48,520 nt of DNA from contig CAIVPF010000040.1 of assembly GCA_903907745.1 (NCBI GenBank), positions 1 through 48,520 of the forward strand. The letters run 5' to 3'. Within the stretch, counting starts at the first letter, position 1. Each line of letters opens with the position of its first letter. The position numbers were made by a program, and so were the translations under genes. The notes below the pieces were generated by a model that was not told the DNA's origin, made no database searches, and saw only the letters and a list, made by a program, of their open reading frames with translations. This DNA comes from an uncultured Cytophagaceae bacterium (GTDB lineage Bacteria; Bacteroidota; Bacteroidia; Cytophagales; Spirosomataceae). Positions 1 to 48,520 of the stretch are shown in pieces.

Positions 1-38
1 GCAGAAATGGATGTGTTTTGGGAGGAGGCGAAAGGCCT

Positions 39-1181
39 TTAATTCACCAAAAACTGATACACCGTTCTCGTCGAATAGTTTTGACCGGGTCTTAACACGG
101 TGCTTGGAAAGCTTGGTTGATTCGGAGAATCCGGAAAATGTTCCGTTTCTAGGCAGAATCCCATGCGTTTCGAATAGGACACCCCGTATTTTCCGGTTAG
201 GTGGCCATCTAAGAAATTTCCTGTGTAAAATTGAACGCCGGGCTCGGTGGTGAAGGCTTTCAGGGTGCGACCTGATTCTGGATCGTGGGCGATGGCGGCT
301 AGCGCAAATTCGCCAGCGGGTTTCTCGAAAGCGAAGCAATGGTCATATCCGCCCCCGCGTTTGATTTGTTCGTTGTCGATCTGGTCGATGCGCGAACCGA
401 TAGCCTTGGGGCTTAGGAAGTCGAAAGGCGTTCCGGCGGTTGGGATTAATTCTCCAGTCGGGATGAGTGTTTGGTCTACGGCAACTAGTTTCGGTGCGTT
501 TAATTGCATCGTATGATTTAAAATGTTGCGTTTGGTGTTTCCGCTTAGATTGAAATAGCTGTGATTGCAAAGGTTGATGATCGTGGCTTTATCGGTGGTG
601 GCTTTGAATTGAACGGAAAGCTCGTTGGCCTCAGTTAAGACATACGAAAGTGTAACTTGAAGCGTTCCGGGATATCCTTCTTCCATGTCTTTGGAGGTAT
701 AGCTGAGGGTTAGGGTAGGACCATGAGGGCCTTTTTCGGCCGAAATCACTTTCCAAACCACTTTATCGAAACCTTTTATACCGCCGTGCAGGGCATTCCC
801 GTTATTGTTAATGGGTAAATTATATCCAACGCCGTCCAAGGTAAATTTACCTTTGGCGATTCTATTTCCATAGCGTCCGACGGTAGCGCCGAAAAAGGGG
901 GTGTCTTTGATATATTCGTCGAGTGTTTCAAAACCTAAGACCACGTCTTCGATTTTTCCGTTTTTATCAGGCGTTAAAATTTTGGTAATAATGCCGCCGT
1001 AACTCATGATGTGCACTTCCATGCCGCCGGAATTTTTTAGGGTAAATAGCTGAACGGATTCGCCAGCGGGAGTTTTGCCAAAGGCTTTGGATGTAATGGA
1101 CATAGTCGGTTTTTGAGATAAAAGGGAAAATGACAGGCAAAAAATGGGGGCAAAAATGAGCCCCAATAGGCGTTTTTTCAT
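39..1181 (-). CDS. galM: Aldose 1-epimerase (galactose mutarotase), exported
   Basis: Interconverts the alpha and beta anomers of aldoses such as galactose and glucose. The 380-residue protein has a hydrophobic N-terminus (about residues 4-22) that reads as a Sec signal, so it probably acts in the periplasm or on the surface. GalM hallmarks are visible: the G-N-R-I-A-K-G motif, the catalytic-histidine motif NHSYFNLSG, GYDHCF, and the general-base glutamate region TEPGVQFYTGNF, followed by a C-terminal LETEHFPDSPNQ motif. Its length fits secreted Bacteroidota GalM proteins. It is transcribed away from rpsA, sharing the 125-bp intergenic region. The gene is complete; the 38 bp left of the stop codon show nothing recognisable. 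Family assignment is firm; sugar specificity is not determined. Confidence 0.95.
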   Translation of the reverse strand: MKKRLLGLIFAPIFCLSFSLLSQKPTMSITSKAFGKTPAGESVQLFTLKNSGGMEVHIMSYGGIITKILTPDKNGKIEDVVLGFETLDEYIKDTPFFGATVGRYGNRIAKGKFTLDGVGYNLPINNNGNALHGGIKGFDKVVWKVISAEKGPHGPTLTLSYTSKDMEEGYPGTLQVTLSYVLTEANELSVQFKATTDKATIINLCNHSYFNLSGNTKRNILNHTMQLNAPKLVAVDQTLIPTGELIPTAGTPFDFLSPKAIGSRIDQIDNEQIKRGGGYDHCFAFEKPAGEFALAAIAHDPESGRTLKAFTTEPGVQFYTGNFLDGHLTGKYGVSYSKRMGFCLETEHFPDSPNQPSFPSTVLRPGQNYSTRTVYQFLVN

Positions 1182-1196
1182 GGTTTATAGGTCTTT

Positions 1197-1219
1197 GGAA
1201 TTCGAATTTAAAGAATTCC
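1197..1219. repeat. Inverted repeat between galM and rpsA
   Basis: GGAATTC at 1197-1203 and GAATTCC at 1213-1219 form 7-bp arms around an AT spacer of 9 bp. It lies just upstream of the -33 element of the rpsA promoter and 16 bp upstream of the galM start. It could be an operator for either gene, but no regulator is linked, so the role is inference. Confidence 0.35.
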
Positions 1220-1220
1220 G

Positions 1221-1250
1221 TTGAATTTGAAATATTTTTATTTATCTTTG
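1221..1250 (+). promoter_or_regulatory. rpsA promoter (Bacteroidota type)
   Basis: TTG at 1221-1223 and TATCTTTG at 1243-1250 are separated by 19 nt, matching the Bacteroidota sigma-A consensus (TTTG, 19-21 nt, TAnnTTTG). Transcription should start near 1256-1258, giving a leader of about 50-75 nt that contains two hairpins. Confidence 0.7.
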
Positions 1251-1255
1251 CACCC

Positions 1256-1302
1256 CTATTTAAAATTAAATAGTTCACTTAATTTCAGCGTGTTAGCCCA
1301 GC
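1256..1302 (+). promoter_or_regulatory. Structured rpsA leader: two hairpins
   Basis: Two inverted repeats sit between promoter and start codon. The first is CTATTTA / TAAATAG (1256-1262 and 1267-1273, loop AAAT). The second is CGTGTT / AGCACG with a five-base loop, just before the first possible start codon. S1 represses its own translation in Enterobacteria; whether these hairpins do this here is untested. Confidence 0.4.
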
Positions 1303-1305
1303 ACG

Positions 1306-3165
1306 TTGATGTATCCAGGGCAAAAATTTATGTCAAAACAACCAAAAGATTTCGACTGGGATTTAGTTGAAGGTAAAGGATTCGGTGGTAGTTATACTGC
1401 AGAATTGAAAGAACAAATGGAGGCTGCGATAGAAGCAACCTTGAATTCGGTAACTGAGAAAGAGGTAGTGAAGGGGATTGTGGTGAGTAAAACAGACCGT
1501 GAAGTAATTATTAACATTGGATTTAAATCTGATGGATTAGTTTCTGCATCTGAATTCCGCGATATGCCGGATTTGAAGGCAGGAGATGAAGTAGAAGTAT
1601 ACATTGAGAACCAAGAAGATGCGAATGGTCAATTGACTTTGTCGCGTAAATTGGCGAAAGTGATGGGTGCTTGGACGAACATTGAGCGTGCTTTGGAAGA
1701 AGATACGATTATCAATGGTTTTGTGAAGCGTCGTACTAAAGGTGGTTTAATCGTGGATATTTTTGGAATCGAGGCGTTCTTGCCAGGATCTCAAATTGAC
1801 GTGAAGCCGATCCGTGACTTCGATATTTTCGTAGGCAAAAACATGGAGGTGAAGGTGGTTAAGATTAACCATACGAATGACAACGTTGTCGTTTCTCACA
1901 AAGTATTAATCGAAAAAGATCTAGAGGCGCAACGTCAGACGATCTTAACGAACTTAGATAAAGGTCAAGTATTAGAAGGTGTGATCAAAAACATGACTAA
2001 TTTCGGTGTGTTCATCGATTTAGGTGGTGTAGATGGTTTACTTCACATCACGGATATCTCATGGGGTCGTATCAACCACCCACAAGAAGTATTGAAATTG
2101 GATCAAAAAATCCAAGTGGTGGTATTAGACTTCGACGAAAACAAAAAACGTATCTCTTTAGGTATGAAGCAATTACAAGCGCACCCTTGGGAGGCTTTAG
2201 CTGTGGAAACTGAAGTAGGTTCGAAAGTAAAAGGTAAAATCGTGAATGTAGCGGATTACGGTGCGTTCTTAGAAGTATTGCCGGGTGTAGAAGGATTGAT
2301 TCACGTGTCAGAAATGTCATGGTCTCAACATTTGCGTAACCCACAAGATTTCTTGAAAGTGGGCGATGAAATGGAAGCAGTTGTGTTAACATTAGATCGT
2401 TCAGAGCGCAAGATGTCATTAGGTATCAAGCAATTAACGGAGGATCCTTGGACGAAGACTGATTTATTAGCGAAATACGCGATCGGTACGAAGCACAAAG
2501 GAACGGTTCGTAACTTGACGAATTTCGGTTTATTCCTTGAATTAGAAGAAGGAATTGACGGATTGGTTCACGTATCTGATTTGTCATGGACTAAGAAAAT
2601 CAAACATCCATCTGAATTCGTGAAAGTAGGCGATTCATTAGATGTGTTGGTGATCGAATTAGATGCGGATAACCGTCGTTTAGCCTTAGGTCACAAGCAA
2701 TTAGAAGAGAATCCTTGGGATACGTTTGAAAGTGTATTTACATTAGGATCGACGCATAAAGCAACTGTCATTTCGAAAAGTGATAAAATGGCTACCTTAG
2801 AATTACCTTATGGTATTGAAGGATTGGCGCCATTGAAGCAATTGACGAAAGCAGATGAATCCGTAGCGGAAATTGGTGAGGCATTGGATTTCGTGGTAAT
2901 CGAATTCCAAAAAGAAGATCGCAAGATCATCTTATCTCACACGCGTTCGTTTACAGAGGCTACGGCTGAAGAAGTAGCTGCGGCTGCTGCGAAACCAGAG
3001 AAAAAGAAAGCTACGAAGTCGGCAGAAAAGCCGGCAAATGTAACGGCTGAAAAATCGACCATGGGTGATATCGGTGCATTGTCTGCATTGAAGGAGCAAA
3101 TGGAAGGTGTTGAGCGCGAACAAGCGATCAAGAAATTAGAGAAAAAATCTAAGAAAGCAGAGTAG
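1306..3165 (+). CDS. rpsA: 30S ribosomal protein S1
   Basis: RNA-binding ribosomal protein that brings mRNA to the 30S subunit. Six OB-fold S1 repeats can be read, at roughly residues 55-110, 137-205, 223-290, 308-378, 395-463 and 480-545. The middle four have the canonical G-x-V-x-N-[ML]-T-N-F-G-x-F and G-L-[LV]-H-[IV]-[ST] signatures; the first and last are divergent. A Lys/Ala-rich tail follows. Codon use is markedly biased (TTA Leu, CGT Arg), as expected for a highly expressed gene. The reading frame opens at 1306, but ATG at 1330 (MSKQPKDFDWD) is the more likely true start. The gene is followed by a strong terminator and is monocistronic. Confidence 0.97.
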   Translation: MMYPGQKFMSKQPKDFDWDLVEGKGFGGSYTAELKEQMEAAIEATLNSVTEKEVVKGIVVSKTDREVIINIGFKSDGLVSASEFRDMPDLKAGDEVEVYIENQEDANGQLTLSRKLAKVMGAWTNIERALEEDTIINGFVKRRTKGGLIVDIFGIEAFLPGSQIDVKPIRDFDIFVGKNMEVKVVKINHTNDNVVVSHKVLIEKDLEAQRQTILTNLDKGQVLEGVIKNMTNFGVFIDLGGVDGLLHITDISWGRINHPQEVLKLDQKIQVVVLDFDENKKRISLGMKQLQAHPWEALAVETEVGSKVKGKIVNVADYGAFLEVLPGVEGLIHVSEMSWSQHLRNPQDFLKVGDEMEAVVLTLDRSERKMSLGIKQLTEDPWTKTDLLAKYAIGTKHKGTVRNLTNFGLFLELEEGIDGLVHVSDLSWTKKIKHPSEFVKVGDSLDVLVIELDADNRRLALGHKQLEENPWDTFESVFTLGSTHKATVISKSDKMATLELPYGIEGLAPLKQLTKADESVAEIGEALDFVVIEFQKEDRKIILSHTRSFTEATAEEVAAAAAKPEKKKATKSAEKPANVTAEKSTMGDIGALSALKEQMEGVEREQAIKKLEKKSKKAE

Positions 3166-3183
3166 TCTTTTTTAAAGAACAAG

Positions 3184-3217
3184 AAAAGGGGAATGCGAAA
3201 GCGTTCCCCTTTTTGTT
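3184..3217 (+). terminator. rpsA intrinsic terminator
   Basis: AAAAGGGGAATGC, loop GAAA, then GCGTTCCCCTTTTT: a GC-rich stem with a stable tetraloop and a T run, starting 19 nt after the rpsA stop codon. Confidence 0.85.
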
Positions 3218-3334
3218 TTACATGAATTGCCCAGATTCCTTTGCAAAATATCAAGAAAATGATTTGCAATTCGGAGTTTTTTTGGCAAATTTACCTATTC
3301 GAGAAAACCGATTTACAAACTTAACGATTTACCT

Positions 3335-4783
3335 ATGGCTAATGATTCAAGGCGTGATTTTCTAAAAAACGCCTCCCTGGCAGCTGCCAGTTTTTACATT
3401 GTTCCGCGTCACGTGTTGGGAAAAGGATTTACCGCTCCGTCTGATAAATTAAATATCATGGGGATTGGTGCAGGAGGAAAAGGGTACGGGGATATTATGA
3501 GTTCATTTAATAAAGGAGCTGAAAATATTGTGGCTTTGGTGGATGTGGATGATCGTCAGTCGGCACGTGCACGCAAGGAGCTTCCTAAAGCAAATTATTA
3601 CAAGGATTTCCGGGTTGCCTTGGAAAAGGAAGGGGCAAATGTGGATGCGGTGATCGTGTCTACGCCGGATCATACGCATACGACGATAGCCATGGCGGCG
3701 ATGAACCGTGGCAAGCACGTGTATGTACAAAAGCCTTTGACGCATGATATTTTCGAGGCGCGTATGATGACTGAAAAAGCACGCGAAATGAAGGTGGTTA
3801 CCCAGATGGGAAATCAAGGTTCATCAGGAGACGGTGTACGTCAAATGATGGAATGGTTTGACGCGGGTGTGATCGGTAAAGTTCATACGGTACAAGTGTG
3901 GACAAACCGTCCGGTTTGGCCGCAAGGAATTGCCTATCCATCGGCGGGTTCTCCGGCACCGGCTGAATTGGATTGGGATTTATGGTTAGGACCAGCGAAA
4001 TACAGAGAATATAATCCGGCTTTGCTTCCGTTCAAATGGAGAGGTTGGTGGGATTATGGTACAGGTGCATTAGGCGATATGGGATGTCACTTATTGGATC
4101 CTCCATTTAAGGTATTGGGAATTCGTGATGCTTTGACGGTAGAATGTTCTGTGGGATCTGTGTTCTTACAAGATTGGGTTCCTGAGTGGATTCCAGAAGG
4201 ATGCCCGCCATCGTCGATGACGACTTTGAAATATGCGGCATCTGCTCGGAATAAATCAGCGGTGACCTTAACCTGGTACGATGGAGGTCTTCGGGCGCCA
4301 CATCCGGATGGAATTCCGGCAACTGAGGTAATCGGTGATCCAGATGGCACGAATGGTGTTATTTTGATTGGAACTAAAGGTATTATGACCTGCGGAACTT
4401 ACGGAATGTATCCAAAAGTATTTAAAAATGGGAAGCAAGTTCCAGAAGCGGAATTACCCAATAAAGTAACGTATGCTCGCGTTAAAGACGGACCTGCGGG
4501 TCACCAAACCCAATGGGTGGAGGCGTGTAAAGCAGGTTTCGGTAAAATGGAAGTGAGTTCAGGTTTCGATTATTCAGGTCCGTTTACGGAATCGGTTTTA
4601 ATGGGAAATATCGCTATTCGTACGTATATGCTTCGTAATGGAGAGGGTAGAACGGCTAATTATATTGGACGTCAGCAGCTCAATTGGGACGCGGCAAACA
4701 TGAGAATTACAAATTTCGAAGCAGCTAACCAATTTGTGAAGCGTGAGTACCGCGCTGGTTGGAAGTTAGACGAGAAAAAATAA
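3335..4783 (+). CDS. Tat-exported Gfo/Idh/MocA family oxidoreductase
   Basis: NAD(P)-dependent sugar or polyol oxidoreductase-like protein of 482 residues. It starts with a twin-arginine signal (S-R-R-D-F-L-K-N-A, residues 5-13, then an Ala-rich stretch), so it should be folded in the cytoplasm and exported. The Rossmann N-domain has a glycine-rich G-I-G-A-G-G-K-G loop at about 43-50 and the family [EQ]-K-P motif as YVQKPLTH (130-137), with Q replacing the usual Glu, common in the secreted subgroup. A large C-terminal substrate domain rich in W/G/P follows. Substrate unknown; relatives act on carbohydrates or inositols, or deglycosylate with bound NAD. Monocistronic, with its own terminator. 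Confidence 0.88.
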   Translation: MANDSRRDFLKNASLAAASFYIVPRHVLGKGFTAPSDKLNIMGIGAGGKGYGDIMSSFNKGAENIVALVDVDDRQSARARKELPKANYYKDFRVALEKEGANVDAVIVSTPDHTHTTIAMAAMNRGKHVYVQKPLTHDIFEARMMTEKAREMKVVTQMGNQGSSGDGVRQMMEWFDAGVIGKVHTVQVWTNRPVWPQGIAYPSAGSPAPAELDWDLWLGPAKYREYNPALLPFKWRGWWDYGTGALGDMGCHLLDPPFKVLGIRDALTVECSVGSVFLQDWVPEWIPEGCPPSSMTTLKYAASARNKSAVTLTWYDGGLRAPHPDGIPATEVIGDPDGTNGVILIGTKGIMTCGTYGMYPKVFKNGKQVPEAELPNKVTYARVKDGPAGHQTQWVEACKAGFGKMEVSSGFDYSGPFTESVLMGNIAIRTYMLRNGEGRTANYIGRQQLNWDAANMRITNFEAANQFVKREYRAGWKLDEKK

Positions 4784-4805
4784 CCTTTGAATAAGTTATA
4801 ACCAG

Positions 4806-4838
4806 AAAAGGACGGGGGATTTCTCCCGTCTTTTTTAT
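4806..4838 (+). terminator. Intrinsic terminator after the Gfo/Idh/MocA gene
   Basis: GACGGGG (4811-4817) pairs with TCCCGTC (4824-4830), loop GATTTC, followed by TTTTTTATTTTT. The T tract also contains TATTTTTG (4836-4843), which could double as the -7 element of the next gene. Confidence 0.8.
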
Positions 4839-4859
4839 TTTTGTTAAAAAATACCCTAT

Positions 4860-5375
4860 ATGATTTCTTCCTTTCCTGCTTTATCCCCCGCAGAACATGT
4901 TTTTTCCTCCGTGGAGGCCTATATTCAGTCGCAAGGCTATACGATAGTCGACAAGGACCACTCCCGCCCATGGGGTGGATTTTTCGTCATTCAGGAAGAT
5001 CAGGCAGGGAAATTTGCCCAACAATTTTTTCCCCAGTTAAGTCTGGATTCTATCCAAATAACTAATAAATTAAGCCCCAAATTTTTAGTCGTAGCCCCAG
5101 AAAAACGCCTTTCTTGGCAATATCATTTCCGTAGAGCTGAAATTTGGACTGTCGTCGCAGGGCCTGTCGGCGTAGCTATTTCAGACACGGACGAACAAGG
5201 AGACGTAGGGACTTATCAGCATGCAGACTTCATTCAATTGGATCAAGGGGAAAGACACCGCCTCATCGGCCTCGATGCCTGGGGAGTGGTTGCCGAGATT
5301 TGGCAACATACAGATCCGAATCACCCTTCCGACGAATCCGATATCGTTCGCTTGCAAGATGACTTTGGCCGTTAA
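4860..5375 (+). CDS. Cupin protein, type II mannose-6-phosphate isomerase-like
   Basis: A 171-residue single-domain protein resembling the C-terminal isomerase domain of bifunctional ManC/AlgA. Signatures: R-P-W-G-G-F-F-V-I at about 37-45, and P-E-K-R-L-S-W-Q-Y-H-F-R-R-A-E-I-W, the metal-binding cupin core (H, H/R, E), at about 79-95. A second cupin motif region (QLDQGERHRL) follows. It probably interconverts mannose and fructose phosphates or a related sugar phosphate in the cytoplasm; Bacteroidota homologues are sometimes labelled phosphoheptose isomerase. It begins 76 nt after the upstream stop, beyond a terminator, so it is probably expressed separately. Confidence 0.75.
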   Translation: MISSFPALSPAEHVFSSVEAYIQSQGYTIVDKDHSRPWGGFFVIQEDQAGKFAQQFFPQLSLDSIQITNKLSPKFLVVAPEKRLSWQYHFRRAEIWTVVAGPVGVAISDTDEQGDVGTYQHADFIQLDQGERHRLIGLDAWGVVAEIWQHTDPNHPSDESDIVRLQDDFGR

Positions 5376-5413
5376 TCGAATTATTCTTCCGTTCATCTAA
5401 AAATAATACAAGA

Positions 5414-5437
5414 AAACTTTGTAGTCTACGAAAGTTT
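5414..5437. promoter_or_regulatory. Candidate TetR operator (inverted repeat)
   Basis: AAACTTT (5414-5420) and AAAGTTT (5431-5437) form perfect 7-bp arms around a 10-bp centre. The left arm covers the -33 box and the right arm lies in the spacer of the promoter that drives the tetR-efflux operon, where a bound TetR dimer would block RNA polymerase. Position and symmetry are seen; binding is inferred. Confidence 0.6.
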
Positions 5438-5448
5438 CCATAGTTTTG
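5418..5448 (+). promoter_or_regulatory. Promoter of the tetR-tolC-RND operon
   Basis: TTTG at 5418-5421, a 19-nt spacer, then TAGTTTTG at 5441-5448: an exact match to the Bacteroidota consensus. Transcription should start near 5455, about 22 nt before the tetR start. Confidence 0.8.
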
Positions 5449-5476
5449 CTACCCAATTATCAAAAGGGATTAGCAA

Positions 5477-6082
5477 ATGAAATCGCGCATTCTACATAAA
5501 GGAGCAGAATTATTCTTTCGTTACGGAGTGAAGACCGTGACGATGGATTCGATTGCGACGGATTTAGGGATTTCTAAAAAAACGATATATCAACATTTTC
5601 CTGACAAAGACTCCATCGTCTACGAGGTCGTTAAATCCTTCATTGAACAGGATTTAAAGAAGTGGGAAGAGTTAGACAAACTTTATCCAAACGTTATCGA
5701 GAAAATATTCAAGTCCTTCGAGATGACTAAGGATTTGTTTACTCAAATGAATCCTCGGCTTCTATATGAGATTCAAAAGTACTTCCCAAATGCGTATGAA
5801 CTTTTTTCAGATCATGGTGAAAAATGCATACATGAAAATCTAATCGCGGACTTTAAAAAAGGCGCACAAATTGGCTATTTCAGAAATGATATTGATTTTG
5901 AATTATTAGCCCGCTTACGGATGGCCGAAGTTAATTTGGTTTTCAATCCTGATTTTTATCCAAATAATAAATTACCCTTGTTTGAAACCCAACTCGTTCT
6001 CTTGGACATTTTCATGCGAGGAATTTTGACTGAAAATGGTTTAAAACTTTACACATCTTATCAAAACAAATTAACCCAATGA
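5477..6082 (+). CDS. TetR/AcrR family transcriptional regulator
   Basis: A 201-residue one-component repressor. The N-terminal helix-turn-helix is typical: V-T-M-D-S-I-A-T-D-L-G-I-S-K-K-T-I-Y-Q-H-F at about residues 20-40. The C-terminal two thirds form an all-helical ligand/dimer domain with no recognisable family signature. It is the first gene of an efflux operon and overlaps the TolC-like gene by 4 nt (ATGA). An inverted repeat lies in its own promoter, so the simplest model is autorepression of the whole operon, relieved by a pump substrate. The ligand is unknown. Confidence 0.9.
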   Translation: MKSRILHKGAELFFRYGVKTVTMDSIATDLGISKKTIYQHFPDKDSIVYEVVKSFIEQDLKKWEELDKLYPNVIEKIFKSFEMTKDLFTQMNPRLLYEIQKYFPNAYELFSDHGEKCIHENLIADFKKGAQIGYFRNDIDFELLARLRMAEVNLVFNPDFYPNNKLPLFETQLVLLDIFMRGILTENGLKLYTSYQNKLTQ

Positions 6083-7419
6083 TCCGCCTAAGAAAATTTT
6101 ACGTCGGTCTATGTTTACTGAGCTCCTTGGCCGCAACTGCACAAACTTTCAGCCTCAAACAGGCCGTAGATTATGCCATTGTACATCAAGTGCAGGTAAA
6201 AAATAGCCAAATTGACTTGCAAAACGCAAGTGCCAAAATCAGCGAGATTAAAGCCATGGGCCTACCCCAAGTAAATGGCTCGCTCGCGCTGACGAATAAC
6301 ATCGTATTACAACGTATGTTTATTCCCGCCAAAATCTTCAACCCAGCTGCCGCAGAAGGAGAATTAATCGCCGCGAAATTTGGGGTGGAAAATTCGGGGT
6401 ATGCGAATGTCACAATGAGCCAGTTGGTCTTCGACGGTACGTATTTGCTAGGCCTAAAAGCATCTGCTGTGTACAAAGATTTAGCGGTTAAGTCGGTGAG
6501 TCAATCGAAACAACAAGTTGCCGAAAACGTAACCAAAGCCTATTACGGAATTTTGGTTAATGAAAAACGATTAGGGCTTTTAAGACTGAATGTTGCGCGA
6601 TTGGACACGCTTTTGAAAGAAACCCGCGCTTTAAATAAGCAAGGTTTTGTGGAGAAGATTGACGTCCAACGGTTGGATGTACAAGCGAATAATTTACGCA
6701 CAGAACTCGAAAACGTGCTTCGCCTGCAGGAATTGAGCCTTACGCTATTAAAATTTCAAATGGCCTATCCAATGGAAGAGCCGATTCGCCTCAGCGAAAC
6801 GTTAGACCAAGTGGAATTGTCCACCTTTAACCTGAATCCCAAAGGCGATTTTACCTATGCAAACCGCATCGAATATTCCATTTTGCAGACGCAGGAAAAT
6901 TTGGCTGAATTAGATCTTAAGAGCATCAAAGCAGGTTATTTACCTCGTTTGTTATTGAATGCCAATTATGGATATAACGCGGGTGCGAACGCATTTGGTG
7001 ATTTAATGACGAAACAATGGTTTGACAATTCGGCCATTACCGTGTCTCTGCAAATCCCGATTTTTGATGGATATGCTAAAAAATATAAAGCTGTACAATC
7101 AGAGAACAACTTACAAAAAGTACGTCAGTCGTATAATTTGTTAAAGTCGTCCATCGATATGCAGCGTTCACAAGCGAGCATAACCTTGAAAAATGCCTTG
7201 GAATCCATGAAAGAGCAAAAATCAAATTTGGATTTAGCGAATGAGATTTCTCGGGTGACGCGGGTGAAATACCAAAATGGGGTAGGTTCTAATCTCGAGG
7301 TGTTAAACGCAGAATCATCAATTAAAGAATCTCAGGCAAATTATTTTACCGCATTATACAATGCGCTCATTGCCAAAGTAGAAGTAGAAAAAGCAAACGG
7401 AACATTATACATAGACTAA
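6079..7419 (+). CDS. TolC-family outer-membrane efflux channel
   Basis: Outer-membrane exit duct of a tripartite efflux pump, 446 residues. It has a signal peptide (about residues 1-21, ending ATAQ) and the two internally repeated OEP regions of long alpha-helical hairpins separated by beta segments. One is at about 27-215 and the other at about 255-440, with the usual L-x-x-A-x-x-x-A-L pattern and N-G-V-G-S-N-L-E-V-L-N-A-E near residues 400-412. Start codon overlaps tetR (ATGA), and it lies 6 nt before the adaptor gene, so the proteins are almost certainly co-translated and act together. Confidence 0.92.
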   Translation: MIRLRKFYVGLCLLSSLAATAQTFSLKQAVDYAIVHQVQVKNSQIDLQNASAKISEIKAMGLPQVNGSLALTNNIVLQRMFIPAKIFNPAAAEGELIAAKFGVENSGYANVTMSQLVFDGTYLLGLKASAVYKDLAVKSVSQSKQQVAENVTKAYYGILVNEKRLGLLRLNVARLDTLLKETRALNKQGFVEKIDVQRLDVQANNLRTELENVLRLQELSLTLLKFQMAYPMEEPIRLSETLDQVELSTFNLNPKGDFTYANRIEYSILQTQENLAELDLKSIKAGYLPRLLLNANYGYNAGANAFGDLMTKQWFDNSAITVSLQIPIFDGYAKKYKAVQSENNLQKVRQSYNLLKSSIDMQRSQASITLKNALESMKEQKSNLDLANEISRVTRVKYQNGVGSNLEVLNAESSIKESQANYFTALYNALIAKVEVEKANGTLYID

Positions 7420-7425
7420 GTAATC

Positions 7426-8535
7426 ATGAAAAAAGTAAGCATACTCCTTTTTGGAATTTTGGTATTCGCGGCATGCGGATCGAAAGATAAAAAACAAGAA
7501 TTAGCCGATTTAAAAAGTCAGGAAAAAGAGATACAGGCAAAAATTGCCGCCTTGGAAAAAACCCTAGGTAAACCTTCGGACCAGGCTGTTGCGAAGGTCA
7601 TCACGGTAACCGCCAGCCCGATCGCCGCGCAAACCTTTAACCATTTTGTGGAAGCGCAAGGAAGCGTGATCGCTGAAAATACCGTTTTGGTTAGTCCACA
7701 AACGGGGGGGATGATTTTGACTTTGCCGGTGGTGGTAGGTCAATCGGTCTCCAAAGGCCAATTAATCGCAACCTTGGATAATAACATCTTGCAGGAGTCT
7801 TTGGAAGAAGTACGCCAACAATTATCGCTCGCCAAAACCATTTTTACCAAGCAAAAGGCGCTTTGGGACCAACAAATCGGAACGGAAGTTCAGTATTTGA
7901 GCGCAAAGTCGAACATGGAATCTTTGGAAAAAAGAATCGTGACCTTAAAGGCTCAATTAGGCCTTTCGCGGGTTACCGCACCCATTGCCGGAACGATCGA
8001 ATTAGTTCGTCAAAAAGCGGGTGAAATGGGCGCGCCAGGCTTGCCGATTGTACAAATTGTTAATTTAGGAAACCTAAAAATTTCCGCGAAAATCGCCGAT
8101 TCCTATGTGGGAACCGTGAAGCAAGGCGATGAAATCAACATCAAATTCCCAGATTTAAATAAGGAATTAAAGGCACGTATATCCTTGGTATCTAAAATCG
8201 TAAATCCCTTGACTCGGACGTTTGAAATCGAAGCACGCATCCCGAATGTGGGGGGCGAATTAAAACCGAATTTATTGGCCGTAATTAATATCAACGACAC
8301 CTCGAAAAAGAATTCAATCGTCATTAGCGAAAACATTATCCAGAAAACCGAGAAAGGAAACTTAGTGTATGTGGCGGTGGAAGAAAATGGCAAGCAGGTG
8401 GCACGCGCCCGGACGGTAACGGTGGGTTTAACTTACAATGGCCAAGCTGAGATTACATCAGGTTTAAAAGCAGGTGAAGCGGTTATTACACAGGGATTTC
8501 AAGAGTTAGTTGATGGCACAGCCATCTCATTCTAA
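7426..8535 (+). CDS. RND efflux periplasmic adaptor lipoprotein
   Basis: Membrane-fusion protein (HlyD/AcrA type), 369 residues, linking the RND pump to the TolC-like channel. A lipoprotein signal ends at FAAC (Cys17), so it should be anchored by lipid. Directly after it, about residues 22-45 form a short Lys/Glu/Gln-rich coiled coil. Then come the split lipoyl domain (V-V-V-G-Q-S-V-S-K-G-Q-L-I-A-T-L-D and, later, V-T-A-P-I-A-G-T-I), an alpha-hairpin and a beta-barrel with membrane-proximal domain. Third gene of the efflux operon; 7 nt separate it from the pump gene. Confidence 0.92.
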   Translation: MKKVSILLFGILVFAACGSKDKKQELADLKSQEKEIQAKIAALEKTLGKPSDQAVAKVITVTASPIAAQTFNHFVEAQGSVIAENTVLVSPQTGGMILTLPVVVGQSVSKGQLIATLDNNILQESLEEVRQQLSLAKTIFTKQKALWDQQIGTEVQYLSAKSNMESLEKRIVTLKAQLGLSRVTAPIAGTIELVRQKAGEMGAPGLPIVQIVNLGNLKISAKIADSYVGTVKQGDEINIKFPDLNKELKARISLVSKIVNPLTRTFEIEARIPNVGGELKPNLLAVININDTSKKNSIVISENIIQKTEKGNLVYVAVEENGKQVARARTVTVGLTYNGQAEITSGLKAGEAVITQGFQELVDGTAISF

Positions 8536-8542
8536 GTAGCAC

Positions 8543-11500
8543 ATGGAAAAAAATATCAAAAATGAGCAATTGCCAGAAGGCAAGGGCATAATTTATAACA
8601 TGGTGGGCTGGTTAGCCCAAAACCGTACAACCGTTTACATCTTTACCTTCATCATTTTTGTGGCGGGGATTGGGATTTATTCAAGTCTTCCTAAGGAGCA
8701 GTTTCCGGATATCGTCGTGCCACAAATGGTCATCCAAACGGTCTATGCCGGGACGACCCCTTCCGATATCGAGAACACGATCAATAAACCGATCGAAAAA
8801 CAAATCAAATCCATTACGGGTGTAAAGCGCGTGAAATCGAATGCATTGCAGGATATTTCGGTGATTATCGTCGAATTTAATACGGATGTCACGGTGCCCA
8901 TTGCGAAACAAAGGACCCAGGATGCGGTGGACAAAGCCATCGCTGATTTACCCAAAGACCTGACTCGTGAGCCGTCTGTGGCGGAGGTGAATTTCTCGGA
9001 ATTTCCGATTATGAACATCAATATCGCTGGGGATTATCCGCTGGATAAGTTGAAGAAATACGCCGAAGACCTTCAAGATGAAATCGAAGGAATGCCAGAA
9101 ATTAATCGGGTGGATATCATTGGCGCCCTTAAGCGGGAGATTCAGATTAACTTGGATTTGTATAAAATGCAAAGCTATGGCTTGACATTTTACGATATTC
9201 AAAGCGCGGTACAAGGAGAAAATGTGAACATTTCTGGGGGCGATTTAGCCGTGCAGGGTGTTCGTCGTTCACTTCGGGTGACGGGGGAATTTAAGTCGAT
9301 TGATCAAATTGCCAACTTGATGGTGGGTTCTTCGACGGGCGCGCGTGTTCGTTTAAAGGACGTGGCTGAGGTGAAAGATAGTTATGAGGAGAAGCAAGAT
9401 TTTGCTCGATTGAATAATAAATCTGTGATTACCTTAAATGTGATTAAGCGAAGTGGGGCGAATTTAATTGAGGCCGCGGATCGGATTGAGGGAAGGATTA
9501 AGGAATTTAAGGAAAACCGATATCCGGCGGGCTTGACGGTAACGACGACGGCGGATCAATCGGAGCGTACGCGTGGGGATCTGGCGGATTTGATTAACAC
9601 GGTGGTCTTAGGATTTATTTTTGTGGTGATTGTTTTGATGTTCTTCATGGGCGTGCGTGATGCGGTTTTTGTGGGTCTTTCGGTGCCCTTGTCGGCTTTG
9701 CTGACCTTTTTGTTTATGCCTTCGCTAGACTTTACGTTGAATACGATTGTGTTATTTGGGTTTTTGTTGGGGCTAGGGATTGTGGTGGATGATGCGATTG
9801 TGGTGATTGAAAATGCGCACCGATTGTTTAATAACTTCAAGAAATTGACGATTGTGGAGTCCGTAAAATTGGCTGCATCGGAGGTTTTTGCGCCGGTATT
9901 GTCGGGAACGTTGACTACGATTTCGCCTTTCTTGCCTTTGCTTTTCTGGCCGGGTATTGTGGGTGAGTTTATGAAATATTTGCCGATTACCTTGATCATT
10001 ACGCTATTTGCTTCGCTATTTGTGGCCTATGTGATGAATCCGGTTTTTGCGATTACGTTTATGAAGCGTCATGATGAAGAGGTGAATGATGTGAAGAATC
10101 CGAAATTCTCGGACATTCGTCGGACGGTATTTATCTTACTAAGCCTGACGGTTTTCGGCTATGTGGCAGGATTTGGCTTGGGGCATTTTGGTTTTGGAAA
10201 CTTCTTTTTATTGTGCATCATATTGTACGTATTCAATCATTTTGTGATTACGCCCAAGTGGATTGTGCCGTTCCAAGAGAAAACCTTGCCTAATTTTAAA
10301 ACGAATTATCGTAAAGTGATTTCGTGGGTGTTGGTGGGACGTCGTCCGATTTATACGACGCTTTCGGCTTTTTTATTATTGGTGTTTACGATTGTCCTGA
10401 TGGGTATTGTAAAGCCAAAGGTCGTTTTCTTTCCTTCTGGGGATCCGGATTACATTTATATTTATGCCAAAAACCCGATCGGGACAGATGCGGTCTTGAC
10501 TGACTCGGTGACGAAGGTGATCGAGAAGCGCGTGTTTTCTTTCCTTCAAAAAGAGGGCTACATGAAAATCGTTAATTCGGTGATTTCAAATGTGGGTAAG
10601 AATGCGGGGGATCCGATGCAGCCTGATCGAGGTGCGACGCCGCATAAGAGTAAAGTGACGGTTGCTTTTGAGAAATTACAATTAAGGGATGGGATTAAAA
10701 CGGGTGAAATTTTGAGTAAGATTCAAAAGGATTTTGCGAAGAATCCACTGGCTGGGGTTGAGTTGGCGATCGAACGGGAGAGTAATGGACCGCCGACGGG
10801 CAAGCCGATCTCGATTGAAATTTCAGGCGATAATTTTGTGGTCTTACAGGATTTGGAGAAAAAGGTTCGTGGGTCGATTGTAAAATCGGGGATTCAAGGG
10901 ATTCAGGAGTTGAAATCGGATTTAGTGACGAACAAGCCTGAAATTATCATTGATGTGAATCGGGAGAAAGCGTCACGCGAGGGTATTTCGTCGGCGCAGG
11001 TGGCGATGGCCGTTCGGACGGGATTATTTGGTTCTGAGATTTCCAAATTTCGGGATGAGAAGGATGAATATCCGATCCAATTGCGTTTAAAGGGTAATTC
11101 TCGGAATCAAGTGGAGAAGTTATTGCAAATGAACATTACCTACCGTGACATGAATATGGGGGGTGCTTTGCGCCAGGTACCGTTGAACTCAATTGCGGAT
11201 ATTCATTATGCGACTTCGTTTAGTCAAATTAATCGGAAGAATCAGGAGCGAGTGGTGACCTTGGCATCGGATGTGATACAGGGATATAATGCGAATGAGA
11301 TTGTGGGGGAATTAACCACGCTTTTTGAGGGTCTTGATGTGCCGCAGGGCTATAAGATTCGGATGGGAGGAGAGCAGGAGGACCAAAAGGAATCGGGTGC
11401 ATTTTTGGGAATGGCGTTTTTAGCCGCCTTGGTTTTGATATATTTAATTTTGGCGACGCAGTTTAATTCGGCGGTGAAGCCATTGATCATTTTCGCTACG

Positions 11501-11971
11501 ATTTTATTGTCATTGATTGGGGTTTTATTAGGCTTTATGGCTTTTGGAATGACGTTCTCGGTGATTATGTCGGGTGTGGGAATTATTGCTTTGGCGGGGA
11601 TTGTGGTGAAGAATGGGATTTTGTTGATCGAGTTTATTGAGGAGTTGCGCTTTAAGCGGGGCTATGATTTGAAGGAAGCGATAATAGAAGGGGGTGGAAT
11701 TCGGTTGACGCCGGTATTATTGACGGCATCGGCGGCGGTATTGGGATTGATTCCATTGGCCTTGGGTTTGAGTATTGATTTTGTGGGGATGTTTACGGAG
11801 TTAGATCCGCATATTTTCATCGGTTCGGACTCGGCGGTATTCTGGGGAATTTTGGCTTGGACGATTATTTTTGGATTAACGTTCTCGACGATTTTAACCC
11901 TCGTGATTGTGCCGTGTATGTACTACATTTCGGAGCGGATCAAACAAAAATTAAGCAAACAAACAATTTAG
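8543..11971 (+). CDS. RND-family efflux transporter permease (HAE1-like)
   Basis: Proton-driven inner-membrane drug/solute pump of 1142 residues. Standard RND duplication: TM1 at about 29-49, a large periplasmic loop, TM2-6 at about 345-500, a second loop, and TM8-12 at about 945-1125. The TM4 motif G-I-V-V-D-D-A-I-V-V-I-E-N-A holds the two Asp residues of the proton relay. The central cytoplasmic linker contains two additional hydrophobic stretches (about 527-545 and 551-570), not present in AcrB-like pumps as I know them. Last gene of the tetR operon, followed by a strong terminator. Substrate unknown; the length is slightly above the usual 1,030-1,060. Confidence 0.93.
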   Translation: MEKNIKNEQLPEGKGIIYNMVGWLAQNRTTVYIFTFIIFVAGIGIYSSLPKEQFPDIVVPQMVIQTVYAGTTPSDIENTINKPIEKQIKSITGVKRVKSNALQDISVIIVEFNTDVTVPIAKQRTQDAVDKAIADLPKDLTREPSVAEVNFSEFPIMNINIAGDYPLDKLKKYAEDLQDEIEGMPEINRVDIIGALKREIQINLDLYKMQSYGLTFYDIQSAVQGENVNISGGDLAVQGVRRSLRVTGEFKSIDQIANLMVGSSTGARVRLKDVAEVKDSYEEKQDFARLNNKSVITLNVIKRSGANLIEAADRIEGRIKEFKENRYPAGLTVTTTADQSERTRGDLADLINTVVLGFIFVVIVLMFFMGVRDAVFVGLSVPLSALLTFLFMPSLDFTLNTIVLFGFLLGLGIVVDDAIVVIENAHRLFNNFKKLTIVESVKLAASEVFAPVLSGTLTTISPFLPLLFWPGIVGEFMKYLPITLIITLFASLFVAYVMNPVFAITFMKRHDEEVNDVKNPKFSDIRRTVFILLSLTVFGYVAGFGLGHFGFGNFFLLCIILYVFNHFVITPKWIVPFQEKTLPNFKTNYRKVISWVLVGRRPIYTTLSAFLLLVFTIVLMGIVKPKVVFFPSGDPDYIYIYAKNPIGTDAVLTDSVTKVIEKRVFSFLQKEGYMKIVNSVISNVGKNAGDPMQPDRGATPHKSKVTVAFEKLQLRDGIKTGEILSKIQKDFAKNPLAGVELAIERESNGPPTGKPISIEISGDNFVVLQDLEKKVRGSIVKSGIQGIQELKSDLVTNKPEIIIDVNREKASREGISSAQVAMAVRTGLFGSEISKFRDEKDEYPIQLRLKGNSRNQVEKLLQMNITYRDMNMGGALRQVPLNSIADIHYATSFSQINRKNQERVVTLASDVIQGYNANEIVGELTTLFEGLDVPQGYKIRMGGEQEDQKESGAFLGMAFLAALVLIYLILATQFNSAVKPLIIFATILLSLIGVLLGFMAFGMTFSVIMSGVGIIALAGIVVKNGILLIEFIEELRFKRGYDLKEAIIEGGGIRLTPVLLTASAAVLGLIPLALGLSIDFVGMFTELDPHIFIGSDSAVFWGILAWTIIFGLTFSTILTLVIVPCMYYISERIKQKLSKQTI

Positions 11972-11993
11972 TTTTTTTGGGGTTTAGAATGTG

Positions 11994-12030
11994 AAATCCC
12001 GAGGATTTGTTCCTCGGGATTTTTGTTTTT
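11994..12030 (+). terminator. Terminator of the efflux operon
   Basis: A perfect 12-bp stem, AAATCCCGAGGA (11994-12005) with TCCTCGGGATTT (12011-12022), loop TTTGT, followed by TTGTTTTT. Confidence 0.9.
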
Positions 12031-12086
12031 CAGGCTAAAAAGCTAATTAAAATAAATTAACTTAGGGGGATTTAAAATTTATCAAC

Positions 12087-13778
12087 ATGAAAAAATATTT
12101 ACTTATTGGTTTGTTATTGCCTCTGGCAGTTTTTGGTCAAGATAGACCGTATGGAAAATTATGGGCGACGCGTTCGCAGGTGATTGCGCAGCATGGGATG
12201 GCGGCGACGTCTCATCCTTTATCGACCCAGGTCGCTTTGGATGTATTGAAGGCAGGAGGAAATGCGATTGATGCCGCGATTGCTGCTAATGCCATGGAAG
12301 GCGTGGTGGAACCGCATGTGAATGGGATTGGGGGTGATTTATATGCGATTGTTTGGGATGCCAAAACGAAGAAATTATATGGAATTAATGGCTCGGGTCG
12401 TTCGCCGAAATCCTTGACTTTGGCGGAGTTTAAGAAGCGTGGTTTGACGCATATCCCGTCGACGGGGCCTTTGCCGATTAGCGTGCCGGGATGTGTCGAT
12501 GCGTGGTTCGAGCTGAGCAAAAAATTCGGAACGATGCCGATGAGCAAAGTCTTGGAGAAGGCGGTTTCCTATGCGCGAAATGGTTTTCCGGTACATGGGG
12601 AATTGGCTTCGGCTTTAGCGCGGGTTCCGGCGAATTATGGGAAATTTCCGAATGTGGCGCAGCATTATTATCCTTCGGGCAAAGTTCCGGCGGAGGGTGA
12701 TGTGTTCAAAAATCCGAATTTAGCGAATACGCTGGAGCGTATAGGCAAGGAAGGCCGGGATGTCTTTTATAAGGGAGATATGGCGCGGACGATGGATGCG
12801 TTTATGAAGAAGAATGGGGGATTTTTGAGTTATGAGGATTTGGCGACACATACGTCGACATGGATTGATCCGGTTTCCGTGAATTATCGGGGTTATGATG
12901 TGTGGGAATTGCCGCCAAATGGACAAGGGATTGCGGCTTTGCAGATGTTGAATATTCTGGAGGGCTATGATTTTTCCAAAATCAAACTAGGTAGTGCGGA
13001 GCACGTTCATTTGTTTACGGAGGCCAAAAAATTGGTTTTTGAGGATCGGGCTAAGTATTATGCAGATATGGATTTTGCCAAAATTCCTGTGAAAAGTTTG
13101 ATTTCGGAGGAGTATGCGGCGGAGCGGCGGAAATTGATTAATCTGGCGCGTGCGTCGAGGCATTTTGATGCAGGGAATCCGGCTTTAAAAGATGGGGATA
13201 CGATTTATATGACGGTGGCGGATAAGGATGGGAATATGGTTTCCTTGATTCAAAGTAATTACCGGGGTTTTGGTTCGGGGATGATGCCGGATGGTTTGGG
13301 ATTTATGTTTCAGGATCGGGGGGAATTGTATAGTTTGAAAGAGGGTGAAAACAATACCTATGCGCCGGGTAAGCGGCCTTTTCACACGATTATTCCGGCA
13401 TTTATGACGAAAGATGGCGAGCCGATTATGAGTTTTGGCGTGATGGGTGGAGGTTATCAGCCGATGGGTCATGTGCAAATTGTGATGAATGTGGTGGATT
13501 TTGGGATGAATGTGCAGGAGGCGGGGGATTTTCCTCGGATTAATCATGAGGGTTCTTCTGAGCCGACGGGGGAATTGATGGAGGCGACTGGCGGGATGAT
13601 TACGCTCGAAAGTGGGTATTCGTATGAAGTGATTCGGGAATTATTGCAAAAAGGTCATCAAGTGGGCTATAGTGCGGGGGTGTATGGTGGTTACCAGTGT
13701 ATTCGTTGGGACCCCGTTCGAAAAGTATATTTCGGCGCCACCGAATCCCGTAAAGACGGCCAGGCGGCGGGGTATTAA
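12087..13778 (+). CDS. ggt: Gamma-glutamyltransferase (Ntn hydrolase)
   Basis: Cleaves or transfers the gamma-glutamyl group of glutathione and related peptides in the periplasm. Signal peptide at about residues 1-18 (cut after VFGQ). The 563-residue precursor should self-cleave before Thr372 in DGDTIYMTVADKDGN, giving large and small subunits. The flanks support this: G-G-N-A-I-D-A-A-I-A-A-N near the N-terminus, P-x-x-N-G-I-G-G-D (about 76-84), and after the cleavage site K-R-P-F-H-T-I-I-P-A and G-V-M-G-G-G-Y-Q-P-M-G-H-V-Q. No lid-loop call is made. Substrate preference (glutathione versus acylated peptide) cannot be read. G-rich codon use resembles the end of the preceding RND gene. Confidence 0.93.
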   Translation: MKKYLLIGLLLPLAVFGQDRPYGKLWATRSQVIAQHGMAATSHPLSTQVALDVLKAGGNAIDAAIAANAMEGVVEPHVNGIGGDLYAIVWDAKTKKLYGINGSGRSPKSLTLAEFKKRGLTHIPSTGPLPISVPGCVDAWFELSKKFGTMPMSKVLEKAVSYARNGFPVHGELASALARVPANYGKFPNVAQHYYPSGKVPAEGDVFKNPNLANTLERIGKEGRDVFYKGDMARTMDAFMKKNGGFLSYEDLATHTSTWIDPVSVNYRGYDVWELPPNGQGIAALQMLNILEGYDFSKIKLGSAEHVHLFTEAKKLVFEDRAKYYADMDFAKIPVKSLISEEYAAERRKLINLARASRHFDAGNPALKDGDTIYMTVADKDGNMVSLIQSNYRGFGSGMMPDGLGFMFQDRGELYSLKEGENNTYAPGKRPFHTIIPAFMTKDGEPIMSFGVMGGGYQPMGHVQIVMNVVDFGMNVQEAGDFPRINHEGSSEPTGELMEATGGMITLESGYSYEVIRELLQKGHQVGYSAGVYGGYQCIRWDPVRKVYFGATESRKDGQAAGY

Positions 13779-13800
13779 TACGCTATTTTTGGCTCCGCCC

Positions 13801-13835
13801 TACCTTTGCCAATCCTTGCCGGTTTGGCAAAGGTA
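13801..13835. repeat. Perfect 12-bp inverted repeat between ggt and nagA
   Basis: TACCTTTGCCAA (13801-13812) and TTGGCAAAGGTA (13824-13835) around an 11-nt loop. No T run follows on either strand, so it is a poor intrinsic terminator. The left arm begins with TACCTTTG, a perfect -7 box, so it may be an operator overlapping a nagA promoter or a leader hairpin. Confidence 0.55.
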
Positions 13836-13857
13836 AAGGAGAAAATCCATTTTGACG

Positions 13858-14946
13858 ATGAAAAAACTGATATTTAAAAAAGTCTTTACTGGAACCGAAT
13901 GGTTAAATAATCAGGCTATTTCCTTCGAAAATGGAAAAATTGCTGCCATGGAAACCGGAGAGGGCGGGGATCAAAATGGTTTTTTGTGTGCGGGCTTCAT
14001 CGACTTACAAGTTTATGGAGGCGGAGGATTGTTGTTTTCGAACCAGCAAACCACGCAGGCTATTCAAGCCACCTTTGATGAACACATAAAAACTGGGACG
14101 ACCCATTTTCAAATCACGCTCAATTGTTCGCCTAAAGTAAACATGTGGCGCGCCATAGAGGCAAGTAAAAATTATCAAGGAAATGGATTAATCGGCTTGC
14201 ATTTAGAAGGTCCATTTTTTAATCCGATTCGCCGAGGTGCACATCAAGAGGCTTTTGTCCAAGCACCCAAGCTTGCATTTATCGAAGAGATTATCAATCA
14301 AACCCAAGGCCTTCCTACCTATATGACCATTGCGCCCGAAATGTTTTCGGAGCATGAATTGGACCGAATGATTCATAGCCCATTAATGCTTTCGATTGGG
14401 CATTCGGAAGCGAGTTTTGAAGAAACAAAATCAGCCATAGACGCGGGGATTCCTAGAATTACCCATTTGTTTAATGCGATGTCTCAGTGGCAAAGTCGGG
14501 CGCTAGGGATTGTTGGCGCCAGTTTTTTGTCGGAGGCATGGACGAGTATCATCGTCGACGGGCAGCATTGTGATTTTGATTCGGTACGTTTGGCCAAAAA
14601 ATTAAAAGGCCCAAAACTCTTTTTAATCACAGATGCCGTCACCCACGATGAATCTGGCCCCTATTTTTTCTCAAAAAAAGGCGATCGATTTACGAACGAC
14701 CAGGGGACTTTGTCAGGCTCCGCCCTTACGATGATTCAGGCCATTCGAAATTGCGTGAATCAGGTTGGTATACCCCTCGACGAAGCACTCCGCATGGCCA
14801 CCCTTTATCCTGCTGAGGTGGTGAATCGAAGCCATGAAATAGGCTCCATCGGCCTTGGAAAAAAGGCATGTTTTGTTCATCTTTCGGATGATTTAAAAGT
14901 AGAACAAGTTTGGTACGATGGCCAATCGATGTTAACAACCAAATAA
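13858..14946 (+). CDS. nagA: N-acetylglucosamine-6-phosphate deacetylase
   Basis: Amidohydrolase that removes acetate from GlcNAc-6-phosphate in amino-sugar catabolism and peptidoglycan recycling. With the ATG at 13858 it is 362 residues. A TTG six bases upstream is an alternative start and has AAGGAG about 10 nt before it. Motifs: the N-terminal F-I-D-L-Q-V-Y-G-G-G-G, metal ligand Glu117 in G-L-H-L-E-G-P-F, His182 (IGHSEAS), His203 (THLFNAMS), and catalytic Asp259 in LITDAVTHD. The stop TAA overlaps the next start by one base (TAATG). No nagB or transporter is linked, so its place in a pathway is inferred from family only. Confidence 0.93.
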   Translation: MKKLIFKKVFTGTEWLNNQAISFENGKIAAMETGEGGDQNGFLCAGFIDLQVYGGGGLLFSNQQTTQAIQATFDEHIKTGTTHFQITLNCSPKVNMWRAIEASKNYQGNGLIGLHLEGPFFNPIRRGAHQEAFVQAPKLAFIEEIINQTQGLPTYMTIAPEMFSEHELDRMIHSPLMLSIGHSEASFEETKSAIDAGIPRITHLFNAMSQWQSRALGIVGASFLSEAWTSIIVDGQHCDFDSVRLAKKLKGPKLFLITDAVTHDESGPYFFSKKGDRFTNDQGTLSGSALTMIQAIRNCVNQVGIPLDEALRMATLYPAEVVNRSHEIGSIGLGKKACFVHLSDDLKVEQVWYDGQSMLTTK

Positions 14947-16091
14947 TGATTCATTTCCCTTCCAAGCAACCGCACGTTCAAACAACGATTTTTACCAAAA
15001 TGTCCCAAATGGCTTTGGACGAAGGGGCTCTCAATCTTTCCCAAGGCTTTCCCAGTTTTGACTGTTCAGAGGAACTTCAGGCACTCGTTCAATTTTATAG
15101 CAAAGGACACAACCAGTATGCCCCCATGGCCGGGATTCCTGCCCTCCGCCAAAGTATCGCCCAAAAAACAGCGTCCTTTTATGGCATCGATTTAAATCCC
15201 GCCACCGAAATCACCGTCGTTTCTGGTGCGACCGAGGCTCTTTTTGCTGCGGTGCATTGCTGCGTCTCGCCAGGGGATGAGGTGATTATGTTTGATCCGT
15301 CATACGATGCCTATGACCCCATGGTCCGCCTCGCCGGTGGTATTCCAGTACATATCGCGCTTTCTGCACAAGCAGGTTTTCAGATCGATTGGTCTATATT
15401 AGCCCAAAAAATTAACCCCAAAACCCGTGCCATTATGGTGAATTCACCCCATAATCCCACAGGTGCTGTTTGGTCGCAAGCTGATTTGGACGCTTTAGCG
15501 GACATTTTAAAGGGTACTCAGATTTTGTTGATTTCCGATGAAGTATATGAACATATCGTTTTTGACGGAAAATCGCATGCCTCGGTTCTGCTTCATCCGG
15601 AATTGCGGAAACGCAGTTTTGTTTGCGGCTCCTTTGGGAAAACGTATCATGTTACCGGTTGGAAAATCGGCTACTGCCTTGCCCCGGCCTATTTAACGGC
15701 TGAATTTAGGAAATTACACCAATGGGTTACTTTTTCCACGGTTACACCCTTACAACATGCCCTTGCTGATTTCATCAAAATCCCCAAGCATTACCTAGAA
15801 TTAAGTGATTTTTACCAAAAAAAGCGGGATTTGTTCGTTGGGTTTTTCCAAAATTCCCGCTGGAAAATTCTCCCTTCTCAGGGTAGTTTTTTCCAATGTT
15901 TGGATTATGCTGCCATTAGTGATGAAGCAGATGTGGATTTGGCGGACCGACTTACGCGCGAAATTAAAGTAGCCTCCATTCCCATTTCCGTTTTCTACGA
16001 AACTGCGCCTACGGATAAAATTTTACGTTTTTGTTTCGCGAAATCTGACGAAATGCTCAGCGAAGCCGCCCAGCGACTCGCCGCCCTATAG
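14946..16091 (+). CDS. PLP-dependent aminotransferase, methionine/kynurenine type
   Basis: Fold-type I class I/II aminotransferase, 381 residues from the ATG at 14946, which overlaps the nagA stop by one base. An in-frame extension to 14910 would run inside nagA and is unlikely. Visible features: L-S-Q-G-F-P-S-F (substrate loop), Q-Y-A-P-M-A-G-I-P-A-L-R, the N-S-P-H-N-P-T-G-A motif, D-E-V-Y-E-H, the PLP-lysine motif S-F-G-K-T-Y-H-V-T-G-W-K, and the C-terminal arginine in ILRFCFAKS. It most resembles YbdL/KAT-like methionine aminotransferases. Likely translationally coupled to nagA, although no shared pathway is evident. Its 3' end overlaps the convergent glycerate kinase by 6 bp. Confidence 0.9.
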   Translation: MIHFPSKQPHVQTTIFTKMSQMALDEGALNLSQGFPSFDCSEELQALVQFYSKGHNQYAPMAGIPALRQSIAQKTASFYGIDLNPATEITVVSGATEALFAAVHCCVSPGDEVIMFDPSYDAYDPMVRLAGGIPVHIALSAQAGFQIDWSILAQKINPKTRAIMVNSPHNPTGAVWSQADLDALADILKGTQILLISDEVYEHIVFDGKSHASVLLHPELRKRSFVCGSFGKTYHVTGWKIGYCLAPAYLTAEFRKLHQWVTFSTVTPLQHALADFIKIPKHYLELSDFYQKKRDLFVGFFQNSRWKILPSQGSFFQCLDYAAISDEADVDLADRLTREIKVASIPISVFYETAPTDKILRFCFAKSDEMLSEAAQRLAAL

Positions 16092-17210
16092 ATATTTAAG
16101 CGCTATTTCTTCTCCGATTTTTTCCAAATAGCTACCGGCATTTTCCATGGCGTCTTTCACATTTTCCGCTTTTGACATCACGGAAAACACATCGTTCGCA
16201 TCAAAAAACACAGGTATTTTTTCCGCTTCCTCAAAAGCCCCACAGACGATGAGGGTTTGTTTGAATTGTTTGTCGGCCCGCTGAAGCACCTGAGAAATTA
16301 ATTTGCCGCCCCAACTTTGCCCATCCACTTTCCCTTCGCCCGTGATCACATAATCAGCCTTGCGTATCGCACGGTCAATGTGTAATTTATCCAATACCCA
16401 TTCCGCACCTAAGGACATCTTGGCACCCAAAAAATACACCGCCCCCGCCCCAAGACCACCCGCTGCTCCCGCACCAGCTTGCTCAGAAATAGCTATGCCG
16501 GCTAAACCATCCATTAACTTTCCAATATTAGTTAGACCTTTGTCTAATTGTTTAACCAAAGCGCCTGTAGCTCCTTTTTGTTTCGCAAAAATATGGGCCG
16601 CACCGGATTCGCCAGCTAGGGGATTTTGTACATCAGTGATGACAAAAAACTCGATCGATTTTAATTTTTCCGCCATAGGACTAGGAAGTATTTGGGCCAA
16701 ATTACCCAATTCCTTTCCGATGGGCTGTAATTCCTTTCCTGCAGCATCCAAAAATCGATAGCCGAGCGCCTGAGCCATTCCGATACCCGCATCATTCGTG
16801 GCCGAACCTCCTAGGGTCAACACAATTTTTTCCGCCCCTTTTTCCATGGCCGCTAGGATCAATTCTCCGGTCCCAATGGAACTAGTCAGGCTTGGATTTC
16901 GCTCCTTGGCATCTAAAAGCATCAAACCAGATGCTCGCGACATTTCGATGTAGGCCATTTTTTGATCGGCCAACCATAAATAGTCCGCCGCAATCGCCCG
17001 AAATAACGGATCCTGAACCTTTACCGAAACCCAAGTGCCCCCATGTGCTTGTTGGATCACCTCCAAAGTCCCCTCTCCGCCATCCGCCAAAGGCAATTTT
17101 TGAATCGTACTTTTAGGTCTCCTCTTTTTAATACCCCGTTCCAAGGCATCACATGCCTCCTGAGCCGTTAAAGAACCCCTAAATTTATCTGGACAGATTA
17201 ATATATGCAC
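16086..17210 (-). CDS. Glycerate kinase (GarK/GlxK family)
   Basis: ATP-dependent phosphorylation of glycerate, cytoplasmic, 374 residues. Starts at a GTG (17208-17210) with the family N-terminus [M]HILICPDKFRGSLTA. Other hallmarks: P-L-A-D-G-G-E-G-T (about 41-49), G-T-G-E-L-I-L-A-A, the glycine-rich L-T-L-G-G-S-A-T-N-D-A-G (about 131-142), A-G-A-A-G-G-L-G-A-G, and TGEGKVDGQSWGGK near the C-terminus. Length matches the GK1 family. It converges with the aminotransferase gene, with overlapping stop codons, and no terminator is visible between them. Whether the product is 2- or 3-phosphoglycerate is not decided from sequence. Confidence 0.93.
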   Translation of the reverse strand: MHILICPDKFRGSLTAQEACDALERGIKKRRPKSTIQKLPLADGGEGTLEVIQQAHGGTWVSVKVQDPLFRAIAADYLWLADQKMAYIEMSRASGLMLLDAKERNPSLTSSIGTGELILAAMEKGAEKIVLTLGGSATNDAGIGMAQALGYRFLDAAGKELQPIGKELGNLAQILPSPMAEKLKSIEFFVITDVQNPLAGESGAAHIFAKQKGATGALVKQLDKGLTNIGKLMDGLAGIAISEQAGAGAAGGLGAGAVYFLGAKMSLGAEWVLDKLHIDRAIRKADYVITGEGKVDGQSWGGKLISQVLQRADKQFKQTLIVCGAFEEAEKIPVFFDANDVFSVMSKAENVKDAMENAGSYLEKIGEEIALKYL

Positions 17211-17247
17211 GAATCAGTATTTATGCCCCAATTTACGCACAATTCCT

Positions 17248-17255
17248 TACTTTTG
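17248..17255 (+). promoter_or_regulatory. Likely -7 element for the small lipoprotein gene
   Basis: TACTTTTG matches TAnnTTTG and ends 16 nt before the start codon at 17272. No clear TTTG is seen 19-21 nt upstream, so the promoter is only half supported. Confidence 0.45.
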
Positions 17256-17271
17256 TGACGTATTCGACGCG

Positions 17272-17655
17272 ATGAAAAACCTTGTACTCTTTTTTTGCCT
17301 TGCCTTTTTGGGAACATCTTGTACCCATCAACCTGATTTAGCCGGTTTCGACCCAGCACCCTTTAAATTAGACCGCGGCGCTTGTCAAAATACCCGAAAA
17401 GCCCAAATTGGCTGGTTGAAAACTCATAAAATGACCTGGAAAGGCGTAAGTTCAAATGACGTGGAAGCCTTTTTAGGGAAGCCGGATGTCCAACAATTAG
17501 CCGACCGAAATCAAGAATATTACATTTATTACCTCGAATCCGGCACACATTGCGCTGACATTAAAACACCCTCCTCAGCCAAAACCATGGCTTTTCGTTT
17601 TAGCGCGATCGGTTTAGTGACCGAAATAACCTTTCAAAACGGTATTCCAGATTGA
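17272..17655 (+). CDS. Small lipoprotein, possibly BamE/SmpA-like fold
   Basis: A 127-residue protein with a lipoprotein signal ending LGTSC (Cys17). The mature part has W-K-G-V-S-S-N-D-V-E-A-F-L-G-K-P-D followed by a Y-Y-I-Y-Y-L strand and a final strand after F-S-A-I-G-L-V-T-E-I. This helix-then-LGxPD-then-strands order is reminiscent of the SmpA/OmlA (BamE-like) fold, but I cannot prove homology. Two further Cys residues (in GACQN and THCAD) could form a disulfide. It ends 9 bp from the convergent membrane-protein gene. Function unknown. Confidence 0.75.
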   Translation: MKNLVLFFCLAFLGTSCTHQPDLAGFDPAPFKLDRGACQNTRKAQIGWLKTHKMTWKGVSSNDVEAFLGKPDVQQLADRNQEYYIYYLESGTHCADIKTPSSAKTMAFRFSAIGLVTEITFQNGIPD

Positions 17656-17664
17656 AAACGGATT

Positions 17665-18003
17665 TTATTTGGTGAACATCCCGACCAAACTGTTGGTCAT
17701 CCCCACAATAAAACTAAAAATCAAGGGCGCTACAAATCCGTTAACATGAAAGCCATCTATATAGGCCTCGACCAAATACACCAAACCCACATTAATCACC
17801 AAGGAAAATAAACCCAAGGTCAAAAAAGTGATCGGGAAACTGATAATTTTCAAAATAGGCTTCACAAAGGAATTCAAAAATCCCATGGCTAAGGCCACAT
17901 AGAGGGCAACTAAATAGCCATCCACCGTGATACCTTTCACGTATTTCGGGATAAGCATGACCACTACCGCGATCACCACATAGCGAATAACAAATCCGAT
18001 CAT
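17665..18003 (-). CDS. Small four-helix membrane protein, 'phage holin superfamily IV' (PF04020-like)
   Basis: 112 residues, almost entirely hydrophobic, with four predicted membrane spans at about 3-20, 31-50, 56-80 and 88-110. The G-F-L-N-S-F-V-K-P-I-L-K-I-I-S-F-P-I-T motif between spans 2 and 3 is typical of this family. Despite the family name it is a chromosomal protein in most bacteria, and no phage genes are present here. It follows hisIE by 3 nt and is probably the last gene of the his operon. Role unknown. Confidence 0.85.
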   Translation of the reverse strand: MIGFVIRYVVIAVVVMLIPKYVKGITVDGYLVALYVALAMGFLNSFVKPILKIISFPITFLTLGLFSLVINVGLVYLVEAYIDGFHVNGFVAPLIFSFIVGMTNSLVGMFTK

Positions 18004-18006
18004 AGC

Positions 18007-18603
18007 TTATTTTTGATGTCTTTTTTGTAATAATCCAACGACCTCCTCCAATCCAATCCCTCGGTCCTCCAATAAAACCAATAAGTGAAATAGCAAATCC
18101 GCCGCCTCGCCTTTAAACAATTCATCATTGTTCATCAGGGCCTCTATCACTAATTCAACCGCCTCTTCCCCCACTTTTTGCGCCACTTTATGCGTTCCTT
18201 TTTGAAACAAAGAAGCCGTATACGAACTTTCTGCGGATTCATTTTTGCGGGAGCGAATGACATGTTTTAGGTAATCCAACCAAGCCGCATTATCCACATT
18301 CGCATTCCCAAAACAAGTATCAGCCCCCGTATGGCATGTCGGCCCCTGTGGATTTACCTGAATTAAAATCGTGTCCTGATCACAATCGATTTGCACACGC
18401 ACCACATCTAAGTAATTTTCAGACGTTTCCCCTTTTGTCCACAGCCGATTTTTAGACCGGGAAAAAAAAGTCACCCGCTTTTCAGCCAAGGTTTTTTCAT
18501 AGGCCTCTTGGTTCATATAGCCTAACATCAACACCTGCAATGTAGCAGCATCTTGAATAATGGCCGGAATGAGGCCTTTGGAAAAATCAATCGTTTGACT
18601 CAT
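18007..18603 (-). CDS. hisIE: Bifunctional phosphoribosyl-AMP cyclohydrolase / phosphoribosyl-ATP pyrophosphatase
   Basis: Catalyses steps 2 and 3 of histidine biosynthesis in the cytoplasm; 198 residues. N-terminal HisI domain (about 1-110): MLGYMNQEA, TFFSRSKNRLWTKGETS, D-C-D-Q-D-T, and the zinc motif T-C-H-T-G-A-D-T-C-F. C-terminal HisE domain (about 110-198): all-helical NTP-pyrophosphatase fold with G-E-E-A-V-E-L-V-I-E-A and E-A-A-D-L-L-F-H-L-L-V-L-L. Domain order and length are those of the fused form. Lies 24 nt downstream of hisF in the hisH-A-F-IE operon. Confidence 0.96.
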   Translation of the reverse strand: MSQTIDFSKGLIPAIIQDAATLQVLMLGYMNQEAYEKTLAEKRVTFFSRSKNRLWTKGETSENYLDVVRVQIDCDQDTILIQVNPQGPTCHTGADTCFGNANVDNAAWLDYLKHVIRSRKNESAESSYTASLFQKGTHKVAQKVGEEAVELVIEALMNNDELFKGEAADLLFHLLVLLEDRGIGLEEVVGLLQKRHQK

Positions 18604-18627
18604 GAGGTAAAAATAAAGTTGAAGGTA

Positions 18628-19383
18628 TTAAATCCGCATCGGAATTCCTTTATTGGCCAAATAATTCTTTAATGCCAATATTTCAATTTCTTTAAAGTGA
18701 AAAATACTCGCTGCCAAACCGGCATCAGCCTTTCCCTCCGTGAACACGTCGTAGAAATGCTCCATCGATCCCGCGCCACCCGAAGCAATAATCGGGATAC
18801 TCGAATGACTCGAAATTTCCGCCGTAAGCACATTCGCAAAGCCCGCTTTCGTCCCATCCGTGTCCATCGAGGTTAATAATATTTCCCCCGCACCGCGCGA
18901 TTCCACTTCTTTGGCCCAAGGAATGGTTTTAATTTCCGTAATCCGCCGACCCCCATGCGTATGCACCCAATCAAGGCCATTTACCTGCCGCGTATCGATC
19001 GCCACGATGATGCATTGGGAGCCAAATTGTAATGCCAATTCATCAATTAATTCCGGTCGACGCACCGCCGATGAATTAATCGACACCTTATCCGCTCCCG
19101 CATTTAATAAGGCCGAAACATCCTCAATCGAACTGATGCCGCCCCCCACCGTAAATGGAATGTTCACATGTCGGGCCACCTCACGAACCAAATTCACCAA
19201 TGTTTTTCGATTATCAACCGTAGCCGTTATATCTAAAAAAACTAATTCATCCGCGCCTTCCTTTGCATACAAAGCCCCCAATTCCACCGGATCACCTGCA
19301 TCACGTAAATCCACAAAGTTCGTCCCCTTCACAGTCCGACCTTCTTTAATATCCAAACAAGGAATAATTCGTTTCGTTAACAT
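18628..19383 (-). CDS. hisF: Imidazole glycerol phosphate synthase, cyclase subunit
   Basis: TIM-barrel subunit that uses ammonia from HisH to form imidazole glycerol phosphate and AICAR. 251 residues, the normal length. Catalytic Asp11 lies in [14 protein letters not shown], and the second catalytic Asp in [11 protein letters not shown]. Phosphate-binding loops G-G-G-I-S-S and A-S-G-G-A-G-S are present. The start overlaps the end of hisA by 7 bp, implying coupling. Confidence 0.97.
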
Positions 19384-20111
19384 GCGGATTCCTTTGCAAA
19401 TGTGGCTAATTCCTCTAAACTAATTCGCCCCTCATAAAAGGCTTTCCCTACGATCACACCAAATAATTTCATCGCCCGCAGGTCCTCTAAATCTTGTAAA
19501 CTCGCCACGCCACCACTCGCAATTACGTGTAAGGAAGGTGTCTTCGTCTGAATTTTTTCATATAGGGGGAAACTAGGACCTTGCAATAATCCATCCTTCG
19601 CCACATCCGTGGAAATGACATAGCGCGCTCCCGCTTTTTCATAATCGGCCAAAAAATCGTAAATCGAGATTTCGGTATTTTCCTGCCACCCCGCTACGGC
19701 AATTTGCTCATGCTGTGCATCCGCCCCCAAAATAATCCGATCCGCACCATATTTCGCAAACCAAGCTTTCACTAATTCCGGATTTCGCACCGCGATGCTT
19801 CCCGCCGTAATTTGTGCCGCACCGGCGGAAAAGGCGAGATCCACCATCTCGTCGGATTGCACGCCGCCGCCAAAATCGATATGTAAATTCGTTCCCTTCG
19901 CAATCCGCTCTAATACCGCGGCATTCACGATTTTTTTGGCTTTTGCCCCATCCAAATCCACTACATGTAATCGCTGAATTCCTGCGCCTTCGAAAGCTTT
20001 GGCGACTTCCAATGGGTCAGAAGAATATACCTTTTTTTGCGCATAATCCCCCTGGGTCAAGCGAACGCATTGGCCGTTAATGATGTCGATGGCGGGGATT
20101 AATTGGAACAT
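19377..20111 (-). CDS. hisA: Phosphoribosylformimino-5-aminoimidazole carboxamide ribotide isomerase
   Basis: TIM-barrel isomerase of histidine synthesis (ProFAR to PRFAR), 244 residues. Catalytic Asp8 in [13 protein letters not shown], and the partner Asp in [10 protein letters not shown]. Phosphate loops D-F-G-G-G-V-Q-S and A-S-G-G-V-A-S are intact. It lies 3 nt downstream of hisH and overlaps hisF. Confidence 0.97.
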
Positions 20112-20114
20112 AGA

Positions 20115-20702
20115 TTATAAAGCTAAAAAATTCTCGATGATGTTTTGGCCTGCCAACCCGCTGATTTCCGCGTGGAATTGGGCAGCGTAAAAATTGTCTT
20201 TTTGCAACATGGCCGAAAAAGGTTGGACATAGTCACATATCGCCGTCGTATACGGATTCACGGGCGCATAATAGGAGTGAACAAAATAGACATATTCTGA
20301 AGCCGAAAGGCCTTTCATCAGCTTATTTTCCCCCTGCGCTTCGATCGAATTCCAACCCACATGAGGTATCTTTAATTCAGTCGATTTAAAGCGTTTAATC
20401 TCCACATCAAACACGCCCATGCAGGTCGTGTCATTTTCTTCCGAATGCTTGCATAATAATTGCATCCCGATGCAGGTGGCTAAAACGGGTTGTTTTAACG
20501 TAGGGATCAATCGATCTAATTGCTTTTCCCGTAAATAGGCCATGGCCGTACTCGCCTCACCCACGCCCGGGAAAATAACTTTATCTGCCGAGCGAATTTC
20601 CTCCTCCTCATCCGTCCAAGAATATTTCATCCCGATCCGATCAAGCGCATACATGACCGAAGCCACATTTCCCGCATTGTATTTAATAATGGCAATTTTC
20701 AT
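20115..20702 (-). CDS. hisH: Imidazole glycerol phosphate synthase, glutaminase subunit
   Basis: Class I glutamine amidotransferase supplying ammonia to HisF; 195 residues. Y-N-A-G-N at the N-terminus, oxyanion region F-P-G-V-G-E, nucleophile Cys77 in A-T-C-I-G-M-Q-L-L, P-H-V-G-W-N, and catalytic His177 and Glu179. The last motif reads F-H-A-E-I-S-G instead of the usual F-H-P-E-K-S-G, so the Pro between the catalytic pair and the following Lys are changed, while the triad is kept. First gene of a four-gene his cluster; hisG, hisD, hisC and hisB are not in this window. Confidence 0.95.
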   Translation of the reverse strand: MKIAIIKYNAGNVASVMYALDRIGMKYSWTDEEEEIRSADKVIFPGVGEASTAMAYLREKQLDRLIPTLKQPVLATCIGMQLLCKHSEENDTTCMGVFDVEIKRFKSTELKIPHVGWNSIEAQGENKLMKGLSASEYVYFVHSYYAPVNPYTTAICDYVQPFSAMLQKDNFYAAQFHAEISGLAGQNIIENFLAL

Positions 20703-20709
20703 TCGGCTA

Positions 20710-20741
20710 CAAAGGTAGGCAAAAGGGCTTGTATTATGAAA
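20710..20741 (-). promoter_or_regulatory. Promoter of the hisH-A-F-IE operon
   Basis: On the minus strand, TTTC (about 20738-20741) - 20 nt - TACCTTTG (20710-20717). The hisH ATG is only 7 nt beyond the -7 box, so the transcript should have almost no leader. The -33 box is a 3-of-4 match. Confidence 0.55.
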
Positions 20742-20756
20742 ACAGATGTATCTTTG
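20729..20756 (+). promoter_or_regulatory. Promoter of the VTT-domain membrane protein gene
   Basis: TTG (20729-20731) and TATCTTTG (20749-20756) with a 17-nt spacer. It supports the start at 20774: an in-frame upstream start at 20729 would precede transcription. It overlaps the divergent his promoter. Confidence 0.5.
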
Positions 20757-20773
20757 CAGTTCAAGACCTGCTT

Positions 20774-21442
20774 ATGAAGCTTTCGCGTAACCTCCTTAAA
20801 GAATCCTTATACCTGATTTGGATGGGCTTTTTGCCTCTGATTTCCAGCTCCGTCTTAGGCTATTTTGCGCTGTCAAATCCTGAGTTTTTTCAAAACTTAA
20901 GCTTTTGGGATCAAGTGATTTTTTGGATTGCCGCCGTTTTCATCATGGGCCTAGCCTTAAGTCCGACTACCTTTTTTGCCTTATTTACCGGATATGTTTT
21001 CGGCTTTCAAGGAATTTTGCCGCTGATTATTGCCTATAGTTTCGCTTCGCTGTTAGGGTATTTTTTAGCCAAAAAACTGAAGGGGGAAGCCATTATCGCG
21101 CTATTGAGGGCGAAATTTCCCTTGGACCATTTTCTAGAAAATGTGAAGGCCAATTCGTTTTCCTGGGTGTTTTTGACAAGATTATCCCCGGTTTTTCCCT
21201 TCGCAATTACCAATGCACTGATGGCCTTTTTAGGCGTACATGTAAAACAATTCTTTTTGGCGGGAACCTTAGGCATGCTGCCTCGCACCTTGCTCGCGCT
21301 ATGGACAGGTATGCAAGCGAAGACGATTCAAGGCCTTTACCAAAACCCGGCATCCGCCCAATGGCAAGATTTCGCCAGCTTGTTTTTGCTGATTTTTTCT
21401 GGGTTTGGGATGTTTTGGTTGGGTAAAAATAAGGCCAAATGA
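20774..21442 (+). CDS. TVP38/TMEM64 (VTT/DedA-like) membrane protein
   Basis: Inner-membrane protein of 222 residues from the ATG at 20774 (MKLSRNLLKE). Five or six hydrophobic spans are visible. Family features: the G-x-V-F-G-F-Q-G-x-L-P-L-x-x-A-Y-S-F-A-S-L-L-G-Y region with the F-[ILV]-x-R-L-S-P-V-F-P-F-A motif (here L-T-R-L-S-P-V-F-P-F-A), then G-T-L-G-M-L-P-R-T. Relatives are implicated in lipid scrambling or transport; the substrate here is unknown. Divergent from hisH. Its stop codon lies inside an inverted repeat. Confidence 0.85.
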   Translation: MKLSRNLLKESLYLIWMGFLPLISSSVLGYFALSNPEFFQNLSFWDQVIFWIAAVFIMGLALSPTTFFALFTGYVFGFQGILPLIIAYSFASLLGYFLAKKLKGEAIIALLRAKFPLDHFLENVKANSFSWVFLTRLSPVFPFAITNALMAFLGVHVKQFFLAGTLGMLPRTLLALWTGMQAKTIQGLYQNPASAQWQDFASLFLLIFSGFGMFWLGKNKAK

Positions 21443-21461
21443 GTTGAGCACATTTGGCCTT
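21431..21461. terminator. Hairpin between convergent genes (bidirectional terminator candidate)
   Basis: AAGGCCAAAT (21431-21440) and ATTTGGCCTT (21452-21461) form a perfect 10-bp stem with an 11-nt loop; it starts inside the last codons of the VTT-domain gene. T tracts on either side are weak, so termination is plausible but not ideal. Confidence 0.5.
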
Positions 21462-21466
21462 CGAAA

Positions 21467-21862
21467 TTAAATCATTTCGGAATCGATTACTTGAACCTTT
21501 CCCCACAAATGCTTGTTGTCATCGATGAACTTTTTATGCAAAGGATGGTACAAATATTCCTTTTCTTTTTCGGCGCTGTCAAAAACCAAAACCACCGAAA
21601 AACTATAACTTGCCTCTGTGACAGGTTTATCAAAATCGGTCACAATGGGTTTTCCCACGTGGGCCGATTGGATCATCGGTAGCGTGCCCAAGGACTTTAA
21701 GGCCTTAAATAATTGGGTTTTTTCGGCTTCATTGCCTGGATTTTTGGCCCAAAATAAAACGTGGTGAATGAAAGTCATAGGCGTTGTGGCTGGTGAAGTC
21801 CCTAGGGACGCAGTGACGGCGATTAGGCCGGATTTTTGAATGAAATTTCGTCGAGTCGTCAT
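21467..21862 (-). CDS. Tat-exported Dabb (stress-responsive A/B barrel) protein
   Basis: 131 residues. N-terminal twin-arginine signal T-R-R-N-F-I-Q-K-S-G (3-12) followed by a hydrophobic segment to about residue 25. The mature part is a Dabb ferredoxin-like domain: M-T-F-I-H-H-V-L-F-W-A-K at its start, a central S-Y-S-F-S-V-V-L-V-F-D-S strand, and Y-x-x-H-P-L-H-K-K-F near the end, all typical. Dabb proteins form dimeric barrels; some bind small hydrophobic ligands, but no reaction can be assigned. Converges with the VTT-domain gene; its 5' end is 39 bp from the divergent start at 21902. Confidence 0.85.
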   Translation of the reverse strand: MTTRRNFIQKSGLIAVTASLGTSPATTPMTFIHHVLFWAKNPGNEAEKTQLFKALKSLGTLPMIQSAHVGKPIVTDFDKPVTEASYSFSVVLVFDSAEKEKEYLYHPLHKKFIDDNKHLWGKVQVIDSEMI

Positions 21863-21901
21863 GAAATAGAGAATTTTGTTTACATTTTATTCAATTCTAC
21901 A

Positions 21902-22588
21902 ATGGAAAAACCAAAAATCAAAGTAATTATTACCGGAGTAACAGGAATGGTGGGCGAAGGGGTCATGCAAGAAGCCTTAGAATCCCCTTTTATCAGCGAG
22001 GTTTTGACAATTTCCCGTACTTCCACCGGCAAAAACCACCCAAAATTAAAAGAATATCTATTAGCTGATTTTTTCCAACCTGCCGAATTATCCGAGGTCG
22101 TTAAAGGCTATGATGCCTGTTTATTTTGTTTGGGGGTTTCGTCGATTGGTAAATCGGAATCAGAATTCAAACATTTGACCTATGACCTAACCCTAGGTTT
22201 CGCGCATGTGTTAGCGGACGCAAATCCGGGTATGACTTTTTCCTATATTTCTGGAACGGGGACGGACTCCACCGAAAAGGGCCGGATCATGTGGGCACGC
22301 GTGAAGGGCAAAACAGAAAATGATCTAAGGAAATTAGGCTTTAAAGAGGTATATGCTTTTCGGCCTGGTTATTTAAGTCCAACGAAAGGTCTTCATCATA
22401 CACTGCCCTATTATGCCTATATTGATTGGATGTATCCAGTACTTCAGCGGCTTGCTCCCCGCGCTTTTTCTACTTTGAGAGAATTGGGATTGGCGATGAT
22501 TGAGGCCTCGGTATTTGGGACCGATTCAGTTCATGTGGAGGTCTTGGATATACGGGCCTTGGCGAAACAAATGAACCTTCGCGAATAG
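21902..22588 (+). CDS. NAD(P)-binding atypical SDR-like protein (epimerase-type)
   Basis: 228 residues from the ATG at 21902 (MEKPKIK); the frame is open further left but overlaps the divergent Dabb gene. Rossmann start with V-I-I-T-G-V-T-G-M-V-G-E-G-V (glycine-rich TGxxGxxG). It continues with C-L-F-C-L-G-V-S-S and a catalytic-region Y-I-S-G-T-G-T-D, but lacks a clear YxxxK. Such proteins are annotated as NAD-dependent epimerase/dehydratase or NmrA-like; the substrate is unknown. It is followed by gpmI after 50 bp on the same strand. Confidence 0.82.
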   Translation: MEKPKIKVIITGVTGMVGEGVMQEALESPFISEVLTISRTSTGKNHPKLKEYLLADFFQPAELSEVVKGYDACLFCLGVSSIGKSESEFKHLTYDLTLGFAHVLADANPGMTFSYISGTGTDSTEKGRIMWARVKGKTENDLRKLGFKEVYAFRPGYLSPTKGLHHTLPYYAYIDWMYPVLQRLAPRAFSTLRELGLAMIEASVFGTDSVHVEVLDIRALAKQMNLRE

Positions 22589-22638
22589 AATTTTACCCGT
22601 ATTTTGGTTAATTTTACAAGATATTAAATGTAATTCAC

Positions 22639-24159
22639 GTGAAAAAGAAAGTAGTTTTAATGATATTAGATGGCTGGGGAATCGCCACCAATCCAAAGGT
22701 TTCAGCGATTGACGCAGCTAAAACTCCCTTCATCGATTCCCTTTATAAGGCATATCCGCATTCCAAATTAGAAGCCTCAGGCTTAGCAGTAGGTCTTCCA
22801 GAAGGTCAAATGGGAAATTCTGAAGTCGGGCACATGAACTTAGGCGCCGGCCGGGTCGTTTATCAAAACCTCGTTCGAATCAATAAGGCCGTTCAGGAAA
22901 ACACCTTGGGGCATGAACCTGAATTAGCTAAGGCTTTTGACTATGCGAAAAACAATCAAAAATCAGTTCATTTTATCGGCCTAGTTTCAGATGGGGGCGT
23001 TCATGCGCACATTGAACACCTGAAATCGTTATTGACTTCTGCCTCAGAAGCGGGCTTAAAAGATGTTTTTGTGCATGCCTTTACGGATGGTCGGGATACA
23101 GATCCTAAATCTGGCATGGGTTTTATGACGGATTTATACCAACATACCCTTAAAACCAGCACCCAAATCGCTTCGGTAACAGGTCGTTATTTTGCGATGG
23201 ACCGGGATAACCGTTGGGAACGCTTAGCGCTTGCCTATCACGCCATGGTGGATGGAGAAGGTACACCTACTCAGGATGTATTGGCCTCTATTCAAGCCAG
23301 TTATGACGCAGGTGTGACAGACGAATTCATTAAACCGATTATTGTGACAGATGCTGCTGGGGTGCCAGTTGGCTCCATCACGGAAGGCGATGTGGTGATT
23401 TGTTTTAATTTTAGAACGGACCGTGGCCGGGAAATCACACAGGCCTTAACGCAAAAGGATTTTCATGAAGAGAATATGCACAAATTGAATTTGTACTATT
23501 TGACCATGACGGAATATGATAAGGAATTTGTGGGGGTACATGTGATTTTTAATGATTCCAATTTGCCGATGACGATGGGCGAGGTGTTGGAAGGGGCCGG
23601 GAAAAAACAAATTCGCATCGCGGAGACGGAAAAATATCCACATGTTACTTTTTTCTTCTCGGGAGGTCGGGAACAGCCATTTATCGGCCAAACCAATCTC
23701 ATGCGTAATTCGCCCAAGGTGGCTACCTATGATTTACAACCGGAGATGTCAGCGGCGGATTTACGAGATGCGTTGATTCCGGAATTGGAAAAAGAAGAGG
23801 TTGATTTTGTGTGTTTGAATTTTGCAAATCCAGATATGGTGGGTCATACAGGCGTTTTTGAAGCAGTAGTTAAAGCCGTGGAAACGGTAGATGCTTGTGC
23901 GGAAGCGGTTGTAAAGGTGGGTTTAGCGCATGGATATTCTTTTATTATTATTGCGGACCATGGAAATGCGGATGTCATGATTAACGAGGACGGCTCTCCC
24001 AATACGGCGCATTCAACGAATTTGGTTCCTTGTATTTTGGTAGATCAAGATTTTCACCCTAATTTAAACAACGGAAAATTAGGCGATGTGTCTCCTACGA
24101 TTCTTAAATTGATGGGAGTAGCCCAACCGAAAGAAATGACAGGACTTTCCTTGTTTTAA
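22639..24159 (+). CDS. gpmI: 2,3-bisphosphoglycerate-independent phosphoglycerate mutase
   Basis: Glycolytic/gluconeogenic interconversion of 3- and 2-phosphoglycerate; cytoplasmic, Mn-dependent, 506 residues (normal length). Starts at a GTG: no in-frame ATG precedes it before a stop. Alkaline-phosphatase-fold metal motif V-V-L-M-I-L-D-G-W-G (Asp11), catalytic Ser61 in M-G-N-S-E-V-G-H, the substrate loop D-G-R-D-T-D-P, G-R-Y-F-A-M-D-R-D, R-T-D-R-G-R, and metal sites N-F-A-N-P-D-M-V-G-H-T and A-D-H-G-N-A-D. Next gene starts 11 nt downstream. Confidence 0.97.
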   Translation: MKKKVVLMILDGWGIATNPKVSAIDAAKTPFIDSLYKAYPHSKLEASGLAVGLPEGQMGNSEVGHMNLGAGRVVYQNLVRINKAVQENTLGHEPELAKAFDYAKNNQKSVHFIGLVSDGGVHAHIEHLKSLLTSASEAGLKDVFVHAFTDGRDTDPKSGMGFMTDLYQHTLKTSTQIASVTGRYFAMDRDNRWERLALAYHAMVDGEGTPTQDVLASIQASYDAGVTDEFIKPIIVTDAAGVPVGSITEGDVVICFNFRTDRGREITQALTQKDFHEENMHKLNLYYLTMTEYDKEFVGVHVIFNDSNLPMTMGEVLEGAGKKQIRIAETEKYPHVTFFFSGGREQPFIGQTNLMRNSPKVATYDLQPEMSAADLRDALIPELEKEEVDFVCLNFANPDMVGHTGVFEAVVKAVETVDACAEAVVKVGLAHGYSFIIIADHGNADVMINEDGSPNTAHSTNLVPCILVDQDFHPNLNNGKLGDVSPTILKLMGVAQPKEMTGLSLF

Positions 24160-24170
24160 TATTTGACATT

Positions 24171-24830
24171 ATGGCCAAAGTTGTTGTTTTCGGAAATACA
24201 CTCACAGCAGAATTAGCACTATACTATTTGCAAACGGATAGTCCGCATGAGGTGGTTGCTTTTACTGTGGAGGCAGAATTTATTGAGGAAGCCACGTTTC
24301 ATGGTTTACCCGTCGTTCCTTTTGAGACAGTAGAAAAAGTTTATCCTCCTTCTGAATATCATTTTTTCGCTCCTTTGACAGAAAAGAACATGAATCAGGT
24401 TCGTGCGAGGGTGTTCCAACAGGGACTCGACAAGGGCTATTCCTATATTTCATATATCAGTTCTCGAGCGACGGTTTTAACAGATAAAATCGGCAAAAAT
24501 TGTTTTATTTTAGAAGATAATACCATTCAGCCTTATGTGACGATAGGGGATGATTGTGTACTTTGGTCTGGAAATCACATTGGTCATCATGGGACGATTG
24601 GAAATCATGTCTTTTTTACCTCCCATGTTGTGCTGTCTGGCCGCTGTATTGTGGGAGATTATTGCTTTTTCGGGGTGAATGCGACGATTCGTGATAAGTC
24701 TACGATTGGAGAGGGAACTTTGGTAGCCATGGGGGCGAATGTCACCCGCCAAAAAACAGATCCCTGGTCTATTTGGAAAGGAAATCCGGCAGAGAAATCC
24801 ACTATTTCGAGTAAGGATATTAAGATATAA
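24171..24830 (+). CDS. Left-handed beta-helix acyltransferase (NeuD-like)
   Basis: 219 residues with the architecture of sugar O-/N-acyltransferases of the NeuD/PglD type. The N-terminal Rossmann-like domain (about 1-85, starting K-V-V-V-F-G-N-T-L-T-A) binds a sugar nucleotide in relatives. A hexapeptide-repeat beta-helix follows from about 100 to 200 with I-G-D-D-C-V-L, I-G-N-H-V-F-F, V-G-D-Y-C-F-F and I-G-E-G-T-L-V turns and an H-I-G-H-H catalytic-type histidine. It ends with the W-K-G-N-P-A motif. Acceptor unknown; no capsule or LPS cluster is adjacent. Probably co-transcribed with gpmI. Confidence 0.85.
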   Translation: MAKVVVFGNTLTAELALYYLQTDSPHEVVAFTVEAEFIEEATFHGLPVVPFETVEKVYPPSEYHFFAPLTEKNMNQVRARVFQQGLDKGYSYISYISSRATVLTDKIGKNCFILEDNTIQPYVTIGDDCVLWSGNHIGHHGTIGNHVFFTSHVVLSGRCIVGDYCFFGVNATIRDKSTIGEGTLVAMGANVTRQKTDPWSIWKGNPAEKSTISSKDIKI

Positions 24831-24863
24831 AAAAAGCCCTTCTGATGTAGAAGGGCTTTTTTT
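24830..24863. terminator. Bidirectional intrinsic terminator
   Basis: AAAAAAGCCCTTCT / AGAAGGGCTTTTTT with loop GATGT, and runs of A and T on opposite sides. It separates the acyltransferase gene (+) from the convergent septum-formation gene (-) and can serve both. Confidence 0.9.
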
Positions 24864-25180
24864 TAATGTTCAATCGGTTGATTATTTTCATCCACGATGA
24901 CAAAAATATCTTCCTTAGGTTTTTTCATTAAGTACTTTTCTCTGGCATATTTTTCCAACAAAGCGGGGTTTCCCACAACCATTCGCCGTTCTTTTTCCAG
25001 TTCCTTGATTTTTTGTTGGTAAAAGGCTTTTTCAGATTTCATATTGCTTAATTCGTTCCATAAGCGATACTGGACCGTGAGGTCATTCGTATCTAAGAAG
25101 AACATCCATACGAGCATTGCGCCCGTGGATATGGCATAAAAGCGATATTTCCCCCAAAAAAGCCTTTTCAGCAGGTCCAT
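24863..25180 (-). CDS. Septum formation initiator family protein (DivIC/FtsB-like)
   Basis: Bitopic cell-division protein of 105 residues. It has one membrane span at about 14-30, then a coiled coil (about 35-70, M-K-S-E-K-A-F-Y-Q-Q-K-I-K-E-L-E-K-E), then the family motif A-R-E-K-Y-L-M-K-K-P-K-E-D-I-F-V-I. In other bacteria such proteins join FtsL and FtsQ-like partners to regulate septal peptidoglycan synthesis. It lies 9 nt downstream of eno, an arrangement common in bacteria. Confidence 0.9.
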   Translation of the reverse strand: MDLLKRLFWGKYRFYAISTGAMLVWMFFLDTNDLTVQYRLWNELSNMKSEKAFYQQKIKELEKERRMVVGNPALLEKYAREKYLMKKPKEDIFVIVDENNQPIEH

Positions 25181-25189
25181 TTCTAAAAT

Positions 25190-26473
<1,284 letters not shown>

Positions 26474-26576
26474 TTAATTATTGTGAATAAATGAATTACC
26501 AATTAATGTGTAAATTGACTCGCAAAATAACGCATTTTTTACATAATTTCCGTACAAATCTCTGAATAAACCGATT

Positions 26577-27287
26577 ATGAAACGATTACTATTTCTTTTA
26601 TCAGCCCTTTGTCTTCCATTGACCATTTTTTCACAAACTCTTGAGGTAGAACCTTTTGAGAAAAAATTGAATGAAACGCCGGGTGCAATTTTGTTGGATG
26701 TCCGCACAACGGGGGAATTTGGTGGTGGGCATTTGCCTAAGGCAAAGAACATGGATTTTCGTTCAACAGATTTTGCGAATCAAATCAAAACGCTTCCAAA
26801 AGACCAGCCCATTTTTGTGTATTGCTTGTCTGGAGGCCGCTCGGCCCAGGCAGCAGAGCTATTAAAAAAGGAAGGATATCAAGTGACCGAATTAAAAGGT
26901 GGCTATTTAAAATGGACGACCAAGTTAAAACCATTAGAAGGTGTTCCGGCTGTTTCACATGATGCGGCATGGGATTTAGCTGCTTTTGCAAAGGAAACCA
27001 AGGATGGCAAGGCCGTTGTCGTTGATTTTTATGCCAAATGGTGCGCACCTTGCCTTAAAATGATGCCGACCGTTGACAAATTAGCCGGAGATTTTGCAGG
27101 ACGGGTCAAGGTCTTAAAGGTGGAAGCCGATGGGAATCAGGCGGTTTTACAACAATTTGGTATCGACGAAATCCCGAGTTTTTTGGTTTTCCAAAATGGG
27201 AAAATCATCCAAAAGACATCGGGATTCCGTGAAGAGGTACAATTAAAAGAACTTTTTGATCAGGCTGTTGGGATGACTAATAAATAA
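26577..27287 (+). CDS. Exported rhodanese-thioredoxin fusion protein
   Basis: 236 residues with a signal peptide (about 1-19, cut after FSQ), so it should act in the periplasm. Domain 1 (about 25-120) is a single rhodanese with L-D-V-R-T-T-G-E-F, the H-L-P-K-A-x-N motif and active-site loop C-L-S-G-G-R-S (Cys83). Domain 2 (about 130-232) is a thioredoxin with W-C-A-P-C (155-159) and the cis-Pro loop D-E-I-P-S-F-L-V-F. The pairing suggests transfer of sulfane sulfur, or reduction of the rhodanese persulfide, in one polypeptide. Both active-site motifs are intact. Divergent from eno; no operon partner. Confidence 0.92.
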   Translation: MKRLLFLLSALCLPLTIFSQTLEVEPFEKKLNETPGAILLDVRTTGEFGGGHLPKAKNMDFRSTDFANQIKTLPKDQPIFVYCLSGGRSAQAAELLKKEGYQVTELKGGYLKWTTKLKPLEGVPAVSHDAAWDLAAFAKETKDGKAVVVDFYAKWCAPCLKMMPTVDKLAGDFAGRVKVLKVEADGNQAVLQQFGIDEIPSFLVFQNGKIIQKTSGFREEVQLKELFDQAVGMTNK

Positions 27288-27533
27288 AAATTTTATCTTC
27301 TTACCTATATGCTGAATTCTTAGCGCGTCACTTTCTTTCGTTTCTTAAGATGGAGTAATCTGTGAATAAATCGTATTCAAAAGGATTTTTTTAATAATTT
27401 CTTAATATACCTCCTTAATGGAATTGCTAACTTGTTTTCTAAAATTCTAGAAGGTGTAGGTTTGTTAATTTCTTCCCTTTTATTTGATTAAACCACTGAA
27501 TGGTTTTCCCTAAATTTTTAAAAATTACTTATA

Positions 27534-27974
27534 ATGAAATTAGAAAGCAGTAAAAAAGATGCAAATAAGAATTTTTCTGAATGGACTTATGAGAATGAGG
27601 AGACTTGGAATAAAGAAGTAGTTCAAGAAAAAGTAGAGGAATACAACCGTTTGTTGGAGTATTGCCTAGAAATGGAAAGCAAGGTCGAGTCTTCTCTTCA
27701 AGGTTCCAAAGCAAAACTTAATTTAGCCGCTGATAACACGATTGATACTGGCAAAGTTTTACATCATGAAGTTAGTTTTATCGAAGATAACAAAACAATT
27801 ATATTCCTGATTTTGAATATTCTTTTCATCATTTTTATTTCGTATTTCTTTTTCAAACATCCGGAGGTTGATATTTTTCCTCAAGAAAATATGATTAAAA
27901 AGACGACAATTAGTGCGGCTCCAGATTCGTTAAAATCTGAGCCAATGCCGGCAGCAGATTCCTTAAAAAAATAA
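27534..27974 (+). CDS. Uncharacterised single-pass membrane protein
   Basis: 146 residues; I do not recognise a family. Residues 1-85 are hydrophilic, acidic and helical, with a likely short coiled coil (about 27-58). A membrane span covers about 88-107 (I-I-F-L-I-L-N-I-L-F-I-I-F-I). The C-terminal tail of about 38 residues contains two similar D-S-L-K segments. No signal peptide precedes it, so the N-terminus is probably cytoplasmic. It is preceded by a 246-bp AT-rich intergenic region without a convincing promoter, and converges with the channel-like gene. The context suggests, but does not show, a link to that cluster. Confidence 0.7.
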   Translation: MKLESSKKDANKNFSEWTYENEETWNKEVVQEKVEEYNRLLEYCLEMESKVESSLQGSKAKLNLAADNTIDTGKVLHHEVSFIEDNKTIIFLILNILFIIFISYFFFKHPEVDIFPQENMIKKTTISAAPDSLKSEPMPAADSLKK

Positions 27975-28043
27975 ATAATCGCTTAAGTTAAAAGTTAGGT
28001 ATTTTTAGAATTTAATCCTTTATAAAAGGATTTTAATAGCCAC

Positions 28044-28094
28044 AAAAAGATGAATTAAAATAGACCATTGCTGGCTGTTTTAATTCATCTTTTT
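28044..28094. terminator. Long AT-rich bidirectional hairpin
   Basis: AAAAAGATGAATTAAAA (28044-28060) pairs perfectly with 28078-28094 (17 bp). The loop itself can form a short bulged stem, and A and T tracts flank it. It sits between the convergent genes ending at 27974 and 28104 and fits a two-way intrinsic terminator. Confidence 0.75.
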
Positions 28095-28103
28095 ATTTGT
28101 GTC

Positions 28104-29231
28104 TTAGGAGAAGTTAATCGACACGTAAATAAGAATCGTATTAATTAGGAGGAAAAAGGAGAACACGGTGAAGTTGATTATTTTGTTCATCTTTTTTTCA
28201 AATGAATCGATTACCCCGTCTTTATAAATGACTGCTGGCAAAATAGCTAACAGCGCCATCATGGTTAAAATGACGACGACACAAAAAGCATTAATAATTT
28301 CTGCTAAGGAATAATTGTTTGTGGCAGGAAGCTTGGAGGCTAGGATATAATTGGCACCAGCCGTGGTAAACAGGGCTCCAACGGTATACCTGCTCGGGTC
28401 TGCTGAAAAGGGCGCAATGAATGTCACAAATACAGCGACATAAAGGATTAAAAACAATTTTAAAATTACGGACAATCCCCCTTTATAAATACTGAACGCC
28501 ATTCTATATTGTGAAAAATCGATCTTATACCCCGAAGCAAATTTTGGGTTTCCCCTCGCCGATTTATAGGCATGCGACTTTTCGATTAATTTAATATTTT
28601 GATTTTTCTCATAGCCATTAATCATTACCCGAGAACTAACTTTTGAATCTATCGTATCAGGCTCAAAATATACTTGCGTTCGGTCTAGCCATTTATGTTC
28701 GATCGGTATAATTAAATCATGTTTGTCAATCGGATATAGGGACACATCAAAAAACTGCGTGTTTTTTGCTTTGACAAAATACTGGACGTATTCTACATTG
28801 TTTTTTGGATCCGTGTAATGATCGACGACATCGCATTTTAAAATATCGCCATTTATGATAGTGAAAGGCAATTCGTTTTTATGCGTATTGTCTTTGACCC
28901 CGAGCATGTCCACCTCATTGGGTTTCCACTTGAACCATAAATAAAATTCATAGCTCCAGCTTGATTCTTTGATATCTAAGTTTTCTATCCTCTCAAGATA
29001 GGTACCAATCACCACTTTTTTAGAACTCTCCGGTATGGTTAATGTTTCAGGCTTTGTCTTACCCGGATCCGGAGCTTTGGGATCCATCGTATTTTTCATA
29101 TTGGTGGAAACGACCGTTGCCATTTCCTTAATGGCGTAGGTAATTTTATAGGAAAACACGATTCCTGCCACTAGAATTACTGAAAATATCCCAATGAGGA
29201 TTAAATGAGAAGTTTCTTTTTTGTTAAACAT
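28104..29231 (-). CDS. Pentameric ligand-gated ion channel (Cys-loop-like) homologue
   Basis: 375 residues with pLGIC layout. An N-terminal membrane anchor (about 10-31) replaces a cleavable signal. An extracytoplasmic beta-rich domain (about 65-240) has the start V-V-I-G-T-Y-L-E-R-I-E-N-L-D, then Y-E-F-Y-L-W-F-K-W, and the Cys-loop counterpart F-D-V-S-L-Y-P-I-D-K-H-D-L (161-173) without the two cysteines, as in known bacterial members. Four C-terminal spans follow at about 252-274, 279-297, 309-336 and 350-373. M2 begins after D-P-S-R, the M2-M3 loop reads K-L-P-A-T-N-N-Y-S, and M4 ends V-F-S-F-F-L-L-I-N-T-I-L. It overlaps the upstream gene by one base (TAATG). Family call is from pattern memory; ligand and ion are unknown. 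Confidence 0.72.
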   Translation of the reverse strand: MFNKKETSHLILIGIFSVILVAGIVFSYKITYAIKEMATVVSTNMKNTMDPKAPDPGKTKPETLTIPESSKKVVIGTYLERIENLDIKESSWSYEFYLWFKWKPNEVDMLGVKDNTHKNELPFTIINGDILKCDVVDHYTDPKNNVEYVQYFVKAKNTQFFDVSLYPIDKHDLIIPIEHKWLDRTQVYFEPDTIDSKVSSRVMINGYEKNQNIKLIEKSHAYKSARGNPKFASGYKIDFSQYRMAFSIYKGGLSVILKLFLILYVAVFVTFIAPFSADPSRYTVGALFTTAGANYILASKLPATNNYSLAEIINAFCVVVILTMMALLAILPAVIYKDGVIDSFEKKMNKIINFTVFSFFLLINTILIYVSINFS

Positions 29232-29977
29232 TATTCTTCTAAGTCTGATTTAATTAATTCAATCAATTCTTCCCCTTTGTTTTTCAAGAGGGTCATTTGA
29301 TTCATATTGGTTGATTGATTCCCGTTTTCACTCGAAGTCCAATAGACTAAATCGTTTAAATTTGTTTTATCATAAGAGAACAAATCCTCGTCTTTGTCTA
29401 GGGGCTTGATGAAATATTTGTATTTTTTATTTTTTTCTACGTTCAACATTTGACTGAAAATGCCAGCCTTAATGACCTTGGAAGAAGCAATCCTAAATTG
29501 AATTAATATTTCTTCTTCCGTCTTATTGAGCGCATACACACTTTTTCGAATGTATAAATAATCATTTATTTTTTTGATGATTTCTTTGTTTTCAATGAGC
29601 CTGAACCCATCTGAAAATTGCAATTGGTTTAACGCGGCATCTACACCTTCAAAGGTCTCTAATTTTGTCATTAAACGAGTAAAATAATAAATGTCTTTTT
29701 GATTTGTAATTTTTTCTTGACTTAAAAGGTTGATTAGTTTATTTCCTACCTCTGTTTTTTCCGCACGCGCTTTAATACATTTTGACAAATTAATCCCGTC
29801 ATGCCCCAAATCACCGACTAATGAGCTTAAGTATTCCTTTTCTTTGGTTTTATCTAGGTAATTCTCTCGTAAATTTTCAGCGAGCGCTCCCAAAACGACA
29901 GCCATAAAAAGCATGAAAAAATGTAGAATGTGTTCTTTAAAATCAGAACCAGATTTGTGTGGCGGATGAATGTGCAT
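29231..29977 (-). CDS. Uncharacterised membrane-anchored protein, partner of the channel-like gene
   Basis: 248 residues. A His/Pro-rich start (M-H-I-H-P-P-H-K) leads into one membrane span (about 15-34, H-F-F-M-L-F-M-A-V-V-L-G-A-L-A-E-N), then a charged R-E-N-Y-L-D-K-T-K-E-K-E-Y-L. A mainly helical soluble domain of about 200 residues follows. The H-x-P... F-x-x-x-F-x-M-x-F-x-A-V-x-L-G-x-x-A-E-N-x-R-E-x pattern is one I associate with unnamed Bacteroidota proteins; I know no function. Its stop codon shares a base with the channel-like gene's start, so the two are translationally coupled. Confidence 0.75.
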   Translation of the reverse strand: MHIHPPHKSGSDFKEHILHFFMLFMAVVLGALAENLRENYLDKTKEKEYLSSLVGDLGHDGINLSKCIKARAEKTEVGNKLINLLSQEKITNQKDIYYFTRLMTKLETFEGVDAALNQLQFSDGFRLIENKEIIKKINDYLYIRKSVYALNKTEEEILIQFRIASSKVIKAGIFSQMLNVEKNKKYKYFIKPLDKDEDLFSYDKTNLNDLVYWTSSENGNQSTNMNQMTLLKNKGEELIELIKSDLEE

Positions 29978-30051
29978 TAGTTTTTATTTTAGATGTGATA
30001 AGGTATTTTTAAAAGATATAATAGATAATGTTTTTTAAAGGTAAATGGGGT

Positions 30052-30711
30052 TTAAAAATTTAAGATATGTACAACTTGTAGAAAATTACTTCCACTCTCA
30101 TCGTTTTTGCGGTTATCGATTTGGTTTAAATAGTTGATTTGTAATTCATACTTTTTACTAATCATGTTTCTAATCCCAAACAAAAACCTATTCTTTTCAA
30201 ATGTGGAATTAGTACCTCCAATTGCTAAGAAAAACTCATTTGAAAATTGAGCCTTTACATTTTTGGCGATATTGGTTTGCAAGCCAAACCGATACCTCAT
30301 TCGGTAATTAAATTTCTCTGTCGTAAAAAAATACCGCTGCTCTATTCTATAGCGGTTATCTAATACGAATGGTCCGAATTTTTGCGTTGTCGCGGCTTGT
30401 ATGGACTGCCGAAATTCGTCTGTAATGAGGGGCTTTACATAGTCACCTCCCTCCGTATATGTATTGTGTTTTCCTAAAAGAACGGATAGGACTAAATTGT
30501 TGTCAAATCGATAATTTGTCGTAAAATTTAATTCATTGTAATGGAAGTTCGAATAAAATTTAAGAGATCTTAATTGAACCTCTAATTGATAATTTATTTT
30601 CTTATCTGGATTTTTTCTAACATCAATTACATTCCAACTCCCTAATTCTTGTGCCTTTAATGGTATCGAAAAAATCAATATCAATACGATTAAACTAGGT
30701 TTAATTCTCAT
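30052..30711 (-). CDS. DUF2490 family outer-membrane beta-barrel protein
   Basis: 219 residues from ATG at 30711 (a GTG nine bases upstream is also possible). Signal peptide to about residue 20 (cut after KAQ). The rest is alternating beta strands with many aromatic ends, ending H-I-L-N-F, as in an outer-membrane barrel. DUF2490 features: N-terminal E-L-G-S-W-N, repeated Y-R-F/Y-R-M-R-Y-R-F strands and R-Y-R-I-E-Q-R-Y. Function unknown across the family. It is upstream of the anchored protein and the channel-like gene on the same strand (74-nt gap), so probably in one operon with them. Confidence 0.82.
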   Translation of the reverse strand: MRIKPSLIVLILIFSIPLKAQELGSWNVIDVRKNPDKKINYQLEVQLRSLKFYSNFHYNELNFTTNYRFDNNLVLSVLLGKHNTYTEGGDYVKPLITDEFRQSIQAATTQKFGPFVLDNRYRIEQRYFFTTEKFNYRMRYRFGLQTNIAKNVKAQFSNEFFLAIGGTNSTFEKNRFLFGIRNMISKKYELQINYLNQIDNRKNDESGSNFLQVVHILNF

Positions 30712-30740
30712 GGCACTCACAATTATTCGAAATGTATTTC

Positions 30741-30800
30741 ATTTAAAAGCTTTAAATTAATAATTCATTTTACCTTGTTTATTAAGAAATTGTTAACAAT
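30741..30800. repeat. Two palindromes upstream of the DUF2490 operon
   Basis: ATTTAAA-AGC-TTTAAAT (30741-30757) and the perfect 12-bp palindrome ATTGTTAACAAT (30789-30800) lie 30-90 bp before the DUF2490 start, where operators would be expected. A near -7 box TACATTTC is at 30729-30736. Regulatory use is inferred from position only. Confidence 0.35.
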
Positions 30801-30875
30801 GACAATTCAATGAAATTTTTTGGTTGAAACTTTTTTTCTTTGAATAATAGTACGCTCAAGAGTGTGATTACGTAT

Positions 30876-30915
30876 AATTAAAAAATCCCCGGGGTTTGCC
30901 GGGGATTTTTTAATT
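30876..30915. terminator. Strong hairpin terminator after the aldo/keto reductase gene
   Basis: A perfect 17-bp stem: AATTAAAAAATCCCCGG (30876-30892) and its complement (30899-30915), loop GGTTTG. On the minus strand, a T run follows the GC core, 19 nt beyond the aldo/keto reductase stop codon. Confidence 0.9.
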
Positions 30916-30933
30916 TAAAAAGCGATGTCAAAA

Positions 30934-31905
30934 CTATTGGGACCACTCGGTAGGTTGACGTTCCCAACGATGATCTTTTAACTGATCTAACAATTCTTTG
31001 CTAAGTCCTTTGCCGTCGGATGTGCCTATGTTATTCTGCACATGTTTAATTTTCCGCATGCCTGGTATAATGGTGCCCACATCCGGATTAGACAAAATAA
31101 AACGCAAGGCCATTTCTGGCATATCCATATTTGCGGGTACCATTGGCTTTAATGCATCGGCGTGATCTACGCTGGATGTTAAATTTTCAGGGACAAAATA
31201 GGTGGACCGCCAGTCATCCGCAGGAAATGTAGTTTCATAGGTTAATAAACCTGTCAAACTTCCCTCATCAAAAGGTACCCGGGCAATTACACCTACATCC
31301 ATTTTTTTACACAACGGGAATAATTCATCTTCCGGATTCTGATCGAATATGTTATAAATCACTTGCACGGATGAAATTAGGCCAGTCTCAATTGTCTTTA
31401 AACAATTATTGGGTTCCCAACGGTTAACGGAAACCCCCCAATGAGCTACTTTTCCTTCTTTGGTTAGTTTCTCAATCGCATTTTTCCATTCGTCTTGATC
31501 TGCCCAAGCATCTTCCCAAACATGGAATTGTTGGAGATCAATCTGCTCAACACCCAAATTTTTCAAACTTATTTCCGTGTATTCAATGATATGTGATGCC
31601 GGGAAACAATCCTTTAATTGGAAATGTGACTTTGAAGGCCAAATGAAATTTTTAGGCGGGATCTTAGTAGCCGCATATAATTTTTTATTTGCATGTCTTT
31701 TTAGAAGCTCACCTAATATTCGTTCACTTTTCCCTTCGCCATAGCCCCAAGCTGTATCGAAAAAATTACATCCTAAGTCAACGGACATTTCTAATGATCT
31801 ACTCACCTCGTTTTGATCTGAACCTGACCAATCCGCCAATCCCCACATGCCATATCCAAGCTCACTCACTTCCCAATTCGTTCTTCCAAATCTTCTTTTT
31901 TCCAT
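30934..31905 (-). CDS. Aldo/keto reductase
   Basis: NAD(P)H-dependent oxidoreductase of the (beta/alpha)8 AKR superfamily, 323 residues. Catalytic tetrad readable: Asp and Tyr in F-F-D-T-A-W-G-Y-G-E-G-K-S-E, Lys in A-A-T-K-I-P-P, His in Q-Q-F-H-V-W. Cofactor region near the C-terminus: I-I-P-G-M-R-K-I-K-H-V-Q-N-N. Soluble, no signal. Physiological substrate unknown. Monocistronic, with its own promoter and terminator; divergent from the LytTR gene. Confidence 0.93.
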   Translation of the reverse strand: MEKRRFGRTNWEVSELGYGMWGLADWSGSDQNEVSRSLEMSVDLGCNFFDTAWGYGEGKSERILGELLKRHANKKLYAATKIPPKNFIWPSKSHFQLKDCFPASHIIEYTEISLKNLGVEQIDLQQFHVWEDAWADQDEWKNAIEKLTKEGKVAHWGVSVNRWEPNNCLKTIETGLISSVQVIYNIFDQNPEDELFPLCKKMDVGVIARVPFDEGSLTGLLTYETTFPADDWRSTYFVPENLTSSVDHADALKPMVPANMDMPEMALRFILSNPDVGTIIPGMRKIKHVQNNIGTSDGKGLSKELLDQLKDHRWERQPTEWSQ

Positions 31906-31923
31906 AGTTAATTTTTATAAGAA

Positions 31924-31954
31924 CAAAAGTATACAAACTTTTTCTTCTACCGAA
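31924..31954 (-). promoter_or_regulatory. Promoter of the aldo/keto reductase gene
   Basis: Minus strand: TTCG (31951-31954), 19-nt spacer, TACTTTTG (31924-31931). The -7 box is perfect, the -33 box 3 of 4. The start codon is about 19 nt downstream. Confidence 0.55.
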
Positions 31955-32021
31955 GAACATTATACCCAAATACGCTTTTCGCACTTCCCCTTAATCAATA
32001 GATTGACGATTTAGATGATGA

Positions 32022-32041
32022 AAATATGTTTAAACATATTT
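32022..32041. repeat. Perfect 20-bp palindrome
   Basis: AAATATGTTT (32022-32031) followed immediately by its reverse complement (32032-32041). It lies midway between the divergent aldo/keto reductase and LytTR promoters. Candidate dimer operator; the regulator is not identified. Confidence 0.5.
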
Positions 32042-32146
32042 ATTTTATAATTTTTTTATCCTTTTAATAAACGTTTAGACTGACTTAATTAGTTAATAAC
32101 GCAAATAACTTATTTCGTTTATTTATATCCTTACTTATAGGCTACT

Positions 32147-32179
32147 TTTGGTACGTTAATAGATGCAAATTTATTTTTG
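32147..32179 (+). promoter_or_regulatory. Promoter of the LytTR gene
   Basis: TTTG at 32147-32150, 21-nt spacer, TATTTTTG at 32172-32179; leader of about 30 nt. The spacer contains TACGTTAAT (32152-32160), which fits the 9-mer recognised by LytTR domains, suggesting possible autoregulation. Confidence 0.65.
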
Positions 32180-32215
32180 CTCGAGTTAAGTTCTAAAATT
32201 TTCATCTGTTAAAAT

Positions 32216-32533
32216 ATGAATGAACATATTACAGTAGGCCATACCATCGTACCAATTTCTGAAATTCTCCTCATTCGCGGAGAAGGAAATTATTCGAATA
32301 TAATCACTCGAGATGGCAGAAAACTATTGTCATGCCGGACCTTAAAGTATTTTGCCATGATGTTCGGCACGATCGATTTTATCCGTCCATCGAAGTCGGC
32401 ATTAGTTAATCGGCTAGCCATCGTTCATATAGATTTTAAATCCCAAAAGTCAATTAAGCTTGTAAATGGCGATTTAATTTCCATTTCTCGACGTAACGTT
32501 CGTCCCTTACGAGAATTGTTTCAATCCCTTTGA
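32216..32533 (+). CDS. Stand-alone LytTR DNA-binding protein
   Basis: 105 residues, consisting of only a LytTR domain. It begins with the beta strands P-I-S-E-I-L-L-I-R-G-E-G-N-Y-S-N-I (matching I-x-Y-I-E-S-x-x-N-Y-x-x-[IV]) and continues with S-C-R-T-L-K-Y-F, the conserved F-I-R-P-S-K-S-A-L-V-N motif (usually F-x-R-[IV]-H-[RK]-S-Y-L-[IV]-N), and the I-S-I-S-R-R-N strand. There is no receiver or sensor domain and no histidine kinase nearby, so the signal is unknown. Such proteins bind direct repeats about two helical turns apart. Confidence 0.88.
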   Translation: MNEHITVGHTIVPISEILLIRGEGNYSNIITRDGRKLLSCRTLKYFAMMFGTIDFIRPSKSALVNRLAIVHIDFKSQKSIKLVNGDLISISRRNVRPLRELFQSL

Positions 32534-32602
32534 AAAAAATTATCTTTTTTATGATAAAAAGGGTAATTTAGGTTCTCATCCTATTTTTATCATTTTAATA
32601 CA

Positions 32603-33463
32603 ATGGAAAGAAGAAAATTTTTACAAGGCCTGACCTTGACTGCTGCAGGTTTATACACAAGCCCTTTATTGGCTAAATCTGTTAACATTGGGCCTTTGGC
32701 CGTTCAATTATATACAGTTAGGGATGCCGTGGCGAAGGACCTTGAAGGATCTTTAAGTAAATTGGCGGCAATTGGGTATAAGCAATTGGAATTGTTTGGC
32801 TATAATGGCACCTTCTTTGGTAAAACGGCCAAGGAGTTTAAAACCATATTAGATCGTACAGGATTAAAGGTGGTTAGTTCTCATCATACGACTGGCTTAG
32901 AGGTGAAAGGGAAAGGAACGTTATCCGATGGATGGGATAAGGCCGTTGAAGATTTACATTTACTAGGGGCTGAATTTATGGTGTGTTCCTATTTGCAGCC
33001 TAATGAACGGACAACCAAACATTATGAAATTTTACCTGCGCTTTTGGAGAAATCAGGTATGGCAACAAAAAAAGCAGGAATTCAATTTGCCTATCATAAC
33101 CATGATTTTGAATTTCAAAAATCTGGGGATTTCATTCCCTATGATTTTATTCTAAAAAATACATCTGCGGATTTGGTTAAAATGGAATCTGATTTGTATT
33201 GGTTTGCGAAAGCGGGACAGGATCCTGTCGCGTATTTTGAAAAACATCCAGGTCGTTTCCCTTTATGGCACGTAAAAGACATGGAAGCAGGTTCAGGAAT
33301 ATTTACAGAAGTGGGTAATGGAACGATTAATTTCGACCGTATCTTCGCCGCACGTAAAATTGCAGGTTTAAAATATTGGTTTGTTGAGCAAGATCAAAGT
33401 AAACTAGATCCTTTCGAAAGCTTAAAAATCAGTCGTGATTATCTAGCGAAAAAGAATTTTTAA
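32603..33463 (+). CDS. Exported sugar phosphate isomerase/epimerase-like TIM barrel
   Basis: 286 residues with an N-terminal twin-arginine-type signal (M-E-R-R-K-F-L-Q-G, then hydrophobic to about residue 24, S-P-L-L-A). The mature part is an AP-endonuclease-2-like TIM barrel: A-V-Q-L-Y-T-V-R-D, G-Y-K-Q-L-E-L-F-G, S-S-H-H-T, Y-H-N-H-D-F-E-F (metal ligand region), M-E-S-D-L-Y-W and H-V-K-D-M. These residues suggest a divalent metal site. Probable carbohydrate isomerase in the periplasm; substrate unknown. It pairs conceptually with the Tat-exported Gfo/Idh/MocA protein at 3335. Confidence 0.87.
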   Translation: MERRKFLQGLTLTAAGLYTSPLLAKSVNIGPLAVQLYTVRDAVAKDLEGSLSKLAAIGYKQLELFGYNGTFFGKTAKEFKTILDRTGLKVVSSHHTTGLEVKGKGTLSDGWDKAVEDLHLLGAEFMVCSYLQPNERTTKHYEILPALLEKSGMATKKAGIQFAYHNHDFEFQKSGDFIPYDFILKNTSADLVKMESDLYWFAKAGQDPVAYFEKHPGRFPLWHVKDMEAGSGIFTEVGNGTINFDRIFAARKIAGLKYWFVEQDQSKLDPFESLKISRDYLAKKNF

Positions 33464-33527
33464 GAAATAAATTTTTGCCAAAATTGGGGATCGTATTTCT
33501 CCCAAGCGTGGCATCCAAAAGGCAATG

Positions 33528-33561
33528 AATCCCCATGTAGGCGAAAGCTTATTTGGGGATT
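33528..33561 (+). terminator. Hairpin after the TIM-barrel gene
   Basis: AATCCCCA (33528-33535) pairs with TGGGGATT (33554-33561), with an inner AGGC-GAAA-GCTT stem-loop, followed by TTGTTT. A second small hairpin (GGGAA / TTCCC, 33571-33583) may serve the opposite-strand glycosyltransferase gene. Confidence 0.5.
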
Positions 33562-33616
33562 TTGTTTAATGGGAATTTTTCCCCTCTTTAAAATTTAGGA
33601 TCATGATAACGGCACA

Positions 33617-34603
33617 CTATTCAAAAAGATCACCCAAAAGCGGCCTCCACCATTTGCCCCCGTCGTGAATTCGATAAAAGTCTTGGCTTAGACTCCGCAA
33701 AATGGGAAATATGCGTTTGAGTCGATTTGATGGCAAAGAACTCCGCATGCGATAATGAATCGTGCGTTGATTTAGTCGACTTAAAATGTCCGGTTTGATG
33801 TTTGGCAGTTGGTTGAAATAGCTAAAAAGTGCCAAACTATCCTTGTACTTTTTCTCGAGTCTGCTTAATTTTTCTTCTCGTGCGCGTTTAAATCGATCCT
33901 CTAGGGTAATGACGGGACCATTTCCTTTGAGGCCAACTTGTTGGCTTTCATGTTCTCGATATTCCACGAGGATATCTGTCAAAAAACCGATTTTTTGGTC
34001 CATGGCTAAATACAGGCTAATCCATCCATCATGGATGAGTTCAGGAATAATCATAGGTACAGGAAATACCCAATCACATATTTTTTTTCGGATGGCTAAG
34101 GTGGCACCTGTCACCACATAACCCTTGCTAAGAATCTCAAAGGCACCTCCCTGAATCCAAAATTTTTGTCGGCTTTCCGTAAATTCTATTTTTTCGAAAT
34201 TTGTTTTGCCATTACTATTTCCGGCTTGATCGATCATGAGCGCGTTCGAAAATACGGCATCCTGGTCTGGATGGGAGTCTAAATAGGCTACTTGCTTTTC
34301 AACCTTATCTGCTTTCCAAATGTCATCCTGATCGCAAAGAAAAATAATCTCCCCTGAACAGGCTTGGACGCATTGTTCAAAGTTTTTGCTACTTCCTAAA
34401 TTTGTGGAATTTTTATGAAGCTTAACGTTAAAATCAACCGTTTTTTGAAAATCCTCAATAATCTCAAAGGTTCGGTCAGTGGAACCATCGTCGAAGATGA
34501 CAAGCTCATGTACAGGAAGACTTTGGTTTTTGATGGAAACCAATTGCTGCTCCAAAAACCGTTCTCCATTATATGTACATAAAGCGACTGAAATCTTTTT
34601 CAT
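33617..34603 (-). CDS. Glycosyltransferase family 2
   Basis: 328 residues, GT-A fold, cytoplasmic or membrane-peripheral; no transmembrane segment. N-terminal I-S-V-A-L-C-T-Y-N-G-E-R-F-L, the nucleotide-binding V-I-F-D-D-G-S-T-D-R-T (about 36-46), and the metal/acceptor motif F-L-C-D-Q-D-D-I-W-K (about 93-102). Resembles rhamnosyl/galactosyl-type transferases acting on surface polysaccharide. It begins the base after the rsmG stop codon, so it is co-transcribed with rsmG. Acceptor unknown. Confidence 0.9.
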   Translation of the reverse strand: MKKISVALCTYNGERFLEQQLVSIKNQSLPVHELVIFDDGSTDRTFEIIEDFQKTVDFNVKLHKNSTNLGSSKNFEQCVQACSGEIIFLCDQDDIWKADKVEKQVAYLDSHPDQDAVFSNALMIDQAGNSNGKTNFEKIEFTESRQKFWIQGGAFEILSKGYVVTGATLAIRKKICDWVFPVPMIIPELIHDGWISLYLAMDQKIGFLTDILVEYREHESQQVGLKGNGPVITLEDRFKRAREEKLSRLEKKYKDSLALFSYFNQLPNIKPDILSRLNQRTIHYRMRSSLPSNRLKRIFPILRSLSQDFYRIHDGGKWWRPLLGDLFE

Positions 34604-35230
34604 TTACATAGGTACGTAAAGGATTTTTTTTGTTTCAAAAAAATCTTCTTCAAAAATCGTTGAAAGATCATACAGCTTATGTTTCTTTCCAAATTCCTCT
34701 AGTTCTTCTTTTAGATCGCCTCCTTTTAAATACAATATTCCATTACGCAATGGATGGAAATGATTGGGGCTGATTTTCTTATGAATCCAGTAGTAAAAGG
34801 GTGTAATACGCGTCACGGCCCGACTCACCACAAATTCAAAATCCTGATCAATATCCTCTGCTCGAGCATGCTTCGCCTGGACATTTTGGAGGCCTAGGGC
34901 TTTGGCAATTTCCTCCACAACTTTGATTTTTTTGCCAGTGCTATCGACCAATAAAAATTGACATTCTGGAAATAAAATCGCTAAGGGGATTCCTGGAAAG
35001 CCGCCACCGGTTCCTACATCTAGGATTTCTGTTCCCGGTTTAAAGTCGACAATTTTCGCGATCGCCAGGGAGTGCAACACATGGTGCAGCATGATATTAT
35101 CGATGTCCTTTCTCGAGATGACATTGATTTTTTCATTCCATTCCTTATACAATGGGAAAAGCAGCTCAAATTGCTCAAGCTGCTTTTCTGTAAGAGTAGG
35201 AAAATATTTTTTTACAATGTCTGCTGTCAT
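34604..35230 (-). CDS. rsmG: 16S rRNA (guanine527-N7)-methyltransferase
   Basis: SAM-dependent methylation of G527 in 16S rRNA; 208 residues from ATG at 35230 (MTADIVKKYF). A TTG 18 bases further out overlaps a TATCTTTG box and is rejected as start. Motifs: L-Y-x-E-W-N-E-K-I-N-V-I-S-R-K-D, the H-V-L-H-S-L motif, SAM loop I-L-D-V-G-T-G-G-G-F-P-G-I-P-L-A, and V-S-R-A-V-T. Upstream of and adjoining the glycosyltransferase gene. Loss of RsmG causes low-level streptomycin resistance in other bacteria. Confidence 0.96.
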   Translation of the reverse strand: MTADIVKKYFPTLTEKQLEQFELLFPLYKEWNEKINVISRKDIDNIMLHHVLHSLAIAKIVDFKPGTEILDVGTGGGFPGIPLAILFPECQFLLVDSTGKKIKVVEEIAKALGLQNVQAKHARAEDIDQDFEFVVSRAVTRITPFYYWIHKKISPNHFHPLRNGILYLKGGDLKEELEEFGKKHKLYDLSTIFEEDFFETKKILYVPM

Positions 35231-35245
35231 AAGGAGATGAAAGCA

Positions 35246-35253
35246 CAAAGATA
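35246..35253 (-). promoter_or_regulatory. -7 box of the rsmG promoter
   Basis: TATCTTTG on the minus strand, 15 nt before the rsmG ATG at 35230. The -33 box is not evident. The position inside the first codons of the longer frame supports the shorter start. Confidence 0.45.
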
Positions 35254-35270
35254 GGCAATTGGTCGATGAA

Positions 35271-36725
35271 TTATCCTACAATCCAGCGTAATAAAACGAA
35301 TAGGGTTGTTGATAAAATGATGGTAACCGGAAGAGTTAAAATCCAAGCCATAACGATGGTTTTAACCGTACCTCCTTGCAGGTTTTTGATGCCTCGGGAA
35401 GCGACCATCGTACCGGCAATTCCGGAACTCAACACGTGGGTCGTACTGACCGGCCATTTATAAGCTGTGGCTAACCCAATGGTGATCGAAGCAATTAATT
35501 CAGCAGATGCCCCTTGCGCATAGGTTAAATGATCCTTACCGATTTTCTCACCAATGGTAATGACGATTCGTTTCCAGCCAATCATGGTTCCTAAGCCTAA
35601 CGAAAGCGCTACCATCCACATAACCCAAGCAGGTGCAAAATCTGTTACGCCGGCCATGCCTGTTGCACTAGCTCCAAATGAAATAAAGGGAGCCTTATCA
35701 CCTTGGGTAGCTTTTTTCAACACTTTTTTATCATCATCGGAAAGTGTAATAGATTCACTTTCAATCAATTTTTTAGAATTTTTATTGATGGCTAAGGCTG
35801 CTTTGCGAATATCAAATTTTTGGGTTGTTGTTAACTGGTCTGTATTTAAACCTGGCACTAGAATGACCGATAAATCATCCGATGCATGTTTTAATTTCTT
35901 TAAACTTTCTTTTTCTTTTTCTGAAAGAGGTACGGTGTCAATTTTTGTAGAGATGCTTTGAACAGTTGTTAAACTTTCTTTGACTTTCACTAAATCCAGT
36001 GAGGTATTCACCGCAAAATAACCTGGTAAAAAGGCAATCAAAATGACCATCACGAGCCCGATTCCCTTTTGACCATCATTTCTTCCATGGAAAAAGGAAA
36101 CTAAGGTACAAGTTGTTATTAATATAGAGCGAATCCACAATGGTGGCGGAGAATTCTTCTTAGGCTCTTTAAAAATCTCTTTGTTTTTAATGGATTTTTT
36201 CAAAATATACATCAACACAATGGCTAATGCAAATCCAAATAATGGGGACAATAATAGTGCTTGACTAATTTCAATGACCTTATCCCAGTTGATGGACGAA
36301 GTCCCCATATTTGAATTTTCTGGCAATAATGAATGGCCTACACCAATACCAATAATGGAGCCAATTAAAGTATGGGAACTAGACGCAGGAATACCAAAAT
36401 ACCAAGTACCTAAATTCCATATAATAGCTGTAAGCAATAAAGCAAGGGCCATCGCCATCGAATGATAGACATTGGAATCGATCAGCAATTCCGTGGGGAG
36501 TAATCCGATAATACTCATCGTAACCCCCACACCACCCGTGAGTAAACCTAAAAAATTCATTGTTCCAGACCAAACTACGGCTTGGGTCGGCTTCAAAGAA
36601 TGTGTATAAATGACCGTGGCAACTGCATTTGCCGTATCGTGAAAACCGTTCACAAATTCAAAAGCACATGCTGCAAAAAGGCAGAAAAATAGGAGGAAAA
36701 ATAAGGTGGGGTCTAGTCCAAACAT
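35271..36725 (-). CDS. Inorganic phosphate transporter, PiT family
   Basis: Inner-membrane cation-coupled phosphate symporter, 484 residues, about ten spans. Both PiT repeats are visible: G-F-H-D-T-A-N-A-V-A-T (27-37) with G-I-P-A-S-S-S-H-T-L-I-G-S (111-123), and F-H-G-R-N-D-G-Q-K-G-I-G (212-223) with W-P-V-S-T-T-H-V-L-S-S-G near the C-terminus. About 110 hydrophilic, Lys/Glu/Ser-rich residues (241-350) interrupt the second half, containing helical, coiled-coil-like segments. The DUF47/PhoU-like partner gene often found next to PiT is absent here. Confidence 0.93.
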   Translation of the reverse strand: MFGLDPTLFFLLFFCLFAACAFEFVNGFHDTANAVATVIYTHSLKPTQAVVWSGTMNFLGLLTGGVGVTMSIIGLLPTELLIDSNVYHSMAMALALLLTAIIWNLGTWYFGIPASSSHTLIGSIIGIGVGHSLLPENSNMGTSSINWDKVIEISQALLLSPLFGFALAIVLMYILKKSIKNKEIFKEPKKNSPPPLWIRSILITTCTLVSFFHGRNDGQKGIGLVMVILIAFLPGYFAVNTSLDLVKVKESLTTVQSISTKIDTVPLSEKEKESLKKLKHASDDLSVILVPGLNTDQLTTTQKFDIRKAALAINKNSKKLIESESITLSDDDKKVLKKATQGDKAPFISFGASATGMAGVTDFAPAWVMWMVALSLGLGTMIGWKRIVITIGEKIGKDHLTYAQGASAELIASITIGLATAYKWPVSTTHVLSSGIAGTMVASRGIKNLQGGTVKTIVMAWILTLPVTIILSTTLFVLLRWIVG

Positions 36726-36821
36726 TGGTTTTTGTGCTTTATAAATTTTAAAAAATCCTTCAAAGATGCGAACTATTTTATCCTTGGGAAGCGCAAATAT
36801 ATTAAGGAATTATTAAATATT

Positions 36822-38054
36822 TTATTTTCGTTTTCTTCGTGCTTTTTTGGCCTCAGAGAGTAGTTTTTTTGCTTCGGTATGTTGGGCCGATTTCCTATCC
36901 GCCTTGTCCATCACCTCCTTACAATAATCCACGGCCGCATCGTATTTCCCTTCTTGAAACGCAATCCGAGCTAAGCCTAAAACAGACGCCCAATAATAAC
37001 CGGAGTCCATCGAATCCGTTTCCTTGGAAAAAGTTAAACATTGGTTAAAATGGGTTTTCGCCTCTTCAAAATTTTTGAAAACATATAATTGATAATAGCC
37101 CAAAATATAACTCGCATATCGGCCAGACGTACTTTCATAACCTACTTGATGCGCCGCTATTTTTGCTAAAATGTCCTTCGAAAGGCTCATCGCCTCATCT
37201 AATTTCCCGACCATAAAGGCCGATCTCGCCAAATAGCGATGAAAAAATGGATTGTCAGGAAAATTTTCGTGTGTATATTTTGCCAAATCATAGGCCTTAT
37301 CTGGCATATTTTCCATACCATAGATTTGGAGTAGGAAATAGCGGGCTTCTGTGCGTGTATAAAAAGCTTGATAACTAACTTTTTCTAATTGCTGTATCCC
37401 CATTTGCTTATTGGCCTTAGGAAATAACCAAAGTACAGGCCTTAATAAAGGGAAATTTTGCTTGATGAAATGATAGTAATAGTTGTACAGCCCATCCCCG
37501 AACATCAACTCGGGACTAAAATCTGCAAATTCTCGAGATAATTCAAGGTATTTTAAGGAGTTTTTGGCAGAAAGCGTAGCCCGAGTCCAATTCTTTCGTT
37601 CAGCATGCAAGCGCCCTTTAAAACCATAAGCTGCTGCCATAAAAAAGGCGGCTTCTGGATTTTGGCTTTCGTCCCAAATTTTCTCCGCTTTGTCAATGCT
37701 GCTGTCCATGTATTCAATTAGACGATCGTCATAGACTTCATTGCCCGTATTGGGAACGATTCGCCACCATTGCATGAGGCCTAAAAGGAAATCAGGCAGG
37801 GGATGATTGGGGTATTTGACTTTGAGGTAATTAAATTCGCGTTCGGCTTCCGGGAATTTAAAATTATACATCTGATTGATGGCGGACGTCGCCTCGATTT
37901 GAACTTCGGAGGTCAACAATAACATGCCTTTGGAACGCTCTTTTTCAGCCTCCTCTGTTTTTTTCCACCATTGGCCTTGAGATGAGAAGGCCAATGGTAG
38001 AAAGCAGAAAATTAAAATGAGTTTTCTAGGAAGAAATTTCAATTTGATCTCCAT
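36822..38054 (-). CDS. Exported tetratricopeptide-repeat protein
   Basis: 410 residues, signal peptide at about 1-27 (cut after SQGQ). The remainder is helical repeats. TPR-like consensus positions appear at about 60-95 (F-P-E-A-E-R-E-F... Y-P-N-H-P), 225-300 (A-Y-D-L-A-K-Y-T-H-E-N-F-P-D-N-P-F) and 325-395 (F-E-E-A-K-T-H-F-N-Q-C-L, Y-D-A-A-V-D-Y-C-K-E-V). Ends in a K-K-A-R-R-K-R-K basic tail. Its 5' end overlaps rng by 29 bp, so it is co-transcribed. Function unknown; probably a periplasmic scaffold. Confidence 0.85.
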   Translation of the reverse strand: MEIKLKFLPRKLILIFCFLPLAFSSQGQWWKKTEEAEKERSKGMLLLTSEVQIEATSAINQMYNFKFPEAEREFNYLKVKYPNHPLPDFLLGLMQWWRIVPNTGNEVYDDRLIEYMDSSIDKAEKIWDESQNPEAAFFMAAAYGFKGRLHAERKNWTRATLSAKNSLKYLELSREFADFSPELMFGDGLYNYYYHFIKQNFPLLRPVLWLFPKANKQMGIQQLEKVSYQAFYTRTEARYFLLQIYGMENMPDKAYDLAKYTHENFPDNPFFHRYLARSAFMVGKLDEAMSLSKDILAKIAAHQVGYESTSGRYASYILGYYQLYVFKNFEEAKTHFNQCLTFSKETDSMDSGYYWASVLGLARIAFQEGKYDAAVDYCKEVMDKADRKSAQHTEAKKLLSEAKKARRKRK

Positions 38055-39582
38055 TTTGGTTTAAGAATTTAAATTCTGTTATGCCAAATGAGGAGTCTTC
38101 CATGATGTTCACCCAGGTCTTAAATTTCAAAAACCAGTTCATCCGAATGGAAGGAAATCCTTTGGTAAAATAGGCATTCAAAAACGGATGCACGAGAAGG
38201 GTAAATTTTTTCTCGTTTTGTTTTGTGATCAAATGCTCCACATGCTGGACAACAATGTCTGACACGGCGATACTCGCGGTGATGGTTCCTGAACCGCCAC
38301 AACTCGGACAAGACTCATGCGTCGCGACATTCATTTCTGGACGTACCCGTTGACGCGTAATCTGCATCAAACCGAATTTCGTCAGCGGCAAAATGGTGAA
38401 TTTCGAGCGTTCGGTTTTCATTTCATCACGCATGATGTCTTGAATTAATTTCCGATTTTCTGCTTTTTTCATGTCGATGAAATCGATCACAATAATTCCG
38501 CCCATATCACGCAAACGTAATTGACGCGCAATTTCCTTTGCCGCCTCACGGTTTACACTTAATGCGGTTGCTTCTTGATCATCCTCGGTATTCGATTTAT
38601 TGCCCGAATTGACATCGATGACGTGTAGCGCTTCTGTGTGTTCAACGATCAGATATCCTCCACCAGGCAATGAAACGGAACGACCAAAAAGCATTTTTAA
38701 TTGCTTTTCGATACCCACTTGTTCAAATAACTTGGTTTTCCCCGTGTGAAGTTTTACGATTTTTTCTTTTTCTGGAGCGACGGTGTGGACATAGTCTTTG
38801 GCTTCATTATAAAGCTCTTGGCTGTCTACGATGACATTGTCGAAATCTTTATTTAATAAGTCGCGCAGCATAGAAGTTGCCCGGCTCATTTCACCGATAA
38901 TCCGATCTGTCGTTTTCGCGTCCACTAATTTCTTCATTCCCTCCTCCCATTTGGAGATGGAATCGCGTAAGTCGCGCTCCATTTCTTCCACGGCTTTACC
39001 CTCGGCTACGGTACGAACGATCACTCCGAAGTTTTTCGGTTTGATGGACGACATGAGTTTTTGAAGGCGATTGCGTTCGGAGCGGGAAGTGATTTTTTTG
39101 GAAATATTCACGCCGTTGGCGAAAGGCACGAGGACCAAGAAACGTCCAGCGATGGAAATATCACAAGATAGACGTGGTCCTTTGGTGGAAATAGGTTCTT
39201 TGACGACTTGAACGAGGACTTGTTGGCCCTTCGTCAATGCCTTTTCGATCTTACCCAGTTTGTCGATTTCCTCCTCTAATTTATAGTGTTCCAACCGGAT
39301 GTTTTTCCCTTTTTTGGTTAACACATCGCGGGTGAATTTTTGTACGGTGTTTAGGTTTGGGCCTAAATCGTGATAATGTAAGAAGGCATCTTTTTCGTAA
39401 CCGATGTCGATGAATGCGGCGTTTAAGCCTGAAACTAATTTTTTGACAGTCCCTAAATAGATATCTCCCACGGAGAATTTCGGTTCTGACTGTTCGATAT
39501 GGTATTCTACAATCCTTTTGTCTTGCAAAAGGGCTATTCTATCACCTTTGGGCGTAGAATTAATGATTAATTCATTGCTCAC
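38026..39582 (-). CDS. rng: Ribonuclease G/E family endoribonuclease
   Basis: Mg-dependent endonuclease for rRNA maturation and mRNA decay. From the GTG at 39582 (M-S-N-E-L-I-I-N-S) it is 518 residues; a TTG nine codons upstream is less likely because it adds residues absent from family N-termini. S1 domain early (F-S-V-G-D-I-Y-L-G-T-V-K... A-A-F-I-D-I-G-Y-E-K-D-A-F-L), DNase I-like core with catalytic aspartates in H-V-I-D-V-N-S-G-N and I-V-I-D-F-I-D-M-K, and the Zn-link C-P-S-C-G-G. No long C-terminal scaffold as in RNase E. Lies in a minus-strand run downstream of HU, TPR and mS38-like genes. Confidence 0.95.
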   Translation of the reverse strand: MSNELIINSTPKGDRIALLQDKRIVEYHIEQSEPKFSVGDIYLGTVKKLVSGLNAAFIDIGYEKDAFLHYHDLGPNLNTVQKFTRDVLTKKGKNIRLEHYKLEEEIDKLGKIEKALTKGQQVLVQVVKEPISTKGPRLSCDISIAGRFLVLVPFANGVNISKKITSRSERNRLQKLMSSIKPKNFGVIVRTVAEGKAVEEMERDLRDSISKWEEGMKKLVDAKTTDRIIGEMSRATSMLRDLLNKDFDNVIVDSQELYNEAKDYVHTVAPEKEKIVKLHTGKTKLFEQVGIEKQLKMLFGRSVSLPGGGYLIVEHTEALHVIDVNSGNKSNTEDDQEATALSVNREAAKEIARQLRLRDMGGIIVIDFIDMKKAENRKLIQDIMRDEMKTERSKFTILPLTKFGLMQITRQRVRPEMNVATHESCPSCGGSGTITASIAVSDIVVQHVEHLITKQNEKKFTLLVHPFLNAYFTKGFPSIRMNWFLKFKTWVNIMEDSSFGITEFKFLNQNGDQIEISS

Positions 39583-39733
39583 AATTTTTTTGAGAAGAAT
39601 GTTAGACAAGGGGGAATCCCCTTTTAAAAATATACAGCAAAATCAACGCCAAAAACAGGCTATTTATCAAAGGATAAAATGCCTGTTCTTGTGCGCTACA
39701 TGACAATTTCATTTAGAAATTGACATTTATGCA

Positions 39734-39823
39734 TTACTTCTTCTTGTGACGATTCTTACGAAGACGTTTTTTTCTCTTGTGAGTTGAAATCTTATGACGT
39801 TTTCTTTTTTTTCCGCAAGGCAT
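39734..39823 (-). CDS. 29-residue COX24/mS38 (AURKAIP1)-like ribosomal protein
   Basis: A very short, extremely basic protein: M-P-C-G-K-K-R-K-R-H-K-I-S-T-H-K-R-K-K-R, then L-R-K-N-R-H-K-K-K and a TAA stop. The K-R-K-R-H-K-x-x-x-H-K-R-K-K-R-x-R-K-N-R-H-K-K-K pattern is that of bacterial AURKAIP1/COX24-domain proteins related to mitochondrial mS38, a small-subunit protein near the decoding region. The frame is intact and ends cleanly. It lies between the TPR gene (60 nt upstream) and rng (about 150 nt downstream) on the same strand. It is easily missed because of its length. Confidence 0.85.
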   Translation of the reverse strand: MPCGKKRKRHKISTHKRKKRLRKNRHKKK

Positions 39824-39883
39824 ACCTGTTAGCGTTTAATGTGTTAATAATGGTAGAGATTGATTTTCAACCTCTTTTCGTAT

Positions 39884-40735
39884 TTAATGCTTCTGTAATT
39901 CAGCAAGCAATTCTTTTGCGGCTTTGGTTTCTTCCGGCTCTTTGCTATTCGCTAAAACCTTTGTAAGCACCTTTTGAGCCTCTACTTTTTTATCTAACTG
40001 GGCCAAACAAAATCCGAGATTTAACGCGGCTTTGTGGTTATTAGGTTCCAGCTTCAATATTTGGGTGAATCGTTCTTGGCCTTTGCCAAACTGATTCGAT
40101 TTAATGGATAATATTCCTAAATTAAACAAGGCAGGCACAAAGGTCGGCTCTTGTTCGATAACCTCTCGAAGGAGGGTAATTCCCTTCATCGGTGTGGGTG
40201 TATCCACGTAGGTCATGGCTAAATTCGTTTTCACCAAGAGGTTATTCGGATCTTTGCCTAATGCTTTTTCAAAATAGAAACGTGCCTTTTCTCCCATCAT
40301 TCGGCCTTTCTTAGCGTCAATCGCATAAGTTTGTGCCTCAAAATAAGCCTGTCCAGCTCGTAAAATATGAATGGTCGCCGGATGTGTACCGGAAAATTCA
40401 CCCGCATACACTGCCGAACTATCATACTTAGACAAATCCATAAAAGCACGCATCAGATTTTCTAAAGCAACGATTTGCTTAAGTTCTGTCGTAGCGCTCT
40501 TTAATTGCACTTTCAGTTCTGCAATACGTTTTTCTTGCGCTTTCGTAAAAGGCGCCGCATGCATTTCCTCGGTTTTTGCCGTGTCTATTTTATTTTTTTG
40601 ACCATTCGCGTCTCGATTGGCCCCTCCGGCTACGGAGGATTCTGTTTTCGCACTCACGTTCCCTTTAGGTAATTGGAAAATGAGGGCGGTTAACCCTAGG
40701 CCAACAAATAAAATAAGCGCAAGCGTTTTATTCAT
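39884..40735 (-). CDS. Membrane-anchored tetratricopeptide-repeat protein
   Basis: 283 residues. N-terminal membrane anchor or uncleaved signal (about 4-22), a Ser/Lys/Asn linker (about 25-60), a helical pair, and TPR motifs from about 150 to 275. Examples are A-R-F-Y-F-E-K-A-L-G-K-D-P-N-N-L, F-V-P-A-L-F-N-L-G-I-L and N-H-K-A-A-L-N-L-G-F-C-L-A-Q-L-D. It follows the HU gene by 31 nt. The HU-TPR-RNase G order is, as I recall, recurrent in Bacteroidota. Function unknown; probably protein-protein interaction. Confidence 0.88.
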   Translation of the reverse strand: MNKTLALILFVGLGLTALIFQLPKGNVSAKTESSVAGGANRDANGQKNKIDTAKTEEMHAAPFTKAQEKRIAELKVQLKSATTELKQIVALENLMRAFMDLSKYDSSAVYAGEFSGTHPATIHILRAGQAYFEAQTYAIDAKKGRMMGEKARFYFEKALGKDPNNLLVKTNLAMTYVDTPTPMKGITLLREVIEQEPTFVPALFNLGILSIKSNQFGKGQERFTQILKLEPNNHKAALNLGFCLAQLDKKVEAQKVLTKVLANSKEPEETKAAKELLAELQKH

Positions 40736-40766
40736 TATTTTAAGACCTTTTTAAGGGTTTTAAGTC

Positions 40767-41060
40767 TTACTTAGCAGGGTCAGTGCTGGTTTTTACTTGT
40801 TCAACGAAAACTTTGGCCGGCTTAAAACTTGGCACATAATGTTCGTCAATCGTAATGGACGTATTTTTTGAAATATTTCGCGCAATTTTTTTAGCACGTT
40901 TCTTGTTGATAAAACTACCAAATCCACGAACGTAAATATTTTCCTGATTTGCTAAATTATCTTTTACTACTTGGAAGAAATTTTCTAACGTTTCAGAAAC
41001 ATCTTTTTTGTCAATCCCTGTTTTGCTGGAAATCTCAGCAATTACATCTGCCTTAGTCAC
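40767..41060 (-). CDS. HU/IHF family DNA-binding protein
   Basis: 97-residue nucleoid protein. GTG start, then T-K-A-D-V-I-A-E-I-S-S-K-T-G-I-D-K-K-D. Helical dimer core, then the signature region V-R-G-F-G-S-F-I-N-K-K-R-A-K-K-I-A-R-N, and the DNA-wrapping arm ending Y-V-P-S-F-K-P-A-K. It is either HU or an IHF-like single-subunit relative. It has a clear promoter that overlaps the divergent mutY 5' region. Confidence 0.95.
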   Translation of the reverse strand: MTKADVIAEISSKTGIDKKDVSETLENFFQVVKDNLANQENIYVRGFGSFINKKRAKKIARNISKNTSITIDEHYVPSFKPAKVFVEQVKTSTDPAK

Positions 41061-41111
41061 GGTAATTAATCTTTAAATTCAAAATTAAATTTCTCTCTTT
41101 CAAAAGGGACA

Positions 41112-41143
41112 CAAAAGTAATGCTTTTCTTTAACAGAGGCAAA
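41112..41143 (-). promoter_or_regulatory. Promoter of the HU gene
   Basis: Minus strand: TTTG (41140-41143), 20-nt spacer, TACTTTTG (41112-41119), both boxes perfect. Leader of about 45 nt. Confidence 0.75.
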
Positions 41144-41151
41144 CGTTCTCC

Positions 41152-42261
41152 ATGAATAATTTGAGTATATTTGAAATTAATCCAAATGCTAGCTTGATTC
41201 ATCCTTTTTCATCCACGCTTTTAACTTGGTATCGTACGCATGCACGGGATTTGCCTTGGCGACATACGAAGGATCCTTATGTGATTTGGTTGTCTGAGGT
41301 GGTACTCCAACAAACCCGCGTCGCCCAAGGATTGCCCTATTTTCATACCTTATTAGCCGCTTTTCCACGCGTGCAAGATCTCGCTGAGGCGGAAGAGGAC
41401 ACGCTTTTTAGGCTTTGGCAGGGTTTGGGCTATTACAGTCGGGCACGAAATCTGCACAAAACGGCTAAACATGTCGTGGCCTCAGGTGGGGAATTTCCCC
41501 AAAGCTATTCAGGTTTAATTACATTACCGGGCATCGGCCCTTATACGGCCGCGGCGATTGCCTCCTTTGCCTTTAACGAAGCAAGCCCCGTCGTAGATGG
41601 AAATGTTTTCCGAATTTTAGCTCGGCATTTTGGGATTGAAACTGATATTCTACATAGTTCGGCACGGAAAATTTTTACGGAATTGGCCCAAGAGCTTATT
41701 CCAAATAATCAACCGGCCACATTTAACCAAGCCATCATGGAATTTGGCTCTTTACAATGTAGCCCAGTTCCCCAATGCCCCAGCTGTCCGCTGGTTTCTT
41801 CCTGTGTGGCTCATGCGACAGGTCGCACGCTATTGCTGCCGCTGAAGTCTAAGAAAAAACCTGTTCGAGAGCGCTTTTTGGCCTATTTTATTTTTGAACA
41901 GCGGGGCAAAATTCTGGTACGCCAACGCACCGGAAAGGATATTTGGGCAGGTTTATGGGAATTTTATCTTGTAGAATTGGCAGATTTTGAGCAAAGTTTG
42001 GCTTTGTTGGCCCTAGACCCAGTCATTCAAGCCTGGTTTTCTGAACTAGATTCTTTTGCCTTAAAGGCCCCAGCCCCTCATTTATTAAGTCACCAGAAAT
42101 TGATTTCAAAGGCTTGGCATATCCAAGTTCCTGATCATTTTAACATGCCTCAAATGGATGAATATCAATGGATTGAGCCGGAGGACTTTAAAAATGTAGG
42201 TAAACCTGTATTGCTTTTAAATCTGATAACTGATAATTTATCTTTGCAAGAATTATTTTAA
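41152..42261 (+). CDS. mutY: A/G-specific adenine DNA glycosylase
   Basis: Removes adenine mispaired with 8-oxoguanine; 369 residues. Catalytic Glu in W-L-S-E-V-V-L-Q-Q-T-R-V, helix-hairpin-helix L-P-G-I-G-P-Y-T-A-A-A-I, catalytic Asp in V-V-D-G-N-V-F-R-I-L-A-R. The [4Fe-4S] ligands read C-S-P-V-P-Q-C-P-S-C-P-L-V-S-S-C, i.e. C-x5-C-x2-C-x5-C, one residue shorter in the first gap than the C-x6-C I know for MutY. The C-terminal NUDIX-like domain (about 240-365) reads the 8-oxoG. First gene of a mutY-ssb-gldE group. Confidence 0.96.
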   Translation: MNNLSIFEINPNASLIHPFSSTLLTWYRTHARDLPWRHTKDPYVIWLSEVVLQQTRVAQGLPYFHTLLAAFPRVQDLAEAEEDTLFRLWQGLGYYSRARNLHKTAKHVVASGGEFPQSYSGLITLPGIGPYTAAAIASFAFNEASPVVDGNVFRILARHFGIETDILHSSARKIFTELAQELIPNNQPATFNQAIMEFGSLQCSPVPQCPSCPLVSSCVAHATGRTLLLPLKSKKKPVRERFLAYFIFEQRGKILVRQRTGKDIWAGLWEFYLVELADFEQSLALLALDPVIQAWFSELDSFALKAPAPHLLSHQKLISKAWHIQVPDHFNMPQMDEYQWIEPEDFKNVGKPVLLLNLITDNLSLQELF

Positions 42262-42327
42262 ATTTTGACTATGTACCTTTGGGATGGACAAGGAAAATTG
42301 TCTACCTAACAAATAAATATTCATATA

Positions 42328-42789
42328 ATGGCAGGAGTAAACAAAGTGATTTTATTGGGTAATTTAGGCAGCGATCCAGAGGTGAGAGCTTTGCCTAGTG
42401 GTGTGAAAGTAGCGAATATAAATATCGCCACTTCCGAAGCGTATACGGGAAAAGATGGCCAACGGGTGGAGCAAACCGAATGGCATCGCGTCGAATTATG
42501 GGATAATTTAGCAAGTATCGCTGAGCAATATTTAAAGAAAGGAAATCAAGTCTATATCGAGGGCAAAATTCGTTCCGAAGAATGGCAGGATAAATCAGGG
42601 GTAACCATGCGGGGCTACCGGATTCGTGCGACATCGATGAATTTAATCGGTGGGCGTAATGAACGTCCTGGCGGTGATGCTTCTGAGTCGCGACCTAAAC
42701 CTGAACCGGTTTCATTAGGAAATCCAGAGGCCAATAAAACCAATGCCTTTCCTCCTTTAATGACCGAAGGCGACGACCTTCCCTTTTAA
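42328..42789 (+). CDS. ssb: Single-stranded DNA-binding protein
   Basis: 153 residues; OB fold at 1-110 with [27 protein letters not shown] and [12 protein letters not shown] Pro/Glu-rich linker leads to an acidic tip ending D-D-L-P-F, the partner-binding tail typical of SSB. A -7-like box TACCTTTG (42274-42281) lies 46 nt upstream, so ssb may also be transcribed independently of mutY. Confidence 0.97.
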
Positions 42790-42797
42790 ATTTTTTC

Positions 42798-42838
42798 ACA
42801 AAAAAGGGAATCTGGCCTAATCTTATTCCCTTTTTTGT
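42798..42838 (+). terminator. ssb terminator
   Basis: ACAAAAAAGGGAAT (42798-42811) pairs with ATTCCCTTTTTTGT (42825-42838), a 14-bp stem with a 13-nt loop and a T tract as part of the stem. TAAATTTG, a possible -7 box for gldE, directly follows (42838-42845). Confidence 0.75.
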
Positions 42839-42867
42839 AAATTTGCGCTCATTAGTGCACACAAATT

Positions 42868-44211
42868 ATGGATGCCGACCCCTATCCGAGTAACTTAGTT
42901 ATGATTCTTGACCCTTCGGTCAGCCTAAGTACGCTATTTCTTATCACCATTATTTTGCTGGCTTTATTGCTCTTGTCCGCGCTTTTGGCAGGATCAGAAG
43001 TGGCATTTTTTTCCTTAAATGCGGAACAAAGAATTAGTCTTCGTGAAAGTGATGGGAAATCTGAGAAAGCAGTGAGTCATTTGTTGGATAAACCTCAACA
43101 GCTCCTCGCAACCCTCCTCATCGCCATTAATTTCGTCAATATCATCTTTATTACCCTCGCGAATTACCTCACGGAATTGATTATGGGCCCGCAATCGGTG
43201 GGGACGCTAATCGTGACTTTGTTTTTGTTATTTGGGGTAACTTTTATCATTACTTTTTTCGGGGAATTGATTCCAAAGGTGTGGGCCCAACAAAATAATT
43301 TGAATTTTGCGCGTTATTCAGCGCCTTTGATTGAGTTCTTTACGTTTATTTTCATGCCACTTTCGAAAGTTTTATTAGGTATTTCGGGCTTAATCGAAAA
43401 AAGGGTTCAGAAAAAATCATATACCCTGACCACCCATGAATTGAATCAGGCCTTGGAAATCACGACAGATGAAAATACCTCGGAACGCGAAAAAGATATT
43501 TTACGTGGGATCTTGAATTTTGGGAATACCTCGGTTAAATCGGTCATGAGGGCGCGAAGGGATATTATGGCCTTGGATACGGAGATGGATTTTCATGAAT
43601 TAATGGATAAAATCAATAAGAATGGCTATTCCAGGATTCCGGTTTATAGCGAGACAATTGATAAAATCGAAGGCATATTATACATTAAGGACCTATTGAA
43701 GGACCTAGATCAGGATGAAAATTTTGATTGGGTTTCTTTGTTGCATCAGCCTTTTTTCGTGCCGGAAAATAAAAAAATCGATGACCTTTTGTACGATTTC
43801 CAAGAAAAACGCGTTCACATGGCGATTGTGGTCAATGAATATGGGGAGACGGAAGGCTTGGTGACGATGGAGGATATCATCGAGGAGATTGTTGGTGAAA
43901 TCAATGATGAATTTGATGATGAGGAAGTGGATTATAAGAAATTAGATGAGCACAATTACCTCTTCGAGGCAAAAACCTCTTTAAATGATTTTTGCCGCGT
44001 GTTCGATGTCGATGTCTCATTTTTTGAGAAAGCCAAAGGAGAAAGTGAGACATTGGGCGGCTTATTGATTGAATTGTTTGGTCGTATCCCGAATTCCAAC
44101 GAAGAAATTTCCTTTGAACACTTTTTGTTTCGCGTACAATCCGTCGATACCCGACGAATCAAAAAAATAAAAGTTACCCTTCAGCAAAACACTGCGAATG
44201 AGACAGTCTAA
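42868..44211 (+). CDS. gldE: Gliding motility-associated protein GldE (CNNM/CBS transporter-like)
   Basis: 447 residues. N-terminal CNNM/DUF21 membrane domain with about four spans (20-190, including A-G-S-E-V-A-F-F-S-L-N and G-E-L-I-P-K). A CBS pair follows (about 215-345, V-K-S-V-M-R-A-R-R-D-I-M and M-A-I-V-V-N-E-Y-G-E-T-E-G-L-V-T-M-E-D). It ends with a CorC/HlyC-type C-terminal domain (F-E-A-K-T-S-L-N-D-F-C). In Bacteroidota this paralogue next to mutY-ssb is called GldE and supports gliding together with GldD; ion-transport relatives exist. The start at 42868 is preferred over ATG 42901. It overlaps the next gene by 14 bp. Confidence 0.88.
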   Translation: MDADPYPSNLVMILDPSVSLSTLFLITIILLALLLLSALLAGSEVAFFSLNAEQRISLRESDGKSEKAVSHLLDKPQQLLATLLIAINFVNIIFITLANYLTELIMGPQSVGTLIVTLFLLFGVTFIITFFGELIPKVWAQQNNLNFARYSAPLIEFFTFIFMPLSKVLLGISGLIEKRVQKKSYTLTTHELNQALEITTDENTSEREKDILRGILNFGNTSVKSVMRARRDIMALDTEMDFHELMDKINKNGYSRIPVYSETIDKIEGILYIKDLLKDLDQDENFDWVSLLHQPFFVPENKKIDDLLYDFQEKRVHMAIVVNEYGETEGLVTMEDIIEEIVGEINDEFDDEEVDYKKLDEHNYLFEAKTSLNDFCRVFDVDVSFFEKAKGESETLGGLLIELFGRIPNSNEEISFEHFLFRVQSVDTRRIKKIKVTLQQNTANETV

Positions 44212-45154
44212 ATTAGGATTTTTTGCTTGTCTCTTTTTCTTGCTTTTGGCATGTGAAAAACCTGCGCCAACCCCAACCCCGCCGGTACCACCGGTCGTCG
44301 AATCGACTTACCAAAATGTGGAAGATCGCGGCTTGTTAGAAAATGCACAAGTCGACGAAGCCTCGGGCTTAGCCGCCAGTCGATTAAATCGCGGGTATTT
44401 GTGGGCGCATAATGATTCAGAAGACAAGAATCGTATCTTTTTGTTTGACAGCTACGGGAAGGGTAAATATGAGTTTATTATTCAGGGGGCAGAAAATCGA
44501 GATTGGGAGGAAATAGCCGTGGTGAAGGAAACGGATGGAACGGCCACAATTTATGTAGCGGATTTTGGCGACAATAATGCAGTGTATAGTAATTATGCCA
44601 TTTATTGGTTTAAAGAACCCGTTATTTCAGCGGGCACGCCGATTTTGAATACGATCACCCAGGTAAATAAGGTCACGTTTACCGTTTCGGATGGGTCGCG
44701 GGATATGGAATGTTTGTTGATCGATCAGCAAAGTAAGGATCTCTTTATCATCAGTAAACGCGAGACGCAAAAGCATTTATATAAAATCGCGGCAGCGAAT
44801 ATGGTTCCGGGGACGACCACCAAGGCGGAATATGTTCAAACATTGGACAATATTTCTCAGCCTTTTTCGACGGCCACTCAGGTTATCCAAGGATTTTACA
44901 TCACCGCCGGTTCGGTATCGCCAGATAATATGGAGATTTTGGTTAAAAATTATTTAGAAATCTATTATTGGAAACGCAAGGCAGGTGAAACGATTCCGCA
45001 GGCTTTAGCGCGGCAAGCCAAAACGGTGCCTTATCAAATGGAACCTCAGGGAGAGGGAATCACCTTTGCGGAAGATGGCGGAGGCTATTTTACGATTTCT
45101 GAGTCCGCGGATGGAGCCAGTGCGGTTCATTTATTTTTCTACAAGAAAAAATAA
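44198..45154 (+). CDS. Uncharacterised lipoprotein, probable beta-propeller
   Basis: 318 residues with a lipoprotein signal ending L-L-L-A-C (Cys19) and a Pro/Thr-rich spacer (K-P-A-P-T-P-T-P-P-V-P-P). The mature domain begins E-A-S-G-L-A-A-S-R-L-N-R-G-Y-L-W-A-H-N-D-S-E-D and continues with repeated beta-rich blades (I-Y-V-A-D-F-G-D-N, L-F-I-I-S-K-R-E-T). It finishes G-E-G-I-T-F-A-E-D-G-G-G-Y-F, suggesting a propeller of the kind in SdiA-regulated or esterase-like phytase proteins. It occupies the place where gldD is usually found after gldE, but shows no GldD signature. Function unknown; surface or periplasmic. Confidence 0.8.
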   Translation: MRQSKLGFFACLFFLLLACEKPAPTPTPPVPPVVESTYQNVEDRGLLENAQVDEASGLAASRLNRGYLWAHNDSEDKNRIFLFDSYGKGKYEFIIQGAENRDWEEIAVVKETDGTATIYVADFGDNNAVYSNYAIYWFKEPVISAGTPILNTITQVNKVTFTVSDGSRDMECLLIDQQSKDLFIISKRETQKHLYKIAAANMVPGTTTKAEYVQTLDNISQPFSTATQVIQGFYITAGSVSPDNMEILVKNYLEIYYWKRKAGETIPQALARQAKTVPYQMEPQGEGITFAEDGGGYFTISESADGASAVHLFFYKKK

Positions 45155-47440
45155 TTAAGCGACAACCATCAGTTTCGCGAAACTCAGTAATAGGACTTTT
45201 TCGCCAACGCCTTTTTCAAATTCAATATGTGCTTTTCTTTCAGCGCCATTGATTTCTAATTTTTTAATCAGCCCAAACCCGAACTTTTGATGCTCCACGC
45301 GTTGGCCTTCTTGGAGGTTTTCAGCCGCCGTTTGCTTGAAATCTGTGGAAGGAACGTGTTGGTAATTTGTATTTTGTTTTGGTTTTTGAATGAGTTGGGC
45401 TGCAGAGACACTTCCAGCTATTGATTTCTCGACAAAACCTGTTTTTTGTACAGGTCGAAAAGCGCTGGTATCTTTTTTCCCTTGGACTTTGGCCATTTTT
45501 AGGTAGGTCGAATCCAATTCATTTAGGAATCGACTAGGTTCGCAACTTTTGAGACGGCCAAATTGATACCTTGATTCGGCATAGGAAATCATTAATTTTT
45601 TCTCAGCGCGGGTGATGGCTACGTAAAATAGTCGGCGTTCCTCTTCTAAATCAGCCTGACTTTGTAGCATCATTTGGCTTGGAAACAAATCTTCTTCTAA
45701 TCCCACTAAGAAAACATGTTTGAATTCCAGACCTTTTGCGGAGTGAACCGTCATGAGGGTTACTTTGTCACGGTCATTGGGATCTTCGTTTGTGTCGGCA
45801 TTGGTCAACAAGGAAACGGATTGTAAAAATGTCCCCAAGGATTTATCCTCATTTTCTTCAGAATCCACGAATTGCTTGATGGCATTCAGTAATTCTTGCA
45901 TGTTTTGGTAGCGTGCGAGACCCTCGACGGTCTTGTCTTCATAAAGTTCGCGTACGAGGCCAGAGGCTTTCGCGACATGGGAGGCTACTTCATAGGCATC
46001 TTTTTGTTCCACTTCCACCATGAGTTTGAAGGACTTGATGAGGTCGGCAAATTGCTCGATGGGTGCGCTGCCGCGATTGCCTTGGAACTGATTGATATTC
46101 GACACCACATCCCAAATCGACATTTGATTTTCAGCGGCGGTGACCGCAATTTTTGCGATGGTTGTATCGCCGATTCCTCGTTTGGGGAGGTTAATGATGC
46201 GTTTAAAAGCCTCTTCGTCGTTTTGGTTAACCACAAAACGTAGATAGGCGAGGACGTCTTTGATTTCTTTTCGTTGGTAAAAAGAAAGCCCACCGACGAT
46301 TCGATATTTGATGTTTAGTCGGCGCAAGGATTCTTCAAAAGACCTCGATTGGGCGTTTGTTCGATATAAGATGGCGAAATCGGCCCAGGTAAAGCCGACT
46401 TCCTTTTGTCGGGTTTCGAAAATAGTGGAGGCGATGAGTCGACCTTCTTCGTTGTCTGAACTAGCGCGGATGATTTCGATTTGTTCGCCTTCTTCGTTGG
46501 ACGTAAAGACGTCTTTTTTCAATTGGCCTTTGTTCCGAGAAATGATTGAATTTGCTACGGCTACGATGGCTTTGGTAGAACGGTAATTTTCCTCCAGCTT
46601 GATGGTGGTTAAATCGGAGTAGTCGCGTTCGAAATTCAGGATATTTTGGATATCGGCGCCACGGAAGGCATAAATACTTTGGGCGTCGTCGCCTACAACA
46701 CAGATGTTTTGGTTGACGGCGGCTAATTTTTTGGTGATGAGATATTGGGAGACGTTGGTATCCTGAAACTCATCCACCATGACGTGTTTAAATTTGTGTT
46801 GGTATTTATTTAGGACATCCAAATGGTCGCGGAAGAGGATGTTGGTTTGAAAAAGTAAGTCATCGAAATCCATGGCATTTGCTTGGAAGCAACGGGCGCA
46901 ATAGCTTTTGTAGAGTTGACCCATCATCGGAATTTTCGCCAGCCGGTCTTCTTGTTCGAGGATGGAGGAACCGAGGTATTGTTCGGGGCCGATGAGCCGG
47001 TTTTTTGCATTGGAAATTCGGTTGAGCACCAAATTCACTTTATACACTTTATCATCCAGGTTTTGTTCTTTCACGAGGGCGCGAATGAGTGATTTGGAAT
47101 CGTCGGTATCGTAAATGGAAAAGTTGGACGTATAGCCTAGGCGTTCTCCTTCGAAGCGTAATATTTTGGCAAAAATGGAGTGAAAAGTCCCCATCCAAAT
47201 ATTTTTGGCTTGGGAACCGATGACGCTTTCGATCCGGTGGCGCATTTCGCCAGCGGCTTTGTTCGTGAAGGTTAGCAAAAGAATTGAAAAAGGATCGACC
47301 CCATGCTGGATGAGATAGGCGGTACGGTAGGTTAGTACCCGTGTTTTGCCTGATCCGGCACCTGCGATGATCATCAGGGGGCCTTCGGTGTGCTGAACGG
47401 CCTTTCTTTGAGGGTCATTTAATCCTTCCAAAAAATTCAT
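45155..47440 (-). CDS. UvrD/PcrA-type ATP-dependent DNA helicase
   Basis: Superfamily 1A 3'-5' helicase, 761 residues from the ATG at 47440 (M-N-F-L-E-G-L-N-D-P-Q-R). The frame continues 28 codons upstream, but that part is not helicase-like. Motifs: I, A-G-A-G-S-G-K-T (26-33); Ia, T-F-T-N-K-A-A; II, V-D-E-F-Q-D-T; III, G-D-D-A-Q-S-I-Y-A-F-R-G-A; IV, E-E-N-Y-R-S; V, V-H-S-A-K-G-L-E; VI, Y-V-A-I-T-R-A. The C-terminal 50 residues form a Tudor-like domain (V-E-H-Q-K-F-G-F-G), typical of PcrA/UvrD. Its stop codon is directly back-to-back with that of the convergent lipoprotein gene. Acts in repair and replication. Confidence 0.95.
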   Translation of the reverse strand: MNFLEGLNDPQRKAVQHTEGPLMIIAGAGSGKTRVLTYRTAYLIQHGVDPFSILLLTFTNKAAGEMRHRIESVIGSQAKNIWMGTFHSIFAKILRFEGERLGYTSNFSIYDTDDSKSLIRALVKEQNLDDKVYKVNLVLNRISNAKNRLIGPEQYLGSSILEQEDRLAKIPMMGQLYKSYCARCFQANAMDFDDLLFQTNILFRDHLDVLNKYQHKFKHVMVDEFQDTNVSQYLITKKLAAVNQNICVVGDDAQSIYAFRGADIQNILNFERDYSDLTTIKLEENYRSTKAIVAVANSIISRNKGQLKKDVFTSNEEGEQIEIIRASSDNEEGRLIASTIFETRQKEVGFTWADFAILYRTNAQSRSFEESLRRLNIKYRIVGGLSFYQRKEIKDVLAYLRFVVNQNDEEAFKRIINLPKRGIGDTTIAKIAVTAAENQMSIWDVVSNINQFQGNRGSAPIEQFADLIKSFKLMVEVEQKDAYEVASHVAKASGLVRELYEDKTVEGLARYQNMQELLNAIKQFVDSEENEDKSLGTFLQSVSLLTNADTNEDPNDRDKVTLMTVHSAKGLEFKHVFLVGLEEDLFPSQMMLQSQADLEEERRLFYVAITRAEKKLMISYAESRYQFGRLKSCEPSRFLNELDSTYLKMAKVQGKKDTSAFRPVQKTGFVEKSIAGSVSAAQLIQKPKQNTNYQHVPSTDFKQTAAENLQEGQRVEHQKFGFGLIKKLEINGAERKAHIEFEKGVGEKVLLLSFAKLMVVA

Positions 47441-47446
47441 ATGCGT

Positions 47447-47474
47447 CAAAAATATGGGTACTAGGGGCGACAAA
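47447..47474 (-). promoter_or_regulatory. Candidate helicase promoter
   Basis: Minus strand: TTTG (47471-47474), 16-nt spacer, TATTTTTG (47447-47454). Transcription would begin almost at the ATG (47440), supporting that start, although the spacer is short for this promoter class. Confidence 0.4.
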
Positions 47475-47523
47475 AATAGGAAAAAAGGATGGGTTTTTGG
47501 CGTAAAGAATTGATTTAAATCCA

Positions 47524-47552
47524 TAAAAAAAAGACACAGAATATCTGTGCCC
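47524..47552 (-). terminator. Terminator of the small secreted protein gene
   Basis: On the minus strand GCACAGA-TAT-TCTGTGTC is followed by a run of eight T (47525-47532). It lies about 30 nt past the stop codon of the gene starting at 47940 and before the helicase promoter region. Confidence 0.75.
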
Positions 47553-47583
47553 TTTTCCCTTAATCTTTCACTGATGTTGGACC

Positions 47584-47940
47584 TTATTGAATCGCCACTA
47601 AATCGCGTTTCACTTCAGTTTGTATACTAAATGTTTTGGATTTTACTAGGTTCTTACGTGCATCTAAAATTTCCATGCGGTAAGCGCCATCGACCAAATT
47701 CTCAAAACTGTAGGTCTTTTTGCTTGTAATCGATTCGCTGTGAAGTAAGTTATTTTCAGCATCATATATCGTTACAATTAATTGGGTTTTCATTTCTGAG
47801 CTTACTGAGAATTTCAATTTCCCTACTTGTTCGATCGAAACAGGTAGTGACAACTCTGATGCATGGGCAACAGATGAAAGTGACAACAAAGCAGCGAAAG
47901 CAACAGCTGCGATTGAATTTTTTGTGATGAAATTTTTCAT
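47584..47940 (-). CDS. Small secreted beta-sandwich protein of unknown function
   Basis: 118 residues with a clear signal peptide (about 1-28, A-H-A-S cut). The mature part of about 90 residues is beta-rich: L-K-F-S-V-S-S-E, Q-L-I-V-T-I-Y-D-A-E-N-N-L-L-H-S-E, Y-S-F-E-N-L-V-D-G-A-Y-R-M-E-I-L-D, K-S-K-T-F-S-I. This looks like an immunoglobulin-like or DUF3244-type fold, reminiscent of sorting-type domains, but I do not assign a family. It has a strong promoter and its own terminator, so it is probably an abundant exported protein. Confidence 0.8.
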   Translation of the reverse strand: MKNFITKNSIAAVAFAALLSLSSVAHASELSLPVSIEQVGKLKFSVSSEMKTQLIVTIYDAENNLLHSESITSKKTYSFENLVDGAYRMEILDARKNLVKSKTFSIQTEVKRDLVAIQ

Positions 47941-47962
47941 AACGTATTATTTTAAACTTAGG

Positions 47963-47976
47963 CGGAAATATTTCCG
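47963..47976. repeat. 14-bp palindrome CGGAAATATTTCCG in a 5' leader
   Basis: Perfect palindrome at or just after the predicted transcription start of the small secreted protein gene, 23 nt before its start codon. It could be an operator or a short leader hairpin. Confidence 0.45.
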
Positions 47977-47987
47977 TTTTCTTGACT

Positions 47988-48017
47988 CAAATGTAGGCGT
48001 TTAAACCTAAGGCCAAA
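47988..48017 (-). promoter_or_regulatory. Promoter of the small secreted protein gene
   Basis: Minus strand: TTTG (48014-48017), 18-nt spacer, TACATTTG (47988-47995). Both boxes are perfect; leader of about 40 nt. Confidence 0.75.
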
Positions 48018-48283
48018 TTAAATCCGTGTAAAATTTAAATTTTCCAAGAAAGTTCTTCTATAAAAAATTCTATTTCTTCGAATTATGCAATTATCAAGCT
48101 CGAATTAGACGTATATAAACTATTTAGCATAAAAATAGTATCAAATCAATTGTCATGTTTTATAATTATTAAATAGGTTATCACTTATTTAACAATTTCA
48201 TAACAAAGGATTAATAAATGGGTAATCTACACCCTTAAAGGAAAGATTAATTTTGCCACGTTCATTAAACACCAAAATCATTT

Positions 48284-48520
48284 ATGAAATCTTTTTTACG
48301 TTATACCAATTTATTCGTTTTCAACTTTTTATTCATTTTTGGGGCTTTTGCCCAGCAAACAGGCGTTCTTCGTGGTACGATAAAGGATGTAAAAACGAAA
48401 GAAGACATCATCGGCGCTACCATCTTATTGCAAGGATCTACCAAAGGTGCTTCTACGGATATAAATGGATTTTTCAATTTTGGCAAATTGCCAGTTGGGA
48501 CCTATTCTTTAAAAATTTCA
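48284..48520 (+). CDS. TonB-dependent receptor, N-terminal fragment (cut by window edge)
   Basis: The 79 visible codons begin with ATG at 48284 and remain open to the last base. Signal peptide at about 1-23 (L-F-I-F-G-A-F-A-Q). Then the carboxypeptidase-regulatory-like beta sandwich that opens most Bacteroidota receptors: G-V-L-R-G-T-I-K-D, I-I-G-A-T-I-L-L-Q-G-S-T-K-G-A-S-T-D, then N-G-F-F-N-F-G-K-L-P-V-G-T-Y-S-L. TonB plug and barrel would follow outside the window, so a SusC-like or other receptor cannot be distinguished. The leading -7 box is noted in the intergenic entry. Confidence 0.85.
   Translation, partial: MKSFLRYTNLFVFNFLFIFGAFAQQTGVLRGTIKDVKTKEDIIGATILLQGSTKGASTDINGFFNFGKLPVGTYSLKIS

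Follow-up and report, generated by a model that had tools for sequence, protein, structure and literature searches.

A gene of 375 codons in an uncultured Cytophagaceae bacterium probably codes for a pentameric ligand-gated ion channel (pLGIC) subunit, a bacterial relative of nerve-receptor channels that keeps an uncleaved membrane anchor at its N-terminus. It lies on the minus strand at 28104-29231 of the window, by which we mean the whole stretch of 48,520 nucleotides that was analysed. Profile searches and a structure model support its membership of the channel family; from these and from comparison with relatives we infer the retention of the N-terminal helix, assembly into a pentamer, binding of a ligand, ion conduction and a role for the neighbouring genes.

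Reading frame and layout of the protein

The frame starts with an ATG at 29231, and the plus strand of the same interval contains many stop codons. As 18 relatives of 59-83% identity span most or all of it, the frame is real rather than a product of chance. A sequence-only reading had given the position 28104-29231 exactly, leaving the strand unstated, and the motifs that it quoted are all found in the translation: WFKW at residues 99-102, F161...Y166-P167-x-D169...L173, D278-P279-S280-R281 ahead of M2, and KLPATNNYS at 300-308. The Cys-loop pair is absent, as it had noted, the only cysteines being residues 133 and 317. It had further described a single beta-rich domain followed by four clustered helices, and this is what the AlphaFold model displays, with an N-terminal helix (5-48), a beta-rich part (71-249) and helices at 253-275, 279-300, 309-335 and 343-374. 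The features are as follows.

28104..29231, minus strand: channel gene, 375 aa, for a putative divergent pLGIC subunit with an N-terminal anchor (open reading frame, profile, fold)
29088..29219, minus strand: N-terminal helix, residues 5-48, its membrane part predicted at about 10-31 and the helix continuing outside the membrane (model, periodicity)
29022..29087, minus strand: Pro-rich linker, residues 49-70 (conservation)
28482..29021, minus strand: extracytoplasmic beta-sandwich domain of the ligand-binding type, residues 71-250 (model, fold alignment)
28725..28757, minus strand: Pro-loop, equivalent of the Cys-loop without Cys, residues 159-169, with Y166-P-x-D169 (alignment)
28407..28475, minus strand: M1, residues 253-275, the kink position being neither Pro nor Gly, and with K250, not Arg, before it
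28332..28397, minus strand: M2 pore helix, residues 279-300, with F288 as the 9-prime gate, followed by P302 in the M2-M3 loop
28227..28307, minus strand: M3, residues 309-335 (model)
28110..28205, minus strand: M4, residues 343-374 (model)

Homology and predicted fold

When the window protein was searched alone against Pfam and NCBIfam, 0 families were found at E<=1, the curated PF02931 and PF02932 included, and the best channel match of a single-sequence PDB search had an E-value of 1.1 (acetylcholine receptor beta, M1-M3). At E<=0.001, matches came from 10 of 99 related genomes: the window's own, a genome with a copy 83% identical, seven with long but distant matches (22-25%) and one with a partial match (32%). 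A scan of species genomes, from which 80 of 136 confirmed loci were kept, returned 18 close loci (59-83% identity) and 62 distant ones (21-26%); the congener copy at 83% identity is one record found in both searches (L011 = L002). The window protein, the 18 close relatives and 60 of the 62 distant ones make up an alignment of 79 proteins.

At E<=1, the profile of this alignment retrieved 224 distinct sequences of the PDB, and the best 60 of these 224 include a GLIC-glycine-receptor chimera (2.1e-19), GLIC mutants (from 1e-18) and wild-type GLIC (9.3e-18). GLIC is matched along its whole length, over both the binding and the membrane domain. At E<=0.01, the Pfam family Neur_chan_LBD (PF02931) is recognised in 56 of the 79 members (best 3.4e-8) and PF02932 in 2 of 79. 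A profile built from the 19 rows of the window protein and its close relatives retrieved no PDB channel, and the link by way of distant relatives of 19-26% identity is therefore essential.

The AlphaFold model computed from the 79-row alignment has a mean pLDDT of 86.5 and a pTM of 0.81, with pLDDT values of 91-94 across residues 11-40 and a drop to 59 at 51-60, so that the model does not fix how the anchor lies against the core. Foldseek places it with GLIC, GABA-A and glycine receptors of the PDB at E-values of about 1e-16. With a second structural aligner, Z reaches 21.9 for a glycine receptor (283 residues, 2.7 A) and 21.3-21.4 for GLIC mutants (277-280 residues, 2.5-2.6 A); overall, solved channels align with Z of 21-22 over 270-288 residues, covering residues 67-375. 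All 1000 chains of the Foldseek list score Z>=8; this aligner realigns that very list and is thus no independent search. The comparison with GLIC-type structures proposed in the sequence-only reading is thus strongly positive over residues 67-375, and it supports membership of the pLGIC family, with a predicted beta-sandwich and four-helix fold.

The likeness might instead stem from hydrophobic composition, the protein belonging to another family altogether. The failure of the Pfam search and the E-value of 1.1 speak for this view, as does a cross-match to DUF998, an unrelated membrane family, in 16 of the 79 relatives (best 4.2e-5). However, both domains match, the fold Z of 21.9 and the profile value near 1e-17 are high, and the Pro-loop, G-aromatic and L-P motifs are retained, so that we give this explanation hardly any credit.

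A distinct clade

In a quick tree of 89 proteins, built by maximum likelihood without bootstrap, the window protein and its 18 close relatives stand on one branch (SH-aLRT 100); the tool warned of long branches elsewhere in this tree. Between the window and L011, pN is 0.10 and pS 0.83 (saturated), which supports purifying selection on the channel gene; by region, pN is 0.215 in the N-terminal extension, 0.074 in the binding domain and 0.079 in the membrane domain. Against this, the close pair L011/L012 gives a dN/dS of 0.61, at a dS of only 0.07. Two metagenome bins contain two clade members each (L013 and L014 in one, L019 and L020 in the other), so that mixed pentamers may be possible in the clade.

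Conserved and altered residues

We compared the 19 clade members with the 60 ordinary Bacteroidota relatives, and both with the frequencies listed in Table 1 of a 2016 survey (PMC4795631). The Pro-loop (Pro 100%, Asp 93% in that table) is present as Y166-P167-I/V168-D169 in 19/19 clade members. The aromatic residue of strand beta-9 (W 71%, F 16%, Y 11%) is Y207 in all 19, whereas it is W207 in 60/60 ordinary relatives. The Pro of the M2-M3 loop (88%) is P302 and the 9-prime residue of M2 (Leu 75%, Phe 13%) is F288, both in 79/79 proteins. At the M2 0-prime position the table has Arg or Lys in 79%; R281 is invariant in the clade, but the M1-M2 loop has an indel; counted back from P302, R281 falls at 2-prime.

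The pre-M1 Arg, found in 94% of the superfamily according to the same table, is kept in 60/60 ordinary relatives, whereas residue 250 is Lys in 17/19 clade members and Arg in 2/19. The sequence-only reading had stated that the usual Arg is lacking; this holds for the window protein, but the residue is not simply missing, for Lys250 is a conservative replacement that keeps the charge, two members retain Arg, and the Arg is common but not universal in the superfamily. Residue 262, in the place of GLIC's M1 Pro204, is Ile or Val in 19/19 clade members and Gly in 60/60 ordinary relatives; the Pro that kinks M1 is not universal either (77%, with Gly at 5%, PMC4795631). These two departures from frequent family features, and possibly that at 0-prime, weigh against the channel reading.

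M2 is among the best-conserved stretches of the clade, with 17 of 25 positions invariant. G285, G292 and Y295 are kept, like F288, in 79/79, and the G-aromatic and L-P motifs are retained. A Trp is gained at position 181 throughout the clade (19/19), in loop B by our assignment. At the pore mouth, D298 (60/60 in ordinary relatives) is replaced by Ala or Ser in the clade, and Lys300 is gained (19/19). Loss of an acidic ring together with gain of a basic one suggests, from the alignment, a weaker preference for cations or a preference for anions.

The N-terminal helix and the linker

Before G76, the clade members have 72-77 residues, whereas the median of the 60 ordinary relatives is 33 (range 24-85); the N-ends of these relatives look mostly like signal peptides by eye and stop just ahead of the first strand. 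The best 19-residue hydropathy mean is 2.12-2.97 in the clade and 0.77-2.44 in the ordinary relatives, with overlapping ranges. The window and 16 other clade members start with ATG; in L024 and L025, for which the frame was cut by hand at base 5998, the frame is open but the anchor requires a TTG start, the first ATG lying after the helix.

Over residues 10-48, conservation follows a helical period of 98 degrees per residue, with a strength that 0/2000 shuffles reach, and at this angle the phases of residues 10-29 and 30-48 are 2 degrees apart. The period is present in each sub-clade separately (0/1000 shuffles each). The same test is positive in M3 and M4 (0/400 and 1/400 shuffles), and it gives no signal in nine 39-residue stretches (49-248) and in M1-M2, where 188 to 370 of 400 shuffles reach the value. 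A conserved face that stays in phase across the expected cut region, residues 23-34, speaks for a helix that is left intact and lies packed against protein.

The helix is followed by the linker motif T48-M-D-P-K-A-P-D-P-G-K-T59, invariant at 7 of its 12 positions among the 19 members. This motif varies less than the helix does (0.38 bits, compared with 1.5), a hint that it docks onto the binding domain. The N-terminal anchor claimed in the sequence-only reading is thus backed by the length of the extension, by a higher mean hydrophobicity and by the unbroken helical period. From the extension and the period we infer that the anchor helix is retained, which would give five spans per subunit.

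A possibly mobile gene neighbourhood

The channel gene belongs to a small island of four putative envelope genes, which comprises the following features in addition to it.

30052..30720, minus strand: DUF2490 family gene, first of a putative operon (PF10677, E 5.6e-28)
29231..29977, minus strand: stalk gene, 248 aa, directly upstream of the channel gene, with an N-terminal membrane-type helix leading into a long helical part
28044..28094, no strand: 20-nt inverted repeat, 95% complementary and AT-rich, between the convergent 146-aa and channel genes
27534..27974, plus strand: gene convergent to that of the channel, whose 146-aa product has a single hydrophobic stretch

The DUF2490, stalk and channel genes are co-directional, and the 146-aa gene faces them. 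The stop codon of the stalk gene and the ATG of the channel gene share one base (TAATG), which makes joint translation probable. The DUF2490 protein we take to be an outer-membrane barrel. The inverted repeat lies where a terminator might be expected, yet the terminator scan did not flag it; counts in the promoter and terminator scans were at chance level.

Among the 19 clade loci, 8 have both a stalk and a DUF2490 gene, 3 the stalk only, 3 DUF2490 only and 5 neither, in views limited by contig ends upstream (L014, L020, L021) or downstream (L023-L025); in L015-L018, the channel gene is flanked by other genes. The gene order takes at least three forms, and the 146-aa gene is recognised in only 2/19 clade loci. 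No relative of the stalk or DUF2490 protein was found at the 79 ordinary pLGIC loci, with flanks of about 1.5-6 kb and some loci from the same species. Within the genus (38 genomes), the channel gene occurs in 2 genomes, and the same 2 also have the 146-aa gene and a closely related stalk gene (63% or more). The specificity of the stalk and DUF2490 genes is weakened, since weaker stalk relatives bring the stalk count to 21/38 and DUF2490 is present in 28/38 (24 over the cut-off).

In all nine congener loci examined, out of 37 other genomes, the island is absent from the site, and the two flanking genes directly adjoin, with 5-14 bases of overlap between their alignments; one of these nine congeners carries the island on another contig. 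This absence, together with the varied orders and places, gives the island the appearance of an accessory unit with differing insertion sites, and the four genes seem to have moved between species. Neither a transposase nor a repeat was identified as its vehicle. Carriage by phage was set aside, a tblastn against a phage collection having given no match at E<=1e-5. Plasmid carriage was also discarded; nine plasmid records contain relatives of 21-27% identity (7 Azospirillum, 2 Streptomyces), and the three that were inspected have an ordinary signal-like start by eye, so the anchor is not a feature of these three. Neither did a defence system seem plausible: in PADLOC at E<=0.1, the channel, DUF2490 and 146-aa proteins have no match, and that of the stalk (a restriction enzyme, E 0.0044) was treated as chance.

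The stalk protein has only sub-cut-off matches in the family search. Its model, built from 11 rows, has a best pLDDT of 82.9 and a pTM of 0.72, one of five models reaching only 61.5; it consists of a helix at 12-85 followed by further long helices, and in Foldseek its best match has an E-value of 0.09, with none at E<=0.001. Residues 39-85 have a periodic conserved face (0/500 shuffles), the periodicity being weak at 12-38 (76/500) and 12-85 (37/500). We had considered the stalk as sole partner of the N-terminal helix of the channel; this is weakened by the persistence of the conserved face in the eight members without a visible stalk gene (1/1000 shuffles), one of which, L014, has only 550 bases upstream in view.

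Other pLGIC loci

Several associations were seen at loci outside the clade. In three genomes, an ordinary pLGIC gene is followed immediately downstream by one for a flavin amine oxidase (L061 = L005, one record; L110, 3046-4410; L111, 2931-4292). The PF01593 match of the oxidase has an E-value of 6.7e-67 in L005 and 1.8e-65 in L110, where a Tat-signal match is also present. This adjacency is a possible hint at amine ligands for ordinary pLGICs. An amine ligand for the anchored clade was set aside, as the oxidase gene was not seen beside its members. In two distant lineages, a UPF0114 gene (PF03350, E 3.9e-36 and 1.2e-31) is directly upstream of the pLGIC gene (L134, 2859-3926, from Azospirillum; L106, 1388-1933), and a joint mention of UPF0114 and 'ligand-gated ion channel' was not found in the open-licence literature. 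At 33 of 79 ordinary loci the neighbour gene, mostly divergent, encodes a hydrophobic protein of about 147 aa (for example L062, 5379-5861) without a confident family (best DUF996, E 0.039). L035, L057, L068 and L089 each contain paired adjacent pLGIC-type frames, and mixed pentamers could form there. L010 (19-1875) encodes a 618-aa protein with N-terminal TPR repeats and a pLGIC-like part, and L136 (2384-3424) a pLGIC-like protein of a Streptomyces plasmid, annotated as hypothetical.

Proposed mechanism and alternatives

We propose that the protein is a pLGIC subunit of the inner membrane, with its N-terminus in the cytoplasm. The helix of residues 5-48 or so would be an uncleaved signal anchor that crosses the membrane and runs on, still helical, in the periplasm, where the Pro-rich linker would connect the helix with the binding domain at its first strand. 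Five copies arranged around their M2 helices would amount to 25 membrane spans. A small periplasmic solute would bind at the subunit interfaces and cause the Pro-loop to move against the M2-M3 loop, and the pore would open at the ring of 9-prime Phe residues. The conserved face of the N-terminal helix would pack along its own pentamer, which is more likely, or against the stalk protein, and this packing may brace or tune gating.

This scheme presupposes that the N-terminal stretch is not simply a signal peptide removed by cleavage in vivo; if it were, residues from about 30 to 70 would be a tail and the subunit would have four spans. Ordinary Bacteroidota relatives do have cleavable-looking signals at this end, and a loose small-x-small cleavage-type site is found within residues 23-34 of 16/19 clade members; this loose rule discriminates poorly, since it also finds a site in 60/60 ordinary relatives. 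However, nothing would keep a removed peptide in phase with the remainder over residues 10-48, and the nearly constant length of the extension, the strong conservation of linker motif 48-59 and the pLDDT of 91-94 at residues 11-40 also argue against cleavage, which we regard as unlikely. Alternatively, a protein with the pLGIC fold might not conduct at all and act as a periplasmic sensor or scaffold, signalling through its island partners. The clade has indeed lost the pre-M1 Arg (17/19), the M1 Gly and the acidic residue 298 (19/19 each), and the partner genes are co-inherited within the genus. An unused pore would nevertheless be expected to drift, whereas 17 of 25 M2 positions are invariant and the 9-prime Phe is present in 19/19, and we hold this scenario to be improbable as well.

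If the protein is an anchored channel, as we favour, its extra helix might serve as a built-in auxiliary subunit within a mobile, envelope-spanning module, in which the DUF2490 barrel would admit a solute, the stalk and the N-terminal helix would couple it to the channel of the inner membrane, and the channel would convert it into an ion flux. We offer this wider scheme as a speculation that has perhaps a modest chance of being right.

Comparison with known channels

The protein shares with GLIC, the proton-gated pLGIC of Gloeobacter, and other prokaryotic pLGICs the binding domain, the Pro-loop (Y/FPxD), the four-helix channel domain, the M2-M3 Pro and the lack of a Cys pair. It differs from them in its apparently retained N-terminal helix, its pre-M1 Lys, the lack of an M1 Pro and the Phe at 9-prime, a position occupied by Ile in GLIC. 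With ordinary Bacteroidota pLGICs (Cytophaga, Raineya, Chryseolinea; L029-L090), it is homologous over residues 65-373 or so at 19-26% identity, with 16 invariant columns that include W99, P167, D169, E178, G206, Y222, K258, F288, Y295 and L301-P302; these relatives differ by shorter N-ends and by W207, R250, G262 and D298 in 60/60. The sequence-only reading considered such channels little studied in Bacteroidota. This has to be adjusted, as one from Cytophaga hutchinsonii has been on record since a 2004 survey (PMC549065), which describes its bacterial pLGICs as composed of a signal peptide, a binding domain and four spans, with further domains intervening in some of them.

Extra N-terminal material before the binding domain also exists in DeCLIC and in the fusions of pLGICs with PBP-I, Cache and MCP-N. 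By their description, the additions are two beta-rich lobes in DeCLIC (PMC9897478) and sensor domains in the fusions (PMC549065), whereas here they would be a membrane-type helix and a linker. As for the stalk, a paralog in the same genome (31% identity) has a weak match to DUF6090 (E 0.009, below cut-off); in contrast, the stalk itself has its sub-cut-off matches with other families, and a structural best of E 0.09. We did not find such an N-terminal anchor described in the pLGIC literature under open licence, which is weak evidence of absence, and a membrane anchor on a pLGIC is apparently new.

A passage of the 2016 survey states that pLGICs of unicellular organisms were without any known biological role (PMC4795631); the genes that accompany the anchored channel, in varied orders and places, are candidate members of a pathway. 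The outer helix M4 has been discussed as a lipid sensor (PMC9116227), and from a subunit that has five spans by nature one would learn how such a receptor can be tuned by one more membrane helix. Finally, the changes from Arg to Lys and from Pro or Gly to Ile would be natural tests of residues deemed central to gating.
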